A stretch of DNA of 64,000 bases from Tenacibaculum sp. (GTDB taxonomy: Bacteria > Bacteroidota > Bacteroidia > Flavobacteriales > Flavobacteriaceae), in the NCBI GenBank assembly GCA_020631475.1, contig JAHDHE010000001.1, positions 2,114 to 66,113 of the forward strand. The letters are read 5' to 3'. The translations under genes and the position numbers were made by a program. The notes beneath the pieces were generated by a model, which saw only the letters and a program-made list of their open reading frames with translations, did not search any database and was not told the DNA's origin. The stretch's first letter is position 1; each line of letters starts with the position of its first letter. Below are positions 1-64,000 of this stretch, piece after piece.

Positions 1-178
1 AAAAATTCAAAAATATAGGTTAGCAAAGTTATTAAATTTCACTTTTCGTAAAAAAGATTTCTACTTTTTTAACTATCAATAAATTAAAAGATAAATAACT
101 GATTACAAACTAATAATATTATTGATGTACATAAACCGTGTAAAATATGTACTTTTATGGCTTTAATTATTAAGTTAA

Positions 179-703
179 ATGAGATATTATTTAGTTATTT
201 TAATTTCGTTTTTATTGATTGTTACTTCTTGTAAAAAAAAGCAAGAACAAAAAAATGATCCTGTGCAAAAAACAGGAATGAATACTGTTGCAAATCATAC
301 TCCTTTTACAAAGTTAGATGCAGCATCTATAAAAAACATTAAAAAATGGAAAGAGTATTTTGTTATCGAAGACTTTATTCAGCAATTTGAAGAAACATCC
401 GCTACAGAGGCTTTAAATAATGCGATTGAATTAAAAACATTAACAAAACAATTAAAGGATAGCTTAAATATTGACGCTTTAAAAACCTCAGCTTTTAAAG
501 CTCGAATAAATGTTTTTGAAAACGAAGTACTACGATTAACAGATATGACTTTTATCCCTTCAATTACATCGCATCAAGTAAATAGTCAGGTTGAAAAAAC
601 ATTGACTCTTTTTGGAGGTATGAATGATAAAATTAATACTGTTTATGCAAAAAAACGTTTTGATAAAGCAATTAAACTAGATAGTCTTTTCACGATTGAA
701 TAG
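179..703 (+). CDS. putative lipoprotein, hypothetical
   Basis: ORF with N-terminal signal and lipobox-like sequence (MRYYLVILISFLLIVTSCKKK). Confidence 0.75.
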   Translation: MRYYLVILISFLLIVTSCKKKQEQKNDPVQKTGMNTVANHTPFTKLDAASIKNIKKWKEYFVIEDFIQQFEETSATEALNNAIELKTLTKQLKDSLNIDALKTSAFKARINVFENEVLRLTDMTFIPSITSHQVNSQVEKTLTLFGGMNDKINTVYAKKRFDKAIKLDSLFTIE

Positions 704-1160
704 ATTGTAACGCTTCGTAAACTAATCGACTTTCGTAACCTCGGTACAAAAGATAATCGGCTATTTTCTTTTTTCTTTTATACAAATTGGTTTCTGTTAC
801 TAATTTATTTTTCTTGTCTACCAACTCGTATAAAGTTGCTATATAATCTTGCTCATTGATCTCTTTTAAAGCAGTTTTTATATTATAAGCTGAAATATTA
901 CGGAATTTTAATTCTCTTGTAATTCTATCTTTTCCCCACTTTTTTATTCTGAATTTTCCTCTAGCAAAGCTTTTAGCAAATCGTTCTTCATTTAAAAAAT
1001 TGTGTTCTAAAAGGTGAAGTAATATATATTCTTTTGCTTCAGGTATTAAGTAATACTCTGTTAGTTTTTTTTCAATTTCTTTATGACAGCGATCTTGATA
1101 TACGCAATACTGCTCTATCTTTCTTTTTATTTCTTCAATTGTAAAAACTTGCTTAGTCAT
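690..1160 (-). CDS. recX: RecX family regulatory protein
   Basis: 156 aa with RecX-like repeats (LLEHNFLNEERFAKSFARGKFRIKKWGKDRITRELKFRNIS). Confidence 0.85.
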   Translation of the reverse strand: MTKQVFTIEEIKRKIEQYCVYQDRCHKEIEKKLTEYYLIPEAKEYILLHLLEHNFLNEERFAKSFARGKFRIKKWGKDRITRELKFRNISAYNIKTALKEINEQDYIATLYELVDKKNKLVTETNLYKRKKKIADYLLYRGYESRLVYEALQSIQS

Positions 1161-1174
1161 AGTACGAAAATATA

Positions 1175-1211
1175 AAAAAGGGTTAAGAACATTATGTTCT
1201 TAACCCTTTTT
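1175..1211 (-). terminator. intrinsic terminator of the RND operon
   Basis: AAAAAGGGTTAAGAACAT-T-ATGTTCTTAACCCTTTTT, perfect 18-bp arms, just 3' of the efflux operon. Confidence 0.85.
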
Positions 1212-1230
1212 AAGTTAACAAAAAATCAAT

Positions 1231-4200
1231 TTATAAAACGCTACGTAACCACATTTTAAATTTTGTGATTAAATAGAATAATATCGGTACTACAATTAAA
1301 GTTAAGAAAGTTGCCACGAATAATCCGTAAATAACTGTCCACGCTAATGGACCCCAGAAAATTACGTTATCTCCCCCAACATAAATATGCGGATTTAACT
1401 CACTCACCAAAGTAAAGAAGTTAATATTTAAACCTGTTGCCAATGGTATTAATCCTAAAATGGTAGTAATTGCTGTTAAAAGTACCGGACGTAAACGAGC
1501 CTTTCCTCCTCTTACAATTGCTTCATTTAAAGTATTAACATCAACGTATTCATCTTCTTCTAAATTAAGTTCTACCTTTTTTCTATCGATTAATAATTGT
1601 GTATAATCTAATAATACCACTCCGTTATTCACTACAATTCCTGCTAATGAAATGATTCCCATCATAGTCATCATAATTACAAATGGTTTACCAGTTATAA
1701 TGATTCCTCCAAATACTCCTATTAAACTTAAAAATATTGCCAACATAATTATTGCTGGTTTAGAAACAGAATTAAATTGGAAAATTAATATCAAGAAAAT
1801 TAAACCTAAACCAGAGAAGAACGCTCCCATTAAAAATATCATTTGCTTGTTTTGCTCTTCAATTTGACCTGTATAATCTACTTTTACTGTTTTAGGAAGT
1901 TCAGTAAATGATTGCATTTCATTTTGAATTTTAGCCACAATAGCACCTGCATCTGTATAACCTGGAGCTAATGCTGAATATACTGTAGCCACACGCTTAA
2001 CGTCTTTGTGTTTAATTGCACTAAATCCTGAAGTATTTCGCTGTTTTGCTACTGTTGAAACTGGGATAGATTTTACCTGACCAGAAGCCATATCTCTAAA
2101 CGTGATGGTTTGGTTAAAGATTGCGCTTGAATTATAACGATTGTCTTTATTAAAACGAACATAGATATCGTAATCTTCACCATCTTCTTTATATATTCCT
2201 GCTTTTGAACCAAAAATAGAATTACGTAACTGTTGCCCAACTTGAGAAGCACTTACCCCTAACTCACCTGCTTTTTTACGATCTACATCTACCAACATTG
2301 TTGGTTTAGATTTATTCACATCAATCTTTAACTCAGCAATACCAGGAATAGATTTTGTATTGATAAAATCACGCATTTTTTCTGCAGTAACAATCAACTC
2401 TTCATAGTCTTCTCCTTCTAGTTCGATATTTATTGGATAACCAGCTGGTGGACCCACAGGATCTTTTTCTACCGAAATAGATAATCCTGGATAAATTCCT
2501 TGTAAAGCATCGGTAACCTTCTTTTTTAGTTTTTTACTATCTAAACCTTTACGATACTTATACTCTCGCATAGAAGCTACTATTTTACCTCTATGTGGCA
2601 TTTCTGCAACAGAACCTCCATCGGTTTGTGGATTTCCTGAACCTGCACCTACTTGTGCTATAGAACTTTCGACCATAAAATTATGGTCTCCATCCATATA
2701 CATATCTTCATTTAAAATTTTAGAAACACGTACTTCTAAATCTTTCATAATAGCATTGGTTTTTTCTATATCCGTTCCTTGAGGATACTCTACATAAACC
2801 ACTACTTGATTTGGCGTATTATTTGGAAAAAATTCAATTTTTGTACGCTTGCTCGAAACTGAAGAACCAAACCCCATAAAAGCTACTATTAACAAAAGAA
2901 CTGTTATTCCTGTAATTATATATGGTCTCCACCCTTTTAAAGATGCGCGAATCATTCTTTCATAAAAACGTTCCCAACGTGGTAAAATTTTATTTTGAAA
3001 ACCGTTTGCCCATGGGCGCAATGCGTAACGGTAAATCCAAAAATTTACTGCAGCAAATACCATTAATGTTCCTAAAGGTCTTATTGCTCCACCAAAAATC
3101 AAGATTAAAATTCCGATAACTCCTAAAATTACCGTCATTTTTATCAATCTTTTTAATGGCATATTTTTATCTTCAGTACTCATAAATTGAGATACCATTA
3201 CCGAATTAAAGAAAATAGCTACAAATAATGATGATCCTAATACGACTGATAAGGTAACTGGGAAATAAATCATAAACTGCCCCATAACTCCTGGCCACAT
3301 ACCTAATGGTATAAATGCTGCTACTGTAGTTGCTGTTGATATGATAATAGGAAAAGCTATTTCACCAATACCTTTTTTAGCTGCTTCTAAGCGCGACATT
3401 CCTTCTTCATCCATTAAACGATATACGTTTTCTACAACTACAATACCGTTATCTACCAGCATTCCAAGTCCCATAATTAATCCGAAAAGAATCATGGTAT
3501 TCATGGTGTACCCCATCATGTTTAATATCATTAATGACATAAACATTGACATTGGAATTGCAAAACCTACAAATAATGCGTTTTTAAATCCTAAGAAAAA
3601 CATTAAAACAGTTACTACTAAAATAACTCCGAAAATGATATTGTTTACCAAATCATCTACTTGACCAATTGTTTTTGAAGATTGATCGTTTGCAATCGTA
3701 ACTTTTAAATTACTTGGAAATGTATTTGCTTTAGCGTCTTTAACGATTTGCTGAATTTTATCTGCAGCAGCAACCATGTTTTTTCCTGTACGCTTTTTTA
3801 CATCTAACATTACTACTGGCTCACCAAACTCGCGAGCATAGGTAGTTTTATCTTTATCTTTAAATGTAACTGTAGCAATATCTTTTAAGTAAATAGAATT
3901 TCCTTTTTCTGATTTAACTACAAAACTTTGCAGTTCTTGAGGCGTATCTATCTCTCCTAAAACACGAATTGTACGTCGTTGTCCGCTTGCAATAATATTA
4001 CCTGCCGACATGGTTACATTACCCCCCTGAATAGCCTGAATAACATCGTTAAAACTGACTTTAGCAGCCATCATTTTATAAATATCTACCGCTACCTCAA
4101 CTTCTTTATCTTCGGCTCCACGGATATCTGCTTTCTTAATTTCTGGTAAATCTTCTATTTCATCTTGTAAGAATTCAGCATATTTTTTTAATTGATATAC

Positions 4201-4695
4201 TGTATAATCTCCTGAAATATTGATGTTTAAGATTGGTGTTTCTTCAGAAATATTTAACTCAAAAACATTAGGTTCTACTTTCGCACCATTAAATGTTGGC
4301 CAATCTTCACTCGAAACTTCTTCATCTATCTCGTCTTTTACCTTTTGTTTTGCTTCTTCGATTGTAACATTTTCATCAAACTCGATAGTAATCATTGATA
4401 CATCTTCTTGCGAGGTTGATGTAATTTTTGTCATATTACTTACCGTTTTTAACTTATCTTCTAACGGATCGGTAATTAGTTTTTCGATATCTTCTGCAGT
4501 GTTACCTGGAAAAACAGAGCTTACATAAATTTTAGTATCCTTAATTTCTGGAAAATTCTCACGAGGCATATTTAAGAATGCAGAAATACCTGCATATAAA
4601 ATAATAGCCATCATTACATAAATAGTGGTCTTATTATTTATTGCCCATGAAGATAAACCGAACTCTTTATCTACTTTTTTCTTTTGTTCGTTCAT
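1231..4695 (-). CDS. efflux RND transporter permease (AcrB/MMPL-like)
   Basis: 1154 aa, multiple TM segments; RND motifs (GIVVVENVYRLMDEEGMSRLEAA; GIVVNNGVVLLDYTQLL). Confidence 0.95.
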   Translation of the reverse strand: MNEQKKKVDKEFGLSSWAINNKTTIYVMMAIILYAGISAFLNMPRENFPEIKDTKIYVSSVFPGNTAEDIEKLITDPLEDKLKTVSNMTKITSTSQEDVSMITIEFDENVTIEEAKQKVKDEIDEEVSSEDWPTFNGAKVEPNVFELNISEETPILNINISGDYTVYQLKKYAEFLQDEIEDLPEIKKADIRGAEDKEVEVAVDIYKMMAAKVSFNDVIQAIQGGNVTMSAGNIIASGQRRTIRVLGEIDTPQELQSFVVKSEKGNSIYLKDIATVTFKDKDKTTYAREFGEPVVMLDVKKRTGKNMVAAADKIQQIVKDAKANTFPSNLKVTIANDQSSKTIGQVDDLVNNIIFGVILVVTVLMFFLGFKNALFVGFAIPMSMFMSLMILNMMGYTMNTMILFGLIMGLGMLVDNGIVVVENVYRLMDEEGMSRLEAAKKGIGEIAFPIIISTATTVAAFIPLGMWPGVMGQFMIYFPVTLSVVLGSSLFVAIFFNSVMVSQFMSTEDKNMPLKRLIKMTVILGVIGILILIFGGAIRPLGTLMVFAAVNFWIYRYALRPWANGFQNKILPRWERFYERMIRASLKGWRPYIITGITVLLLIVAFMGFGSSVSSKRTKIEFFPNNTPNQVVVYVEYPQGTDIEKTNAIMKDLEVRVSKILNEDMYMDGDHNFMVESSIAQVGAGSGNPQTDGGSVAEMPHRGKIVASMREYKYRKGLDSKKLKKKVTDALQGIYPGLSISVEKDPVGPPAGYPINIELEGEDYEELIVTAEKMRDFINTKSIPGIAELKIDVNKSKPTMLVDVDRKKAGELGVSASQVGQQLRNSIFGSKAGIYKEDGEDYDIYVRFNKDNRYNSSAIFNQTITFRDMASGQVKSIPVSTVAKQRNTSGFSAIKHKDVKRVATVYSALAPGYTDAGAIVAKIQNEMQSFTELPKTVKVDYTGQIEEQNKQMIFLMGAFFSGLGLIFLILIFQFNSVSKPAIIMLAIFLSLIGVFGGIIITGKPFVIMMTMMGIISLAGIVVNNGVVLLDYTQLLIDRKKVELNLEEDEYVDVNTLNEAIVRGGKARLRPVLLTAITTILGLIPLATGLNINFFTLVSELNPHIYVGGDNVIFWGPLAWTVIYGLFVATFLTLIVVPILFYLITKFKMWLRSVL

Positions 4696-4700
4696 CTTTA

Positions 4701-5909
4701 TTATTTTTTAGGGTTTACATCAGTATTACCCGATAAGTTTAAGACCTCTACTAATTGACCATCTTTTACACTTCTTGCTCCTTCTTTTATAATCTTATCA
4801 TCATTTTTTAATCCTTCAAGAATTTCGATTACATCTCCTTGTGTTTTACCCGTTTTAATAATTACCTGTTTTGCAACACCTGTTACCTTTCCGCTATCTT
4901 TTTTAATATTATCAACAATAAAAATATATTGCTGACCCTTAGCGTTTTCTGAAATAATACTTTGGGGAATTAAAATTGCGTTCGGATTGGTATAATCGTT
5001 TATTTTTAATTTAGCTGTTAGGTTTGGTTTAATGCTTCTATCTTCATTAGGTACACCAATTTCTACTTTAAAAGTACGATTTGCAGGATTGATAAAATTA
5101 CCTGCTTGACGAATTGTTGAATTGATCGACTTGTTTAAAATTGGGAAATTAACTGTTACTTTTTCGCCTTTTTTTACAGTACTTATATAACTTTCAGGAA
5201 CATCTGTTTCTACATACATATCTCCTAAGTTTACTACTCTGAAAACTTCTGATCCCATACCTGGTGCAACTACAGTTCCTTGTTCTTTAATAACATCATC
5301 AACAATACCAGTAAATGGTGCTTTTATTACGCTTTTACCTAATTGTTGTTTTAACTGCTTTACAACTCTTGATGCTGATTCGTAATTTGTTTTTGCTTGT
5401 AAATATTGAATCTCAGATCCTATTCTTTGATCCCATAAACGCTTTTGACGATTGTAAGTTGTTTTAGCGAAAGCTGCTTGAGATTCTGCTTGACCTACTT
5501 GTTGGCTCACTCCTCCATCATCTATCTTTGCTAAAGCTTGCCCTTTAACAACTCTTTGTCCTTCTTTCACATAAATTCTAACTAATTGCCCTGGCATTTC
5601 TGGATACACTAAAACATTCTTTTTAGTTTGAACATTTCCTTGTAAATCTAAATAATGAATAAAAGGTTTTTCTAAAGCTATAATGGTTGTAATTAACGGT
5701 ACTTTTTTATTTGTATCTAGTTTAAAAATTTCATCATTAAGTAACTTAATATCTGCTGCTAACTCTTGCTGTTTTTTATCTAATACATCTTTTTTAGCAC
5801 GAATTATTTTTAAATCTTTTGACGCTATTACAGATTCAACTGATTGCTCTTTACTACCACATGATGCGAATAATAATGATATAATTGCGATGGTTAATAT
5901 CTTTCTCAT
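4701..5909 (-). CDS. efflux RND periplasmic adaptor subunit (lipoprotein)
   Basis: 402 aa, lipobox (LLFASCGSK), HlyD/biotinyl-lipoyl region (VYPEMPGQLVRIYVKEGQRVVKGQALAKID). Confidence 0.95.
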   Translation of the reverse strand: MRKILTIAIISLLFASCGSKEQSVESVIASKDLKIIRAKKDVLDKKQQELAADIKLLNDEIFKLDTNKKVPLITTIIALEKPFIHYLDLQGNVQTKKNVLVYPEMPGQLVRIYVKEGQRVVKGQALAKIDDGGVSQQVGQAESQAAFAKTTYNRQKRLWDQRIGSEIQYLQAKTNYESASRVVKQLKQQLGKSVIKAPFTGIVDDVIKEQGTVVAPGMGSEVFRVVNLGDMYVETDVPESYISTVKKGEKVTVNFPILNKSINSTIRQAGNFINPANRTFKVEIGVPNEDRSIKPNLTAKLKINDYTNPNAILIPQSIISENAKGQQYIFIVDNIKKDSGKVTGVAKQVIIKTGKTQGDVIEILEGLKNDDKIIKEGARSVKDGQLVEVLNLSGNTDVNPKK

Positions 5910-5916
5910 TAGTTGA

Positions 5917-7239
5917 TTATTTTATTGGAATATTTAATGCGTTTTCTAATTTTACTTTATTTGCTATAATATTTAATATAGATTGTAAGTAATTATTTTG
6001 TTGTGAATATAACTGGTTACGTGAAGCCAACAAATCGATACTTGTTGTTACACCTTCATCGAATTTTATTTTTTGTTTTTTTTCAATACGAGTAGCTAAA
6101 GCCAAAATCTTTTTGGCTGTTTCATAATTTTCTATACTTAATTGATAATTACTTTGGGCTTGTTCTGCTTGTAAATTTAAACGCTGCTTAATTTCTGCTA
6201 AACGAATATCTGCGCTTTCTAATGCAATTTTTGCTTGTGCAGTTTTTGCACTTCTACCTAAACTGCTAAAAATTGGAATATTTATTCCTACTCCAAAAAC
6301 TGAAGTTGAAATCCAATCTTGAGAAGAATTGAAAAAATTAAAATTATTTGCATTTGCTAATCTTGAATAATTTATAAACGTTCTTACACTAGGTAAAGCT
6401 CTACTTTTTTCTAATTTCATTAATAAACGTTTACCTTCTCTATCGTTTTGGGCTATTCGAAAATCTACATGATTCTTTAGATTAAAGCTTTGAGATAATA
6501 AATTTAAATCTGTATTATTTTTTACTAAATCATCTAGTGTATCTGTTAAATTTAATTTAGTGTTAATCGGATTTCCAAGCGCTAAATTTAACATTTGATA
6601 TGCTATTTCTATACTTCTATCTGCATTTCTCTGTTGACTAATAATGTTACCTTGAGTAATTTCGAATTGCTCAACTGTTTCTTCTTCAGTAAGTCCTTGC
6701 TTAAATCCTTCTTGAGCTCCTTTTAATTGACGATCAACTGTTTTTTTATTTTCTTTTAAAATTTCAATACGTTCTTGAGCAACTAATACATTACCATATG
6801 CATTAATTATTGCTTCACGAGTTGCTAACTCTGTTTTTTCTTTAGCTTGTTCTGAAATTTTTAAATAAGTTTTAGCAGACTGTAATCCTACTAAATAAGA
6901 TCCATCAAATAATAATTGACTTAATGTAACCGTACCTGTAACGTTATGTTTTGCTCCAATATCAATTGACCCATCTCCATTAAGATCTACTCCTGGAAAT
7001 TGTTGTTTTAAGTTATTTTGATAGTTAACAACACCATTTATTTGTGGCAAACCTGTTGCTTTAGTTTCCCGTTTACGTTTTTTTGCAGCTTCAATGTCGT
7101 TTAAAGCAATTTTATTAGTGTAATTGTTTTTAATTGCATAATCTACCGCTTGTTTTAGTGATAAACTCATTTCTTTTTCTTGAGCTTGTATAAGACTCAC
7201 AAAAAGAAAAAAAGCTATGCTATATATATAGTTTTTCAT
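5917..7239 (-). CDS. TolC family outer membrane efflux protein
   Basis: 440 aa with signal peptide, TolC-like helical repeats, in operon with RND genes. Confidence 0.92.
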   Translation of the reverse strand: MKNYIYSIAFFLFVSLIQAQEKEMSLSLKQAVDYAIKNNYTNKIALNDIEAAKKRKRETKATGLPQINGVVNYQNNLKQQFPGVDLNGDGSIDIGAKHNVTGTVTLSQLLFDGSYLVGLQSAKTYLKISEQAKEKTELATREAIINAYGNVLVAQERIEILKENKKTVDRQLKGAQEGFKQGLTEEETVEQFEITQGNIISQQRNADRSIEIAYQMLNLALGNPINTKLNLTDTLDDLVKNNTDLNLLSQSFNLKNHVDFRIAQNDREGKRLLMKLEKSRALPSVRTFINYSRLANANNFNFFNSSQDWISTSVFGVGINIPIFSSLGRSAKTAQAKIALESADIRLAEIKQRLNLQAEQAQSNYQLSIENYETAKKILALATRIEKKQKIKFDEGVTTSIDLLASRNQLYSQQNNYLQSILNIIANKVKLENALNIPIK

Positions 7240-7845
7240 TTATGATGGATTGGTTTTTATTTGGCTTTCTAATTCTTTTAGTCCTTTTTCAGAGCATATT
7301 CCTCTTAAGTGATATTCTAAATAATAATTCATTAATGAATTCATAGAAAATTGTTTTAATGGAAACAGCTCTAAATCCTTAATTCCTATCATTCCATTAA
7401 AATAAATTCTTGCTATAAAATCAATATTAATATCTTCTCTAAATAGCTTTTGCTCTATACCTCTTGTTAAGTTTTCTTTAATACATTCTTGCATAAACTC
7501 AAATTGCTTTTGCTTAAATGTGCTGTATAACTTTGGGTAATATTTTTGTAGTTGATATTGAGGAGATGATTTTTCGTCTTTTAAAGTTGTCATTACAAAA
7601 TGTTTTACCTCATATAACTCTTTAATCGGGTTTTGTTGTTGCTCATGAATCATATCAATTCCATCACAAACCGCAGAAAACATTGCATTGGTAACCTCAC
7701 CAACTAAATCGGTTTTATTTTTAAAATGAGCATAAAGAGTTTTTTTAGACGCACCTATTTCACTAGCGATATCGTCCATAGTAACACTCTTAAACCCTAG
7801 GTTTAAGAACATTTCAGTTGCTTTTTCTAATATTTTATCTCTCAT
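7240..7845 (-). CDS. TetR/AcrR family transcriptional regulator
   Basis: N-terminal HTH (ILEKATEMFLNLGFKSVTMDDIASEIGASKKTLYAHFKNK). Likely start MRDKIL at 7845; the ORF track extends to 7884. Confidence 0.92.
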   Translation of the reverse strand: MRDKILEKATEMFLNLGFKSVTMDDIASEIGASKKTLYAHFKNKTDLVGEVTNAMFSAVCDGIDMIHEQQQNPIKELYEVKHFVMTTLKDEKSSPQYQLQKYYPKLYSTFKQKQFEFMQECIKENLTRGIEQKLFREDINIDFIARIYFNGMIGIKDLELFPLKQFSMNSLMNYYLEYHLRGICSEKGLKELESQIKTNPS

Positions 7846-7867
7846 AATTTGATGCAAATATACATTC

Positions 7868-7895
7868 GGAAACTTTAGAAACAAAAAAAGTTTCC
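7868..7895. promoter_or_regulatory. putative TetR operator
   Basis: GGAAACTTT-N10-AAAGTTTCC inverted repeat between the divergent TetR and polyprenyl synthetase genes. Confidence 0.5.
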
Positions 7896-7923
7896 AAAGT
7901 TTTAATGTTTTTTTAACATTCTG

Positions 7924-8943
7924 TTGAGTATTAAATTTATGTTTCCCTTATTTTTACAAAAAATTTCAGATTTGGACATATTACAATATCAATCAGACTT
8001 TTTATCCTATTTAGCATCTCAAAAAATTACCAGAGAGCCTAAAAATTTATATGAACCAATAGATTATATATTACAATTAGGAGGAAAAAGAATTCGCCCT
8101 GTTTTAACTCTTATAGCTTCAGATATTTTTTCAGGAGATTATAAAAAAGCATTACCAGCTGCATTAGCTGTAGAAGTCTTCCATAATTTCACATTAGTAC
8201 ATGATGATATTATGGATGATGCTCCTTTAAGAAGAGGACATGAAACTGTTCATGAAAAATGGGATATTAACACTGGTATACTTTCTGGCGATGCGATGCT
8301 TATTTTAGCGTATCAATATTTTGAAAACTACCCACCAATTGTCTTTCAAAAATTAGCACAGTTATTTAGTAAAACTGCTCTTGAAGTTTGTGACGGACAA
8401 CAATTAGATGTTGATTTTGAAACCAGAAACGATGTTACTATTGAAGAATATATAAAAATGATTACGCTAAAAACTTCTGTTTTAGTAGCTGCTGCATTAA
8501 AAATGGGTGCAATAGTAGCCGAAGCTAACGAAGAACAAGCACAACATTTATACAACTATGGTTTAAACTTAGGTATTGCCTTTCAATTACAAGATGATTA
8601 TTTAGATACTTTCGGTGATCCTAAAACTTTTGGTAAACAAGTTGGAGGCGACATTATCGAAAACAAGAAAACATTTTTGTATTTAAAAGCTTTAGAGGTA
8701 TCAAATAAAGAAGATCAAGAAAAATTAGTTACTCTTTACAATGTAGAACAAAAAAATATTTCTGAAAAAATAACAACAGTTTCTACTATTTTTAAAGACA
8801 ATAAAATACCTCAATATACACAAGAACTTATTGAGTATTACACAGATAAGTCTTTCGACAGCTTAAGCCTTTTAAACATTAGTGATACTGCTAAAGAGGG
8901 GCTACGTTTATTCGGTAAAAATTTAATGAGCAGAAAAGTTTAA
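7924..8943 (+). CDS. polyprenyl (octaprenyl-type) diphosphate synthase
   Basis: 339 aa with both Asp-rich motifs (LVHDDIMDD; QLQDDYLDTFGD). Confidence 0.95.
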   Translation: MSIKFMFPLFLQKISDLDILQYQSDFLSYLASQKITREPKNLYEPIDYILQLGGKRIRPVLTLIASDIFSGDYKKALPAALAVEVFHNFTLVHDDIMDDAPLRRGHETVHEKWDINTGILSGDAMLILAYQYFENYPPIVFQKLAQLFSKTALEVCDGQQLDVDFETRNDVTIEEYIKMITLKTSVLVAAALKMGAIVAEANEEQAQHLYNYGLNLGIAFQLQDDYLDTFGDPKTFGKQVGGDIIENKKTFLYLKALEVSNKEDQEKLVTLYNVEQKNISEKITTVSTIFKDNKIPQYTQELIEYYTDKSFDSLSLLNISDTAKEGLRLFGKNLMSRKV

Positions 8944-8995
8944 AAAAATAGCGATTTATTTAAAAAAGTTTTTATTTTTGCAGTCCAAATTTAAG

Positions 8996-9069
8996 GGTCC
9001 TATAGCTCAGTTGGTTAGAGCACCTGACTCATAATCAGGTGGTCCGAGGTTCGAGTCCTCGTGGGACCA
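8996..9069 (+). tRNA. tRNA with CAT anticodon (Met elongator or Ile2), intact, serves as attachment site
   Basis: Cloverleaf GGTCCTATAGCTCAGTTGGTTAGAGCACCTGACTCATAATCAGGTGGTCCGAGGTTCGAGTCCTCGTGGGACCA; acceptor and T stems pair; anticodon at 9030-9032. Confidence 0.95.
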
Positions 9070-9080
9070 CGTTTAAATTC

Positions 9081-9113
9081 AAGCACTTACATATTATTTG
9101 TAAGTGCTTTTTT
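9081..9113 (+). terminator. intrinsic terminator downstream of tRNA
   Basis: AAGCACTTACA-TATTATT-TGTAAGTGCTT followed by a T run. An identical copy lies at 53600-53632. Confidence 0.85.
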
Positions 9114-9120
9114 ATTTTCC

Positions 9121-9142
9121 CTGCAACATACCTGCAACATTT
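9121..9142. repeat. left-end tandem 11-mer of island A (CTGCAACATAC / CTGCAACATTT)
   Basis: Two 11-bp tandem units; the same units occur 3x near the right end at 31902-31934. Confidence 0.8.
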
Positions 9143-9157
9143 TGTAAATTTGGTGGT

Positions 9158-10033
9158 ATGAATAGTTCCACTGATAACCCTTTAGCTTTTTTCAAGCACA
9201 TTACAATAGAAAGTAATTTACTTCAATGTATTCACTCACTATTAAAGTATAGTGATTTTGTTTCCTATAAAATTAAAGATTATAAAACAGTTGAATATAT
9301 TGAATTAGACTATTACAACAGACCAATTAAAGGTGTTTTTGAACTAAGCAAAGTATTAAATCCGTATTTAAAAAAAGAACTTCTCATATCAAAAAACCAT
9401 CTTAAACAATTTTGCATTGAAAACGAAGAGTTAAAAGTATCAAATTACTTAAGGCTACAAATTAATTCAGTACAAAAAATCATCAATGACCATTACGAAT
9501 TAATAAACAAATACCCATATGTAATTTTAGCACTTAGAAGCATTGTAAAATACATAAATGAGATATTAATTTTACCCAACACAGAATATTACTCTATAAA
9601 CGAAGATGAAATAACGGTTGATTTCAAAGGTAATGACCTTATAGACAAATCAAATATTGAATTAATACATGAAATATTTGATTATATGAAAGGGAAAAAT
9701 GAAAAACAAGAATTCATCCTAAATGAAGAAGATTTTAATACTTTAATTTCTTACACCACTTACCTTGTTGAAAATGGGGAAATTCCAGAAATACAAAATA
9801 AAATAACACCTAACTTAAAAAAAGGATTAATATCTTATAGCTACTGGGTACTTCATAAAGAGTTATACACCTCAAACAAGATTAAGCCATATTTTATTTC
9901 TTTCATCAAACTACTTTTTTCTGATTTTAAAGACAGCCAAGAAAAATCAATCAAAAATCAATTTGGTTCAAAAACTAGGTTTTATAATCATAATTTTTTA
10001 CCAGAAATTATATCTAAATATTTAGAAAAGTAA
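9158..10033 (+). CDS. hypothetical protein
   Basis: ORF; likely start MNSSTDN at 9158. The track start at 9104 lies inside the tRNA terminator. Confidence 0.65.
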   Translation: MNSSTDNPLAFFKHITIESNLLQCIHSLLKYSDFVSYKIKDYKTVEYIELDYYNRPIKGVFELSKVLNPYLKKELLISKNHLKQFCIENEELKVSNYLRLQINSVQKIINDHYELINKYPYVILALRSIVKYINEILILPNTEYYSINEDEITVDFKGNDLIDKSNIELIHEIFDYMKGKNEKQEFILNEEDFNTLISYTTYLVENGEIPEIQNKITPNLKKGLISYSYWVLHKELYTSNKIKPYFISFIKLLFSDFKDSQEKSIKNQFGSKTRFYNHNFLPEIISKYLEK

Positions 10034-10168
10034 CCCATCTACAAAACTTCTACAAAAAACTCCTCTCTTCTACAAAAGCAAGCTTCTTTTTTATAAGTTC
10101 TGTATTCACATTTGCAAACACAAATCGACACCCAAATTTTATGACGTCAGGGTGTCATTAAATTTAAA

Positions 10169-10450
10169 ATGATGAATACAAAAAATGTAAAGAATATCTC
10201 AAATGCACAATTAATAATGCAAAAGGAGATATTAAGCTTTAACGAAGCTCTAGTTTATTTAGATGTTAGCGCATCTTTTTTATATAAACTAACTTCTAAA
10301 AAGGCAGTAGAATTTACCAAACCAAATGGAGGTAAAATATATTTCAGTAAAAAAGACCTGAATAACTGGATGCTTTCAAATACATCGCAAAGCAAAAAAA
10401 CTTTGGAAACTGAAGTACTTAAACATTTAAAAAAGAACAACAATGGTTAA
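10169..10450 (+). CDS. helix-turn-helix / excisionase-like DNA-binding protein
   Basis: 93 aa; FNEALVYLDVSASFLYKLTSKKAVEFTKPNGGKIYFSKKDLNNWM resembles HTH_17/Xis-type domains. Confidence 0.75.
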   Translation: MMNTKNVKNISNAQLIMQKEILSFNEALVYLDVSASFLYKLTSKKAVEFTKPNGGKIYFSKKDLNNWMLSNTSQSKKTLETEVLKHLKKNNNG

Positions 10451-11192
10451 CAGCAAAATAACATGGACAAACTCAACATGGAATCCTTGGTTTGGGTGTA
10501 AAAAAGTGTCAGAAGCATGTAAATTCTGTTATATGTTCAGAATTATGCATGGGAAAGGGAAAAACCCCAATGAAGTAGTTAAAAACGAGACAGGTTTTAG
10601 AAGTCCTCTTAACTGGAAAAAGGGGAGGAAAATATTTACTTGTTCAATGTCTGATTTTTTCATTGAAGATGCAGATGAATGGAGAGATGAAGCTTGGGAA
10701 GTAATTAAAAAAACACCACAACACTCATATTTAATCTTAACTAAAAGACCAGAAAGAATTAAAGACAACCTACCTAAAGATTGGTCTATTGAAAATTATC
10801 CTAATGTCTGGTTAGGTGTAACAATTGAAAATCAACAATCATTAAATAGAGTTCATTATTTAGAAGATATTGAATGTGCTGTAAAGTGGGTTTCCTTTGA
10901 GCCTTTATTAGGAGAAATATACTTAACAGATAGAGAGTTATCTATTATTGACTGGGCTGTTATAGGTGGTGAATCAGGTTACGAAAGAGGTAAATACTTA
11001 TATAGAAAATCTGAATTATCTTGGTTTTTAAGTCTTATGTATCAATTAAGAAGCTGTAATACGCCATTCTTTTTTAAACAATTAGGCACTTGGTTTCATA
11101 AAAACCAATTTCACTTAAAGGATTGGAAAGGTGAGAGATATTGTAATAATTTCCCTGAAGGTTTTAAAATGAGAAATTATCCAAATCAATAA
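10443..11192 (+). CDS. phage Gp37/Gp68-like DUF5131 family protein
   Basis: ITWTNSTWNPWFGCKKVSEACKFCYMF... radical-SAM-like Cys cluster, LILTKRPERI. Confidence 0.85.
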   Translation: MVNSKITWTNSTWNPWFGCKKVSEACKFCYMFRIMHGKGKNPNEVVKNETGFRSPLNWKKGRKIFTCSMSDFFIEDADEWRDEAWEVIKKTPQHSYLILTKRPERIKDNLPKDWSIENYPNVWLGVTIENQQSLNRVHYLEDIECAVKWVSFEPLLGEIYLTDRELSIIDWAVIGGESGYERGKYLYRKSELSWFLSLMYQLRSCNTPFFFKQLGTWFHKNQFHLKDWKGERYCNNFPEGFKMRNYPNQ

Positions 11193-11195
11193 ATT

Positions 11196-12467
11196 ATGGA
11201 AAGAAGATTAATAGAAAAATCAGTTTATAAGAATCTACCTGATATTTTAAAATCTCTAACTGATTTATTTGATGGTAGAGAAAAGGATATAGTCTTATTA
11301 TCCAGCTTAGGCGTATTAAGTAATTGTATTCCTAATGTGTTTGGAATTTATGACGGTGAAAATATTTACCCTCATTTATATATAATAATTATTGCACCAC
11401 CAGCATCAGGAAAGGGAGTAATGAATAATTCAAGAATCTTAATTGAGAAAATTCATGATAAAATACTTAATGATAGTAGAACAGAAAATTCAATTTGTGA
11501 ACAAGACAAGAAAAAGAATAAGGACAACATTGAACCTTGTCCTAATCTACAAGTAAAAATTTTACCTGCTAATATTAGTAACGCTGAAATGTATAGTTAT
11601 TTAGGTTCAAGTCAACACGGAGTATTAATAATGGAATCTGAAGCAGATACCATGAGTAATATGCTAAATAATGATTGGAGTAATTATTCAGATGTACTAC
11701 GGAAAGCTTTTCATCATGAACCAATTTCAATAAGTAGAAAAATTGAAAAGGTTTTTGAAGATATTAAAGAACCAAAATTAGCTATGGTTATTTCTGGAAC
11801 ACCAGACCAATTAAAACCTCTGATTAAATCAAAAGAGAATGGGCTGTTTTCAAGATTTATAATATATAATTTTGATGAAGTAAGTGAGTTTAAAAATGTT
11901 TTTGCTCAGAAAACCAGAAACAATAAAACTGTTTTCAATAAAATTGGAGAAGAGATATACGACCTTTATGGAATATTAGCTAATACAACAGAGTCTATAG
12001 AGTTCTCTTTTACTGAAAGTCAACAAAGAAAATTTTTAAGTAGAATAAAACCTATTAGGAATGATATAATTAATAATCATTCAGAAGCTTTTATCTCAAA
12101 CCTACATAGACACGGATTGGTTTTATTTAGAATAGCTATGATTTTAACAGTGTTAAGAAATAAGTCAACTATAAAGGAGCAGAAGAGTATTATATGTTCA
12201 GATAGAGATTTTATTACTGCGTTATATCTTACAAAAACACTATTACGACACAGTCAATTTACATTCAACACTATTGACAATGGAGTGTTATCTATTCAAG
12301 ATGAAGAAATTTTAGACTCTTTAACTCATGTTTTTTCAAGAAAGGAAGCAATAGATTCAGGGGAAAAAAAAGGTATTCCCAAGAGAACTATTGATGATAA
12401 GTTAGCTCAATGGCAAAGAAAAAAAGCCATTCGAAAAGTAAAAAAAGGTACATACAGAAAACTGTAA
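11196..12467 (+). CDS. DUF3987-like helicase/primase-associated ATPase of mobile elements
   Basis: Walker-like PPASGKGVMNNSRILIEKI; domain layout typical of DUF3987. Confidence 0.65.
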   Translation: MERRLIEKSVYKNLPDILKSLTDLFDGREKDIVLLSSLGVLSNCIPNVFGIYDGENIYPHLYIIIIAPPASGKGVMNNSRILIEKIHDKILNDSRTENSICEQDKKKNKDNIEPCPNLQVKILPANISNAEMYSYLGSSQHGVLIMESEADTMSNMLNNDWSNYSDVLRKAFHHEPISISRKIEKVFEDIKEPKLAMVISGTPDQLKPLIKSKENGLFSRFIIYNFDEVSEFKNVFAQKTRNNKTVFNKIGEEIYDLYGILANTTESIEFSFTESQQRKFLSRIKPIRNDIINNHSEAFISNLHRHGLVLFRIAMILTVLRNKSTIKEQKSIICSDRDFITALYLTKTLLRHSQFTFNTIDNGVLSIQDEEILDSLTHVFSRKEAIDSGEKKGIPKRTIDDKLAQWQRKKAIRKVKKGTYRKL

Positions 12468-12494
12468 GTATGTAACTATTGCAACACATGTAAC

Positions 12495-12518
12495 AACTGC
12501 CTCTTTTCTGAGGCAGTT
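12495..12518 (+). terminator. hairpin between DUF3987 and integrase
   Basis: AACTGCCTC-TTTTCT-GAGGCAGTT, perfect 9-bp stem, short T tract. Confidence 0.55.
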
Positions 12519-12539
12519 TACCTAAAAATTATATTAATT

Positions 12540-13751
12540 ATGATAAAGGCAACTATAAAATTGATGCTTGATAATAAACCATTGTCTAATGGTAAGCATG
12601 CAATCTACTTGAGAATATTAAAAGACCGTAAAAGAAAAAATATCAGCCTTGGTTTACAATGTAAAAAAGAACATTTTATTAATAATGAATTAACTAAAAA
12701 ACACCCTAATTATCAATTAGAAAATGAAATGTTACTAAAATTAAAATCAAGAGCTTTAGAAATCATAAGGAATTACCAATTAACTCAATCTGATTTTTCA
12801 TTAAAGGAGTTTGAACAAGATTTTAGAGGCATCAAAAAAAATGTAGAGATTAATGCAATTGATTTTTTTAAAGAAATAATTGATGAATTAACTCGGTCTG
12901 GAAAAATTGGTAACGCACAAGCTTATAAAGGAACTATGAACTCTTTAATTAAATTTAAAAATGAAGCAATAAAGTTTAAAGACATCACTCCTACTTTTTT
13001 AGAAAAATATGAAGTTTACCTTAGAGAAAACAATAATAAAAATGGAGGGATTAAATTTAAAATGCGTCATTTAAAGGCTTTGTACAATAAAGCTAGAAAA
13101 AGAAATATCATACCCAAAGAACCCTATCCTTTTGAAGAGTACAAATTTTCAAGACTTAAATCTGAATCAAGAAAAATTGCGTTAACACTTGAAGAATATA
13201 AAAAAATTAAAAATTTTGACCTTTCTAAACATCCAACACTAATAGAAGCTCACAACTATTTTATGTTCTCTGTTTATGCAAGAGGAATGAACTTTAAAGA
13301 TATGATGCATTTAAAATGGTCTAACATTCAAAATGACAGAATTTACTACATACGCTCAAAAACAAAAGGAAAATTGAATCTTGAAATTATACCTCCTTTA
13401 GAGGAAATTTTAAATTATTACAAAAATCAGAATAGAGATACCGAATATGTTTTCCCGATTCTACTAAAAGATGATTTAACACCTACTCAAATTTATAATA
13501 GAAGACATAAAGTTATCAGAGGATATAACAGAAAACTTAAAGAGATGGCAAAATTAGCTGGGTTAAAGAAAAAACCAACTTCTTATGTAGCTAGACATAC
13601 TTTTGCCACTGTATTAAAGATGACAGGTACTCCTATTGAGAAAATTACAGAAATGATGGCACATGGCGATGTTTCTGTTACAATTGCCTACCTCAAAGAG
13701 TTTTCAAATGAAGATTTAGATAAGGAAAGTAGAAAATTTATAAACTTATAA
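12540..13751 (+). CDS. tyrosine-type site-specific integrase (island A)
   Basis: 403 aa, SAM-like core-binding region plus catalytic motifs (SVYARGMNFKDMMHLKW; SYVARHTFATVLKMTG; MMAHGDVSVTIAYLK). Confidence 0.95.
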   Translation: MIKATIKLMLDNKPLSNGKHAIYLRILKDRKRKNISLGLQCKKEHFINNELTKKHPNYQLENEMLLKLKSRALEIIRNYQLTQSDFSLKEFEQDFRGIKKNVEINAIDFFKEIIDELTRSGKIGNAQAYKGTMNSLIKFKNEAIKFKDITPTFLEKYEVYLRENNNKNGGIKFKMRHLKALYNKARKRNIIPKEPYPFEEYKFSRLKSESRKIALTLEEYKKIKNFDLSKHPTLIEAHNYFMFSVYARGMNFKDMMHLKWSNIQNDRIYYIRSKTKGKLNLEIIPPLEEILNYYKNQNRDTEYVFPILLKDDLTPTQIYNRRHKVIRGYNRKLKEMAKLAGLKKKPTSYVARHTFATVLKMTGTPIEKITEMMAHGDVSVTIAYLKEFSNEDLDKESRKFINL

Positions 13752-13761
13752 CAAACAACAC

Positions 13762-13795
13762 AAAAGGTTAGTTTCAAAACGAAATTAACCTTTTT
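13762..13795 (+). terminator. intrinsic terminator after integrase
   Basis: AAAAGGTTAGTTTC-AAAAC-GAAATTAACCTTTTT, 14-bp stem plus T run. Confidence 0.75.
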
Positions 13796-13842
13796 CATTT
13801 TCATATGAAACAAGTTAAATATTAACCTTAACACGCAAAACA

Positions 13843-14718
13843 ATGCAATTAAAAAAAAGTAAAAAACAAAATGTAAAACTAAGATTAGGAATATCTGGAG
13901 CGTCAGGATTTGGTAAAACTCATTCTGCTTTATTATTAGCTTACGGAATGACAAAAGACTGGACTAAAATAGCTGTAATTGATACAGAAAACTCATCTGC
14001 AAGTTTATATTCTGACCTCGGAGAATTTAATGTACTAGACTTACAAGCTCCATTTTCTCCTGAAAGATACACACAAGCTATAACAATTTGTGAAAAAGCA
14101 GGAATTGAAGTTTGTATTATTGATTCAATTACCCATGAATGGAATGGTACAGGTGGGTGTTTACAAATTCACGAAAAATATGGTGGTAGGTTTCAGGATT
14201 GGCAGAAAATAACTCCAAGGCATCAAGCATTTGTAGATAAAATATTACAGTCCTCTTGCCATATTATTACAACCACCAGAAGAAAAATTGATTATTCTTT
14301 GGATGTAGGTTCAAATGGTAGAACTAAGGTTATTAAACACGGTACTAAAGAAATTACTCGTGAAGGGTTTGAGTATGAATTAACAGTAAACTTTGAATTA
14401 GTTAATGATAAACATTTAGCTAAAGCTAGTAAAGATAGAACAGGGCTTTTTATGAATAAACCTGAATTTATAATCTCATCAAAAACAGGAGAACGGTTAT
14501 TAAAGTGGTGTAACTCAAAACCGATTACGGTGAAAGAAGTGATTGATAAAATTAACTCTTGCTTATCCATTTCAGAATTGACTAATATTTACAATAAGTA
14601 CTCTGATTTTCAACAAAATTTAGAACCGCAGTTTAGAAGTAAAAAACAACAATTAGAACAATTAACTAATCTCAATAATTTTAGCTCAAATGGAAGTACG
14701 AATCACTTAACTCATTAA
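13843..14718 (+). CDS. AAA/RecA-like phage nucleotide-binding ATPase
   Basis: Walker A GISGASGFGKTHSALLLAYG, Walker B-like VCIIDSITHEW. Confidence 0.8.
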   Translation: MQLKKSKKQNVKLRLGISGASGFGKTHSALLLAYGMTKDWTKIAVIDTENSSASLYSDLGEFNVLDLQAPFSPERYTQAITICEKAGIEVCIIDSITHEWNGTGGCLQIHEKYGGRFQDWQKITPRHQAFVDKILQSSCHIITTTRRKIDYSLDVGSNGRTKVIKHGTKEITREGFEYELTVNFELVNDKHLAKASKDRTGLFMNKPEFIISSKTGERLLKWCNSKPITVKEVIDKINSCLSISELTNIYNKYSDFQQNLEPQFRSKKQQLEQLTNLNNFSSNGSTNHLTH

Positions 14719-14740
14719 TATATTTTACTATTTTAGCTTT

Positions 14741-15220
14741 ATGAAAATTCTATTTTTAGACATAGACGGAGTACTTAACAGTAAGCAATGGCACAACTCA
14801 GATAATTGTAAAGCTTTTGGAACTTCTGTTAAACGTTTTTTTGACCCTGTTTGTGTTGAATACTTAAATAGAATTGTTACAGAAACAGAAACTAGAATAA
14901 TTATATCCTCTTCTTGGAGGATAATTAGGAGTTTACAAAATCTACAAGACTTATTTAAGTCAATTGATTTTACAGGAAGAATACTTGGTAAAACAGAAAT
15001 TTTATCAACTTTTGAACCTGACACTCCTAATTTAAGAGGTGTTGAAATTAAAAATTGGATAACAGATAACCAAAAGCACTTTAAAACTCCTATCAAATAT
15101 ATTATTTTAGATGATGAAGATGATTTTTTAAAAGAACAAAAAAAATACTTTTTTCAAACTAATCCTGATATTGGATTAGATACTTCTACTACTGAAAAAA
15201 TCATCGCTTTTTTTAAGTAA
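14741..15220 (+). CDS. HAD-like hydrolase domain protein
   Basis: MKILFLDIDGVLNSKQW (HAD motif I), YIILDDEDDF. Confidence 0.85.
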   Translation: MKILFLDIDGVLNSKQWHNSDNCKAFGTSVKRFFDPVCVEYLNRIVTETETRIIISSSWRIIRSLQNLQDLFKSIDFTGRILGKTEILSTFEPDTPNLRGVEIKNWITDNQKHFKTPIKYIILDDEDDFLKEQKKYFFQTNPDIGLDTSTTEKIIAFFK

Positions 15221-15261
15221 TTATTGAACTAATTACACATTAAAATTAAACTTTTTACACA

Positions 15262-16296
15262 ATGGAATTAACACCAGTATATAAGGGTAATAATCAACCT
15301 TTGAATAATATTACTGTGGAAAAAGAACTGCCAATAAGTAGTTCAATTATTTTACCACAACAGACAATAAAAGAAGAATTTAAACAAAATCCGTTTATAG
15401 AGGCTAACACTAAAGAGGTTAGCCTTTCTTGTTTTAAAAATGATTGTATAATACCTGTCTTTGCTAAAGACAATGAAAGGACTATCAGTCATCAAGAATT
15501 TATAGAAATCACTCAAGATTGTGTTAATAGCGTTTTTCTCAATTACAATATTGAATCACCAGAGATAAGAGTAAGCCACCAAATTAAAGGAAGAACTCCA
15601 GAAGCTATACATAAATCAGCCAAGGAATTATTTGATAATGAAAAAACTCAATATTTTGAGAGAATGGCTTTTATTATGAGAATCCCTTCAATTAAAGAGA
15701 GTATTAATGGCAATTTTATTTCTCTGGTGGTAGGAGGAGTTAGAGCCTATAACAGAGAGAATTTATACAGTAAAAAGTCATTTGAGAAATTTCAAGTATT
15801 TATTGGTTTTCAAAATATGGTGTGCTGTAATTTATGTGTTTCTACTGATGGATTTAAAAGTGAAATAAGAGCCTCTAACTACATAGAGTTAAAGGAACAG
15901 ATTTTAGAATTAATTAAGTCTTATCAAGCAGAAAAACATTTTAATTCATTACACAATTTAACAAATTTACATCTCACTGAAAATCAATTTGCTCAACTTA
16001 TAGGTAGAGCAAAATTATATCAGTTTTTACCAAAGGATGAAAAATTACAAATACCACCATTACAATTAAATGATGGGCAAATTTCCACTATTGCAAAAGA
16101 TTTTTACCAAGATGAAAGGTTTTGTAAAAATGAAAACGGAAATATTAATCTTTGGAATGTTTACAACTTATTCACTTCAGCTAATAAGAGTAGCTACATT
16201 GATACTTTTTTAGATAGAAATGTAAATGCATTTGATTTTACAAACTCTATCTCTAAAGCTATCAATGGTAATTCTTATCATTGGTTTTTAAGTTGA
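15262..16296 (+). CDS. DUF3871-like mobile-element protein
   Basis: 344 aa; NPFIEANTKEVSLSCFKNDCIIPVFAKDNERTISHQEF. Confidence 0.65.
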   Translation: MELTPVYKGNNQPLNNITVEKELPISSSIILPQQTIKEEFKQNPFIEANTKEVSLSCFKNDCIIPVFAKDNERTISHQEFIEITQDCVNSVFLNYNIESPEIRVSHQIKGRTPEAIHKSAKELFDNEKTQYFERMAFIMRIPSIKESINGNFISLVVGGVRAYNRENLYSKKSFEKFQVFIGFQNMVCCNLCVSTDGFKSEIRASNYIELKEQILELIKSYQAEKHFNSLHNLTNLHLTENQFAQLIGRAKLYQFLPKDEKLQIPPLQLNDGQISTIAKDFYQDERFCKNENGNINLWNVYNLFTSANKSSYIDTFLDRNVNAFDFTNSISKAINGNSYHWFLS

Positions 16297-16339
16297 TGTA
16301 TGCCCCGCCTTGCTTTTGTAAGGCAGGGTTTTATATATT

Positions 16340-16532
16340 TCATTCTAAATCAATTTCTTTTTTATCCCTGTCAGGCATAGCTTTTCCAATCTTTTTTCAA
16401 GGGTGTTTAATACATTTTGAAGCTGTATAAATTCAGTTTCTAATTCATCTAAATCACCTTCTTATTATCAAGTTTAACAATAAGCTCTTTAATTCTATTT
16501 TGAATACTTTTTATTCCATCAAAAAAATCCAT
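16340..16532 (-). pseudogene. small coiled-coil ORF, apparently frameshifted
   Basis: ATG at 16532 reads MDFFDGIKSIQNRIKELIVKLDNKKVI-stop. A neighbouring frame continues as ...DLDELETEFIQLQNVLNTLEKRLEKL. Confidence 0.35.
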
Positions 16533-16553
16533 AATTTTTATTTTATATCACAA

Positions 16554-18017
16554 TTACTTTAAAACTTTATAAATTTCAAACATAGCTAAAGTATCTAATT
16601 CACAATAAGCCAAAAGATTTTTTCTAGTCTGTACTACATCCTCATTAAAGTTATGGTCTGTTACCATTCTACCCCAAGTATCTAAAGCCATAGTGCCATC
16701 TTGCACTTCTAAATCTTGATAAGAAAATTGAGGGCATAAAACTGGCAATACTTTTTTAATAGATATAGAACCACGAAACCTATAATCTACATAATCTTCT
16801 TTAAAAATGTTCATTAAATCAAACATATTGGCGTTCATATAGTTTAAATAATTGGTAAATTGAGGTAGCCAATCTATCATATCTTTATTTTTACCAATTT
16901 CAAAAGGAGCATTCCAAGAAATAAATGTACCTGTTAAACCTGTAAATTCTTGCATTTTAGTAAGCATTTCAAGTGGCAGTTCCATTTTTTTGCCTAACCA
17001 CTCAAAATGTTTTAAATCTCCATTTTTATGAAGAGTATGTATAGATACCTGAAAAACTAAATGTTTATGAGGACTCATACCATTTACTTTTGGTACTGCA
17101 CTAGCATAGGTCTCATAATCTACAAAATGTAAAGGGAATTTAAGTTTTGATAATGTATTTTCAATTGCAGGTTTATTAATAATTGATGTTTCTTGCTTTA
17201 CAGATTCTACCTGAACTTGTTGTTTTATATTAAGGTCAAAACCTAAAGGAATATCTATAATGGCTGTATGGTTATGCTCTACTAATTCCACTACTTTTTT
17301 AGCAGATATTCTACCTATTTCATAAATAGCATACTCAGGTATATCTTTATTAAAATACTTGAAACTGTCACAGTGATTACTTCTGGTTTTATATTTACAG
17401 CTACACTCTTCTTGATTAATCTTCTCTTTATTGATAAAATTTACTGCTGCATTAATTTCATTAACCACAGTAGAATATAAATTATCTAATTCTTCTGTAA
17501 CTTCTGTAATATTTAATAGCTCATTAGAAATAATATCACCTTGCCTTATATATTCTTTATTAAGGTTTATAATTGAAACTTTTGCCACTTTAAGACCACA
17601 TTCCTGTAATACATATTTTTGAAAACAAACATCTTTTAAATGATTATGTTTTTTATCTTTTTTAATACTAGTAGAGGACTTTATTTCATAAATATGATAA
17701 CCTCCATCATCTAACTTTTCTAAAATATCAATTCTTGCAAAAACTCCTTTTCTAGTTACAAATGAGGGTTGAAAAAAGATAGTACTATCAGTACCTAACT
17801 GTTTCTTAGTGTATTCAGGTGTAGCATTTTCAGGTAATTCTATACCTTTTTTAAATAGTTGTTTAGCATATTCTTCTACTTCATATCCTTCTTTAATTAG
17901 TTTTTCTAAAAACAAAGAAAACTCACCCTTAGTATATTCATCTGGCTTATTTTTAAATAACCAAATAGATTCTGGGCAATTGAGATATTGTATAAAATCT
18001 GTTTTGGTCAGTTGCAT
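16554..18017 (-). CDS. DUF2779-like protein: RecB/Cas4-type nuclease region plus DEDD exonuclease-like region
   Basis: GVFARIDILEKLDDGGYHIYEIKSST (PD-(D/E)XK-like), CSCKYKTRSNHC Cys cluster, LHFVDYETYASAVP...CELDTLAMFEIYKVL. Confidence 0.75.
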   Translation of the reverse strand: MQLTKTDFIQYLNCPESIWLFKNKPDEYTKGEFSLFLEKLIKEGYEVEEYAKQLFKKGIELPENATPEYTKKQLGTDSTIFFQPSFVTRKGVFARIDILEKLDDGGYHIYEIKSSTSIKKDKKHNHLKDVCFQKYVLQECGLKVAKVSIINLNKEYIRQGDIISNELLNITEVTEELDNLYSTVVNEINAAVNFINKEKINQEECSCKYKTRSNHCDSFKYFNKDIPEYAIYEIGRISAKKVVELVEHNHTAIIDIPLGFDLNIKQQVQVESVKQETSIINKPAIENTLSKLKFPLHFVDYETYASAVPKVNGMSPHKHLVFQVSIHTLHKNGDLKHFEWLGKKMELPLEMLTKMQEFTGLTGTFISWNAPFEIGKNKDMIDWLPQFTNYLNYMNANMFDLMNIFKEDYVDYRFRGSISIKKVLPVLCPQFSYQDLEVQDGTMALDTWGRMVTDHNFNEDVVQTRKNLLAYCELDTLAMFEIYKVLK

Positions 18018-18020
18018 ATT

Positions 18021-19814
18021 TTATAGTTCAAATATTTCTAAGGCTTTAGTAACTAATTTTTCAGTTCTACTTTCAATATTTTCTTGTTTCCAAGTAGGAG
18101 TGTCTTTTAACTCATCATTTAAAACCAAACCATTATTAAACCCTATACTATTACCATTTTTATCTTTCTTGGTTTGTTTAGCATCTAAAGGCATATCACT
18201 TAATTGAGAATTATAACCTGTAAGCGTTAGGTTACCTAATTTATGTACAAACTTTTCTCTGATTAAATTAGCCGTTTCTTTATCTCCATTAGCTACCATT
18301 TCAATCCAGTGAGGCTTCATGTTTTTACCTTGAGGCAATACATGTTCAATAGTCCAAATAAATTTATTTTTACTTCTTTCATAGAAATTTTTATACCCCT
18401 CTCTATCATTATTTTGTGCTAATTCTAAACTAGACAAAATATACCTAGTAGCTCCTACATTTTCTTCATAAAGATTACCCTTTAATTTTTCTTCAAAATA
18501 TTCATTTGTAGCAGGTTTTCCATATTTAATAAGAGCCTGTTTGACTTCTTGGTAATTATACGAGTCAGCATTGTTTAGCTGTTCAATAATATCCATAAAG
18601 TAATTTGTTAAATCTCTTGTAGGTGGTGTGTCTGTAACATTTCTTCTAATGAAATATCTACATAATAGGTTGATAAGTTCTATTTTTTCATTTTCTGATA
18701 GTTTAAATTTCTTTTCAAGAAATAATAGTAACATATAAGCATCTGCACCATTTACATTTTCTAAATTTCTTAAAGTTCTTATTAATTCAGTAGAATACTC
18801 AGTATTTTCATACTGTATGTTTTTTGAGTATATAATAGAAGTCTCTTCCAATTTTGTAAATATACCTGCTACATCTCTATTTATTAATTGCTCATAAATA
18901 TCAATTAAATTAGACCTTAATGCTTTTGGCTTTCTATCTACTTTTACCTTATCATTTAACCTAAAAGCATTATAATATTGCCTTAAAAACCTTTCCTGCA
19001 CTTTATAATTATCTGTTAAATTTATTAGAATATCATTCCATCTATCAAAATTTTCATCTAAACTTTGGTTATTATCCACTTTTTCTAAGTGTCCTAATAA
19101 TTTATTCTTTATAAGGTCAATAGCAGATAATGGTACACCTCTATTATTTAAAGTTTCAAATAATATAAAAGCATCTGAATGAGTTGCAACATCTATTTTT
19201 ACTAAAGTAGCTGCATTTAATTTGGTTAAAAGACTTTGCACTTTATTAAAGTTAAATAATTTGTTACCTTCTTTGTCTTCTGCATCTAATCTTTCATTAA
19301 AGTATTGAAGAGCTTTAGCAATTCTTCTATTGCCATAATTTTTAGGTTTGTTTAACTTTCTAAAGGCAGGAATAACTACAGAAAAAGCATACTTATAATC
19401 TTCATTATTGCTATTTGAATAAGATGGAAATAGTCTAATAGTTTTATTATCATTAATAATTATTCTGTTTCTTAAAGTCATTAACTCTAATAACTTTTCC
19501 ATATCTTCTTTATCTGGAATATTATCTTGTAAATACCTATATATTGCCAAATAAAACAAACTAATGGTAGTCATTCTTTGTTGTCCATCTACCATTTCTA
19601 AAGTAGCTGGTTTTAAAGGGTCTGGTTGTGTATTTATACAAATGATAGAACCTAGAAAGTGTCCTCCACTACCGTCATTAACATCATCAAAAAGTGCTTC
19701 CCAATTACTTTTACCCCAAGTGTATTCTCTTTGGTATTTTGGTATATGATAAGTGGCTTTGTGGTCTGTGCTATATAATTCTGATAAAGGTTTATTATCT
19801 GTATTTTGTATCAT
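18021..19814 (-). CDS. DUF262 + DUF1524 (GmrSD-like) protein
   Basis: LEMVDGQQRMTTISLFYLA (DUF262 DGQQR motif), C-terminal WTIEHVLPQ...KLGNLTLTGYNSQLSD (DUF1524 HNH). Confidence 0.9.
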   Translation of the reverse strand: MIQNTDNKPLSELYSTDHKATYHIPKYQREYTWGKSNWEALFDDVNDGSGGHFLGSIICINTQPDPLKPATLEMVDGQQRMTTISLFYLAIYRYLQDNIPDKEDMEKLLELMTLRNRIIINDNKTIRLFPSYSNSNNEDYKYAFSVVIPAFRKLNKPKNYGNRRIAKALQYFNERLDAEDKEGNKLFNFNKVQSLLTKLNAATLVKIDVATHSDAFILFETLNNRGVPLSAIDLIKNKLLGHLEKVDNNQSLDENFDRWNDILINLTDNYKVQERFLRQYYNAFRLNDKVKVDRKPKALRSNLIDIYEQLINRDVAGIFTKLEETSIIYSKNIQYENTEYSTELIRTLRNLENVNGADAYMLLLFLEKKFKLSENEKIELINLLCRYFIRRNVTDTPPTRDLTNYFMDIIEQLNNADSYNYQEVKQALIKYGKPATNEYFEEKLKGNLYEENVGATRYILSSLELAQNNDREGYKNFYERSKNKFIWTIEHVLPQGKNMKPHWIEMVANGDKETANLIREKFVHKLGNLTLTGYNSQLSDMPLDAKQTKKDKNGNSIGFNNGLVLNDELKDTPTWKQENIESRTEKLVTKALEIFEL

Positions 19815-19827
19815 ATCCTTTTTAACT

Positions 19828-20844
19828 CTATTTAATATTCCAATTTAACTCATTATTACTTTTAATAATCTCTAATAATTCATCAAAAGATTTTGTAAAC
19901 CATTCTTTTATTGTTTTATCTGAGTTTTCATCATTTAAAAAATCAGCGAGATTCTTAGTTTTATATATACAAGAACCATACTCATATTTTATCAAGTTAA
20001 AATCTGTATTATTAATATCAATATTATTAAACAACTGGTATTGTTCATGGTCTGAATTCAAATATATTTGAGTATTTAGTTGAAGTGTTTCAAATTGAAT
20101 AGAATATAATATTTCTGAATACTTATTGCTTTCAGATTTTAAGACAAATTCATTAAGATGACAAAATCTATTATTCTCTTTTAACTGTTTCCAATTAAAA
20201 TTTCTATCATAATTTTTCGGATAAAACCTATTATTAAATTCATCTTTAGAATTTTCGATATGAAACTCAATAATTTCAATCGATTTATTTAAATTCTCCA
20301 AAGCAAGTAAATTATTTATTTTCAAAGCATTATCCTGCTGCATATTAAATCTTTTTAAAAATTCTATATAGTTATTAATTAATTTGTACTCTGCTGCATA
20401 GAGTTTTAAGAAATTTGCAATTTCAAACCATTTAAATTGTTTAAAATTATAGGCTTCATATTCTCTGTCTAGATTTTTTGGTTCAGAGTATTTTGTACAA
20501 TAGAATAAATATTTTTTCTTATCCGTATAATACAAATCTAATACTCTACCATACCTAAGTAATTGTTCAACCCCTTCTTTTGACTCTACTTTATTCTCTA
20601 TAAAGCAAACATTTTCTTCTCCTATTAAAGCAAAGTCTATAATACAGTTGGTATATTCTTTTAAATCTTTTTTTAATTGAGTTACTACTTTATAATTATC
20701 ATTAGGAAGCTCTAAAAAATTTGTGAATGCTACTTTTATTTCTTCATACAACTTTAAAATACCTGCAAAACATTCTGTATTAAAATCTTCTAAAGGCGTT
20801 TTATTAGAATTATTTTTATACAGATTAAAAAGTTCATTAACCAT
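19828..20844 (-). CDS. PD-(D/E)XK nuclease superfamily protein
   Basis: CIIDFALIGEENVCFIENKVESKEGVEQLLRY matches PDDEXK_4-like motif. Confidence 0.75.
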   Translation of the reverse strand: MVNELFNLYKNNSNKTPLEDFNTECFAGILKLYEEIKVAFTNFLELPNDNYKVVTQLKKDLKEYTNCIIDFALIGEENVCFIENKVESKEGVEQLLRYGRVLDLYYTDKKKYLFYCTKYSEPKNLDREYEAYNFKQFKWFEIANFLKLYAAEYKLINNYIEFLKRFNMQQDNALKINNLLALENLNKSIEIIEFHIENSKDEFNNRFYPKNYDRNFNWKQLKENNRFCHLNEFVLKSESNKYSEILYSIQFETLQLNTQIYLNSDHEQYQLFNNIDINNTDFNLIKYEYGSCIYKTKNLADFLNDENSDKTIKEWFTKSFDELLEIIKSNNELNWNIK

Positions 20845-20874
20845 TATTAAAACTTTATTTTTTTACAACTGATT

Positions 20875-23553
20875 TTACAAACCTTTTAAAACCTCTATAA
20901 CACTATGAGCTGTGTAGGTGTTTTCTACTTTTGCACTTTGAAAAACCATAAAATATTTGAATTTTTCACCTGCTAATTTTTCCCAAGTTTTACCTAAAAT
21001 ATTTTTACTTCTACTATCTTCATTTACTCTATCGTCTCCCTTAGTTTCAAGTAAAATGATGTTTCCTTTTTTAGTGTAAAGTATAAAGTCTGGATAGTGA
21101 TTAGAACTATATCCATTTAAAGCATATCCTTTTCCTCTTTCAAAGTTCCTATGCCAAAAAACAATATTATCTAAAGAAGCAACCTCTAAAATCATAGACT
21201 GCTCATAATTATTCATTTTTCCCTCTCTTTCATACAAAGACTTATTGATGTTAGTACTAAGGTTTAAAGGAGTAATTTTATCTGGAAACTCAAAATTATC
21301 TCTAACTGTTATTTTATTGCTATCTATTAAAACCTTAAACCTTTCTTTAGCATAAGCAGATGATAAAATATTGATTTTATCTTTTATTCTTTTTACATAA
21401 ATAAAATCATTCTCTACTATATCTCTAATTTGTTCATTGGTTAAATTATCAAAAACTCTATTGACATATTTTTTCAGCTCTTGCTCCTTAATAGGCGTCA
21501 TATCTCCTAATTTAGAAACCACCATACTACTTACTTGATTTATTTGCGATTCTTTGGGAGTAGATAAAATATTATCAATTAATATATCCTTAGCTCTTTT
21601 ATTAATATTTTTAACTATAGCTGTTCCCTTTACCTCATCAAAATCTACTGCAATAATATCTTTAGAAATTTCATCAAAAGTTACTTCTGTATTATATTTA
21701 GACAGCTTAAAACCATCTAATAAGGCATTTTTATGTAATAGTTGCCATTCTTCATTTAACTCAGGAAATAAACCACTTTGTAAATCATCTTTTTTCTCTA
21801 TGAAAAACTGAGGAAGCTTAATTGCATTTGCCATTTCACTATATTCCTCAATCATTTTATAAATTGGTGGTGTGGTTTTCATAACTTCTGTAAATATTGA
21901 GGTAGTATCATCTATTTCTAGTTCATTTACTTTTTGGTCAAATTCCTTTCCTTGTTCTTCTGCTTTTTGAGTAATCGTAGTAAGTAGTGGATTATCTTTT
22001 TCTATACTTTCTAAAGTTACTTCTTCATTAGGATTATATTGTATCTCTGAAACATTAAAATCTTCGTCGCTAGCAGATGTATTTTCTATTTTTGAGTCTT
22101 CTTGCTCAAATAAATCTTGTGTTAATACCTCATTAGGAGTTAGTATTTCTTCTGGTTGTTCTTCAGCATAATAATCATCTTTACTAAACCCTGCTTCTTG
22201 TAAACCTTTTACTATGTTTTCTAAAGTATCATTAAATTTTGCAGATGCAGTTAACACAAAAGACATATTCAATAAAGCATTTTGGTGTTTTACTACATAA
22301 GGTTGTCTTAATACCCTACCTAAAATTTGCTCTACCTCAACAGCGGAAGATTTATCTGCTAAAGAAGCAAGAATATAGGCATTTGGGCAATCCCATCCCT
22401 CTTTTAAAGCATTTACAGTAATAATATATCTTACCTTACAGTCTTTAGCACCTAAATCAATACCCTTTAATTCATCTATACCACTGGTTTTAATTTTTAT
22501 TTGTTCCTCTGGTATTTGTAAGGCTACTAATTTTTCTTTTATTCTTTGAAATGTAGTATTGTTTTTTCCTTTAATGTTTGACTGTGCTTGAAATAGTATG
22601 ATAGGTCTAATGTATTTACCTGTAGCTTTTTCTTCTTCATTAGCTATTAACTCTAACTTTCTTTGAAGATGTAATGCACTAGTAATAACCTCCTCTTTTT
22701 TATGGTGGTTATACACTACAACAGGTAATTTTACCATGTTTTCTTTTTTCAACGCTAAAGCATTTACGTAAGAAATAATATTGCTATTCTCTTTTGGTGT
22801 AGCTGTTAAATCTAATACTAATGATGGATTTAAATTATTCAGCATTTCTACACTTAAATCACTTTCTGCATTGTGGCTTTCATCTACTACTACAATAGGA
22901 TTCAAACTTCTTATAACATTAATTAATGCTGTTTCATCTGTATCTGGAATAACTAAATATTTATCTACAATGGTATTTCTAAAAGACTCTAAAGCACCAT
23001 TTTCTTGATACACTTTTCTATCATCCTTCTTTCTACTATTAATTCTTAAACTACTAAAGTTGAAAACAAAAATATTGAGCTGTTCTGTTACTGAGGTTGG
23101 GTTAAAATTTGCTCCTTGTAGTAGCTGGTCTTTTTCATATACCTCAACTCTATTACCAAACAGCGTGTTTAATTTTTCTCTATATGGATGATTGGAATTT
23201 GATAAATTATTAACCGTTTGTTGTAATAGGTTAGACCAAGGTACTAACCAAACTACAGCTTTTGCATTTCCTTTATTAAAATGTTTGTTAATACTATGTA
23301 AAGCATTTACTGCTATAAAAGTTTTACCTCCAGCAGTTGGAACTTTAACAGCAATATGTACCGCTCCAGGTATATTATTTTTATATGGTTTCATTCCTTC
23401 AAAAGAACCATCTAGTTGCGGAGTATAAGGCATTCCTAGTTTGTCTTCCCAATACTTATTATAAGCCTTTGCAGGAGTTGGGTTCTTTTGCACATATGCT
23501 AAAAACTTTTCTAAGTCTTTAATTACTGAATGCTGGTATGGTTTTAATTCCAT
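20875..23553 (-). CDS. type III restriction enzyme Res subunit (DEAD/DEAH helicase + endonuclease)
   Basis: VPTAGGKTFIAVNAL, VVDESHNAESD, LTATPKEN, IEQ/VEQILGRVLRQP, C-terminal HYPDFILYTKKGNIILLETKGDD. Confidence 0.92.
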   Translation of the reverse strand: MELKPYQHSVIKDLEKFLAYVQKNPTPAKAYNKYWEDKLGMPYTPQLDGSFEGMKPYKNNIPGAVHIAVKVPTAGGKTFIAVNALHSINKHFNKGNAKAVVWLVPWSNLLQQTVNNLSNSNHPYREKLNTLFGNRVEVYEKDQLLQGANFNPTSVTEQLNIFVFNFSSLRINSRKKDDRKVYQENGALESFRNTIVDKYLVIPDTDETALINVIRSLNPIVVVDESHNAESDLSVEMLNNLNPSLVLDLTATPKENSNIISYVNALALKKENMVKLPVVVYNHHKKEEVITSALHLQRKLELIANEEEKATGKYIRPIILFQAQSNIKGKNNTTFQRIKEKLVALQIPEEQIKIKTSGIDELKGIDLGAKDCKVRYIITVNALKEGWDCPNAYILASLADKSSAVEVEQILGRVLRQPYVVKHQNALLNMSFVLTASAKFNDTLENIVKGLQEAGFSKDDYYAEEQPEEILTPNEVLTQDLFEQEDSKIENTSASDEDFNVSEIQYNPNEEVTLESIEKDNPLLTTITQKAEEQGKEFDQKVNELEIDDTTSIFTEVMKTTPPIYKMIEEYSEMANAIKLPQFFIEKKDDLQSGLFPELNEEWQLLHKNALLDGFKLSKYNTEVTFDEISKDIIAVDFDEVKGTAIVKNINKRAKDILIDNILSTPKESQINQVSSMVVSKLGDMTPIKEQELKKYVNRVFDNLTNEQIRDIVENDFIYVKRIKDKINILSSAYAKERFKVLIDSNKITVRDNFEFPDKITPLNLSTNINKSLYEREGKMNNYEQSMILEVASLDNIVFWHRNFERGKGYALNGYSSNHYPDFILYTKKGNIILLETKGDDRVNEDSRSKNILGKTWEKLAGEKFKYFMVFQSAKVENTYTAHSVIEVLKGL

Positions 23554-23584
23554 TTATTATACTGTTTTCAATTTAGTTATGTTT

Positions 23585-23603
23585 ACAATTTTGCTAAAAT
23601 TGT
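23585..23603. repeat. 19-bp palindrome upstream of res
   Basis: ACAATTTT-GCT-AAAATTGT perfect 8-bp arms. Confidence 0.6.
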
Positions 23604-23613
23604 TAAAAACTTA

Positions 23614-23642
23614 TTGAGATTTAATTTTATATTATATATTTG
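23614..23642 (+). promoter_or_regulatory. Bacteroidota-type promoter, plus strand
   Basis: TTG-N18-TATATTTG matches TTG/TAnnTTTG consensus. Confidence 0.6.
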
Positions 23643-23647
23643 CAACG

Positions 23648-23711
23648 TGTTCATCCTACCATATGGAGGAAGGAAATCGAAAAACGCAAGTCTTGATACT
23701 CTGCGTTTTTT
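23648..23711 (+). ncRNA. candidate small structured RNA between mod and res operons
   Basis: Promoter at 23614-23642; hairpin TCCTaCC-ATAT-GGAGGA at 23654-23670; terminator AAAAACGCA-N13-TGCGTTTTTT at 23680-23711; opposite strand to both flanking operons. Confidence 0.5.
23680..23710. terminator. bidirectional terminator (sRNA on plus strand, mod operon on minus strand)
   Basis: AAAAACGCA-AGTCTTGATACTC-TGCGTTTTT. Confidence 0.75.
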
Positions 23712-23716
23712 GCGTT

Positions 23717-24232
23717 TTATAACACCTCACTTAATTTTCTTTTATACTTATTCTTAATCTTATTTTTATCCCTACCTCTTAAATAATACGCTGTAAGAAA
23801 GTAGTAGTATTCTTCATTATCTGCTTCTGGATTTGTTTTAGGCTCTAGTACAATTACATAATATTCATCTTCATCATAAATATAGGTTCGCTTTCCATTT
23901 TTATCTTTTGCACTAAAAATTAAAACATTCTCTTTCTTTTTCTCTTCTATATGATATTTCACCCAATGAAGTCTTTGCGACCTATGAATATCAAAATCTC
24001 TCTTTTTTGTTTTTTCATCAACAACTACAGTAGTTAAATGTTTAAATAAAATATCTACTGGCAGCTCATCTTCTCTATTTATAGGTCTAATTATTTTGCC
24101 TCTAAAAGCAAATCCTTCATTATCTCTAATATCTCTATCAAAAATCCTCATTAACGAGGCATTTCTATCAGGAATACTTAAACCACCAATATCCAATAAA
24201 CTGTTATATCTCTTTAATAAATTCAGGGGCAT
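23717..24232 (-). CDS. hypothetical protein, possible BECR/RelE-like nuclease
   Basis: HRSQRLHWVKYHIEEK...NGKRTYIYDEDEYYVIVLEPK...YYYFLTAYYLRGRDKNKIKNKYKRKL resembles the BECR-fold strand pattern. Confidence 0.5.
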   Translation of the reverse strand: MPLNLLKRYNSLLDIGGLSIPDRNASLMRIFDRDIRDNEGFAFRGKIIRPINREDELPVDILFKHLTTVVVDEKTKKRDFDIHRSQRLHWVKYHIEEKKKENVLIFSAKDKNGKRTYIYDEDEYYVIVLEPKTNPEADNEEYYYFLTAYYLRGRDKNKIKNKYKRKLSEVL

Positions 24233-24234
24233 AG

Positions 24235-24903
24235 TTATCTTAAATCAATAAAAAATAAATTAAACTCTTTATCATATGAAGTTTGAGTTAATGATTGGTT
24301 AGTATGATGCTTTATTCTATTAATCAACTTTACTTTAGCTTCTACTCTTGGGGTGTGATTTAGGTTATAAGATAAAGCTCCCATAAGCACATCTGTTATT
24401 TGTAACAAAATACTTTCGTGAGACCTAATATTTTGAATATTTCTAAAAACACCATACTTGGTATTTAGAATCTCTTTTAACTTTTCTACCTTATAAGCAC
24501 TTAAATCATCCTTTATATCTAAATAAACATTATATACATAGTTTGACTTGATATTATGATTTAACAAGTAATAAAACATCTTATAGTAAAACGTATCAAA
24601 ATCTTGATTAAAAGAACCATTATTAATTTTAGACTTATCTATTACAATAGCTCTAAATCTTAAATCGGTAGCAAAAAAATAGTCTATAAGTTCTTTATAA
24701 AACTCGTATTGAGAACTAGACACATTACTCCACTTTATTTCTCCTGCAAAATGATGCTTTTCTTTTAGTGTTTTGATATACTGCGTATGTAATTTTATTT
24801 GCGGATAAGCACAACTTACATAACTAAGTAACATAAAATTTTGATGGTCGTTTTCTAAATGACAACTTTCATCACAATATAGATTAAATGTTTTTGATGC
24901 CAT
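24235..24903 (-). CDS. DUF3800 domain-containing protein
   Basis: NLYCDESCHLENDHQNFMLLSYVSC N-terminus plus ILLQITDVLMGALSYNLN near the C-terminus. Confidence 0.85.
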   Translation of the reverse strand: MASKTFNLYCDESCHLENDHQNFMLLSYVSCAYPQIKLHTQYIKTLKEKHHFAGEIKWSNVSSSQYEFYKELIDYFFATDLRFRAIVIDKSKINNGSFNQDFDTFYYKMFYYLLNHNIKSNYVYNVYLDIKDDLSAYKVEKLKEILNTKYGVFRNIQNIRSHESILLQITDVLMGALSYNLNHTPRVEAKVKLINRIKHHTNQSLTQTSYDKEFNLFFIDLR

Positions 24904-24907
24904 AACT

Positions 24908-26581
24908 TTAAAATCTTGTAATATCTCTTGGTATTTTTTTAAATACTATATGGTATTTATCCATTAACTTTTGGTCTAACAAACACAAATCTGCATAAAT
25001 AATATATTGACTAGCTTTTGTTTTTAGGGTTCTTAAATAGCTTTCATCTAATGTTGTTAAACTATCCTTTTCATAGTAAAAATAGTAAGCTGTATCATGC
25101 TTTTTACCTAATAAAAATTTTTCTTCTTGCTCTTTAAAAACATCTTTGGTTTCTGTGTACCAAACATACTCTAGTATTTTAGATAACGGTACATCTTCAT
25201 TTAGCATTTTATCTGCTTTGAATAGTGGTTGCCCTAACTCATAATAACTAAAATCTCCTCCAGTACCTTCAACTGCTTTTTTATCTTCTCCATAACCGTT
25301 AATTACTCTTTTTACTCTTTCAGCAGTAATGTCATTCGCGTAGTTTTCCATTTCTACTAAAATGAATTTTCTATTACCTCCATCTTGTTTATTTAGGTTT
25401 AAAACTGCATGTGCAGTAGTACCAGAACCTGCAAAAGAATCTAGGATGATTGCTTCTTTGTCTTTTATAGCAACATTAATCAGATATCTAATTAAATCTT
25501 TAGGTTTAGAGTAATCAAAATTTACTCCTATTGCACTTAATTCTTTTGAACTATGTCTATTCTCAAATTCAGAAATCAAATTAGTAGGTGTTTGTCCTTC
25601 TTCCTGTCTTTCTTTCAGCCATATTTTAGTATAGATATTCCATTTTGCTGGTTTAAGTTCTGAGTCAATTAAAACAGCATTTTTTGTTTTCTTATAAACA
25701 ATATTCCCTTTTAATTTTTCCTCTTTATATCTGTCAGCACTCCATCTCCAACAACCATCCTCTTTGTCTGGTAATACTTTTGCTGCATCTTCAGATTTTT
25801 CAGGCATTTTTTGACCAGGTGGAATAACTAAAGAACCATCAGGGCATTCAATAAAATACCTCTGATTTGGTCTAGAGTCTAAAGAAGATTGATATAAACC
25901 AAAAGCCCTATATCTTTCACCTTTTCTTTCACCCTCAGTTTCAACTTGGTTATATAGTTTTTTCACTAATTTTTCATCTAAGTCTGCTTTAAAATCTGAA
26001 ATTTTAGATTTATTCTTAGCATAAACTAATATATAGTCAATATTTGGCGAGAAATAATTCCCTTTGTTTCCTCCTGTCTTCATAACTCTAGAAACAATTC
26101 CACACTTGTTGTTAAAACCAAAAAGTTCATCACAAAGAAGTTTTAAACTCGCAATTTCATCATCTCCAATACTTATAAAAATAACTCCATCATCAGAAAT
26201 TAGTTTTTGTAAAAGCTTTAATCTAGGATACATCATGCATAACCATTTGTCATGCCTTGATAAATCTTCACTTTCTTTACCTACTATTTTACCTAACCAT
26301 TTTTTTATTTGAGGATGATTAACATTGTCATTATATTTCCACTCTTCATTACCTGTATTGTATGGAGGGTCTATATAAATACACTTTATTTTGCCTTCAT
26401 ATTCTGGCAATAAACTTTTAAGTGCTTCTAAATTATCACCATGTATAATTTTATTATCAGAAATAGTCTCTTTACTTTCTTTACCATTGGCAAAGGTGTA
26501 TTGTTTTTCTAATATTTTATAAGGCACATCTTGGTGGTGGTTAATTACCTTTTCTTTTCCTATCCAATTAAGTGTTGGCAT
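24908..26581 (-). CDS. type III site-specific DNA methyltransferase (Mod)
   Basis: IYIDPPYNTGNEEWKYND (DPPY) and ILDSFAGSGTTAHAV. Confidence 0.95.
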   Translation of the reverse strand: MPTLNWIGKEKVINHHQDVPYKILEKQYTFANGKESKETISDNKIIHGDNLEALKSLLPEYEGKIKCIYIDPPYNTGNEEWKYNDNVNHPQIKKWLGKIVGKESEDLSRHDKWLCMMYPRLKLLQKLISDDGVIFISIGDDEIASLKLLCDELFGFNNKCGIVSRVMKTGGNKGNYFSPNIDYILVYAKNKSKISDFKADLDEKLVKKLYNQVETEGERKGERYRAFGLYQSSLDSRPNQRYFIECPDGSLVIPPGQKMPEKSEDAAKVLPDKEDGCWRWSADRYKEEKLKGNIVYKKTKNAVLIDSELKPAKWNIYTKIWLKERQEEGQTPTNLISEFENRHSSKELSAIGVNFDYSKPKDLIRYLINVAIKDKEAIILDSFAGSGTTAHAVLNLNKQDGGNRKFILVEMENYANDITAERVKRVINGYGEDKKAVEGTGGDFSYYELGQPLFKADKMLNEDVPLSKILEYVWYTETKDVFKEQEEKFLLGKKHDTAYYFYYEKDSLTTLDESYLRTLKTKASQYIIYADLCLLDQKLMDKYHIVFKKIPRDITRF

Positions 26582-26859
26582 ACAGTTAAGTCTTTACTTC
26601 TTTTTTAGACTATAAAAATAGAGTTTTAATAATCCATAAAAAATTTTATAAAAATATTTTTTTACACTCCAATAATAAACACGTAAACTACCCCATATAA
26701 ACACCCCCACCCATTCTTAGGAGGAAAAACTCCCCCTGCCTTTATATATACAATATTTTTTTTCAAGCCAGTATAATAAACACAAGTTGAAAGCTGTGTT
26801 TCTCTACTTGTTATTTTATTGTTTCAAAAGGAAATACTCAACTTAAAAATTAAAAAAGA

Positions 26860-27237
26860 ATGGTAACAATTATCAACTACAAGGAAAGACAAAAAGAGGA
26901 TGGAACTACATTTTATGTTTTGGAAGTGCAAGGAGGTATAGAAATGATTAAGTCAAAAGCTACTGGTAATTTCTACGCTACAGCAAAAAAAGCCAATGTG
27001 CCTTCAACATTTGACGAAGCTATTTGCCAAGGCTTAATAGGTACTCAAATGGATGGAAGTATTAAAAAACAAGATTGTGAACCTTATGAGTACACTGTAA
27101 AAGAAACAGGAGAGGTTATAGAACTAACTCACACATATGTATTCTTACCACCAGAAGAAGTAGAGGTAATTCCACAAAATTCATTTAAAGCTGAAAACAT
27201 TTTTAGCAAGAATGGAATCTTAGAACCTACTATGTAA
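26860..27237 (+). CDS. hypothetical mobile-element protein
   Basis: 125 aa ORF with consistent spacing from upstream leader. Confidence 0.65.
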   Translation: MVTIINYKERQKEDGTTFYVLEVQGGIEMIKSKATGNFYATAKKANVPSTFDEAICQGLIGTQMDGSIKKQDCEPYEYTVKETGEVIELTHTYVFLPPEEVEVIPQNSFKAENIFSKNGILEPTM

Positions 27238-27249
27238 CATTTTCTCTTA

Positions 27250-27340
27250 CCACCAGAATAATAAATTATATCAATTTGAGCCTTTCTTCTATGAACTTGA
27301 ATAATGGATATATTATTTATTCTGGTGGTTTTATCAATCT
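27250..27340. repeat. inverted repeat between 26860 and 27350 genes
   Basis: ACCACCAGAATAA ... TTATTCTGGTGGT arms (13 bp) flanking about 55-60 nt, followed by TTTTAT. Confidence 0.6.
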
Positions 27341-27349
27341 CATATAATT

Positions 27350-27784
27350 ATGAATATAGCAGAAGTAAAAGTATCATACACTACCAATAATACAGAAAAA
27401 CTTAAAGTAACAAATAGTAAAACCTCCTATGATTTTTTATTAGCTTGTTGGAATAAAAGCACTTTAGAATTGCAAGAAGAATTTAAAGTATTATTATTAA
27501 ATAGGAACAATCAAGTATTAGGTGTTTATCCATTATCAAAAGGAGGTACAGCAAGTTCAATAGTTGATGTTAAATTATTATTTTCTGTAGCTTTAAAGTG
27601 CAACGCTCATGGAATTATATTAGCACATAATCATCCAAGTGGTAATTTAACTCCAAGTGAAGCAGATAAAAGACTTACTAATAAAATTATCGAAGCAAGT
27701 AGAATTTTAGATATTGTTATACTAGACCATTTAATAGTTACAAAAAGTAATTTCTATAGTTTTGCCGACAACGCATTAATGTAA
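27350..27784 (+). CDS. RadC-like JAB domain protein
   Basis: AHGIILAHNHPSGNLTPSEADKRLTNKI (JAMM motif HNHPSG...D). Confidence 0.92.
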   Translation: MNIAEVKVSYTTNNTEKLKVTNSKTSYDFLLACWNKSTLELQEEFKVLLLNRNNQVLGVYPLSKGGTASSIVDVKLLFSVALKCNAHGIILAHNHPSGNLTPSEADKRLTNKIIEASRILDIVILDHLIVTKSNFYSFADNALM

Positions 27785-27915
27785 GCTTACATATATCATT
27801 ACAAAAACCGTCTGAATTGAAATCTTAAAATTATTTCAGATTAATATTAATAGCGTTTTCTTTTAAATTTAATTTTTAAACATGTAAGTTTGGTTTCTTC
27901 TGAAAATTTAGGTTA

Positions 27916-28905
27916 ATGTTAACTAAAGAGTTTATAGATAGCACAGGTACAAAAGCATACAAATCCATTAATATAGGTTTGTACAACACTGTTTATCTTA
28001 TAAATATTGAAGAACAAAGTGAGCATCAAAAGATGTTTGACGAAGCTAATTTTATAGTAAAAACATTACCTAAAAATAAGATAGAAGAAAATGCGATTGA
28101 AAATATTACAAGCTATTTATTTCCTTTTTTAAAAAAAGGCTATTTATACAAAAACGATAATATTTTTCCCTTTGGCATTAATCAATCTGGAATACTACTT
28201 TTAAACGGAAGTGATTATTTTTTTACGGAAGTTAAAACACTTTCTTCAAACTTCATCCAACAATACATTTCAAGTTTAATAGATAGTAAGAATGTAGATT
28301 TATATGAACCAATTAATATTGAAGATTTAGAAGATTCTGGCATTGTACTAAATGATGAAGCTAAAAAACAAATAAGAACAATTTCTGCACAAATAGATAA
28401 ATTAAAAGAATCTGGTCAATACCTACACATCTTACCTATTCTTGAAAATTTTATAAAAGAAGAAAGAAATGTAATAGATTCAACTTCCTTTTTAAGCTCT
28501 ATTATTGTTAATGAAGATTTAAAAATATCACTACCTCAATTCAATGATTTAGAAATAAAAATAAGTACGCTCACAAAATGTATTTACTTATTATTCCTTA
28601 ATCATAAAGAAGGCATTTACTTAAACGATTTAATTAATTATAAGGTAGAATTAATAGATTACTATAAGCAATTATCTTCAAGAGACGATTATGATAAAAT
28701 GCTATTGAGTATTGACAAAATAATAGATTTAAATAGCAACGAAATTTATGTTCATCTATCAAGAATAAAATCATTCTTTTACAAAAAATTTGACAAACAA
28801 ATAGCTGACAATTACATTATAAACGGAGCTAAAAAAGCAAAAAAATCTATCTCTTTAACTTCTGATTTAATTATTTGGAAGAACAAACACGATAATCTTT
28901 TCTAA
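27916..28905 (+). CDS. hypothetical protein
   Basis: 329 aa ORF; TAAGTTTG -7-like element just upstream. Confidence 0.65.
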   Translation: MLTKEFIDSTGTKAYKSINIGLYNTVYLINIEEQSEHQKMFDEANFIVKTLPKNKIEENAIENITSYLFPFLKKGYLYKNDNIFPFGINQSGILLLNGSDYFFTEVKTLSSNFIQQYISSLIDSKNVDLYEPINIEDLEDSGIVLNDEAKKQIRTISAQIDKLKESGQYLHILPILENFIKEERNVIDSTSFLSSIIVNEDLKISLPQFNDLEIKISTLTKCIYLLFLNHKEGIYLNDLINYKVELIDYYKQLSSRDDYDKMLLSIDKIIDLNSNEIYVHLSRIKSFFYKKFDKQIADNYIINGAKKAKKSISLTSDLIIWKNKHDNLF

Positions 28906-28965
28906 ACTTTGCAAGGTTGCAAATACCACCAAAGAAAATAATTCTAACTTATTATTGCTGTGTAA

Positions 28966-29184
28966 TTAAAAAGCAACCAGTTTTGATAAAGGAGTTTCTA
29001 AACTATCAGCAATCTTTTGAAGTGTATATAAAGTCGGATTTGTTTTACCAGCTTCTAATCTTGCCATATTAGATTTTTCAAAATTACAAGCAGCAGCTAA
29101 ATCTTGTTGAGCAATATTCTTAGATTCTCTAATATCTTTAATACGCTTACCAATAGCTAATTGTAATTTTTCTTTATCTGTCAT
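28966..29184 (-). CDS. XRE-family transcriptional regulator
   Basis: 72 aa; IGKRIKDIRESKNIAQQDLAAACNFEKSNMARLEAGKTNPTLYTLQKIADSL. Confidence 0.93.
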   Translation of the reverse strand: MTDKEKLQLAIGKRIKDIRESKNIAQQDLAAACNFEKSNMARLEAGKTNPTLYTLQKIADSLETPLSKLVAF

Positions 29185-29201
29185 TAGAAGATTTTAATAT
29201 G

Positions 29202-29250
29202 TTATCAAAAATGATAATTATTAAATCTCTTTGGTTATCATATATGATAA
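29202..29250. promoter_or_regulatory. two tandem operators TTATCA-N4-TGATAA
   Basis: TTATCAAAAATGATAA (29202-29217) and TTATCATATATGATAA (29235-29250), 33 bp start to start, between divergent genes. Confidence 0.75.
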
Positions 29251-29267
29251 ATATATAAATTAGCACT

Positions 29268-30203
29268 ATGTTAAACATTCTACTACTAATTGAATATCAA
29301 GAACCATTATCTAGTCATGAGATTGGCGAAGCTATAAGGTATTTATTTTATATAGCTTTTTTTATTGGAGCTATAAAGTTTTTAAACGGCGTAACAGAAC
29401 AAAAAAAAGAGGAGACTCTTAAAAGAAAAAAGAAGGAAGAACTTAGGAAGAAAAAAACAAAAGAAAAAGAAGAAAAAGCTTTAGATAAACTTATATCTGA
29501 AGAGATGATATTTATTAAATGGAAAGAAAAAAAAGAAAGCTTAGAACTAAGCATAGAAAATGAAAAAAACACCCTAAAAATATTAGAAGGTTACATAAAA
29601 GATTTAGAACAAACTTTAGGTAAACCTCCTTCTTTTAATGAGTTTATAGATTATTTTATACAAAAACTATCTAATATAAAAATTAAAAAAACTGAGGAAA
29701 TATACTCTTATCTAGTTACCTGTTGGGAATCAAACAACAATCAGAGGGTTGATTATGACTTTGTTTATAATAATACATTTATAAAAGCGGCATTATTTAA
29801 AGATATAAAATTAGAGAAAAATAACACTACCAATAAAGCTGTTAACACAGCTACTAAAATAGACGAACCTCAAGCAAATCTTACTGATTTCAACACAAAT
29901 TTGTGGCTTGAAGTTGAAGAGAGGTTTAAATATAACTACCCTGTACAAGTATACATTATAGACACAAAAGAAGAATACTATTCAGTTAATATAATAGTTC
30001 CTGATTACGGAGTTCCAATATCTGATTATAAAAACTTCTCAGGGAAAACAGGGATACTACCTATTAAAAGTTTGTTCCAAAACATACGAGAAACCAAAAA
30101 TGATGAGATTCAATCTTATATAGGTAAATTAATAAATACTAGGATTGTTTTTATTGACAAAAAATTAGATCAAGTAATACTTGAGCCATTAGTAAAAGTT
30201 TAG
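29268..30203 (+). CDS. hypothetical protein with N-terminal TM/coiled coil and C-terminal S1/OB-like region
   Basis: YPVQVYIIDTKEEYYSVNIIVPDYGVPIS...GILPIKSLF...VFIDKKLDQVILEP. Confidence 0.55.
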   Translation: MLNILLLIEYQEPLSSHEIGEAIRYLFYIAFFIGAIKFLNGVTEQKKEETLKRKKKEELRKKKTKEKEEKALDKLISEEMIFIKWKEKKESLELSIENEKNTLKILEGYIKDLEQTLGKPPSFNEFIDYFIQKLSNIKIKKTEEIYSYLVTCWESNNNQRVDYDFVYNNTFIKAALFKDIKLEKNNTTNKAVNTATKIDEPQANLTDFNTNLWLEVEERFKYNYPVQVYIIDTKEEYYSVNIIVPDYGVPISDYKNFSGKTGILPIKSLFQNIRETKNDEIQSYIGKLINTRIVFIDKKLDQVILEPLVKV

Positions 30204-30206
30204 CCT

Positions 30207-30830
30207 ATGTCTTTAAAATCTATATTAAATCAAATAATGATGGAATATGAAGCTAACTATTCAAAAAAACCATCTTTTGAAAATCTGTTACAAGATTGCA
30301 TCAAATTAAAAGGAATAATTACAACAGAATTTTTAATTACCTCTTTACAAGAAGGTTGGTTATTAAATGGAGGCGAAGATTTAGATTTTTCATCAATCTA
30401 TAATAAATACTTTGGCTATGATAGAATACCATTGTATGAAAAATTAGAAGAAATAGAGTTTTCTAAATATAAAATTAAAAAGAACAATAATGAAGAATTA
30501 TTTAATTCTGGTGGTACTCAATTTGATGAATATGTTTGGGGTATTTTAGAAGATTTCCATAAAGACCAACATCATATATCTGGTCATATAACAAATGTCT
30601 ATCAAAACAATTTTGAGGTAACTTTTAATATTAAAGATATAATTCATATTCCAAAAAGTATGGATTTAGAATACCCTAAAATTAAAGGAATAATACCTAA
30701 AGAAAAATATAAATACTTCGATTCTCTAACAATAGAGAGTTTTAAAAATATAAAGTTCGATGTTAAAATATTGTTCATCGAAAAATCAAGTAAAACGTTA
30801 ATATTAAAACCTTGCAATTATGAAAAGTAA
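30207..30830 (+). CDS. hypothetical protein, partial paralogue of 29268 gene
   Basis: KKPSFENLLQDCIKLK...FSSIYNKYF and ISGHITNVYQNNFEVTFNIK...GIIPKEKY...ILFIEKSSKTLILKP parallel the upstream protein. Confidence 0.55.
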   Translation: MSLKSILNQIMMEYEANYSKKPSFENLLQDCIKLKGIITTEFLITSLQEGWLLNGGEDLDFSSIYNKYFGYDRIPLYEKLEEIEFSKYKIKKNNNEELFNSGGTQFDEYVWGILEDFHKDQHHISGHITNVYQNNFEVTFNIKDIIHIPKSMDLEYPKIKGIIPKEKYKYFDSLTIESFKNIKFDVKILFIEKSSKTLILKPCNYEK

Positions 30831-31617
30831 AATAACATTACTATTGATATTATTTATATCGTTTAACACATCCTCTCAAATTAATATAAATTCAGTTTAC
30901 ACTATAAATAAAGGAAGTAAAGGTGGATATGAAAAAATGAAATTTGAAGTTAATAGAAATCAAATTACAAAAACAGATTTATTCTATAATAAAACAGAAA
31001 ACTATAATGTAAAACTAAAAAACTATGGCTACGAGGAAACAGGTAAATATTATGAAAAATATATAAATAATAGTTACTTCCCGAACTATGTAGTTTTTTA
31101 TAATACAAAAGGTGGTACAGTCATAGGCATTGAAGAAACAAGTTCTAATTCTTCAAAACTATACCTTACTCAATATGGTTTTGAACAAAGCTACAAATCA
31201 AAAAAAAAAGAAGTGAAAGTTTCATCAGAAGGTAAATTTGACTTAATAACAGAGTTATCATCTATAAATAAAATATCTCCTTTTTATTATAATTACATTT
31301 TTAATAAAAATTATTTTGATTTTGAAAAGAGAACAAGTAACAAAAACGGTTACACTGAATTATATAATTTATCTAACTCAATTTTAGATAAAAAAATAAT
31401 TATAGCTTTTAACAACAGTAATTCCTTTAAAAAAATAATCTATATAGGTACATTAAACGAGAGGTATAATTTAGAAAACAGGTTAAAATCAAGAGGGCTA
31501 AAACATTATAAAGAAGGTGAAAAAACTTTTTTTTATAAAGAAGGACTTTACTACTCTTTAAACCACGCCTCTCAACATTTGGTTGTTCATATTGTAAATG
31601 ATATTGATAATATGTAA
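30820..31617 (+). CDS. secreted hypothetical protein
   Basis: Signal peptide MKSKITLLLILFISFNTSSQ. Confidence 0.55.
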   Translation: MKSKITLLLILFISFNTSSQININSVYTINKGSKGGYEKMKFEVNRNQITKTDLFYNKTENYNVKLKNYGYEETGKYYEKYINNSYFPNYVVFYNTKGGTVIGIEETSSNSSKLYLTQYGFEQSYKSKKKEVKVSSEGKFDLITELSSINKISPFYYNYIFNKNYFDFEKRTSNKNGYTELYNLSNSILDKKIIIAFNNSNSFKKIIYIGTLNERYNLENRLKSRGLKHYKEGEKTFFYKEGLYYSLNHASQHLVVHIVNDIDNM

Positions 31618-31843
31618 TAGGTATAAAATGTTATTTTTTGATAAATTTATTATTGGCAGTCAATATGAAAAATATGAATTTGATTTAGAATATGAAAAGA
31701 CCACCATAAGAAATAATATAGAATATGTTATTTACAGGTATAAGAAATACGAAAAACACTTCTTTTTAGATACAGAAATTAAAAGAGGTGTTTTTCTATC
31801 TTATAATGGAGATATATTAATGGAGATTACATTTTTATTCTAA
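31598..31843 (+). CDS. small hypothetical protein
   Basis: ORF overlapping the end of the previous gene. Confidence 0.35.
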   Translation: MILIICNRYKMLFFDKFIIGSQYEKYEFDLEYEKTTIRNNIEYVIYRYKKYEKHFFLDTEIKRGVFLSYNGDILMEITFLF

Positions 31844-31901
31844 CTGCAAAAACTGCAACAATTACAGTCTTACATAAATTAAAAACAGGTTAAAAAAATT
31901 A

Positions 31902-31934
31902 CTGCAACATACCTGCAACATACCTGCAACATTT
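31902..31934. repeat. right-end tandem 11-mers of island A
   Basis: CTGCAACATAC CTGCAACATAC CTGCAACATTT; degenerate ctgcaa units also from 31844. Confidence 0.85.
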
Positions 31935-32046
31935 TATCTAAAAAATGTATTTATATGATAACGTATGAAAAACACAATTAACACAAGTACCTAAAAAACA
32001 ACTACATGAATACAAATGATAATCATTGAAAAAGATTTAAAAGTGT

Positions 32047-32089
32047 CTCATAATCAGGTGGTCCATGGTTCGAGTCCATGTGGGACCAC
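32047..32089 (+). repeat. internal att site: tRNA 3' fragment from anticodon loop to 3' end
   Basis: CTCATAATCAGGTGGTCCATGGTTCGAGTCCATGTGGGACCAC; matches the 8996 tRNA except compensated T-stem positions. Confidence 0.92.
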
Positions 32090-32144
32090 GTAACAAACTC
32101 GTAACATACTATAAACAGTACTGTTGCGAGTTTTTACTTTTTAC

Positions 32145-32165
32145 AGGGTGCTTCAGAGGGTGCTT
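32145..32165. repeat. left-end arm-type repeat of island B
   Basis: AGGGTGCTT-CAG-AGGGTGCTT; direct match at 53431-53450. Confidence 0.8.
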
Positions 32166-32715
32166 ATATCTCAAAAACAGCAAATTAAGCTCAACTCACT
32201 ATATATAAAGATACAAAATTCTCAGCTATTTATATTCTATATCAGAGACGAAAATAGAATTCTTTCTATAAATGTACGGGGGTACTTCAAAAAAACTGCC
32301 TCTATATTAAAGCATATAGCCTTAGTCCCTATAGACAGAAACTCTCATTTAATTTTTTTCAATTAAAACCTCCAAAAAGAATCTATTATTTTTTTTGCGC
32401 CACTTCTCCCCCCCCTTTACAATTGGACAATCAATCTGTTTAACACAAATAAACTTGTAAAATATAAATAGCCATAAAACATAAAATTATAGGCAAAAAC
32501 AAGCTCTTCTATTAATTTACCCGTTATTATACAATATCTTCATTCGATTATTAGGAAAGTAAAATTTTAGCCTACAGACAAAAAGTGTATACACATACGT
32601 AAACTTTAAATTATACTTTAAAAACAACATTATTTACATCTTCTAAATATTGTATTTTTACGAGTATAAGGGTACTTCCTCACGCATCCTCTTAGATTAA
32701 CCTTAATTAAAAATT

Positions 32716-33681
32716 ATGAATGAAACTGAATCTTGCTTAAACGAAATCACAACCAAATACCCAAAAAAATGGGAAGACCTTGACAAAAGCATAAAAAGAA
32801 TAATGCCTCACAAGCAAGATTCTCCTTTTGACCCCTATGAATCTAAGTACTACAAAGAGTTTATACTATCTAATAGAAATGATCAGGTAGAATATATCCC
32901 CACTGAACAATTATCAGAATCTTTCATTAAAGCTCATAACTCTCTTATTGGCAATAGTGGTATATATATGATAGACTTCCAAAATCTACTTAACGATTAT
33001 GATGAAAGTTATTTTGATCTTGAATCTTGGAGTAATGATCGAAAAGAAGTTATACTAAATAGTATTAACAACTACTTGTTTGATTGTAATATTTTTAAAG
33101 GCATCTTTTTCTTTTCTCAACTAAGTGAGGCTTTTAGGGAAATTGATAAATCACTTCACAATTTGGACAATATAAAATACTTTGGTGCAAATAAACCCAG
33201 TTGGCTACAAACTAAAATTAAAGAAATATTAGAACTAGAAGTTAAATCCATTAAAGATACATTAATATTTAATTACAAGCCTATTTACTCCAAATTAGAT
33301 CAAGTGCTATATAAAACAAAAGCTTCAAGTGAATTTTATAAATTTTCAGACAATGACTGGTTTAAAATAGCTAAAGCTATTGCTGAAGGTTATATAGACT
33401 TTGAAGCAAGTCATTATATAATTGATAAAGAAAGGATATATATTGAAGCTGAAGCTTCTAGATTAGTTTCCAATTATATTTACGGAAGTGAATTTAAAAA
33501 ACAGTCAGTTAATGCCTACCTTAATCAAACAAAGTCAAATACTCCTACTAACAAAAACATCTTTATTCCTAGCAGAATAAAAGCTTTAGAATTTATTGCT
33601 GAAGAGGCTAAGAACAATGGTTTTGAGTCTGATTATTTTAAAGAAAAGTTAAAAAAGTTAAAGAAAGATAATCTTTTTTAA
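32716..33681 (+). CDS. hypothetical protein
   Basis: 321 aa ORF. Confidence 0.65.
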   Translation: MNETESCLNEITTKYPKKWEDLDKSIKRIMPHKQDSPFDPYESKYYKEFILSNRNDQVEYIPTEQLSESFIKAHNSLIGNSGIYMIDFQNLLNDYDESYFDLESWSNDRKEVILNSINNYLFDCNIFKGIFFFSQLSEAFREIDKSLHNLDNIKYFGANKPSWLQTKIKEILELEVKSIKDTLIFNYKPIYSKLDQVLYKTKASSEFYKFSDNDWFKIAKAIAEGYIDFEASHYIIDKERIYIEAEASRLVSNYIYGSEFKKQSVNAYLNQTKSNTPTNKNIFIPSRIKALEFIAEEAKNNGFESDYFKEKLKKLKKDNLF

Positions 33682-33757
33682 CACTCCTTTTTTTAATACT
33701 GGTAATGAAATAGTAAAACTGTAAATTTTCTTCTATTTGCAGTAGCACAACAAAAAA

Positions 33758-34066
33758 ATGTGCTATAATATCATGAGTATTAAATTAGTAAAAACAATTG
33801 ATTTTGATTTGGAAGAGTTCCAAAACATTATCAGGAATTCAGTTGCCTCAGTACTGAAAGAACAAAATGAGTTATTAATAGGAACTTCTAAAAGAGATTC
33901 TTCTGATTATTATCTCTCAAGGAAGGAAGCTGCGGAGTTTTTAAAAATTTCCGAAACTACATTATGGAGTTTGGATAAAAAACAAATTCTCCCAGCAAAA
34001 CGCTTACATGGAAAAGTATTATACTTAAAAAGTGACTTACTCAACTTCCATAAACAAGCAGCTTAA
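33758..34066 (+). CDS. HTH excisionase-like protein
   Basis: YYLSRKEAAEFLKISETTLWSLDKKQILPAKRLHGKVLYLKSDLLNF. Probable start MSIKLV downstream of the track start. Confidence 0.8.
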   Translation: MCYNIMSIKLVKTIDFDLEEFQNIIRNSVASVLKEQNELLIGTSKRDSSDYYLSRKEAAEFLKISETTLWSLDKKQILPAKRLHGKVLYLKSDLLNFHKQAA

Positions 34067-34101
34067 ACTAATTTAAGCAAAAAAACAATTATTTAATAAC
34101 C

Positions 34102-34151
34102 AAAAAGACAAAGTGATATCCTCATATCGCTAGGACTCTCTTTGTCTTTTT
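34102..34151 (+). terminator. long terminator / structured RNA
   Basis: AAAAAGACAAAG ... CTTTGTCTTTTT 12-bp outer stem enclosing GATAT-CCTC-ATATC hairpin, then T run. Confidence 0.7.
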
Positions 34152-34166
34152 TTTAAAACAAAAACA

Positions 34167-35723
34167 ATGGTTTATAGAAATTATTTAATCACAATTAACA
34201 GCAATTTATTCAATGCTCTTGAATCAGTAGTAGAGAAGCATAATAAACATTTAGACAAAACAGATAAAAACAGAATTAGCATGGACAAAGCTGTATTTTT
34301 AATACATTATATTGATTACAAAAAAAGTCAAGTAAGAGAAAATTCTCAAAGTACTTTTGTAAGAATCTCTTCTCAAACTCTTAACTCATTTTTAAAGAAA
34401 GAGCTTAAAAAATATAAAGCTTTTTTAGTAAAACATGAGTTTATAAAAACAATACCTTATTGCAAAATAAGCAACCTAGCTATAGGGTACAAGGTTTTAC
34501 ATATAAGAGCTACTCAGAAGGAGGATAAAGACACTTATGACGTTTATGAATTTTTAAATAAAGAGTATGAAACATTTTTATTTAAAGAAATAGACAAAAT
34601 TGAAAGCAAAAAGAAAAAAGCTGCTGACAGAAACACCAAACATTTAACGAAATGGTTAAATGGAGACGAAATCCAAATAGACTGGAAAAAAGCTCTACAT
34701 TTTATCGATAAAGGTTCTTTTAGTGATGAAAAAAAATCTCAATATTCTTCTAGTGTAAATAAAATTCGTTTTAATCATTGGCATTACTCTAGAACTACGA
34801 ATGATAATAGACTTCATAGCAATTTAACAAATATGAAGGAGGAATTGAGAGTATTCTTAACTCATAGAGAAGAAAATTTAGTATCACTAGATATTGAGAC
34901 TTCACAACCTTATCTATTAGCAGGCATATTAAATTTACTCAAGAATAAATCGGTATCTAAACTTGATTTTATACTTGGAGGAATACGTAGTAAGGACGTG
35001 AGAGACAAGTTTCACTCTCTAATGAATTCTATTTCTTATGAACCTATTGATATCACTGGTATAAAGCTCTACATAAAATTTATTCGTCAAACTGACTTTT
35101 ATCTATATGTAAACGAAAAGTTATGTGACGATTTTAAAAAGAAAATAACGGATGAATCAAATAAAGGTTTTTATATCAAAAAAACTTATTGTACAAAACG
35201 ATCTAAACAAATAGTAGAGTCAGTTAAGGCAAGAAAATATTGTAAATCTTTAACTTTAGAGTACATGTATTGTTCTCTCGAAAACTATTCTGAAGGGATA
35301 AAAGAAATAAAACGAATTTATCCAGAACCAGTAAATAAGTTTATTTATGGTTTTAAATATTGTAAAGAAATAGAAATACCAAGAAAGAAAAGAAAGTTAC
35401 CTGATAAGAGGAAAATAAAAAAAGCAAAAAAATTATTTCCTAAGTTTCTTCAACAGGTAGAATCATTTATCATTTTAGACGTTATAACCAAAGAGTTATC
35501 TAGAAAGTATCCTAAAATGTTTATGGCTACGATTCATGATAGTGTAATTGTCACAAAAAAACATGAGTCTGAAGTCAAAAATTATTTAAGAAATAGGTTA
35601 TTAGAAATATTTGATTTACCACCAAAAATTAAAAGTGAGGACTGGACTCCTCACTTTTTTTGTATAACAGCTTATATTTTCTGTATAGAAAAAACAGATA
35701 CATGGTCACTAATGGGTGAATAA
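34167..35723 (+). CDS. putative palm-domain nucleic acid polymerase (family A DNAP / single-subunit RNAP-like)
   Basis: Motif A-like LVSLDIETSQPYLLAGIL, motif B-like KARKYCKSLTLEYMYCS, motif C-like MATIHDSVIV in the expected order. Confidence 0.5.
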   Translation: MVYRNYLITINSNLFNALESVVEKHNKHLDKTDKNRISMDKAVFLIHYIDYKKSQVRENSQSTFVRISSQTLNSFLKKELKKYKAFLVKHEFIKTIPYCKISNLAIGYKVLHIRATQKEDKDTYDVYEFLNKEYETFLFKEIDKIESKKKKAADRNTKHLTKWLNGDEIQIDWKKALHFIDKGSFSDEKKSQYSSSVNKIRFNHWHYSRTTNDNRLHSNLTNMKEELRVFLTHREENLVSLDIETSQPYLLAGILNLLKNKSVSKLDFILGGIRSKDVRDKFHSLMNSISYEPIDITGIKLYIKFIRQTDFYLYVNEKLCDDFKKKITDESNKGFYIKKTYCTKRSKQIVESVKARKYCKSLTLEYMYCSLENYSEGIKEIKRIYPEPVNKFIYGFKYCKEIEIPRKKRKLPDKRKIKKAKKLFPKFLQQVESFIILDVITKELSRKYPKMFMATIHDSVIVTKKHESEVKNYLRNRLLEIFDLPPKIKSEDWTPHFFCITAYIFCIEKTDTWSLMGE

Positions 35724-35820
35724 TAACAAAAAGATAGATGTTTATCTCCTCATAAGTTATACCTAAAGAATCAGCTAAGATTCTTAAAAAATCTACACAA
35801 AATTGAAAAACGTCTTTCAC
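35629..35820 (-). CDS. small membrane protein (63 aa)
   Basis: GTG start overlapping the stop of the upstream 48-aa ORF (GTGA); TM segment IYLFVIIHPLVTMYLFFLY. Confidence 0.5.
   Translation of the reverse strand: MKDVFQFCVDFLRILADSLGITYEEINIYLFVIIHPLVTMYLFFLYRKYKLLYKKSEESSPHF
35631..35658. terminator. bidirectional terminator within the overlapping convergent gene ends
   Basis: AAAAGTGAGGA-CTGGAC-TCCTCACTTTT, perfect 11-bp stem plus T run. Confidence 0.8.
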
Positions 35821-35963
35821 TTTGAATTATCTCTTATAAAAATATAATAGAGCACATATAAACCTATTAAAGTACCAATTGCTGTACTCCAAATGGTATC
35901 CCCTCCACTTTCAGCTTTTAAATCACCTATAACACTCGACTGAAAAAATAAAAACCTTATCAT
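35817..35963 (-). CDS. small membrane protein (48 aa), absent from the ORF track
   Basis: MIRFLFFQSSVIGDLKAESGGDTIWSTAIGTLIGLYVLYYIFIRDNSK; TAATG overlap with upstream lipoprotein stop and GTGA overlap downstream. Confidence 0.55.
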   Translation of the reverse strand: MIRFLFFQSSVIGDLKAESGGDTIWSTAIGTLIGLYVLYYIFIRDNSK

Positions 35964-36247
35964 TATTTTGATACTTTTTTAATAGTTTCATCCATTTTTG
36001 ATGCTTCCATAAAAACTGACCCCACTTGTTTGTAAACCATTCTTTTCCCACAAACATCGAGAGCATATGTAGCTCCATGTAAACCTTTGTTCTTATCTAC
36101 AACCTTAATATTCTCTTTAGGACAATTTTGTTCAATTGAAACGGTCTTAATCAAAGTCTTCTCAGTTGTTCCAAAAACTGTTCTATTCACAGCTCCACAT
36201 GAGAATAAGGTTAAACTTGTTAATGTTATTAATACTATTTTTTTCAT
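35963..36247 (-). CDS. putative lipoprotein
   Basis: MKKIVLITLTSLTLFSCGAV lipobox. Confidence 0.7.
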   Translation of the reverse strand: MKKIVLITLTSLTLFSCGAVNRTVFGTTEKTLIKTVSIEQNCPKENIKVVDKNKGLHGATYALDVCGKRMVYKQVGSVFMEASKMDETIKKVSK

Positions 36248-36258
36248 TGCCTTAGTAT

Positions 36259-36732
36259 TTATTGTTTATTAAAATTCCATTTTATTATATACTTTATAAG
36301 AATTCCATTGTATTGATATTCTTCATCAAAAATTAATGACAAACGACTATTATCAACAGTATATTCAAACAAAAGCGTTTGAGCAGAAGTAGACATAATC
36401 AGTCTTAATTTATTAGGAGGAACAGTAAGCCATCCAAATTTAGAATCACTAAGAGTATTGTTTTCAGGATATAAGATTTTACCTGAACCGTCTCTTTTAA
36501 AACTAAGAACAGTTTTGAGTTTATCTCTTTCTTTTAATCTGTTTTCTATTTTAGTTTTTGCTTCATTATAACTTAAATTACCATGATTAGTTATTTCAAC
36601 TATTTCTGAATTACTATTTACCCAAGGGTGTCTTGTCAGTAAATCATCTGAAGAACTAGAGCTTAATTCTTCATTAGAAGAACAACTAGCGAATAATAAA
36701 ATACTACAAAACAGTATTAAGATTTTTTTCAT
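36259..36732 (-). CDS. putative lipoprotein
   Basis: MKKILILFCSILLFASCSSNE lipobox. Confidence 0.7.
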   Translation of the reverse strand: MKKILILFCSILLFASCSSNEELSSSSSDDLLTRHPWVNSNSEIVEITNHGNLSYNEAKTKIENRLKERDKLKTVLSFKRDGSGKILYPENNTLSDSKFGWLTVPPNKLRLIMSTSAQTLLFEYTVDNSRLSLIFDEEYQYNGILIKYIIKWNFNKQ

Positions 36733-36847
36733 AATTAATTTTTTAATGTTTTTTTATGTGATTCAAAAATAAACAAAAATAGGTTATAAACAACCCATTG
36801 TTTTCAATTCGTTAAAATCAACTAATTGTATGCAATTTTGGTATATG

Positions 36848-37093
36848 TCAAAATACCAACGAAAAAAGGAGTTACCTCAATTCTGTATTGAATTAGGTCA
36901 ACATATTAGAAAACTTAGAAAGCAGAAAGATTTAAGTATAGAGGAAATTGCCTATAAAGCTGGAATTGACGGTCAAAACCTTAGAAAATATGAACTAGGG
37001 AAGCAAGAAATGAAAGTTTCAATGCTAAAAAGGATTGCTAATGCATTCGATATGACTACTTCAGAATTATTATTGTTTGATAAAGAAAAATAA
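36848..37093 (+). CDS. XRE-family transcriptional regulator
   Basis: IELGQHIRKLRKQKDLSIEEIAYKAGIDGQNLRKYELGKQEMKVSMLKRIANAF. Start at an internal ATG is likely (track start 36830). Confidence 0.9.
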   Translation, partial: SKYQRKKELPQFCIELGQHIRKLRKQKDLSIEEIAYKAGIDGQNLRKYELGKQEMKVSMLKRIANAFDMTTSELLLFDKEK

Positions 37094-37295
37094 CAATTTA
37101 ACCCTTCTTACTCGTTTTTCATTAGAGAATAAAACTATAATTAATCTTCCTAATTTATTACCAACTTCAATAAATTAAATTCTCAATAAATAATCACAAA
37201 AAAAGTGATTTTAATTATGTTTCTTTATCCTGAAAATTTCTCTTTCAACTCCTATTAAATACGACCTTGATTCTCATAGAAGGTTTTACTTGTTT

Positions 37296-37333
37296 TTTTA
37301 AATGGATTTTTTTGGGGAAAAATACATTTAAAA
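37296..37333. repeat. long imperfect hairpin in leader of defence array
   Basis: TTTTAAATG(G)ATTTTT-TTGGGG-AAAAAT(A)CATTTAAAA, 15 paired positions with one mismatch. Confidence 0.65.
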
Positions 37334-37371
37334 TTACGGATATCCCTTTTTTTCTTTTTTTGAAATAACAT

Positions 37372-37395
37372 AAGTTTACAGATATCTGTAAACTT
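37372..37395. promoter_or_regulatory. perfect 24-bp palindrome upstream of jetA-like gene, candidate operator
   Basis: AAGTTTACAGATATCTGTAAACTT is its own reverse complement. Confidence 0.75.
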
Positions 37396-37448
37396 TCAAA
37401 ACATATAAGCTTAATATTTTTAGTTTATTATAAGATTATAAATAAAAA

Positions 37449-38777
37449 TTGAAACAAAAAGAACACCCTCATATTTTTAATTTCGTTGAAGAAATATCTA
37501 AACCTGAAACATACAAACAGTTGTATCCAGATGAAAAAGAAGGAATTGTAATTGCTCATTTGTACCAACGTGTAAAATCTGGGCGCTATAAAAACGATTC
37601 TTTTACTGCTAAAGATATTCACTCTCTATTTGAAGAGACAATGAATGAAGAGGAGAAAAGAGTCTCTGATGTAAAAGGACGTATTAATAAACTTCAAAAA
37701 TACTTTCTAAAATATAATGAAGAAACACAACTATACTCTTTTCAAGAATATGGTATAAAATTTTGTAGAATAGCAGAAGAAACACTAATAGGCTCTTTAA
37801 AACCTACAGAAATTAAAATTATATGCTCGCAATTAAAACAACAGCTTCGAGAGTCTATTGGAGATGAAAAAAAAATAAAGGAATGGTTTACTATACATTT
37901 CAAAAATTTCCATCCTAACTTAAAACAGCAAATAGATTTCTTAGACAGACAAATTGATGAAGCCGTCGAAAAGTTAAGAAACGATACACTTTCCGAAAAA
38001 CAAACACCACTAAAATTATTACAAACAGTAAGTAATGATCTTTTTGATATTCAGAAAAAAAATGATGAGTTACGTTCTGCTTTTTCTGAAACTTATTCAA
38101 TAAGTACATTATTATATGAAATAGAGACAGAACAAAAAGAATTACTAGAACACATGAAACATACTCATCGTTTCTTTAACAATGCACAAAGTAGTCTCAG
38201 AAATACTAACAAAAGGTTAGATCGAATACAACCCAAAATAAGACAATTATTCTTTACTCTAGGACAACCAGAATATAGTGCTAAAATAGACCGATTCATA
38301 CTGTTTCTACTAAAATATTCATCACTAGAAAAAAAAGGAAAAGATAAAGAAATAGTATTTCCAAAAGAAATAAACACAAAAACAACTAACTATAAACGAC
38401 CTAAATATCTATTACTAGATAGAGATAGAAACCTATTCCCTACTCAAGCAAAGCCCCGAAAAAAATATATAAGAAATCCGAAAGTTGAAAAATTAAGCAA
38501 AGCCATATTGCAAAAAGCTTTTGACGATACCGAAATAATAGAAAACTGGGTGAATTTTTTTTTTCAAGAATTACAAAAACGTAAAGTACTAAATATTTCG
38601 CAAGGTTTTTTTTCTGTATTAAAAGAAACTAATGATTTTACAATTGCAACAAAGGTTACGTTTAGAGTAATAGAAGATGCTCATAATAATGAAAAATACA
38701 AAGTAGATATTGACAAAACAGATTTTGTGAAAAATAAAAATACTGCATTATGGAAAACAATGATATTTCAGAAATAG
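37449..38777 (+). CDS. jetA: Wadjet-like JetA (condensin kleisin-like subunit), TTG start
   Basis: 442 aa, MksF-like helical protein, first gene of a four-gene jetABCD-like order. Confidence 0.8.
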   Translation: MKQKEHPHIFNFVEEISKPETYKQLYPDEKEGIVIAHLYQRVKSGRYKNDSFTAKDIHSLFEETMNEEEKRVSDVKGRINKLQKYFLKYNEETQLYSFQEYGIKFCRIAEETLIGSLKPTEIKIICSQLKQQLRESIGDEKKIKEWFTIHFKNFHPNLKQQIDFLDRQIDEAVEKLRNDTLSEKQTPLKLLQTVSNDLFDIQKKNDELRSAFSETYSISTLLYEIETEQKELLEHMKHTHRFFNNAQSSLRNTNKRLDRIQPKIRQLFFTLGQPEYSAKIDRFILFLLKYSSLEKKGKDKEIVFPKEINTKTTNYKRPKYLLLDRDRNLFPTQAKPRKKYIRNPKVEKLSKAILQKAFDDTEIIENWVNFFFQELQKRKVLNISQGFFSVLKETNDFTIATKVTFRVIEDAHNNEKYKVDIDKTDFVKNKNTALWKTMIFQK

Positions 38778-39400
38778 AATATCTGGACTTTTTAAAAGAA
38801 GAAGACGCTATTCAATATTTTGGAAAATTAGACTATCTATTAAAAGACGGCACACATTTTCAATGCTATGGAGATCAAATACCGTATTATAGATTTTTAA
38901 AAAAAAATAAAAAATCTATAAAAGCATTTTATCAGCGTTTTTATGGTATTATTTTAAAAGAAGAAAACAAAGAATCAGACTCCTACTTTTTCCTCGATTT
39001 CAATGATTCAAGTAGAGGTAACATACCTCAATCCTTTAGGGATATTCTTAAAAACGATTATATAATAATAGGGTTAATAATGTATAAAATTTTACATTCT
39101 GAAAAAAATCTTGAATTGACTTCTATTATAAAATTAAAACAAACTATCAGGAATGATTATCAATCGTTTAAACCTGGTTTAATAAAGCTTATAGCTCAGT
39201 CTACAGCAGACAAAGACAATTTTAATGATGATGAAGCTATTGATAATGCCATAGAAAGAGCATTAAAGCAATTTAGAAAGCTAGCATGGCTAGATTATAA
39301 AGGAGATACTTTTGAACTTCGTGCTTCCTTTCATAGAATTATAACATTATACGAAGACATCATTCCAAAAATAGACACCGTAATAGAAAGCTATCAATGA
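38750..39400 (+). CDS. jetB: Wadjet-like JetB (DUF4194/MksE-like)
   Basis: 216 aa winged-helix-like protein overlapping jetA by 28 nt and jetC by 4 nt. Confidence 0.8.
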   Translation: MENNDISEIEYLDFLKEEDAIQYFGKLDYLLKDGTHFQCYGDQIPYYRFLKKNKKSIKAFYQRFYGIILKEENKESDSYFFLDFNDSSRGNIPQSFRDILKNDYIIIGLIMYKILHSEKNLELTSIIKLKQTIRNDYQSFKPGLIKLIAQSTADKDNFNDDEAIDNAIERALKQFRKLAWLDYKGDTFELRASFHRIITLYEDIIPKIDTVIESYQ

Positions 39401-42400
39401 AAAAATATCCACGAATATATAGTTTAGGTTCTATAAATATTATCCATCATCAAGAGTTTGATTATGAATTCCATCCATTTAGAACCGATTTCACAGGCGA
39501 AAGTGGTGTGGGAAAAAGTATTATAACAGATTTAATTCAGTTAATTCTTATAGGTTCTACACATTACAAATCATCTACAAAAGGACAAGATGAAAGACCT
39601 TATAATAGCCTTGTAATAGAAACTCCTAGTAAAGGAGATTATGGATATGCATATCTAAATATAGAAATAGCTAAAGAAGAATATCTTTTAATAGGTTCTT
39701 ACATAGAACGCCGCTCTAAAAAAACACAAGCCTTTATTGTACAAAAGAGTTTAGACTTTGAAAAAGACAAACTGGTTCCATTTAACAAACCATTTACAGT
39801 AGAAGACTTTGAGAAAGAAGATAAATGGATGACTTTACAAGAATTTCATAATCATATTAACACCAACAATCACTTAGGGTGTAAAATATATAATCTCTTT
39901 AAAGATTATCATCAAGTATTATTCGTAAACAAATTATTACCTATAGATGTTTTTTCAAGTAATAGTGATCTTGAAGATTACGCAAAAATATTACAAGCTT
40001 TTGCACGCAGAGGGATTGATATAAAAACCGACATGAACCTACAAGAGTTCTTACATGGAAAATCTATGAAGTCTAAATTTTACAATCAATTTCAAGAAGC
40101 TGTAAAAAAAATGGAAGATTCTATTAAGAGCCATAGAGAAAATCATCAAGAAGTCTTAGAAATTAAAAAGAAAAATAAGCTAATAAAAAAGCTAAACGAT
40201 TTAAAAATAACTAAAGACAATGCATTTGTAAAATACAATCAAGCTAGATTTTGTTTTAATAATTATAAACTATCACAGATAGATAATGTAATAAATCAAG
40301 CTGTAAAAACTTACTTTACAGCAATATCAAATATAAAAGCCTTAAGAACCTTAAAAAATGATACAATAGATAAATGTTATACTAGCCTTCAAAATTTAAA
40401 TAAAGAAGAAAGTGACTTAAAAAAAGAAAACGAGAACTTAGAAATTACCGTAGCCTTTTTTAAAATAGTAGATGAAGCCATAAGATTAATGTCTTTAAAA
40501 ACATCAGATGCAGTAAAAATAGCTTACCATGCATTTAAAAAGAATGAAATAGATATAAATAGATATGATCAATTACAAAAAGAATTACAATTACAAGGCT
40601 TAGAAAAACATTTTAACACACTTGACCATACTAAAACATTTAAAGAAATTGTTAATTTACTACAAGAACGAATTTCACAAAATAAAGCTGAAGTAAATAA
40701 ATACAAAGAGCTCATAAATTTTAACGATTACAAAAACCCAAAATCAATGGCATATTGGGTAATTAATCAAGCTAGAGGTTTAAATCTACAAGAAGAAAGT
40801 ATTATTAGACATTTTTTTGATATTGATACAATTAAACCTAAAAAAATAAATGAAAACAGCAGATACCTGCCAAATCCTAATGAAATTTTAGAAGCTCTAA
40901 AAAATTGCAAAAAAGAACCTGAAAATAATGGGTTTTGGATAGTACTTTCAGGACTTCACATTTTTGTTAAAGAAACTAAAACCCCTATTTTCAAAACGAT
41001 TAACATTGAAGAATTAAAGAAAATATTCAAATCGGATAATCAAAACTTAAAAATACAACTAGAAGAAAAAGAAACAATATTAAAAATAAACAAAAAATTA
41101 TATGAATTTGTTTTAGAACATTTGACTGAGCCAGATACAGATTTAAAAATATGGTTAAATAGAAATAATTTACAGAAACAAGCCAAGCAACAAAAAGAAG
41201 TTTTTAGACGCTTTGAGAATCATAATTTTGATGATGAAATAATAAAATACTCAGAGAAAGATCGTATAACAGCCAAGTTTGATAAAACGAAAAAAAGATT
41301 AGCTAAAATAAGTGTAGAAATAAGAAAATTTGATAGTCTACAGACGGAACTCAATAAAATTGAAATACATTCTCTACCTGATAATAATCCTCAACTAATA
41401 AATCTTGCTAAAAGATATAAAATTGAAACCAACCCAGTTTCAAAAATCACAATAAAAGAAGACTCTTTTTTACTTGACTTTATTACTCAACATACTAAAA
41501 CTATTGAGCATTTAAATATTGAAGAGGGGATAAAAGAAAAAATTAAAGAAAAAAAAGAATTAGAGACTGAACTTGAAACCCTTAAGCTTAAGTATACATA
41601 TATAAATAATTTAGACAACTTTATAGAAGAGTCAGAATACAATGAAAAATTTAAAACCTATAAAGATGCTGATGAAAGTTATTGGGATGATATTAGAGCT
41701 ATATTAATTGCTTATGAATTAACAAATAAGCAGGAACAATTAAAAGGAGAACAATCATTCATAGAGTTAGCAAAAATGCTATTCCCTTCAGAAATCTTTA
41801 AGAATGTTGCATTTAATGAAACTACTATATTAGACGAAATTGAAAAATATCTAGAAAAGATAATAGAGGCAAATGCAAAAATAAATCAGAATAAACTTAT
41901 TGCCATTAAAGACATTCTTGACGAATTAAGAACAGAAATTAGTAAGGAAATTGAGATAAATAAAGAAATTAGGAAATTCTTTAAAGAAGATTATGCAGAA
42001 ATTACAGGGGATAACAACGCTTTTTTAGACATAAAACTTAGTAATACTATCTCGCTTAATTGGATAACTGAGTACTTACAAAAACTTTCTAAAGTAGATT
42101 TCGGGCTGTTTGATTATCAGGAAAGTTTGAACTCAAAAAATGAGAAGTTACCTTCTTTAAAAGACAAGTTATTATATGCGTACAAACAATTTAGTAAAAC
42201 TCCTGAACCTGACATTTCTGTTAGAAAATTACTAAACCCTTATTCTTATTACACTTTAGATTATAAAATGATAACAAAAAGCGGGAAGCTAAATTCTGGT
42301 AGTACAGGGCAAACTTACACATCAATAGCTTTACTATGTATCGCTAAATTATCTCTAAAAAATGGAAATACTAATAAAGTAAAACCTATTCCAGGATTGC

Positions 42401-42603
42401 GTTTTATGAGTATAGATGAAGCTGAAGGAATAGGTTCTAACTTCGATACGTTGAGTGAAATTGCAAAACGTTTTGATTATCAAATCATTTCTTTATCCAT
42501 TAGCCCTAATAAACTTAAAAAAGAAAACCAATACACTTATAGACTTACAAAAATTAAGGGAGAGGAAAGAGCAAACCATCATCCATCGGTAATATTTAGC
42601 TAA
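39397..42603 (+). CDS. jetC: Wadjet-like JetC (SMC/MukB-like ATPase)
   Basis: Walker A GESGVGKSIITDLIQLI, long coiled coil, signature LNSGSTGQTYTSIALL, Walker B region GLRFMSIDEAEGIGSN. Confidence 0.88.
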   Translation: MKKYPRIYSLGSINIIHHQEFDYEFHPFRTDFTGESGVGKSIITDLIQLILIGSTHYKSSTKGQDERPYNSLVIETPSKGDYGYAYLNIEIAKEEYLLIGSYIERRSKKTQAFIVQKSLDFEKDKLVPFNKPFTVEDFEKEDKWMTLQEFHNHINTNNHLGCKIYNLFKDYHQVLFVNKLLPIDVFSSNSDLEDYAKILQAFARRGIDIKTDMNLQEFLHGKSMKSKFYNQFQEAVKKMEDSIKSHRENHQEVLEIKKKNKLIKKLNDLKITKDNAFVKYNQARFCFNNYKLSQIDNVINQAVKTYFTAISNIKALRTLKNDTIDKCYTSLQNLNKEESDLKKENENLEITVAFFKIVDEAIRLMSLKTSDAVKIAYHAFKKNEIDINRYDQLQKELQLQGLEKHFNTLDHTKTFKEIVNLLQERISQNKAEVNKYKELINFNDYKNPKSMAYWVINQARGLNLQEESIIRHFFDIDTIKPKKINENSRYLPNPNEILEALKNCKKEPENNGFWIVLSGLHIFVKETKTPIFKTINIEELKKIFKSDNQNLKIQLEEKETILKINKKLYEFVLEHLTEPDTDLKIWLNRNNLQKQAKQQKEVFRRFENHNFDDEIIKYSEKDRITAKFDKTKKRLAKISVEIRKFDSLQTELNKIEIHSLPDNNPQLINLAKRYKIETNPVSKITIKEDSFLLDFITQHTKTIEHLNIEEGIKEKIKEKKELETELETLKLKYTYINNLDNFIEESEYNEKFKTYKDADESYWDDIRAILIAYELTNKQEQLKGEQSFIELAKMLFPSEIFKNVAFNETTILDEIEKYLEKIIEANAKINQNKLIAIKDILDELRTEISKEIEINKEIRKFFKEDYAEITGDNNAFLDIKLSNTISLNWITEYLQKLSKVDFGLFDYQESLNSKNEKLPSLKDKLLYAYKQFSKTPEPDISVRKLLNPYSYYTLDYKMITKSGKLNSGSTGQTYTSIALLCIAKLSLKNGNTNKVKPIPGLRFMSIDEAEGIGSNFDTLSEIAKRFDYQIISLSISPNKLKKENQYTYRLTKIKGEERANHHPSVIFS

Positions 42604-42606
42604 ACT

Positions 42607-43554
42607 ATGAGAGAAGAATTAACTTGGCGAGTACTGGAGGGACTTTATCGATTGTATAAAGGTAAAAGCACTCGTTTAAAATTAATGAATAACATCTATG
42701 TAAAAAGAGTTTTATATGATATAAAAAGAGTTATTGATTATAAAGAAGGAAACATGAATGTTATTATAAAACACAAAGACTATGATAAGTTTTTCGAAGA
42801 TAACCTGTTAGATCAATACCTATACTACGCAAACTTTTTTAAAGAAGTAGACATAGAAATATCAGCACAACGAAACTATTCAGAATATGTGTTGAAATCC
42901 CTAATGCTTATACATAAGAATAAAGAAAATTTAAAGGGCACTTTATCAACACCACATATATTTTCCAGTAATTTTTTTGAAGAAAAAGATTCTAAATTTC
43001 TAGACGATAATAAAAGATTACGTGATGATATTTTAAAAATTCTTGGAGCTAAGGAATTTCCAATGCAATCACCAAAATCTCAGCAATGGAAACTAGTTGT
43101 AGATTGTAAAGACCCTAAGTATATATTACTCTGTGAAAATATAGATTTTTTAAAAGACCCTTGGCTTTTTAGAGAAAATAATATAGAGCTATGGCATTTA
43201 GGTGGTAATAATACTAAAAAACTAGAAGAAGTTCCATCAAAAAAAATAATACACCCAGTATTTTACGTCTGTGACTGGGATTATCATGGATTAAACATAT
43301 ACATCCGTATAAAAGAAATACTAGCTAAAAAAGATAAAGAAATCACACTTTTAATCCCTAAAAACCCAACACTAAAACCAATAAAATCAGGAAAACATTA
43401 TAGTGAGTGGAGAGAAGAAGAATTTACAAACTTAAAACGAGATGCTTTTACTAAAGAAGCGCAAAATTTAATAGAAGAATTAGTTTCAAAAAATAAATGG
43501 ATAGAGGAGCAAACTATTAAACCTATTGATTTGGTATTAAATAAATTCAATTAA
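42607..43554 (+). CDS. jetD: Wadjet-like JetD (Toprim nuclease subunit)
   Basis: ILLCENIDFL and VFYVCDWDYHGLNIYIRIKEI (Toprim E and DxD). Confidence 0.85.
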   Translation: MREELTWRVLEGLYRLYKGKSTRLKLMNNIYVKRVLYDIKRVIDYKEGNMNVIIKHKDYDKFFEDNLLDQYLYYANFFKEVDIEISAQRNYSEYVLKSLMLIHKNKENLKGTLSTPHIFSSNFFEEKDSKFLDDNKRLRDDILKILGAKEFPMQSPKSQQWKLVVDCKDPKYILLCENIDFLKDPWLFRENNIELWHLGGNNTKKLEEVPSKKIIHPVFYVCDWDYHGLNIYIRIKEILAKKDKEITLLIPKNPTLKPIKSGKHYSEWREEEFTNLKRDAFTKEAQNLIEELVSKNKWIEEQTIKPIDLVLNKFN

Positions 43555-43565
43555 AAAACAAAAAC

Positions 43566-45812
43566 ATGAGAGGATTTAGATTATTAGCTATAAGACCTTT
43601 AATAGATTGTGATGAAGTATATTTAAAAGGACTAGACCCTAACGGGATATTTTCATTTTACTCTAACTATAATTATTTAAATAAGAAAGGTGAATCAGTC
43701 AAAAATAATGAAGCTGTAGAAAAAATAATTATAGAAAAAGATGATTCTTTTAATATATACCGAGAAGAGATTAATAAAACTTCAATTAACATTTCAGCTT
43801 TAGTTGGTAGAAATGGTTCTGGAAAAAGTACACTACTAGAATTATTTTATGTGACTTGTTTTGCCATTGCTTTAGAAAAAGGAATTATCCCTGATAATAC
43901 ATACTATCATAAAAAATACTTGGAAGGAAAGGAAGCTTATTTACAAGAAATCATAGATAATATCCAAAGAGTACAAATGTGGTTGAGAGCTGAAATAATA
44001 TATGCTATTGATTCAGATTTTTTCTCTGTCTCTTATTTTGAAGGAAATTTAATTCACAAACATATTCAAGGAAATAATAGTTACCCAAATTTTAAAAACA
44101 AAATATATAAAAACAACTCAGCTCCTGTTAATAAATATGTTTTCAATGAGGCTTTTTTTTATAGTATAGTCACAAATTATTCTCTTTATGGACTTAACTC
44201 AATAAACCAAGGACATTGGCTCCAAAGTCTCTTTCATAAAAATGATGGTTATCAAACTCCCTTAGTAATAACTCCAATGCGGACAAAAGGGATTATAGAT
44301 ATTAATGATGAGTTTCATTTTGCTCAGACAAGACTACTTTCTAACCTTGTAGATGAAAATTTTAAAACTAAAAACATTGTCAATAACAAAAAAGCTGAGT
44401 CTATTGTTTTCGAATTAGATACGGAAAGATTTACCAGTATAAACAACGTAGACATCGATCTAGTACACCAGAAGTATATTAAAGAATATAAGCTTTCAAA
44501 TGGACTCCAATACACTGATGAAAAATTTTTCATAGATATCTATAATGCTTTAAATCGAGAAAAAAAACTAAGAATTAAAGAAATTGATATAAAAGCTGTT
44601 CCCCATTTTAACTCTCTTATAAAATATATACTAAGAAAATTAATTCGGATTTCACTTAACTATAAAGAGTATAATGAGTTTTATTTTCTTCCTAAAGATG
44701 GAAAACCTATACCTAGCTTACGAGAGTTTCGAAAGCTTTTATTGAAATTACAAAATGATAACAGCCATATCGTTTTAAAATTACGACAGATTTTGAATGC
44801 TATTAGATTCAATATATTTAAAAACTCAAAGACAGCACGCTGGAAACCTGATGATTCAATAAAGAATAATAAAAAGTTTACTTATTCATTAAAAACGGAA
44901 GAATTTGTTTCTAGAATTAAAGCTATAAAAAAAGAATTCTCCTCAATAGAATTAATTGAAATTATACCAGCCGCAGCTTATTTACCATATTTAAAAGTAG
45001 AAAAAAACAAGAAAGGAGAAGGTCATATTTTTGAATCTTTAAGTTCAGGAGAACAACAATTTGCACACTCATTACATTCTATTTATTACCACCTTTTAAA
45101 TGTAAATTCTGTTTTTAAAAGTGATACGAAAAAGATAAAATATAGTTATGTAAATATTATTTTAGATGAAATAGAATTATACTATCACCCTGATTTTCAA
45201 AAAAAATATATAAGAGAGTTATTAAACGGTCTCAAAAATTTAAAACTAGATTACATCAAGGGAATTAATCTAATTTTCAGCACTCATTCACCATTCATTC
45301 TTTCAGATATTCCTGCAAATAACATTTTGAGACTCCAAGAAGGTCAGGTTTATAAAGAAGATATTGTTAAATCGTTTGGCGCAAATATTCACGATATTCT
45401 TGCTGATGATTTTTTTCTAAGTAATGGTTTTATAGGGGATTTTGCTAAAGAGAAAATTGATAAAGTCATCGGTTGGCTAAACTATAAAATTCTAAAAAAC
45501 CAAATAAAATCTTTAAAAGATGAAATAGTTTTTTTAAAAAAAGAAGAAAAAAAAATTAGTGAGTTAAAATATAAAATATTAGAAGGTAAAGAAAAAGAGC
45601 TTGAAACTTATAATGAAATTTCAGACATATCCAAAGATTATTGCAAATCACTCATTGAAATTATTGATGAACCTCTTTTAAATAATACATTAAATGACAT
45701 GTATCATATAGCTTATCCAAAAACTGAAAATGAAAAATTAGAAGAAGTTAAGGCTTTTGCTCGAAAATTAGGTGTAGCTGATAAATTAAACGATATAAAT
45801 AAACAACTATGA
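43566..45812 (+). CDS. Septu PtuA-like ABC-type ATPase
   Basis: ALVGRNGSGKSTLLELFY, SLSSGEQQFAHSLHS, NIILDEIELYYHPDFQ, LIFSTHSPFILSDI. Confidence 0.75.
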   Translation: MRGFRLLAIRPLIDCDEVYLKGLDPNGIFSFYSNYNYLNKKGESVKNNEAVEKIIIEKDDSFNIYREEINKTSINISALVGRNGSGKSTLLELFYVTCFAIALEKGIIPDNTYYHKKYLEGKEAYLQEIIDNIQRVQMWLRAEIIYAIDSDFFSVSYFEGNLIHKHIQGNNSYPNFKNKIYKNNSAPVNKYVFNEAFFYSIVTNYSLYGLNSINQGHWLQSLFHKNDGYQTPLVITPMRTKGIIDINDEFHFAQTRLLSNLVDENFKTKNIVNNKKAESIVFELDTERFTSINNVDIDLVHQKYIKEYKLSNGLQYTDEKFFIDIYNALNREKKLRIKEIDIKAVPHFNSLIKYILRKLIRISLNYKEYNEFYFLPKDGKPIPSLREFRKLLLKLQNDNSHIVLKLRQILNAIRFNIFKNSKTARWKPDDSIKNNKKFTYSLKTEEFVSRIKAIKKEFSSIELIEIIPAAAYLPYLKVEKNKKGEGHIFESLSSGEQQFAHSLHSIYYHLLNVNSVFKSDTKKIKYSYVNIILDEIELYYHPDFQKKYIRELLNGLKNLKLDYIKGINLIFSTHSPFILSDIPANNILRLQEGQVYKEDIVKSFGANIHDILADDFFLSNGFIGDFAKEKIDKVIGWLNYKILKNQIKSLKDEIVFLKKEEKKISELKYKILEGKEKELETYNEISDISKDYCKSLIEIIDEPLLNNTLNDMYHIAYPKTENEKLEEVKAFARKLGVADKLNDINKQL

Positions 45813-46798
45813 TATACTTAGGAGAACAAAAAGAAGCTTTAAGTGTATATAGTAATGAAGCTATCTGTTGGCTTGGTATAAAAATAAAAGGTCGAAAAAC
45901 AAAATCTAAACCATCAGGATATAGATGTGTAGATTCGGAATGTATCTTATGTAATAGTAAAGCCACAATAAGAAAGAATATAAATCAGGATTACAGAGAT
46001 TTATTTAACAATGATTTAATAAAAGAGCTTATAATATCAAAACCAAAACGTCTAAATGAAATTAACAATCAATTAAAACAAAAATATAATGACTTAGGAT
46101 ATACAGAAGAACAGTTTAATATTGAAACTAAAAATATATTTATTAATTCAGGTTACACTAATTGGTTTTTATCTAAAAAAATGAATTACAGATTAGCCAA
46201 ATTACTAAACAAACACACTTGTACATATTGCAATAGAGAATATATTTTCGTTTACAAAAAGAATAAAGGAAAAGGATTAGTTCCTCAATTTGATCATTGG
46301 TTTCCAAAAACACACCATCCTTTGCTATCATTATCTTTTTACAATCTAATACCATCTTGTGCCACATGTAATACAATAAAAGCTGAAGAAGAATTTAGTT
46401 TAGACCATCATTTACATCCATATATAAATAAAGACATTTCTAATTCTTATAAATTTGATTACATCTATAATGAGGCTCACATTCCTGAAGTATTTTTAAG
46501 AGATAATTCTTTATCAGGAAATAACACTTTTGAAGCATTAAATCTTCCATTTATTTACAAAGGACATTCAGATAAAGAACTAAAAGATTTATACGATTTA
46601 CGATTTAAATATTCAGAAAACTATTTAAAGAATCTTATTAAAAATACATTTGATAGTTATTTGCCTATAAGCGATGAGGAAAAATATCGATTAATTTTTG
46701 GAATTGAATTAAATTCAAAAGATTATCACAAGCGTGTTATGAGTAAATTTAAAAATGACATTATTGAGAAACTCCTAAGTATTTCTAATGATAATTAA
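45809..46798 (+). CDS. Septu PtuB-like HNH endonuclease
   Basis: CTYCNREY...QFDHWFPKTHHPLLSLSFYNLIPSCATCNTIKA; 4-nt overlap with the ATPase. Confidence 0.8.
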   Translation: MIYLGEQKEALSVYSNEAICWLGIKIKGRKTKSKPSGYRCVDSECILCNSKATIRKNINQDYRDLFNNDLIKELIISKPKRLNEINNQLKQKYNDLGYTEEQFNIETKNIFINSGYTNWFLSKKMNYRLAKLLNKHTCTYCNREYIFVYKKNKGKGLVPQFDHWFPKTHHPLLSLSFYNLIPSCATCNTIKAEEEFSLDHHLHPYINKDISNSYKFDYIYNEAHIPEVFLRDNSLSGNNTFEALNLPFIYKGHSDKELKDLYDLRFKYSENYLKNLIKNTFDSYLPISDEEKYRLIFGIELNSKDYHKRVMSKFKNDIIEKLLSISNDN

Positions 46799-46853
46799 AT
46801 ACTGGTTCGAATATTAAATAAAAAACAAAATATAAACTAAATGATTCAATTCT

Positions 46854-48929
46854 ATGAGAATAAAAAATATAAAAGTAAAATGTTTTAGATTATTAGCCGA
46901 TGTATCAATTGACTTAGAAGACGATATTACATTAATCATAGGAAGAAATAATACTGGAAAGACTTCATTATTTGAAGTAATTAAAATTTTTACTTCAGGA
47001 GAAGACTCTTTATCTTTTGAGGACTTCTCACAATCTTCATATCCTTTATTTAAAGAACTATATATTGATTTTAAAAAGACATTAGAGTTAGAAATTGATG
47101 AAGAGACAAAAGAGGCTATCGAAAAGGACATAATTGAACGTTTCCCTAAAATTCAACTACAAATTGAGTTTATTTATGACAAAGAAAATGACTTGTTGGT
47201 TGAATTGAAAGAATTTATTACAGATCTTGACGAAAAGAGAAATGACGCTTGTTCATTACTATCTTTCGAACCTCATAACTCTTTAGGATTATTAAAAGCA
47301 TTTCATAATAGAGAAACAAGAGAAACTACTTTGATATCTTACTTTAAGGAAAACATAAAAAATCATTACAGATTAAAATGTTACGCTAAAGACATTTTAT
47401 CAGATTACTTAAGAGAAATTGAAATAGGATATAAAGATAAGCTTAGAAAAATAGTTTCATTTGAAGATATAAAAGCACTTAGAGTATTAGATGATAAAAA
47501 AAGTGATCGGAATAAAACATTAGCTTTAGGTTTTTCTAAATATTATAACGAAAGAGATAAAACCGATACTAATGTCACAGCTGTAGAAAAATCCTTAACA
47601 GAAATTTCTAAAGACCTAAAAGCCAAATACAATGCTGTATTACAACAAATCATTAAAGAATTAAAATCATTTGGAGCATCAACCCCCATAGCTATACCCC
47701 CTATTTCAATTGAATCTGAATTTGATTCAGAATCTGTAATTAAAAATAATATAAAATATTATTACAAGCAAGATGAAATCGATTTACCAGAGAGCTATAA
47801 CGGACTAGGATACAGTAACTTAATATACATGATTCTTGAATTAGCAAGTTTTATAGAACGTTTTAAAAATGCAAAAGAAGAAAAGGTTTCTGAATTTTTA
47901 ACTGTACTAATTGAAGAACCTGAAGCACATATGCACCCACAAATGCAACAAGTATTTATTAGTCAAATAAAAGGGCTTATAGAAGAAGCGTCTAAACTTA
48001 AAATATATGTTCAATTAATCATAACTTCCCACTCTTCTCATATACTATCTGAAGCAGGAATAGATTCTGAAAAAGGATTTAAGCGAATTAGATATTTTAA
48101 CAAACTAGAAAAGGAAGTAGAAGTCAAAGACTTTAATATTCTTAAAATCTCCAATAAAAAACTTACTGCACGTTTTTTAAAACAATATTTAACCTTACAT
48201 AAGTCTGACTTGTTTTTTTCTGATAAAGTAATTTTAGTTGAAGGTACAACTGAAAGAATGTTAATGCCACAATTCATTAAAAAATCAGCTCCTAAATTAG
48301 CAACACAATACATTACTGTCTTAGAAGTTGGAGGAGCATACACTCATAAATTCAAAGAGATTTTAGAATTTTTAAACTTACAAACTTTAGTTATAACCGA
48401 TATAGATTCGATTGATGCTAAAACAGGGGAAAGATGTGCAGTAAACAACGGTATCAACGGTGAAAAAACATCAAATCATACTTTAAAAGACTGGATTCCT
48501 GCTAAAGAAACTATAAAAGAATTAATTGAAGTTAAAAATAAAGATAAAATAAGTTCTAATATTATAAGAGTTGCTTATCAAACAGAAGAGAATGGTATAA
48601 CAGCTAGAAGTTTTGAAGAAGCTTTTATTAATTCAAACTTAAGTTTATTGAAATCCAAATACATTAATGAAAAAGGGCAAGAAAAAAAAGTAAAGAATTT
48701 ATTTAGCTTTTCTAAGGTTAAGAAAATAGAAGATTTAACATCAGCAACCCCTTATGAATTAGCTCCAATAAGTTCAAGTTCGAAAACAAATTTTGCTTTT
48801 GATGTGATGTCATTTCCAGAAGAAATAGGAGAATGGAGAGTCCCTGTTTATATTTCTGAAGGATTAGAATGGTTAGAAAAATCAATTAAAAAAAATAAAG
48901 AAGAGGTAATAACAATCACAAAGACATAA
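46854..48929 (+). CDS. gajA: Gabija GajA-like OLD-family ATPase/Toprim nuclease
   Basis: LIIGRNNTGKTSLFEVI, LIEEPEAHMHPQMQ, ITSHSSHIL, KVILVEGTTERMLMP, LVITDIDSID. Confidence 0.85.
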   Translation: MRIKNIKVKCFRLLADVSIDLEDDITLIIGRNNTGKTSLFEVIKIFTSGEDSLSFEDFSQSSYPLFKELYIDFKKTLELEIDEETKEAIEKDIIERFPKIQLQIEFIYDKENDLLVELKEFITDLDEKRNDACSLLSFEPHNSLGLLKAFHNRETRETTLISYFKENIKNHYRLKCYAKDILSDYLREIEIGYKDKLRKIVSFEDIKALRVLDDKKSDRNKTLALGFSKYYNERDKTDTNVTAVEKSLTEISKDLKAKYNAVLQQIIKELKSFGASTPIAIPPISIESEFDSESVIKNNIKYYYKQDEIDLPESYNGLGYSNLIYMILELASFIERFKNAKEEKVSEFLTVLIEEPEAHMHPQMQQVFISQIKGLIEEASKLKIYVQLIITSHSSHILSEAGIDSEKGFKRIRYFNKLEKEVEVKDFNILKISNKKLTARFLKQYLTLHKSDLFFSDKVILVEGTTERMLMPQFIKKSAPKLATQYITVLEVGGAYTHKFKEILEFLNLQTLVITDIDSIDAKTGERCAVNNGINGEKTSNHTLKDWIPAKETIKELIEVKNKDKISSNIIRVAYQTEENGITARSFEEAFINSNLSLLKSKYINEKGQEKKVKNLFSFSKVKKIEDLTSATPYELAPISSSSKTNFAFDVMSFPEEIGEWRVPVYISEGLEWLEKSIKKNKEEVITITKT

Positions 48930-50729
48930 ATGGACACAATTAATCAAATTAAGAAAAAAATTGAAAAAAACATTAGTTATGTCTTAGAAGCTGGTGCTGG
49001 CTCAGGAAAAACGTATGCATTAATACAAACAATTAATTATTTAATAGAAACCAAAGGAGAAAAAATACAATTAAATAATCAAAGAATTGTTTGTATTACA
49101 TACACTAATGTTGCCAAAAATGAAATTATAGAACGCTTACAAAACAATCCTTTAGTACTAGTTTCTACTATTCATGAGTTTCTTTGGGATTGTATTAAAC
49201 CATATAATAAACAACTTTTAATTGAGTTTGATAAAATTAACACCGTAAACAATAAAAAAGAGCCAAGTAAATATGAGTTAGGACTAATTAATAGAATTAA
49301 AAGTGTAGAGTACAGTGATAGAAAATTTAGTGATTTTGAAAATGGAAAAATTGGGCATGATGACTTAATAACACTTAGTCTAAAGATGTTTGAAAACAAT
49401 AAACTGTTAACTACAATTTTGGCATCTAAATATCCATATATACTCGTAGATGAATATCAAGATACAGCTCCTGAAACTATACAATCATTAGTTGATTTTC
49501 TTTTAACTAGAAACAAGAAAAAAATTCTTATTGGTTTTTACGGAGATTCTCACCAAAAAATATATAATACAGGCATTGGTTCTTTAAATGAATATATTAT
49601 TTCTAAAAAAATAACTTTAATTACAAAACCCGAAAATTATAGAAGCTCACATAGTGTAATTAAGCTGTTAAATAAAATCCGAACAAATATTGAACAAAAA
49701 ATACCTGACGGAATTGAAAAAAAACAAGGTAGTATACAATTTATAAATTGTACAAATTACACTGATAAAGAGAAAAATCAAAAAACAAAAGAATATGAAG
49801 ATTCTTTAGTACCCTTAAAAAATGTTAACTATGATAATATTATTTCTACATTAAAAAAGAAAGGATGGGATTTTAGTGAAAACAGTGAAGATAAAATATT
49901 AATTATAGCAAATAGTAGAGTAGCAAAAAGAGGAGGGTTTGGAGATTTATATACTACTTATGCTCGTCGTTATGGTCAGGGAGCAAATGAAGCACTTTTA
50001 AAAAGAGAGAATCCAATTACAGCTTTTTTTGTAGGTTCTATGGATAAAAAAACATCAATAGAGCGAAAAACAGGAATAGAACACTTGGCTTCATTTTATG
50101 AAAACAAAAACTACAATGATATTATTCATTTTTTGAAACGAAATGACGACACATCTGTGAACTTAAGAAAACATGAGGATAAAAAAATAATTATAGATAA
50201 AATAGAAGAGTTAATTAAGATACGTGAAACAAAAAAGGTGAAAGATGTATTTGATTTCCTTATCAATAACAAGCTTATTAAGTTCTCTCAAGGAATGTTA
50301 AGGTTTATTGAAAGGATTAAAACTGATACAGAAGGGTTAGATGAGAATACTAAAAAAAGAATAGAAAAAGATATTGGATTTAACTCTTCTTTAATGGAGC
50401 TTCCATATATAGAGTTTGTTAACCTTTTTAAACATACTCAGAATCAAAATGTATTTTCTACAAAACACGGAACAAAGGGAGAAGAATATCGTAATGTACT
50501 AGTAGTTATAGACGATACAAGTTGGAAATCACAATACAAGTTTGAAGGATATTTTGACAATAGTGATAATAGTAACGAAAGAAAAGAAAGAACTAAAAAC
50601 TTATTTTATGTTTCATGCTCAAGAGCAAAGGAGAATTTGGTTGTTTTAGCCTTATCTAAAATGGGAGAGCAAGCAATGAAACAAATTGAAGTCTGGTTTG
50701 GATCTGAAAATATAAAGCAAATAAAATAA
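48930..50729 (+). CDS. gajB: Gabija GajB-like UvrD/Rep helicase
   Basis: YVLEAGAGSGKTYALIQTI, ILVDEYQDTAPETIQ, FYGDSHQKIY, NLFYVSCSRAKENLVVLAL; abuts gajA (TAAATG). Confidence 0.85.
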   Translation: MDTINQIKKKIEKNISYVLEAGAGSGKTYALIQTINYLIETKGEKIQLNNQRIVCITYTNVAKNEIIERLQNNPLVLVSTIHEFLWDCIKPYNKQLLIEFDKINTVNNKKEPSKYELGLINRIKSVEYSDRKFSDFENGKIGHDDLITLSLKMFENNKLLTTILASKYPYILVDEYQDTAPETIQSLVDFLLTRNKKKILIGFYGDSHQKIYNTGIGSLNEYIISKKITLITKPENYRSSHSVIKLLNKIRTNIEQKIPDGIEKKQGSIQFINCTNYTDKEKNQKTKEYEDSLVPLKNVNYDNIISTLKKKGWDFSENSEDKILIIANSRVAKRGGFGDLYTTYARRYGQGANEALLKRENPITAFFVGSMDKKTSIERKTGIEHLASFYENKNYNDIIHFLKRNDDTSVNLRKHEDKKIIIDKIEELIKIRETKKVKDVFDFLINNKLIKFSQGMLRFIERIKTDTEGLDENTKKRIEKDIGFNSSLMELPYIEFVNLFKHTQNQNVFSTKHGTKGEEYRNVLVVIDDTSWKSQYKFEGYFDNSDNSNERKERTKNLFYVSCSRAKENLVVLALSKMGEQAMKQIEVWFGSENIKQIK

Positions 50730-50740
50730 TTTGAAAGTAA

Positions 50741-51925
50741 ATGACTCCATCAGAAAAATACGTAGCCGATTTATGTGAAAAATCTTTTCTTCCTTTTTGG
50801 AGTCATCCAAATCCATTAGGAAAAAAGAATAAAGAACTTTGTGATCTTTTAGTTGTCTGTGAGAATATTATAATTATAATCTCAGTTAAAGATATTAAAG
50901 TTTCTAATCATGAAGATCAAAATATAAGATATGAGAGATGGATGAAAAAAGCTGTAGATAGTTCTCTAAATCAAATTTTTGGTGCTGAACGCTTTTTAAA
51001 TAATGTAGAGGATATAAAGTTAAAAAACAGAAAAACAGTTGTAAAACTACCACCTAAAGGTAATAGAGTAATTTATAGAATAGCTATTGCTTTTGGAAGT
51101 AAATATGACTTCCCTTTACCGATGGGATATGATAAAAGAGGTTTCACACATGTATTTGACGAAAAATCTACCGAAGTTTTAATAAACGAGTTGGATACAA
51201 TAATTGACTTCACGAGATATCTTAAGGCAAAAGAAGATTTTTTGAAAAACAAGCAGATATTACTACCTGAAGAAGTTGATTTTTTAGCACTATATCTTCA
51301 GACAGGTTTACAGTTTGATTTTCCTTTTACTTTAATAAGTGGAGCTAATGATTTATGGAAAGATTATGAAAAATCTGAAGAATATAAAACTTGGAGAAAA
51401 CAAATTGAACCAAGTTTTATTTGGGATTATATGATAAAGCAATTATATGAGTATCATATTGATGAAAATACTGATAATGAAAGACGAAATAATTTAGAAG
51501 AAGCTGTAAGGTTAATTAATCTTGAACCAAGGTTAAATAGAATTGAATTAGGGATCAGTTTAGATAATGCGATTAAACTTAAAGTACGTGCTCGCATTTT
51601 ACTAATTCCTGAATCGAATTATCTTTATGTATTTATGCCTTTATCTAGTAAAAATTGGAAGGAAAAAGAATTAGAACTGGAACTTAGATGTGTAGTTGCT
51701 AAATACTTAAACCCTAGTATTAACACCTTCATTGGTATTGCTATAGGAAACAATGGAAAAGAAGAAAGTGTTTTTGATATCGGTTATTATTACTTTCCAG
51801 AAATGTCAGAGGACTTTATTAAGTTCGCTAAAGAAATTCAAGAAAATCATGGTTATTTTGTAGAACCAAATTTTTCAAGAAGTTCATCATATAGAGATGA
51901 AGAATTTAAGAATTTTGGTCTTTAA
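50741..51925 (+). CDS. Gabija-adjacent third gene, PD-(D/E)XK-like nuclease candidate
   Basis: KELCDLLVVCENIIIIISVKDIK resembles REase-fold D-x(n)-(E/S)VK strand pair; 11-nt gap after gajB. Confidence 0.55.
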   Translation: MTPSEKYVADLCEKSFLPFWSHPNPLGKKNKELCDLLVVCENIIIIISVKDIKVSNHEDQNIRYERWMKKAVDSSLNQIFGAERFLNNVEDIKLKNRKTVVKLPPKGNRVIYRIAIAFGSKYDFPLPMGYDKRGFTHVFDEKSTEVLINELDTIIDFTRYLKAKEDFLKNKQILLPEEVDFLALYLQTGLQFDFPFTLISGANDLWKDYEKSEEYKTWRKQIEPSFIWDYMIKQLYEYHIDENTDNERRNNLEEAVRLINLEPRLNRIELGISLDNAIKLKVRARILLIPESNYLYVFMPLSSKNWKEKELELELRCVVAKYLNPSINTFIGIAIGNNGKEESVFDIGYYYFPEMSEDFIKFAKEIQENHGYFVEPNFSRSSSYRDEEFKNFGL

Positions 51926-52081
51926 TTACGTGTGAGGAATTAAATTAAGTTTCATAATATAAAAACCTAAAAAATTGAAATTATTAACAAAACTTCATTT
52001 TCTTAGGCTTAAACGCATACTTTTTTTATCCTTTATAAGAGTATTAATAACTCCCTACTAATATAAACTATAACTAAAATA

Positions 52082-53380
52082 TCAATCAAAAAAACCACTC
52101 TCCATCACTATTAAAGCTTCTTCTCTTTTTTCAATTCTAACATACTTTAAAAACTCTCGCTCGGTTTTATGTCCAGAAAAGAGCATGATATTTTGAATTG
52201 GTTTTTGATCTATATAATGATTTGTACAAAATGTTCTTCTCGCAGTATGTGTTTTAACTAAATCATACTTTGGAATTCCTTCTCTTACTAACCTCCCTCC
52301 TTTTGTATAAGAAACTGTTATCAATTCTTTAAACCCAGCTTTTTTACATGCTAACTTTATATTCTCTCTTAAAATCGGCTCGCTTAGTTTTGGTGGAAAA
52401 CCTCCATCATATCTATCCATTACCTTTTGAATCTTAGAAGTAATTGGAATACGAACAATCGTACCTGTCTTTTTCTGATGTATCTTAATTACTTCACGAC
52501 CTTTAATGACCTCAATATTTTCTTCTGTTAAACCATTATAATCACTAACTCTTTGCCCAGTATAACAACCTATCAAAAAAATATCCCTTGCCAATTCTAG
52601 TTTTGATCTTTTACTAAAATCTTCATTAGCTAAGATTTCTAATTCTTCTTTAGTTAGAAATATCTCTGTTGTAGTTTCTTTTAACACTTTAAAGCTTCTA
52701 CTTTTAAAAATTGAATTATCAGTAATCCCATTAGTTAAAGCGTCATTGAGAAAAACTTTAAGATTCTTAATATGTTTACCTACACTATTTAAACTATATC
52801 CTTCCTTCTCTAAAAACTGAACGAACCCTCTGTAAAAAGACAAATCAATATCATCAAACCTTAATAAGTGCCCATTTGACTTCTCATACTTTTCTAACAT
52901 TTTAATTGTTTGGTTACAAGATCTTGTTGTCTCTTTTTTAATTTGACTTTTCTTTTGCTCTAATACCTTTCTAGAGTAATAAATCAATTCTTTATTTTTC
53001 TCCTCTTCTCTGTCTGTTTCGTCTTCTCCTTTTATCTTTTTTTCTATTAAAGATGATAGCAATTTTACATCTATAAAATCGCTCACTTTTTTGATTTTAG
53101 TAAGTTCCTCTTCTGCATAAGATTGGATATTATTTATAAATGCATTAACCTCATAGGCATTCACAACCATTCCTTTCCCTGTTTTAACTCTTTGCTTAGT
53201 TACATCCCAATTCTTTAAGCTACACTTATAACCTATACTCTTTTTAAAACGTCTTCCTTTTGAGGAAAAATGCAACATAATCAAACTCTCTTTTTTAGGA
53301 GTTAACTCTAAACTTTTAATCGATTCTTTTAAACTAAATCTAATTACACCATGTGTACTTTGTAATACTAAATTGCTCAT
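52082..53380 (-). CDS. tyrosine-type site-specific integrase (island B)
   Basis: 432 aa; IGCYTGQRVSDYNGL, VKTHTARRTFCTNHY, MLFSGHKTEREFLKYVR. Confidence 0.95.
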   Translation of the reverse strand: MSNLVLQSTHGVIRFSLKESIKSLELTPKKESLIMLHFSSKGRRFKKSIGYKCSLKNWDVTKQRVKTGKGMVVNAYEVNAFINNIQSYAEEELTKIKKVSDFIDVKLLSSLIEKKIKGEDETDREEEKNKELIYYSRKVLEQKKSQIKKETTRSCNQTIKMLEKYEKSNGHLLRFDDIDLSFYRGFVQFLEKEGYSLNSVGKHIKNLKVFLNDALTNGITDNSIFKSRSFKVLKETTTEIFLTKEELEILANEDFSKRSKLELARDIFLIGCYTGQRVSDYNGLTEENIEVIKGREVIKIHQKKTGTIVRIPITSKIQKVMDRYDGGFPPKLSEPILRENIKLACKKAGFKELITVSYTKGGRLVREGIPKYDLVKTHTARRTFCTNHYIDQKPIQNIMLFSGHKTEREFLKYVRIEKREEALIVMESGFFD

Positions 53381-53430
53381 TATTTTATATTTAAATTATG
53401 TTTAAAACAAAGCGAATTATGTACCAAACT

Positions 53431-53450
53431 AGGGTGCTTGAGAGGGTGTT
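53431..53450. repeat. right-end arm-type repeat of island B
   Basis: AGGGTGCTTGAGAGGGTGTT; direct match to 32145-32165. Confidence 0.8.
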
Positions 53451-53576
53451 TTTAGTTTGAATAATTCTGAATTATTTTAAATCTTATTTAATGACAGAGC
53501 ATTAATATCTACTGACACTACTGACAATTCAAGGATTGTCATTAAATGTGTTTTAAAATGATTTATAAGCGAAGTA

Positions 53577-53589
53577 CATGTGGGACCAC
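53577..53589 (+). repeat. right att site of island B (tRNA 3' 13 bp)
   Basis: CATGTGGGACCAC identical to 32077-32089. Confidence 0.8.
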
Positions 53590-53591
53590 TC

Positions 53592-53632
53592 TTAAATTCA
53601 AGCACTTACATATTATTTGTAAGTGCTTTTTT
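53592..53632 (+). repeat. second copy of tRNA downstream region incl. terminator
   Basis: 41 bp identical to 9073-9113 (TTAAATTCAAGCACTTACATATTATTTGTAAGTGCTTTTTT). Confidence 0.9.
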
Positions 53633-53660
53633 GTTTTAACAACTATTTTAAGAACAAAAT

Positions 53661-53689
53661 AGGTGAGTGAAAAACAATTTCACTCACCT
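53661..53689. terminator. intrinsic terminator, 3' of FN3 lipoprotein gene
   Basis: AGGTGAGTGAAA-AACAA-TTTCACTCACCT perfect stem. Confidence 0.75.
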
Positions 53690-53718
53690 ATTCAATTAAA
53701 TTGAATTTTAAAAATCTA

Positions 53719-55068
53719 TTAATTAAATGCTTTTTTTAAAGCATCACTCATTTTTGTCCAACCATTAACATCTTCTCTAAGTTTTGTTTTTTCTTGTTCA
53801 ATATGAATAAATCTTCCTGTTGTAGAAGTTGATGATGTACTACATGGGTTTGGAGAGCTATTTATTAACCTTCCTTGAGTATTAGTAAAACCGATTAAAC
53901 GAGTCCAACTTGTGTCTAAATGAGCTATTTTAAAGGTTAAAGAATTATCTTCTAATAATAACGCATCCTTAATTTTCACAGCATAATCTACTGCTGGTGT
54001 TTCACGTGTTCCATTACTCATAATTACATAAGGGTCTGATGATTTTTTTCCAAAACCATGTAACTGAATGAATACTGAGTTTGATATTTTATTAAACAAG
54101 ATATCTGTTGTTTTTTGAAACATTGATGTAGTTGTGTGCGCCATATCTGAAACTCTAAAAGCTGCACTCGAACCACAAGCACTAGTTGTTCCTGAACAAG
54201 ATGATGCAGAACTATTATTACACCTGTGTGTACCATTAATTAACAATGCTTTAGCTAAATTGTTCTTAAAACAAAACAACGCTTGTTTTCCTGTATTTGT
54301 ATCGTATTTAGAATGTGGAGCCATCAAAACTAAATTAGCTCTTTCTGGAGTTTTACTAAACACATAAGTTCCCCAATAATTAGATTGAGAAGATTTTTTC
54401 TCTAACACATAAAATATTTGACTTGGAGTTATAGTTGTATCTGTAAACTCAGTTATTTGATATCCTAATTCACCTGCTTTAGTAACTGCATTTGCGATAT
54501 TATTTTGAAGAATATCGTTTATAGTAATATTCCAAGAATCTAATTGAGATGATGAAGGATCTGAATAATTATTTCCAGAATTACCAGGAGCATTATCTAT
54601 TATATTGCCAACATACGTTTCTAAATTACCAGATGAAGTTAATAAAACATTATTAGCTTGTGTTGTAATAGTAATTATGTTGCTAAAACCAGATTCATTT
54701 CCAGCTGCATCTTTTGCTCTTACCTTAAAACTATAAGAAGTGTTTGCTGTTAAATTACTAACCGATAATGATGTTGAACTTGGACTAGAAAAAGCCACAT
54801 TATCTTTAAAAACTAAATAACTAGCTACACCAATATTATCTGTTGATGCTGACCATGAAAGATCTACTGAGGTTTGAGTTGTATTTGAACCTGTTAAATT
54901 AGCTGGCACACTTGGTGCAATTTTATCTGTTACTATTTCAGGTTCACTATCTCCAGATGAACAATTATAAAACAATCCTAAAAAAATAGTTAAACAAAGT
55001 ATAGTTATTTTTAAATTTTTCATCATCTTAAATTTTACTTTCTTCGGAAAGTGCTTTTGTCTTTTCAT
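53719..55068 (-). CDS. fibronectin type III domain lipoprotein
   Basis: APSVPANLTGSNTTQTSVDLSWSASTDNIGVASYLVF... FN3; lipobox LFYNCSSGD. Probable start MMKNLK near 55023. Confidence 0.8.
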   Translation of the reverse strand: MKRQKHFPKKVKFKMMKNLKITILCLTIFLGLFYNCSSGDSEPEIVTDKIAPSVPANLTGSNTTQTSVDLSWSASTDNIGVASYLVFKDNVAFSSPSSTSLSVSNLTANTSYSFKVRAKDAAGNESGFSNIITITTQANNVLLTSSGNLETYVGNIIDNAPGNSGNNYSDPSSSQLDSWNITINDILQNNIANAVTKAGELGYQITEFTDTTITPSQIFYVLEKKSSQSNYWGTYVFSKTPERANLVLMAPHSKYDTNTGKQALFCFKNNLAKALLINGTHRCNNSSASSCSGTTSACGSSAAFRVSDMAHTTTSMFQKTTDILFNKISNSVFIQLHGFGKKSSDPYVIMSNGTRETPAVDYAVKIKDALLLEDNSLTFKIAHLDTSWTRLIGFTNTQGRLINSSPNPCSTSSTSTTGRFIHIEQEKTKLREDVNGWTKMSDALKKAFN

Positions 55069-56563
55069 TTGTATTATTAAACGTTTGCATCAACTGATAC
55101 ACATACGGAATTTGTTTTTGAAAACGCGTTAAAATATCATATGAAATATTATCACGACTAAAAGGTACAACTTTTACGTATTCTTGAATTTCGTTGGCGT
55201 TTCTTCCGTATTTATAATCGTAAGGAAAACGTCCGTTAGAATCAATTTTATTATTCTTATTGTCTTTATTCGCAACACTAATGTAAAATTCACTGTGTTT
55301 AATATTCCCATTTGGATTGAATAACTTTTCTGCTTTTAAATATTCGTGTAATTCTTTTGCTGTATCTACAGCTGGATCAATTAATTGGATATTTTCGACC
55401 ATAAAATCACGGTATAAATACTTACCATCTTTACCCTTATAACTGTACAATTCTTTTAAAATTGAACCAATTTCATCAGTCATATATGGGTAATGCGTGC
55501 ATCCTAAAATAATAGATTTTAATTTGTTCTTTGTTTTTGATAAACGAATTTGTTCCATCAATGTTACTAAATGGTAACGCACATAATTTTTTGCATCATT
55601 AATTTGTAAGATTGAACAATCATCCGATTTTTCGGTATCGCATAACATTTTGCTATCGTTAAAATCAAAATTATATACATCAAATAAGGTTTTGTCAATT
55701 TGAACATCGCCATTTAAACTAGGTCCTTTATAGTCTTTACGAGGTTTTTTTAAGTTTTTATTAAAATAATTCGGGTCTTCATCTACGGCTTCAGCAATTC
55801 CAATTCCTCCTTGAGAAAACACCTCAATAGTTCCTGAATAACCTAACTGGTCTTTCATTTTTAAAATCGTATTATGATATCCTTTTGATGCAACCGTTCC
55901 AGCAGTTGCCAGCACACCAATAATAGCGTTTTCATCTTTATTTAAACTTGCCAAAGTACCACGTACACCTGCATCAATTACACCAATTACTTTTAAATTA
56001 GAATTGGCTTTTTTCAGAAACTCTTCAATATACTCTTTACCATAAGCAGTTGCTGTATTACAGGCAATTACTAGAGCTTTAACTGGTTTTTTATCTGTAT
56101 TTACAGATGTATCATTTCCATCTGAATAATACTTGTTGCTCATTAAAAATTGAGCATCTTTAATAATGTGTTCTTTTAGTAAATCTACTTTATTTTCTTT
56201 GGAATAATTCCCATAAGGCATATTCGCTTGATCGCCTAAATAAATAAAAGATTCTTTGTCGAAATCAAGTTGACCATCGCTACCTTTTTCGTGTGAAGCA
56301 TTTGTATTTTGATCGTAATTTACAATAGCTTTTAAAACGGTTAATCCTCCTGTACCAGAATCGAAAACACCAATGGGTAACGATTTATCTGAGCTAGGAT
56401 AATTAGCCATATCAATATGATAAAAACTATCAGAATCGTTAATTATAGTTGAAACAATATCAGTATTATTGCTTACTAAAACTTCTTTTTTCTTCGGGTT
56501 TTCTTTACAGCCAACTATAAACAGTAGCGTATATACTGCTAATAAAAAACTAATTTTCTTCAT
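55028..56563 (-). CDS. Glu/Asp racemase-like secreted lipoprotein
   Basis: IGVFDSGTGGLTVLKAI, VIACNTATAYGKEYIEE, IILGCTHYPYM (racemase motifs) plus lipobox LLFIVGCKE. Confidence 0.85.
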   Translation of the reverse strand: MKKISFLLAVYTLLFIVGCKENPKKKEVLVSNNTDIVSTIINDSDSFYHIDMANYPSSDKSLPIGVFDSGTGGLTVLKAIVNYDQNTNASHEKGSDGQLDFDKESFIYLGDQANMPYGNYSKENKVDLLKEHIIKDAQFLMSNKYYSDGNDTSVNTDKKPVKALVIACNTATAYGKEYIEEFLKKANSNLKVIGVIDAGVRGTLASLNKDENAIIGVLATAGTVASKGYHNTILKMKDQLGYSGTIEVFSQGGIGIAEAVDEDPNYFNKNLKKPRKDYKGPSLNGDVQIDKTLFDVYNFDFNDSKMLCDTEKSDDCSILQINDAKNYVRYHLVTLMEQIRLSKTKNKLKSIILGCTHYPYMTDEIGSILKELYSYKGKDGKYLYRDFMVENIQLIDPAVDTAKELHEYLKAEKLFNPNGNIKHSEFYISVANKDNKNNKIDSNGRFPYDYKYGRNANEIQEYVKVVPFSRDNISYDILTRFQKQIPYVYQLMQTFNNTNEKTKALSEESKI

Positions 56564-56586
56564 GATTTTTATTTTTCAATAATATT

Positions 56587-56636
56587 TGGTCGAGTACAGT
56601 CGAGACCCATATAACATCTCTCGACTGCGCTCGAGG
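56587..56636. repeat. REP-like intergenic repeat
   Basis: GGTCGAGTACAGTCGAGACC and TCTCGACTGCGCTCGAGGGG, GC-rich self-complementary units in AT-rich DNA. Confidence 0.55.
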
Positions 56637-56647
56637 GGACTTCTTAA

Positions 56648-58198
56648 TTATTTCTTTAAAACTTTTCCGTTTAATTGTTTAGTAAATTTTCTATTTTCAA
56701 CAGATAATTTACCGTTAATAATACTATATTCTAATCCTTCAGATAACTGAAATGCATCTGTATAATCTGCCACATCTTTAAAGGTTTTGGGATTAAAAAT
56801 GATAATATCCGCATAATAACCTTCTTTAAGTTTTCCTCTATTTTTGATTTTGAAAATTTCTGCAGTTTTTGAAGTGCTTCCGTTAATAAATGAAGCAACA
56901 TCAATTACCTTTTCTTGTTGAACATATTTGTTATACTTTCTTGGAAATGAACCATATTTTCTTGGATGACCTGTATTTCCGTCAGAACCTGTAACTACCC
57001 AATCTTGTTTCATAAATGTATGAATATCGTCAGGATTCATATTAAACGAAGCAACTCTTATGTAGCCAGTTTTTAGTGTTTCAAAAACAGCAATTTCTGG
57101 AGAAACATTTAGCATTTTAGAAACTTCTAAAAGGTTTTTTCCAACAAATTTTGGTTCTTTAGATTTTACAATTAATAATTTTTCTGGACCACCTCTTCTA
57201 GTAATATTCTTTTTAGTATCTACTAAAATTCTTTGCTTTAATTTAGGGTTATTATACCTGATAAATAATGAATCTTTCCCTCCACTTTCTGCCCAACGTG
57301 GAGCAACTGCAGATTTTAATCCTGTTGCAGAAGCATCATAAGGATATTGGTTTGCAGTAACTTGTACACCTTCTTCTTGTGCATTTTCAATTGCTTTTAC
57401 AATATCTTTGCTTTGATGCCAAACATCTACTCCCAAACATTTAATATGTGATATATGAATAGGCAATTTTGCTTGTCGTCCAATTTCAATGGCTTCTTCA
57501 ATAGCGGGAATTAAACCGACTGTATACGAGCTTTCGTCACGTAAATGTGTATCATAAATTCCATCGTTTTTTGCTACTGCTTTTGCCAAAGCAATTACTT
57601 CTTCTGTATTAGAATAGCTTCCTGGTGAATAAAATAAACCTGTAGAAATGCCAAAGGCACCAGCATCCATTTCTTGCTGAATTAGGTTTTGCATTTTTAT
57701 AATTTCTTCATCGGTTGCTTTTCTATCGCTTTTTCCCATTACTTGTTTTCTAACGGTTCCATGACCAACAAGAGGGACAGCATTTGTTCCAATTCCGTGT
57801 TGATTATATAAATCGATATATTTTGAAGTTGGATAAAAACTATCACCATCATTACCAGTTACAACCGTTGTAATTCCCTGAAACAAAAATGGTTTATTGT
57901 GTGAATTCTTAGGGTCTTTTAAATCTCTATCCGCATGTGTATGCGGATCAATAAACCCTGGAGAAACAATTAATCCTTTTGCATCAATCGTTTTTTTAGC
58001 ATTTATTGACACCGAATTCTCATCACCAATAAAAACAATTTTATCGTCTTTTATTCCTATAGAATTGTTTGTTGAAGTTTTATCAATTCCGTTATAAACC
58101 GTTCCGTTTTGTATAAGAATATCAGCTTCTATTTTCTTTTTAGAACAAGAAGAAAATAGGAATAAAAAAGTTGTAAGTATGTGAATTCTATAATTCAT
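56648..58198 (-). CDS. N-acyl-D-amino-acid deacylase family amidohydrolase, lipoprotein
   Basis: VSPGFIDPHTHADRDL, GISTGLFYSPGSYSNTEEV, HISHIKCLG, VVTGSDGNTGHPRKYGSFPR; lipobox LFSSCSKK. Confidence 0.88.
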   Translation of the reverse strand: MNYRIHILTTFLFLFSSCSKKKIEADILIQNGTVYNGIDKTSTNNSIGIKDDKIVFIGDENSVSINAKKTIDAKGLIVSPGFIDPHTHADRDLKDPKNSHNKPFLFQGITTVVTGNDGDSFYPTSKYIDLYNQHGIGTNAVPLVGHGTVRKQVMGKSDRKATDEEIIKMQNLIQQEMDAGAFGISTGLFYSPGSYSNTEEVIALAKAVAKNDGIYDTHLRDESSYTVGLIPAIEEAIEIGRQAKLPIHISHIKCLGVDVWHQSKDIVKAIENAQEEGVQVTANQYPYDASATGLKSAVAPRWAESGGKDSLFIRYNNPKLKQRILVDTKKNITRRGGPEKLLIVKSKEPKFVGKNLLEVSKMLNVSPEIAVFETLKTGYIRVASFNMNPDDIHTFMKQDWVVTGSDGNTGHPRKYGSFPRKYNKYVQQEKVIDVASFINGSTSKTAEIFKIKNRGKLKEGYYADIIIFNPKTFKDVADYTDAFQLSEGLEYSIINGKLSVENRKFTKQLNGKVLKK

Positions 58199-59348
58199 TA
58201 TTCTCTAATTTTAAAAGCATTGTTTTCATTAGATTTTGAGCATATATTTTTGCTCTCTCTTTTATAATATTTCTATCAATTTCATCACCATCTTCATAAG
58301 TAACTGCTTCGCAATTAAACGTATTTATAAAGTAATTATAGCAATATGGTAATTCTTGTCTACGCTTTCTTGCCTCAACTTTAAAGTTGGAATTACTTTC
58401 AATATTTTGAATCCAATTTGGAATAATTTTCTTTGATTTAGCCGCATTTATAGAGTCTAAAACCAGCAAATAAGGTCCTGAATATGACGTATGAAAATCT
58501 ATAGCAAACTGAATTTTAGTTCCTTTTGAAACTTTTTCTTCCAAATAGTTTTTAACCATTTTAGTTTCTGGTTGGGTAAAATCTACCCAATCTCTATTTA
58601 AATCGATACCATTTGCGTTATGCCTCCAATTTCCTAAATCTGCACCATCTGGATTTAACAGCGGAAATGTGTAGATATTAAAGTTTTCTCTAAATGATTT
58701 TGCTGTTTTAGTGTTAGCCATTAAAGTTTCAAAAAAAGATTTAAAACCTATTGTTCCACCAGGAATTTCTGGAGGATGCTGTCTAGCGATTAAAACAATA
58801 CTATTTTTAGTTGGTTCACTTTCTAATTCAATACAGTAATTATTATTGTTTTGAACAGTTTTACCAGCAATTACTTTTTTTAATTCAGAATAATTTTCAA
58901 TCATTTTATCAACCCAAGCATAAGTGTCTTTAGACGATTCAATTTCTTGAGCAGCAACATATAGTTTTTTAGAAGAAATACTTAATTTTAAAGTTGCTGT
59001 ACCTTTAATTGTATCAATTGAAATATTTTGCGCTTCTATTTTTTTCCAAGTTTTTTTATCAAAACTTAATTTTGGAATGTAACGATGTTTATAATCGCCA
59101 TAATTTAAAGTTAATTCTATAGTTTTTGGTCTATCGCTAGAAACTGCAAATGCAAACCAAGGGCTTTTATTTACAGGTTCAAAAGCGGGTTTTATAATTG
59201 CTTCAAATGAGCTATCTTTTTTTGTAATTAAGCTGTCTAACCTTGCTCCTGAGAATGAAGTATTAAAAACAATTTTGTTTTTTTCTTTTACGCATGAGTA
59301 AGAAATATGCAGAAGAAATAAAACGAATATGTATTTATATCTTTTCAT
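58188..59348 (-). CDS. M14 family zinc carboxypeptidase, lipoprotein
   Basis: IVLIARQHPPEIPGG, FPLLNPDGADLGNWRHNANGIDLNRDW, FAIDFHTSYSGP. Confidence 0.88.
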   Translation of the reverse strand: MKRYKYIFVLFLLHISYSCVKEKNKIVFNTSFSGARLDSLITKKDSSFEAIIKPAFEPVNKSPWFAFAVSSDRPKTIELTLNYGDYKHRYIPKLSFDKKTWKKIEAQNISIDTIKGTATLKLSISSKKLYVAAQEIESSKDTYAWVDKMIENYSELKKVIAGKTVQNNNNYCIELESEPTKNSIVLIARQHPPEIPGGTIGFKSFFETLMANTKTAKSFRENFNIYTFPLLNPDGADLGNWRHNANGIDLNRDWVDFTQPETKMVKNYLEEKVSKGTKIQFAIDFHTSYSGPYLLVLDSINAAKSKKIIPNWIQNIESNSNFKVEARKRRQELPYCYNYFINTFNCEAVTYEDGDEIDRNIIKERAKIYAQNLMKTMLLKLENNEL

Positions 59349-59350
59349 TT

Positions 59351-60346
59351 TTAGTTTATAAATCCAGGAACCGCAATAGTTGACATTGTTTGTAATCCAG
59401 TAGGAGCTTTTAAAATACTATTAATACAATTAATTGTTATGGCACAAGTAGCAATATCGCCATTAATTCCGCCTTCAATTTCTGATGAAAAAGACGGGGT
59501 TCCTTTTATTGTAATTTTATCGTATGATCTAGATTCTCCAATAGCAGCCTTAAAGTGCATTTTAATTTTACAAACTCCGTTTACATAACCGTGTGCTATT
59601 TGTTCTACACCACGAGCATCACCTTTTTGTACTTTTATGGCTGCTGATGAAACTTCACTTTCTGCAATTACTGGATCTAAACTTTCTGTTACTTTATCTA
59701 ATTTTAAACCGATTGAGTTTGCTAATAGATAAACCGATTCTTGTAAACCAACATGACGTAAGGTGCCTGTTGCCTCTTTTTTTCTAAAATCAACTAAACT
59801 TAAACCTGCTCCTATTTTTTGTTGAAAAGGAACACGTCTTGGTGTTGCATCTTGCACTCTTTCAACTGTAATATGTTCTATTTCTTTTGATATAGAAGTG
59901 AAAACTGATGGTAGATAATCCATTAAAAAACCTGGATTTACTCCTGTGCCCAAACATGAAATATTATATTTTTTACATATATTATTTAACTTTTTACTTA
60001 GTTCGGGTTGTAATTCCCATGGATAAGACAATTCTTCGCAAGTAGAGATAACTGGTATACCAAACTTTGCAACTTCTTCTACTTGTGGAATTAGTTTTTC
60101 TAAACTTGACACTGTAGTTATTATTGCTACATCTGGTTTGTTGTTTAAACTTTCAACAGCTTCTTTTACTGAGGGGTAAATATATACTTCATTAGGTAAC
60201 TCCTTATCTAAACTTACTAATGCTTTCTCTTGTAATTTTGGATTGACATCTACACCTGCAACCGTTTTAATAGTTGATTTTTGAGCAATATATTTCCCTA
60301 TTTGAATCCCTAAGGGACCAAATCCTATTTGCAAAACACTCTTCAT
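59351..60346 (-). CDS. dihydrodipicolinate reductase / 2,4-diaminopentanoate dehydrogenase-like oxidoreductase
   Basis: Rossmann N-terminus (VLQIGFGPLGIQIGKYIAQK), GTGVNPGFLMDYLPSV. Confidence 0.8.
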   Translation of the reverse strand: MKSVLQIGFGPLGIQIGKYIAQKSTIKTVAGVDVNPKLQEKALVSLDKELPNEVYIYPSVKEAVESLNNKPDVAIITTVSSLEKLIPQVEEVAKFGIPVISTCEELSYPWELQPELSKKLNNICKKYNISCLGTGVNPGFLMDYLPSVFTSISKEIEHITVERVQDATPRRVPFQQKIGAGLSLVDFRKKEATGTLRHVGLQESVYLLANSIGLKLDKVTESLDPVIAESEVSSAAIKVQKGDARGVEQIAHGYVNGVCKIKMHFKAAIGESRSYDKITIKGTPSFSSEIEGGINGDIATCAITINCINSILKAPTGLQTMSTIAVPGFIN

Positions 60347-60361
60347 ATTTTAATTTTAAAA

Positions 60362-60398
60362 AAGAGGTTGTCATATTTTAATAAAAAGACAACCTCTT
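60362..60398 (-). terminator. intrinsic terminator 3' of susD-like gene
   Basis: AAGAGGTTGTC ... GACAACCTCTT. Confidence 0.75.
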
Positions 60399-60431
60399 AT
60401 AGAAAACAAAATTCACATTAATATTTATTAT

Positions 60432-61853
60432 TTATTGATTAACAGGTGTAACCGTAAACAAATCTGGTATTGGACTTGGAATGTTACTATTAGAGTCTAT
60501 TTCATCTTGAGGATATAGTAGCCTCTGAGGGTTTACTGTTGTAGTATTATTGTTTAAAGGGAATGGAACAATTACATCACTATCAGTTTTTTTAAGTCTT
60601 CTAGCATCGTTAAAAGCCATAAAAGTTGTAAAGCCAGAAACATATCTTTCTTCAATAATTTCTCTTAAGATAGCTCTATCGGTAGCAATATTATCCATGT
60701 TTTCCATACCTCCAGCTTGAAAATCTGCCATAACATAATCATCATATTTATAAGTAGCTCCTCCAATAACATTAAATGCATTCCCAGATCGTAAATATGC
60801 TCTTAATTGATTTAATTTATCAATTGCTCCTTGCATATCATTATTTGCACGTAATAAACATTCTGCCCAAATTAATAGGTTCTCTTCATAACTTACCAAT
60901 TTCATAGGTGTGTCTTTATCATCTATTCCATTTGTCTGCCCACCATCTCCGTCGATATAAGAATATTGTCTACGAGCTGTTTCATCAGTTTTAGCATTAT
61001 TTCTCCCATTAACATTTGCTGGGTCTAATAAATTCCTATAAAAAGCTCCTACTCCTGTCATATCACCAGATCTACTACTTGTTACAAAATTATTTAAAAT
61101 ATTACTGTTTCCAGGAACTAAACCAATTGGGTTATAAGACATTGTATTAGATGCGCTACTTATACCATCGGTTACATAATTAAGAGCCATACCATATTGC
61201 TTTGTTTGCAAAAAGTACCTAGCTTTTAAAGTATTAGCTGCTTGAATCCATTTTGAAGCATTACCCCCATAATAATTATCTTGACTATTTACTATTCCTG
61301 TAGTAGCTCCATTTTGAAGTTTTGGAATAGCATTTGTAAGTAGCGTTTGAATTGACGCATAAACATCTGCTTGAGCATCAAAAGTTGGGTCTGGAGAGCC
61401 TAAATTGGGGTTATCTGGAGTTGCTGTAGAATAAGGTACATTTCCAAAAAGAGATGTAGCAGTACCAATAGCTAAGGCTTCATTTACATCAATTATCCCC
61501 ATTAATCTTCCAACATCAGAAGATAATCTTCTCATTTCTTTATTTTGTACTAAAATTCCATTATAAATATGTGCCCAAGTTCCATCTGAATCTCCTGGAG
61601 TATAGTCGTAATTATATATGGTCTGTTGCACTAAATTTTTCCCAATTAACCCTCCTGTGTAATACATTGAAACACGAGATAAATGTCCTTGCTGTACTTG
61701 TGCATTTGCTAATAGAGTACCTCTTAATAATAAATCTCCTGAAGGCACTTCAACCAATTGATTTGGGTTATCATTTATATCTAAATAATTATCACATGCT
61801 ACAATTGAAATTAGAAAAACAAAAGTTAATCCTATTTTATATAATGTTTTCAT
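60432..61853 (-). CDS. SusD/RagB-like nutrient-binding lipoprotein
   Basis: LISIVACDNYLDINDNPNQ lipobox; SusD-like fold sequence, paired with SusC. Confidence 0.93.
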   Translation of the reverse strand: MKTLYKIGLTFVFLISIVACDNYLDINDNPNQLVEVPSGDLLLRGTLLANAQVQQGHLSRVSMYYTGGLIGKNLVQQTIYNYDYTPGDSDGTWAHIYNGILVQNKEMRRLSSDVGRLMGIIDVNEALAIGTATSLFGNVPYSTATPDNPNLGSPDPTFDAQADVYASIQTLLTNAIPKLQNGATTGIVNSQDNYYGGNASKWIQAANTLKARYFLQTKQYGMALNYVTDGISSASNTMSYNPIGLVPGNSNILNNFVTSSRSGDMTGVGAFYRNLLDPANVNGRNNAKTDETARRQYSYIDGDGGQTNGIDDKDTPMKLVSYEENLLIWAECLLRANNDMQGAIDKLNQLRAYLRSGNAFNVIGGATYKYDDYVMADFQAGGMENMDNIATDRAILREIIEERYVSGFTTFMAFNDARRLKKTDSDVIVPFPLNNNTTTVNPQRLLYPQDEIDSNSNIPSPIPDLFTVTPVNQ

Positions 61854-61871
61854 ATTTTAAATTTTTCTATA

Positions 61872-64000
61872 TTAATAATTAAATTTAACACCAAAAGCAT
61901 AAGTTCTTGCCCCAGGGTTAGAGAAATAATCTAAACCTTTTCCTCTACCAACACCAAACTGATTTACATCTGGATCTATACCTACAACATCTGTCCAAAT
62001 AATTAAATTTCTACCAGATGCAGTAAATTCAATTGATTTAAAACCTGTTGCTTTTCTAAAGTTATCAGAATCTAAAGTATAAGAAAGAGATACCTCTCTT
62101 AATCGAGACCAACTACCATCGTGTACAGCAAATTCATTTAATTTACCATCTCCAAAACCATACAGCGTCCTATAATATTTTTCATCAAGAAGAACATTTC
62201 CTCCTCCAAAGTTTTCAACATTTCCTCTAACTACCGAACCTGCTGGAAAAGTTGTTCCTGAATGATTCACTAAATCTTCCGTTAAAGTAATTGTATTACC
62301 AACATCTGCATGGGTACCAAAGTAAGATGTTATAAACCTTGTACGTTCAGCTACATCATTTCCTTGACTAGTATCTAAAGAAGCATTTAATGAAAGTCTT
62401 TTATATGAAAAACTTAATTGTAAACCACCTCTCCAGTCTGGGTTAGGATCACCAACAATTAAATCACCTCTAGTATCTACTTGAGGAAAACCATTCGAAT
62501 CGAGTACCATATTTCCATTATCATCTCTTAAAGCACCTTGAGTAGATAAAACTCCTAAAGGGTGCCCTTCTTTAGCTATAGATTGTATTGAACTTCCTGG
62601 AGTAAAGTTTATAATTCCTCCACCTGGAAGCTCTGAAACTAAATTTCTGTTTTTACTAAAATTCATAGAAACTGACGCTTTCCAATCTTCTTTTTTAAGA
62701 AAATCGTATTTCATTTCAATTTCTAACCCTTCATTTTCTATAGTAGCGCCATTAGCATAAATACTTGTAAAACCTAATGAAGTTGGTATAGATCTAGTTA
62801 ATAAAACATCTTCCGTTTTATTTGAATAATATGTTGATGATAATGATAATTTGTTTCTAAAAAACCTTAAATCAAGACCAACTTCATATTCTGTTTTTAT
62901 TTCTGGTTTTAAGTTAGCATTACCTAATCTTTCATTTAATTGATAACCGCCGCCAAAATCTTCTAAAGCAATAGCATCAGAAAAAGTTGAGAAACTACCC
63001 ACTTCAAAAACCGTTTGTTCTCTATGTGCTAATGGTACATTACCTACTTGACCATACGCTAAACGTAATTTACCGAAAGAAAACGGACCAGCATCTTCTA
63101 TTAATTTGCTAAAAGTCCAACCAAACTCTGCTGTTGGATAAAAGAAACCTCTATTATTAGCTGGTAAAACAGAGTGTTTTTCATAGGCACCTCCTAATTG
63201 CAAAATAAATTGGTCTAGATAATCAAAATTAGCTGTTCCATAAAAACGAATATTACGCCTGTTTGTTTTTGTAGTTTCAGCTGATATGTTTTCTTTTGCC
63301 GCAATTTCTTTTATATCGAAAATTCCTCTAAAATTAGAAATAAAGTTATTTGCTTCTGAAAAAACTCTCTTTCGTCTTCTATCATTTATACCAAAACCTA
63401 CCACAAAACTTGAGTTAAGACCTTCAGAAAGTTCGTAATTAAAAGTTGTTAAAAAATCACCATTATATTCAGTATTTAATATTGTTTCATCATTTAATAA
63501 ACCATATCTTCTAGCTGAACCTGCAGTGTACCAAGGAAAAAAATAAAGCCTTGTATCGTCATAAAAGTCAACTCCTCCTCTAAGAACCGAATTAATATTA
63601 TCGTTCCATTTATAAGAAAAACTAGCAGTACTAATTAATCTATTTAAAAAGGCTGTACTTTTTTGTTCATTAATAGTCCATAAAGGGTTGTTATATATTG
63701 CATTATCACTATTCCCTAAATATCTACGATAAGATCTATGACGAGATTGAGTTACTGTACCAGAACTACTATGATAATCTCCCTTGTAATCTGTAATATC
63801 AAAATCTGGAGATGAACGTAATAAACCTAAATAAAGTCCAGCGGTATTAGACCCTTGCTGTGTTCTATTTGAACCTGTATAAATGTAATTTGCTTTTGCA
63901 TTTACTGTAAATTTATCAGTAATGTTTTGAACTGTCGAAACAGTAAAATTAGTTTTCTTATAAAAACTACTTTTTATTATACCTGTTTGATTGATATGAC
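61872..64000 (-). CDS. SusC/RagA TonB-linked outer membrane protein (5' truncated by window edge)
   Basis: C-terminal TonB-receptor barrel (GVKFNY end). The frame stays open from 63404 to 64000 with no stop, so the track start at 63404 (GTG) is not the real start. Confidence 0.92.
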   Translation of the reverse strand, partial: HINQTGIIKSSFYKKTNFTVSTVQNITDKFTVNAKANYIYTGSNRTQQGSNTAGLYLGLLRSSPDFDITDYKGDYHSSSGTVTQSRHRSYRRYLGNSDNAIYNNPLWTINEQKSTAFLNRLISTASFSYKWNDNINSVLRGGVDFYDDTRLYFFPWYTAGSARRYGLLNDETILNTEYNGDFLTTFNYELSEGLNSSFVVGFGINDRRRKRVFSEANNFISNFRGIFDIKEIAAKENISAETTKTNRRNIRFYGTANFDYLDQFILQLGGAYEKHSVLPANNRGFFYPTAEFGWTFSKLIEDAGPFSFGKLRLAYGQVGNVPLAHREQTVFEVGSFSTFSDAIALEDFGGGYQLNERLGNANLKPEIKTEYEVGLDLRFFRNKLSLSSTYYSNKTEDVLLTRSIPTSLGFTSIYANGATIENEGLEIEMKYDFLKKEDWKASVSMNFSKNRNLVSELPGGGIINFTPGSSIQSIAKEGHPLGVLSTQGALRDDNGNMVLDSNGFPQVDTRGDLIVGDPNPDWRGGLQLSFSYKRLSLNASLDTSQGNDVAERTRFITSYFGTHADVGNTITLTEDLVNHSGTTFPAGSVVRGNVENFGGGNVLLDEKYYRTLYGFGDGKLNEFAVHDGSWSRLREVSLSYTLDSDNFRKATGFKSIEFTASGRNLIIWTDVVGIDPDVNQFGVGRGKGLDYFSNPGARTYAFGVKFNY

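Follow-up and report, generated by a model that had tools for sequence, protein, structure and literature searches.

The original paper on the DUF3800 RNA motifs is reportedly that of Weinberg et al. in 2017. RNAs associated with DUF3800 have been catalogued as motifs (Rfam 15, PMC11701678), and DUF3800 itself has an RNase H fold that has been linked to non-coding RNAs (PMC10910872). In PADLOC, the two-protein system PDC-M04 is carried as a phage-defence candidate. The annotation of the rlfA-rlfB genes of phage P1 gives a possible association with lytic replication; the RNase H fold of RlfA was already noted in 2013 (PMC3710099), and in a CRISPRi screen both rlfA and rlfB were non-essential for P1 plaques (PMC10695390). 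In a Clostridioides difficile prophage, AbiF is neutralised by the RNA RCd22 both in cis and in trans (PMC12373285), and Blower et al. described a pseudo-ToxI RNA that lets phiTE evade ToxIN (PMC3475682).

We analysed a 64,000-nucleotide stretch of Tenacibaculum DNA, referred to here as the window. On its minus strand, two adjacent genes encode M04A, a DUF3800 protein of 222 aa (24235..24903; PADLOC PDLC04353, 2.9e-81; Pfam DUF3800, 7.8e-13), and M04B, a candidate RNase toxin of 171 aa (23717..24232; PADLOC PDLC04358, 3.7e-69). With both PADLOC models matched, the genes adjacent and M04A preceding M04B, the pair has the protein make-up of PDC-M04, which is a candidate system only, no anti-phage assay of it having been found in the literature searched. 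The neighbouring genes, also on the minus strand, are mod (24908..26581; Pfam N6_N4_Mtase, 2.1e-34) and res (20875..23553; Pfam ResIII, 5.6e-15) of a type III restriction-modification system. Further defence-type genes are stacked after res on the same strand (16554-20844), namely a gene with a weak PDC-S26 match (19828-20844; 3.4e-12), one for a GmrSD/Orf5-type restriction enzyme (18021-19814; 4.7e-67) and a DUF2779 gene with a Cas4-like N-terminus (16554-18017).

Between res and the gene pair, the sequence-only reading had proposed a small RNA on the plus strand, and this is borne out by the covariation of its structure and by the conservation of the RNA and its place in relatives. The elements that it had named are all present in the sequence: a promoter of Bacteroidota type, read directly (23614..23642, plus strand; TTG at 23614-23616, an 18-nt spacer and TATATTTG at 23635-23642), the hairpin TCCTaCC-ATAT-GGAGGA and the terminator stem. 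The structured RNA, matched by model R1 at 23649..23722 of the plus strand (cmsearch, 82.6 bits), is composed in order of helix P1 (23650-23652, TTC, paired with 23673-23675, GAA), an internal loop, the P2 hairpin that P1 encloses (23654-23670; stem 23654-23660/23665-23670), a linker, the terminator hairpin P3 (23680-23691/23698-23710) and the tail TGCGTTTT. It is about 65-75 nt long and convergent with the DUF3800 and 171-aa gene pair. The transcript probably ends near 23711-23720, and the M04B stop codon overlaps the end of the RNA (M04B from 23717, RNA to 23722).

Taken by itself, the promoter string stands at chance level, with 4 matches in the AT-rich window against 2.4 expected and 23 of 100 shuffles as high; yet almost all M04 loci of Bacteroidota have a TAnnTTTG-type element just 5' of their RNA. 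The P3 hairpin was not among the output of a generic terminator scan of the window. We nevertheless judge the segment to be above chance because relatives share the TAnnTTTG-type element and have the RNA in the same position, and because the structure covaries. The suggestion that the same stretch is a gene for a 19-aa peptide did not survive comparison: the ORF is present, yet ATG is found at its column in 4 of 66 aligned rows and ATGGAGG in only one, that of the window.

Covariation was assessed in two alignments. In a MAFFT alignment of 14 main-type RNAs, which was not fitted to the model, compensatory changes were observed at 16 of the 21 consensus pairs. The larger alignment, of 65 distinct RNAs, was fitted to the covariance model and hence leans towards structure; here 96.1% of cells pair, as against 72.5% in shuffles, double-sided changes occur at 18 of 21 pairs, and the covariation score is 0.703, compared with 0.243 for shuffles and at most 0.19 (0.186) when slid. 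The constant design consists of P1 (YUC/GAR), the internal loop A(U)/AAG, P2, a UCG linker, the terminator hairpin P3 and UUGC(G)UUUU, the pairs and loop of P2 being variable in sequence across the RNAs. Conservation of 23640-23711 was found beyond the terminator, a point on which the sequence-only reading had let its proposal stand or fall. Its option of a guide RNA was rejected, a variable spacer being absent and sequence and structure fixed. Neither the window-type nor the P1-type RNA matches any Rfam family, and the DUF3800 RNA models of Rfam gave no match to the window RNA even at E 10, nor any in its relatives. RefA9, BTnc231 and Atu_C9 were also discarded as the identity of the RNA, their Rfam scores being at chance level. 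The covariation and the fixed place beside DUF3800-M04B identify a structured RNA near a DUF3800 gene.

A DNA search of 300 family genomes returned two true relatives (L003, 79% over 120 bp; L004, 76% over 93 bp); shorter matches (L005-L021), mostly to the AT-rich upstream half, were left out. In both relatives the RNA is convergent and lies behind two genes, one for DUF3800 and one resembling the 171-aa gene, and mod and res are missing. Since the pair and the RNA are kept without mod and res, the RNA travels with the gene pair, and its supposed tie to the restriction-modification genes falls away. Type I or type III restriction-modification genes adjoin the M04 modules L023, L026 and L027 and the orphan L061, as in the window. 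Every M04B locus examined, drawn from order, phylum, viral contig, plasmid and phage searches, carries a hairpin RNA pointing at the M04B stop codon, and the divergent M04B clades (L026/L027/L042, L028, L039/L040) have divergent RNAs in the same place.

To characterize the two proteins we used structural models (M04A, pLDDT 90 and pTM 0.89; M04B, pLDDT 89 and pTM 0.84). Foldseek matched M04A to RNase HII (E 1.6e-5, probability 1.00), and residues D11, E12, D129 and D171 are invariant in 20 sequences. M04A is therefore predicted to adopt an RNase HII-like fold, with DEDD as the acidic set expected of RNase HII. For M04B, colicin D tRNase domains made up five of the top six Foldseek matches, all weak (probability 0.51-0.77, E 0.13-0.29), and comparison with the PDB by sequence gave no match supporting colicin D. 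Because of these E-values and the want of sequence support, we treat 'colicin D-like RNase' as a lead; the model weakly suggests a candidate RNase toxin with a colicin D-like fold.

In a covariance model scan of 396 phylum genomes at a threshold of 64 bits, the RNA was found in 17. Within 1.5 kb of it, the pair was intact in five genomes (one being the window), only M04B fragments were present in four and neither was found in eight. In the genus with most orphans, the RNAs are identical to the RNA of the intact locus at 74-78 of 78 positions (95-100%), and the following 520 nt, which is the place of M04B in intact loci, are down to 15-64% identity. Within the order of the window, four of the five RNA-carrying genomes have the RNA at an M04B locus. 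Retention of the RNA while M04B decays is the appearance that would be expected of a retained antitoxin, to judge from these comparisons, and the orphan RNAs may serve another partner.

The viral set was assembled by IMG/VR pattern scans and the covariance model, near-duplicates being mostly removed. The RNA is present in 33 viral contigs (above 50 bits in 29) in which tblastn detected neither M04A nor M04B in the DNA examined, many of the records being fragments. The search itself works, since both proteins were detected in six other viral contigs. No M04B was found when 32 whole viral records were searched with a profile; since many records are fragments, this does not establish for every contig that M04 is absent. 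Pattern matches that lacked P2 pairing and gave no model match were dropped (e.g. L085, L088, L091, L098-L101, L105, L111 and L112, and likewise L116, L121, L123, L126, L127 and L130). When RNAs were compared with plasmids and phages by blastn, that of L034 gave no match and that of L074 chance-level matches only.

In several T4-like contigs the RNA lies directly 5' of a T4-type terminase gene, which is followed by a T4-type portal gene, and in L083 it adjoins baseplate gp25. The model detected two tandem RNAs in 11 viral contigs, usually one of the GUUC/GAA type together with one of another type; in L072 and L075 the first of the two has an insertion of ~70 nt in P3, with P1, P2 and the base of P3 kept. 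The sequence TATTTAT is located 11-15 nt 5' of the first RNA in 13 of the 33 contigs, against a background of 1.8% of 30-nt windows. In these contigs the motif GTATTTAT stands in sense orientation 5' of 94 of 174 ORFs, compared with 4 for its reverse complement, and on this basis GTATTTAT, with TATTTAT, is probably a phage promoter.

The same arrangement is found in phage P1 and in P1-like plasmids. One such plasmid (L138) encodes two proteins that match M04A (7.8e-96) and M04B (5.3e-52), and RlfA and RlfB of P1 are 99% identical to them. Hence P1 rlfA-rlfB (L140, NC_005856 51740-52992) are relatives of PDC-M04A/B with an unannotated convergent RNA (52903-52992), model R1 finding the RNA at P1-type loci with 34-35 bits. 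The RNA of P1 type also has chromosomal copies in E. coli, namely in L141, L146 and about 49 records with identities of 80-90%. The two chromosomes that were checked (L141 and L146) carry it as an orphan, with neither M04A nor M04B inside 2.5-3 kb. Cultured Vibrio, Mammaliicoccus, Streptococcus and Bacillus phages gave weaker matches to the P1-type hairpin, with no M04 in the 4-5 kb examined around them. In Bacillus phage BUCT083 (L144 1990-2250), a non-coding stretch between HU-type and YonK genes holds two copies of the hairpin motif, and beside them is a sub-threshold match to DUF3800-VIII (33 bits, cut-off 40.2). It is possible that this stretch is an array of several antitoxin-like RNAs.

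The RNA is structured and conserved, has a convergent place by M04B, survives past the decay of M04B and occurs in solo and tandem copies in phages. The simplest account, given its fixed pairing with a candidate RNase, its retention after loss of that protein and the solo phage copies, is that the RNA is the third component of PDC-M04, acting as an antitoxin to the RNase toxin, and that the phage copies are counter-defence mimics. We consider this account to be somewhat better than evenly probable, and the comparative evidence likewise favours the earlier suggestion that an RNA next to an RNase-like gene could be an antitoxin or a regulator. The RNA would be transcribed from its own promoter and would fold into a protein-binding hairpin (P1-P2, with the conserved A(U)/AAG internal loop) and a terminator hairpin. 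It would bind M04B, alone or together with M04A, so that the RNase is kept silent. Possible roles of the RNase HII-like M04A are to process the RNA, to turn it over or to sense a phage nucleic acid. Infection that shuts off or degrades host RNA would lead to loss of the antitoxin and release of M04B, which would stop growth or phage production, and phages would respond by producing the RNA themselves. Binding, neutralisation, toxicity, the trigger and counter-defence by the phage copies are steps that we infer. Among the points that count against the antitoxin reading, the fold match of M04B is weak (E 0.13), with no PDB entry supporting it by sequence, and the RNA, unlike that of type III toxin–antitoxin loci, runs towards the toxin gene instead of preceding it within one operon.

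An invariant RNA-protein pairing would also be found if M04A and M04B formed a ribonucleoprotein nuclease with the RNA as its essential cofactor or activator, in which the RNase H-like M04A could be the RNA-dependent effector. Phage copies would then be decoys that titrate the nuclease or occupy it unproductively, which accounts for these copies as well as the antitoxin reading does. However, a cofactor would be of no use once M04B is lost, yet the orphan RNAs have stayed 95-100% identical, and we regard this explanation as unlikely. The RNA might instead be a type I-like antisense regulator of the 3' end of the M04 mRNA, a regulation that phage copies would mimic. It is convergent, its end overlaps the M04B stop codon, and there is precedent in convergent type I pairs such as txpA/RatA. 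Nevertheless, P1-P2 lies outside the overlap and is kept in phage and orphan copies that lack M04B sequence, and the compensatory changes reflect selection on intramolecular pairs, making an antisense role quite improbable. The adjoining terminase genes in T4-like phages raise a further alternative, in which the RNA serves phages or mobile elements otherwise (in packaging or host RNA turnover, for example) and the M04 proteins sense it as a trigger, as would suit a sensor role for M04A. Bacteria would then hold the trigger with its own promoter beside the effector in every locus, and phages would be expected to drop a triggering RNA; we hold this to be very improbable. Finally, the segment might be only a bidirectional terminator with a chance promoter, its RNA being without function. 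P3 does adjoin the M04B stop codon, and the promoter string taken singly is no more frequent than chance would allow. This explanation has almost negligible probability, being effectively refuted because P1 and P2, which lie beyond P3, covary and because phages and orphan loci have the RNA in solo copies.

If the antitoxin reading is extended beyond the window, M04 would be a widespread RNA-antitoxin defence, made up of an RNase HII-like protein, a colicin D-like RNase and a structured RNA and present also in P1. Unrelated phages that infect Bacteroidota, Vibrio and Bacillota would maintain copies or arrays of the RNA alone as counter-defence, and the Rfam DUF3800 RNAs would be antitoxins of other branches. 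We put forward this wider proposal tentatively, at a little under an even chance.

With respect to known systems, PDC-M04 and P1 rlfA-rlfB share the same two proteins in the same order, P1 also having the convergent RNA, but the PADLOC models of PDC-M04 are protein-only and the RNA is annotated neither there nor in P1. The Rfam families DUF3800-I to -IX (RF02969, RF02968, RF03075 and others) likewise comprise small structured RNAs, whose names reflect an association with DUF3800 genes, although no model among them fits the window-type or P1-type RNA. Our searches of the open-access literature, preprints excluded, turned up no account of an RNA belonging to PDC-M04 or rlfAB, nor of copies carried by phages. 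The three-part M04 system and the phage RNA arrays thus appear to be undescribed in the sources searched, whereas DUF3800-linked RNAs and phage mimicry of antitoxin RNAs each have precedent. AbiF with RCd22 resembles M04 in its conserved structured RNA, which neutralises a defence toxin (PMC12373285), but AbiF belongs to the Abi_2/AbiD/F family, is linked to ancestral Cas13 and is without an RNase HII-like partner; moreover, binding and neutralisation are experimental for AbiF/RCd22 and predicted from sequence comparison for M04. In type III toxin–antitoxin systems the RNA is upstream in the toxin operon, usually as tandem repeats, whereas here it lies downstream in convergent orientation, has a promoter to itself and is present in bacteria as a single copy; M04 also has the extra RNase HII-like protein, and neutralisation by its RNA is a prediction. 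Orphan RNA motifs, a protein-only defence candidate and two 'replication' genes of P1 would acquire a role that is testable in E. coli with P1. Like ToxIN and phiTE (PMC3475682), M04 combines an RNA with a candidate RNase toxin and has antitoxin-like RNA copies in phages. Natural and tandem RNA mimics in many phages would widen the phiTE precedent into a common anti-defence strategy, and the RNA model provides a means of finding such mimics in phage genomes.
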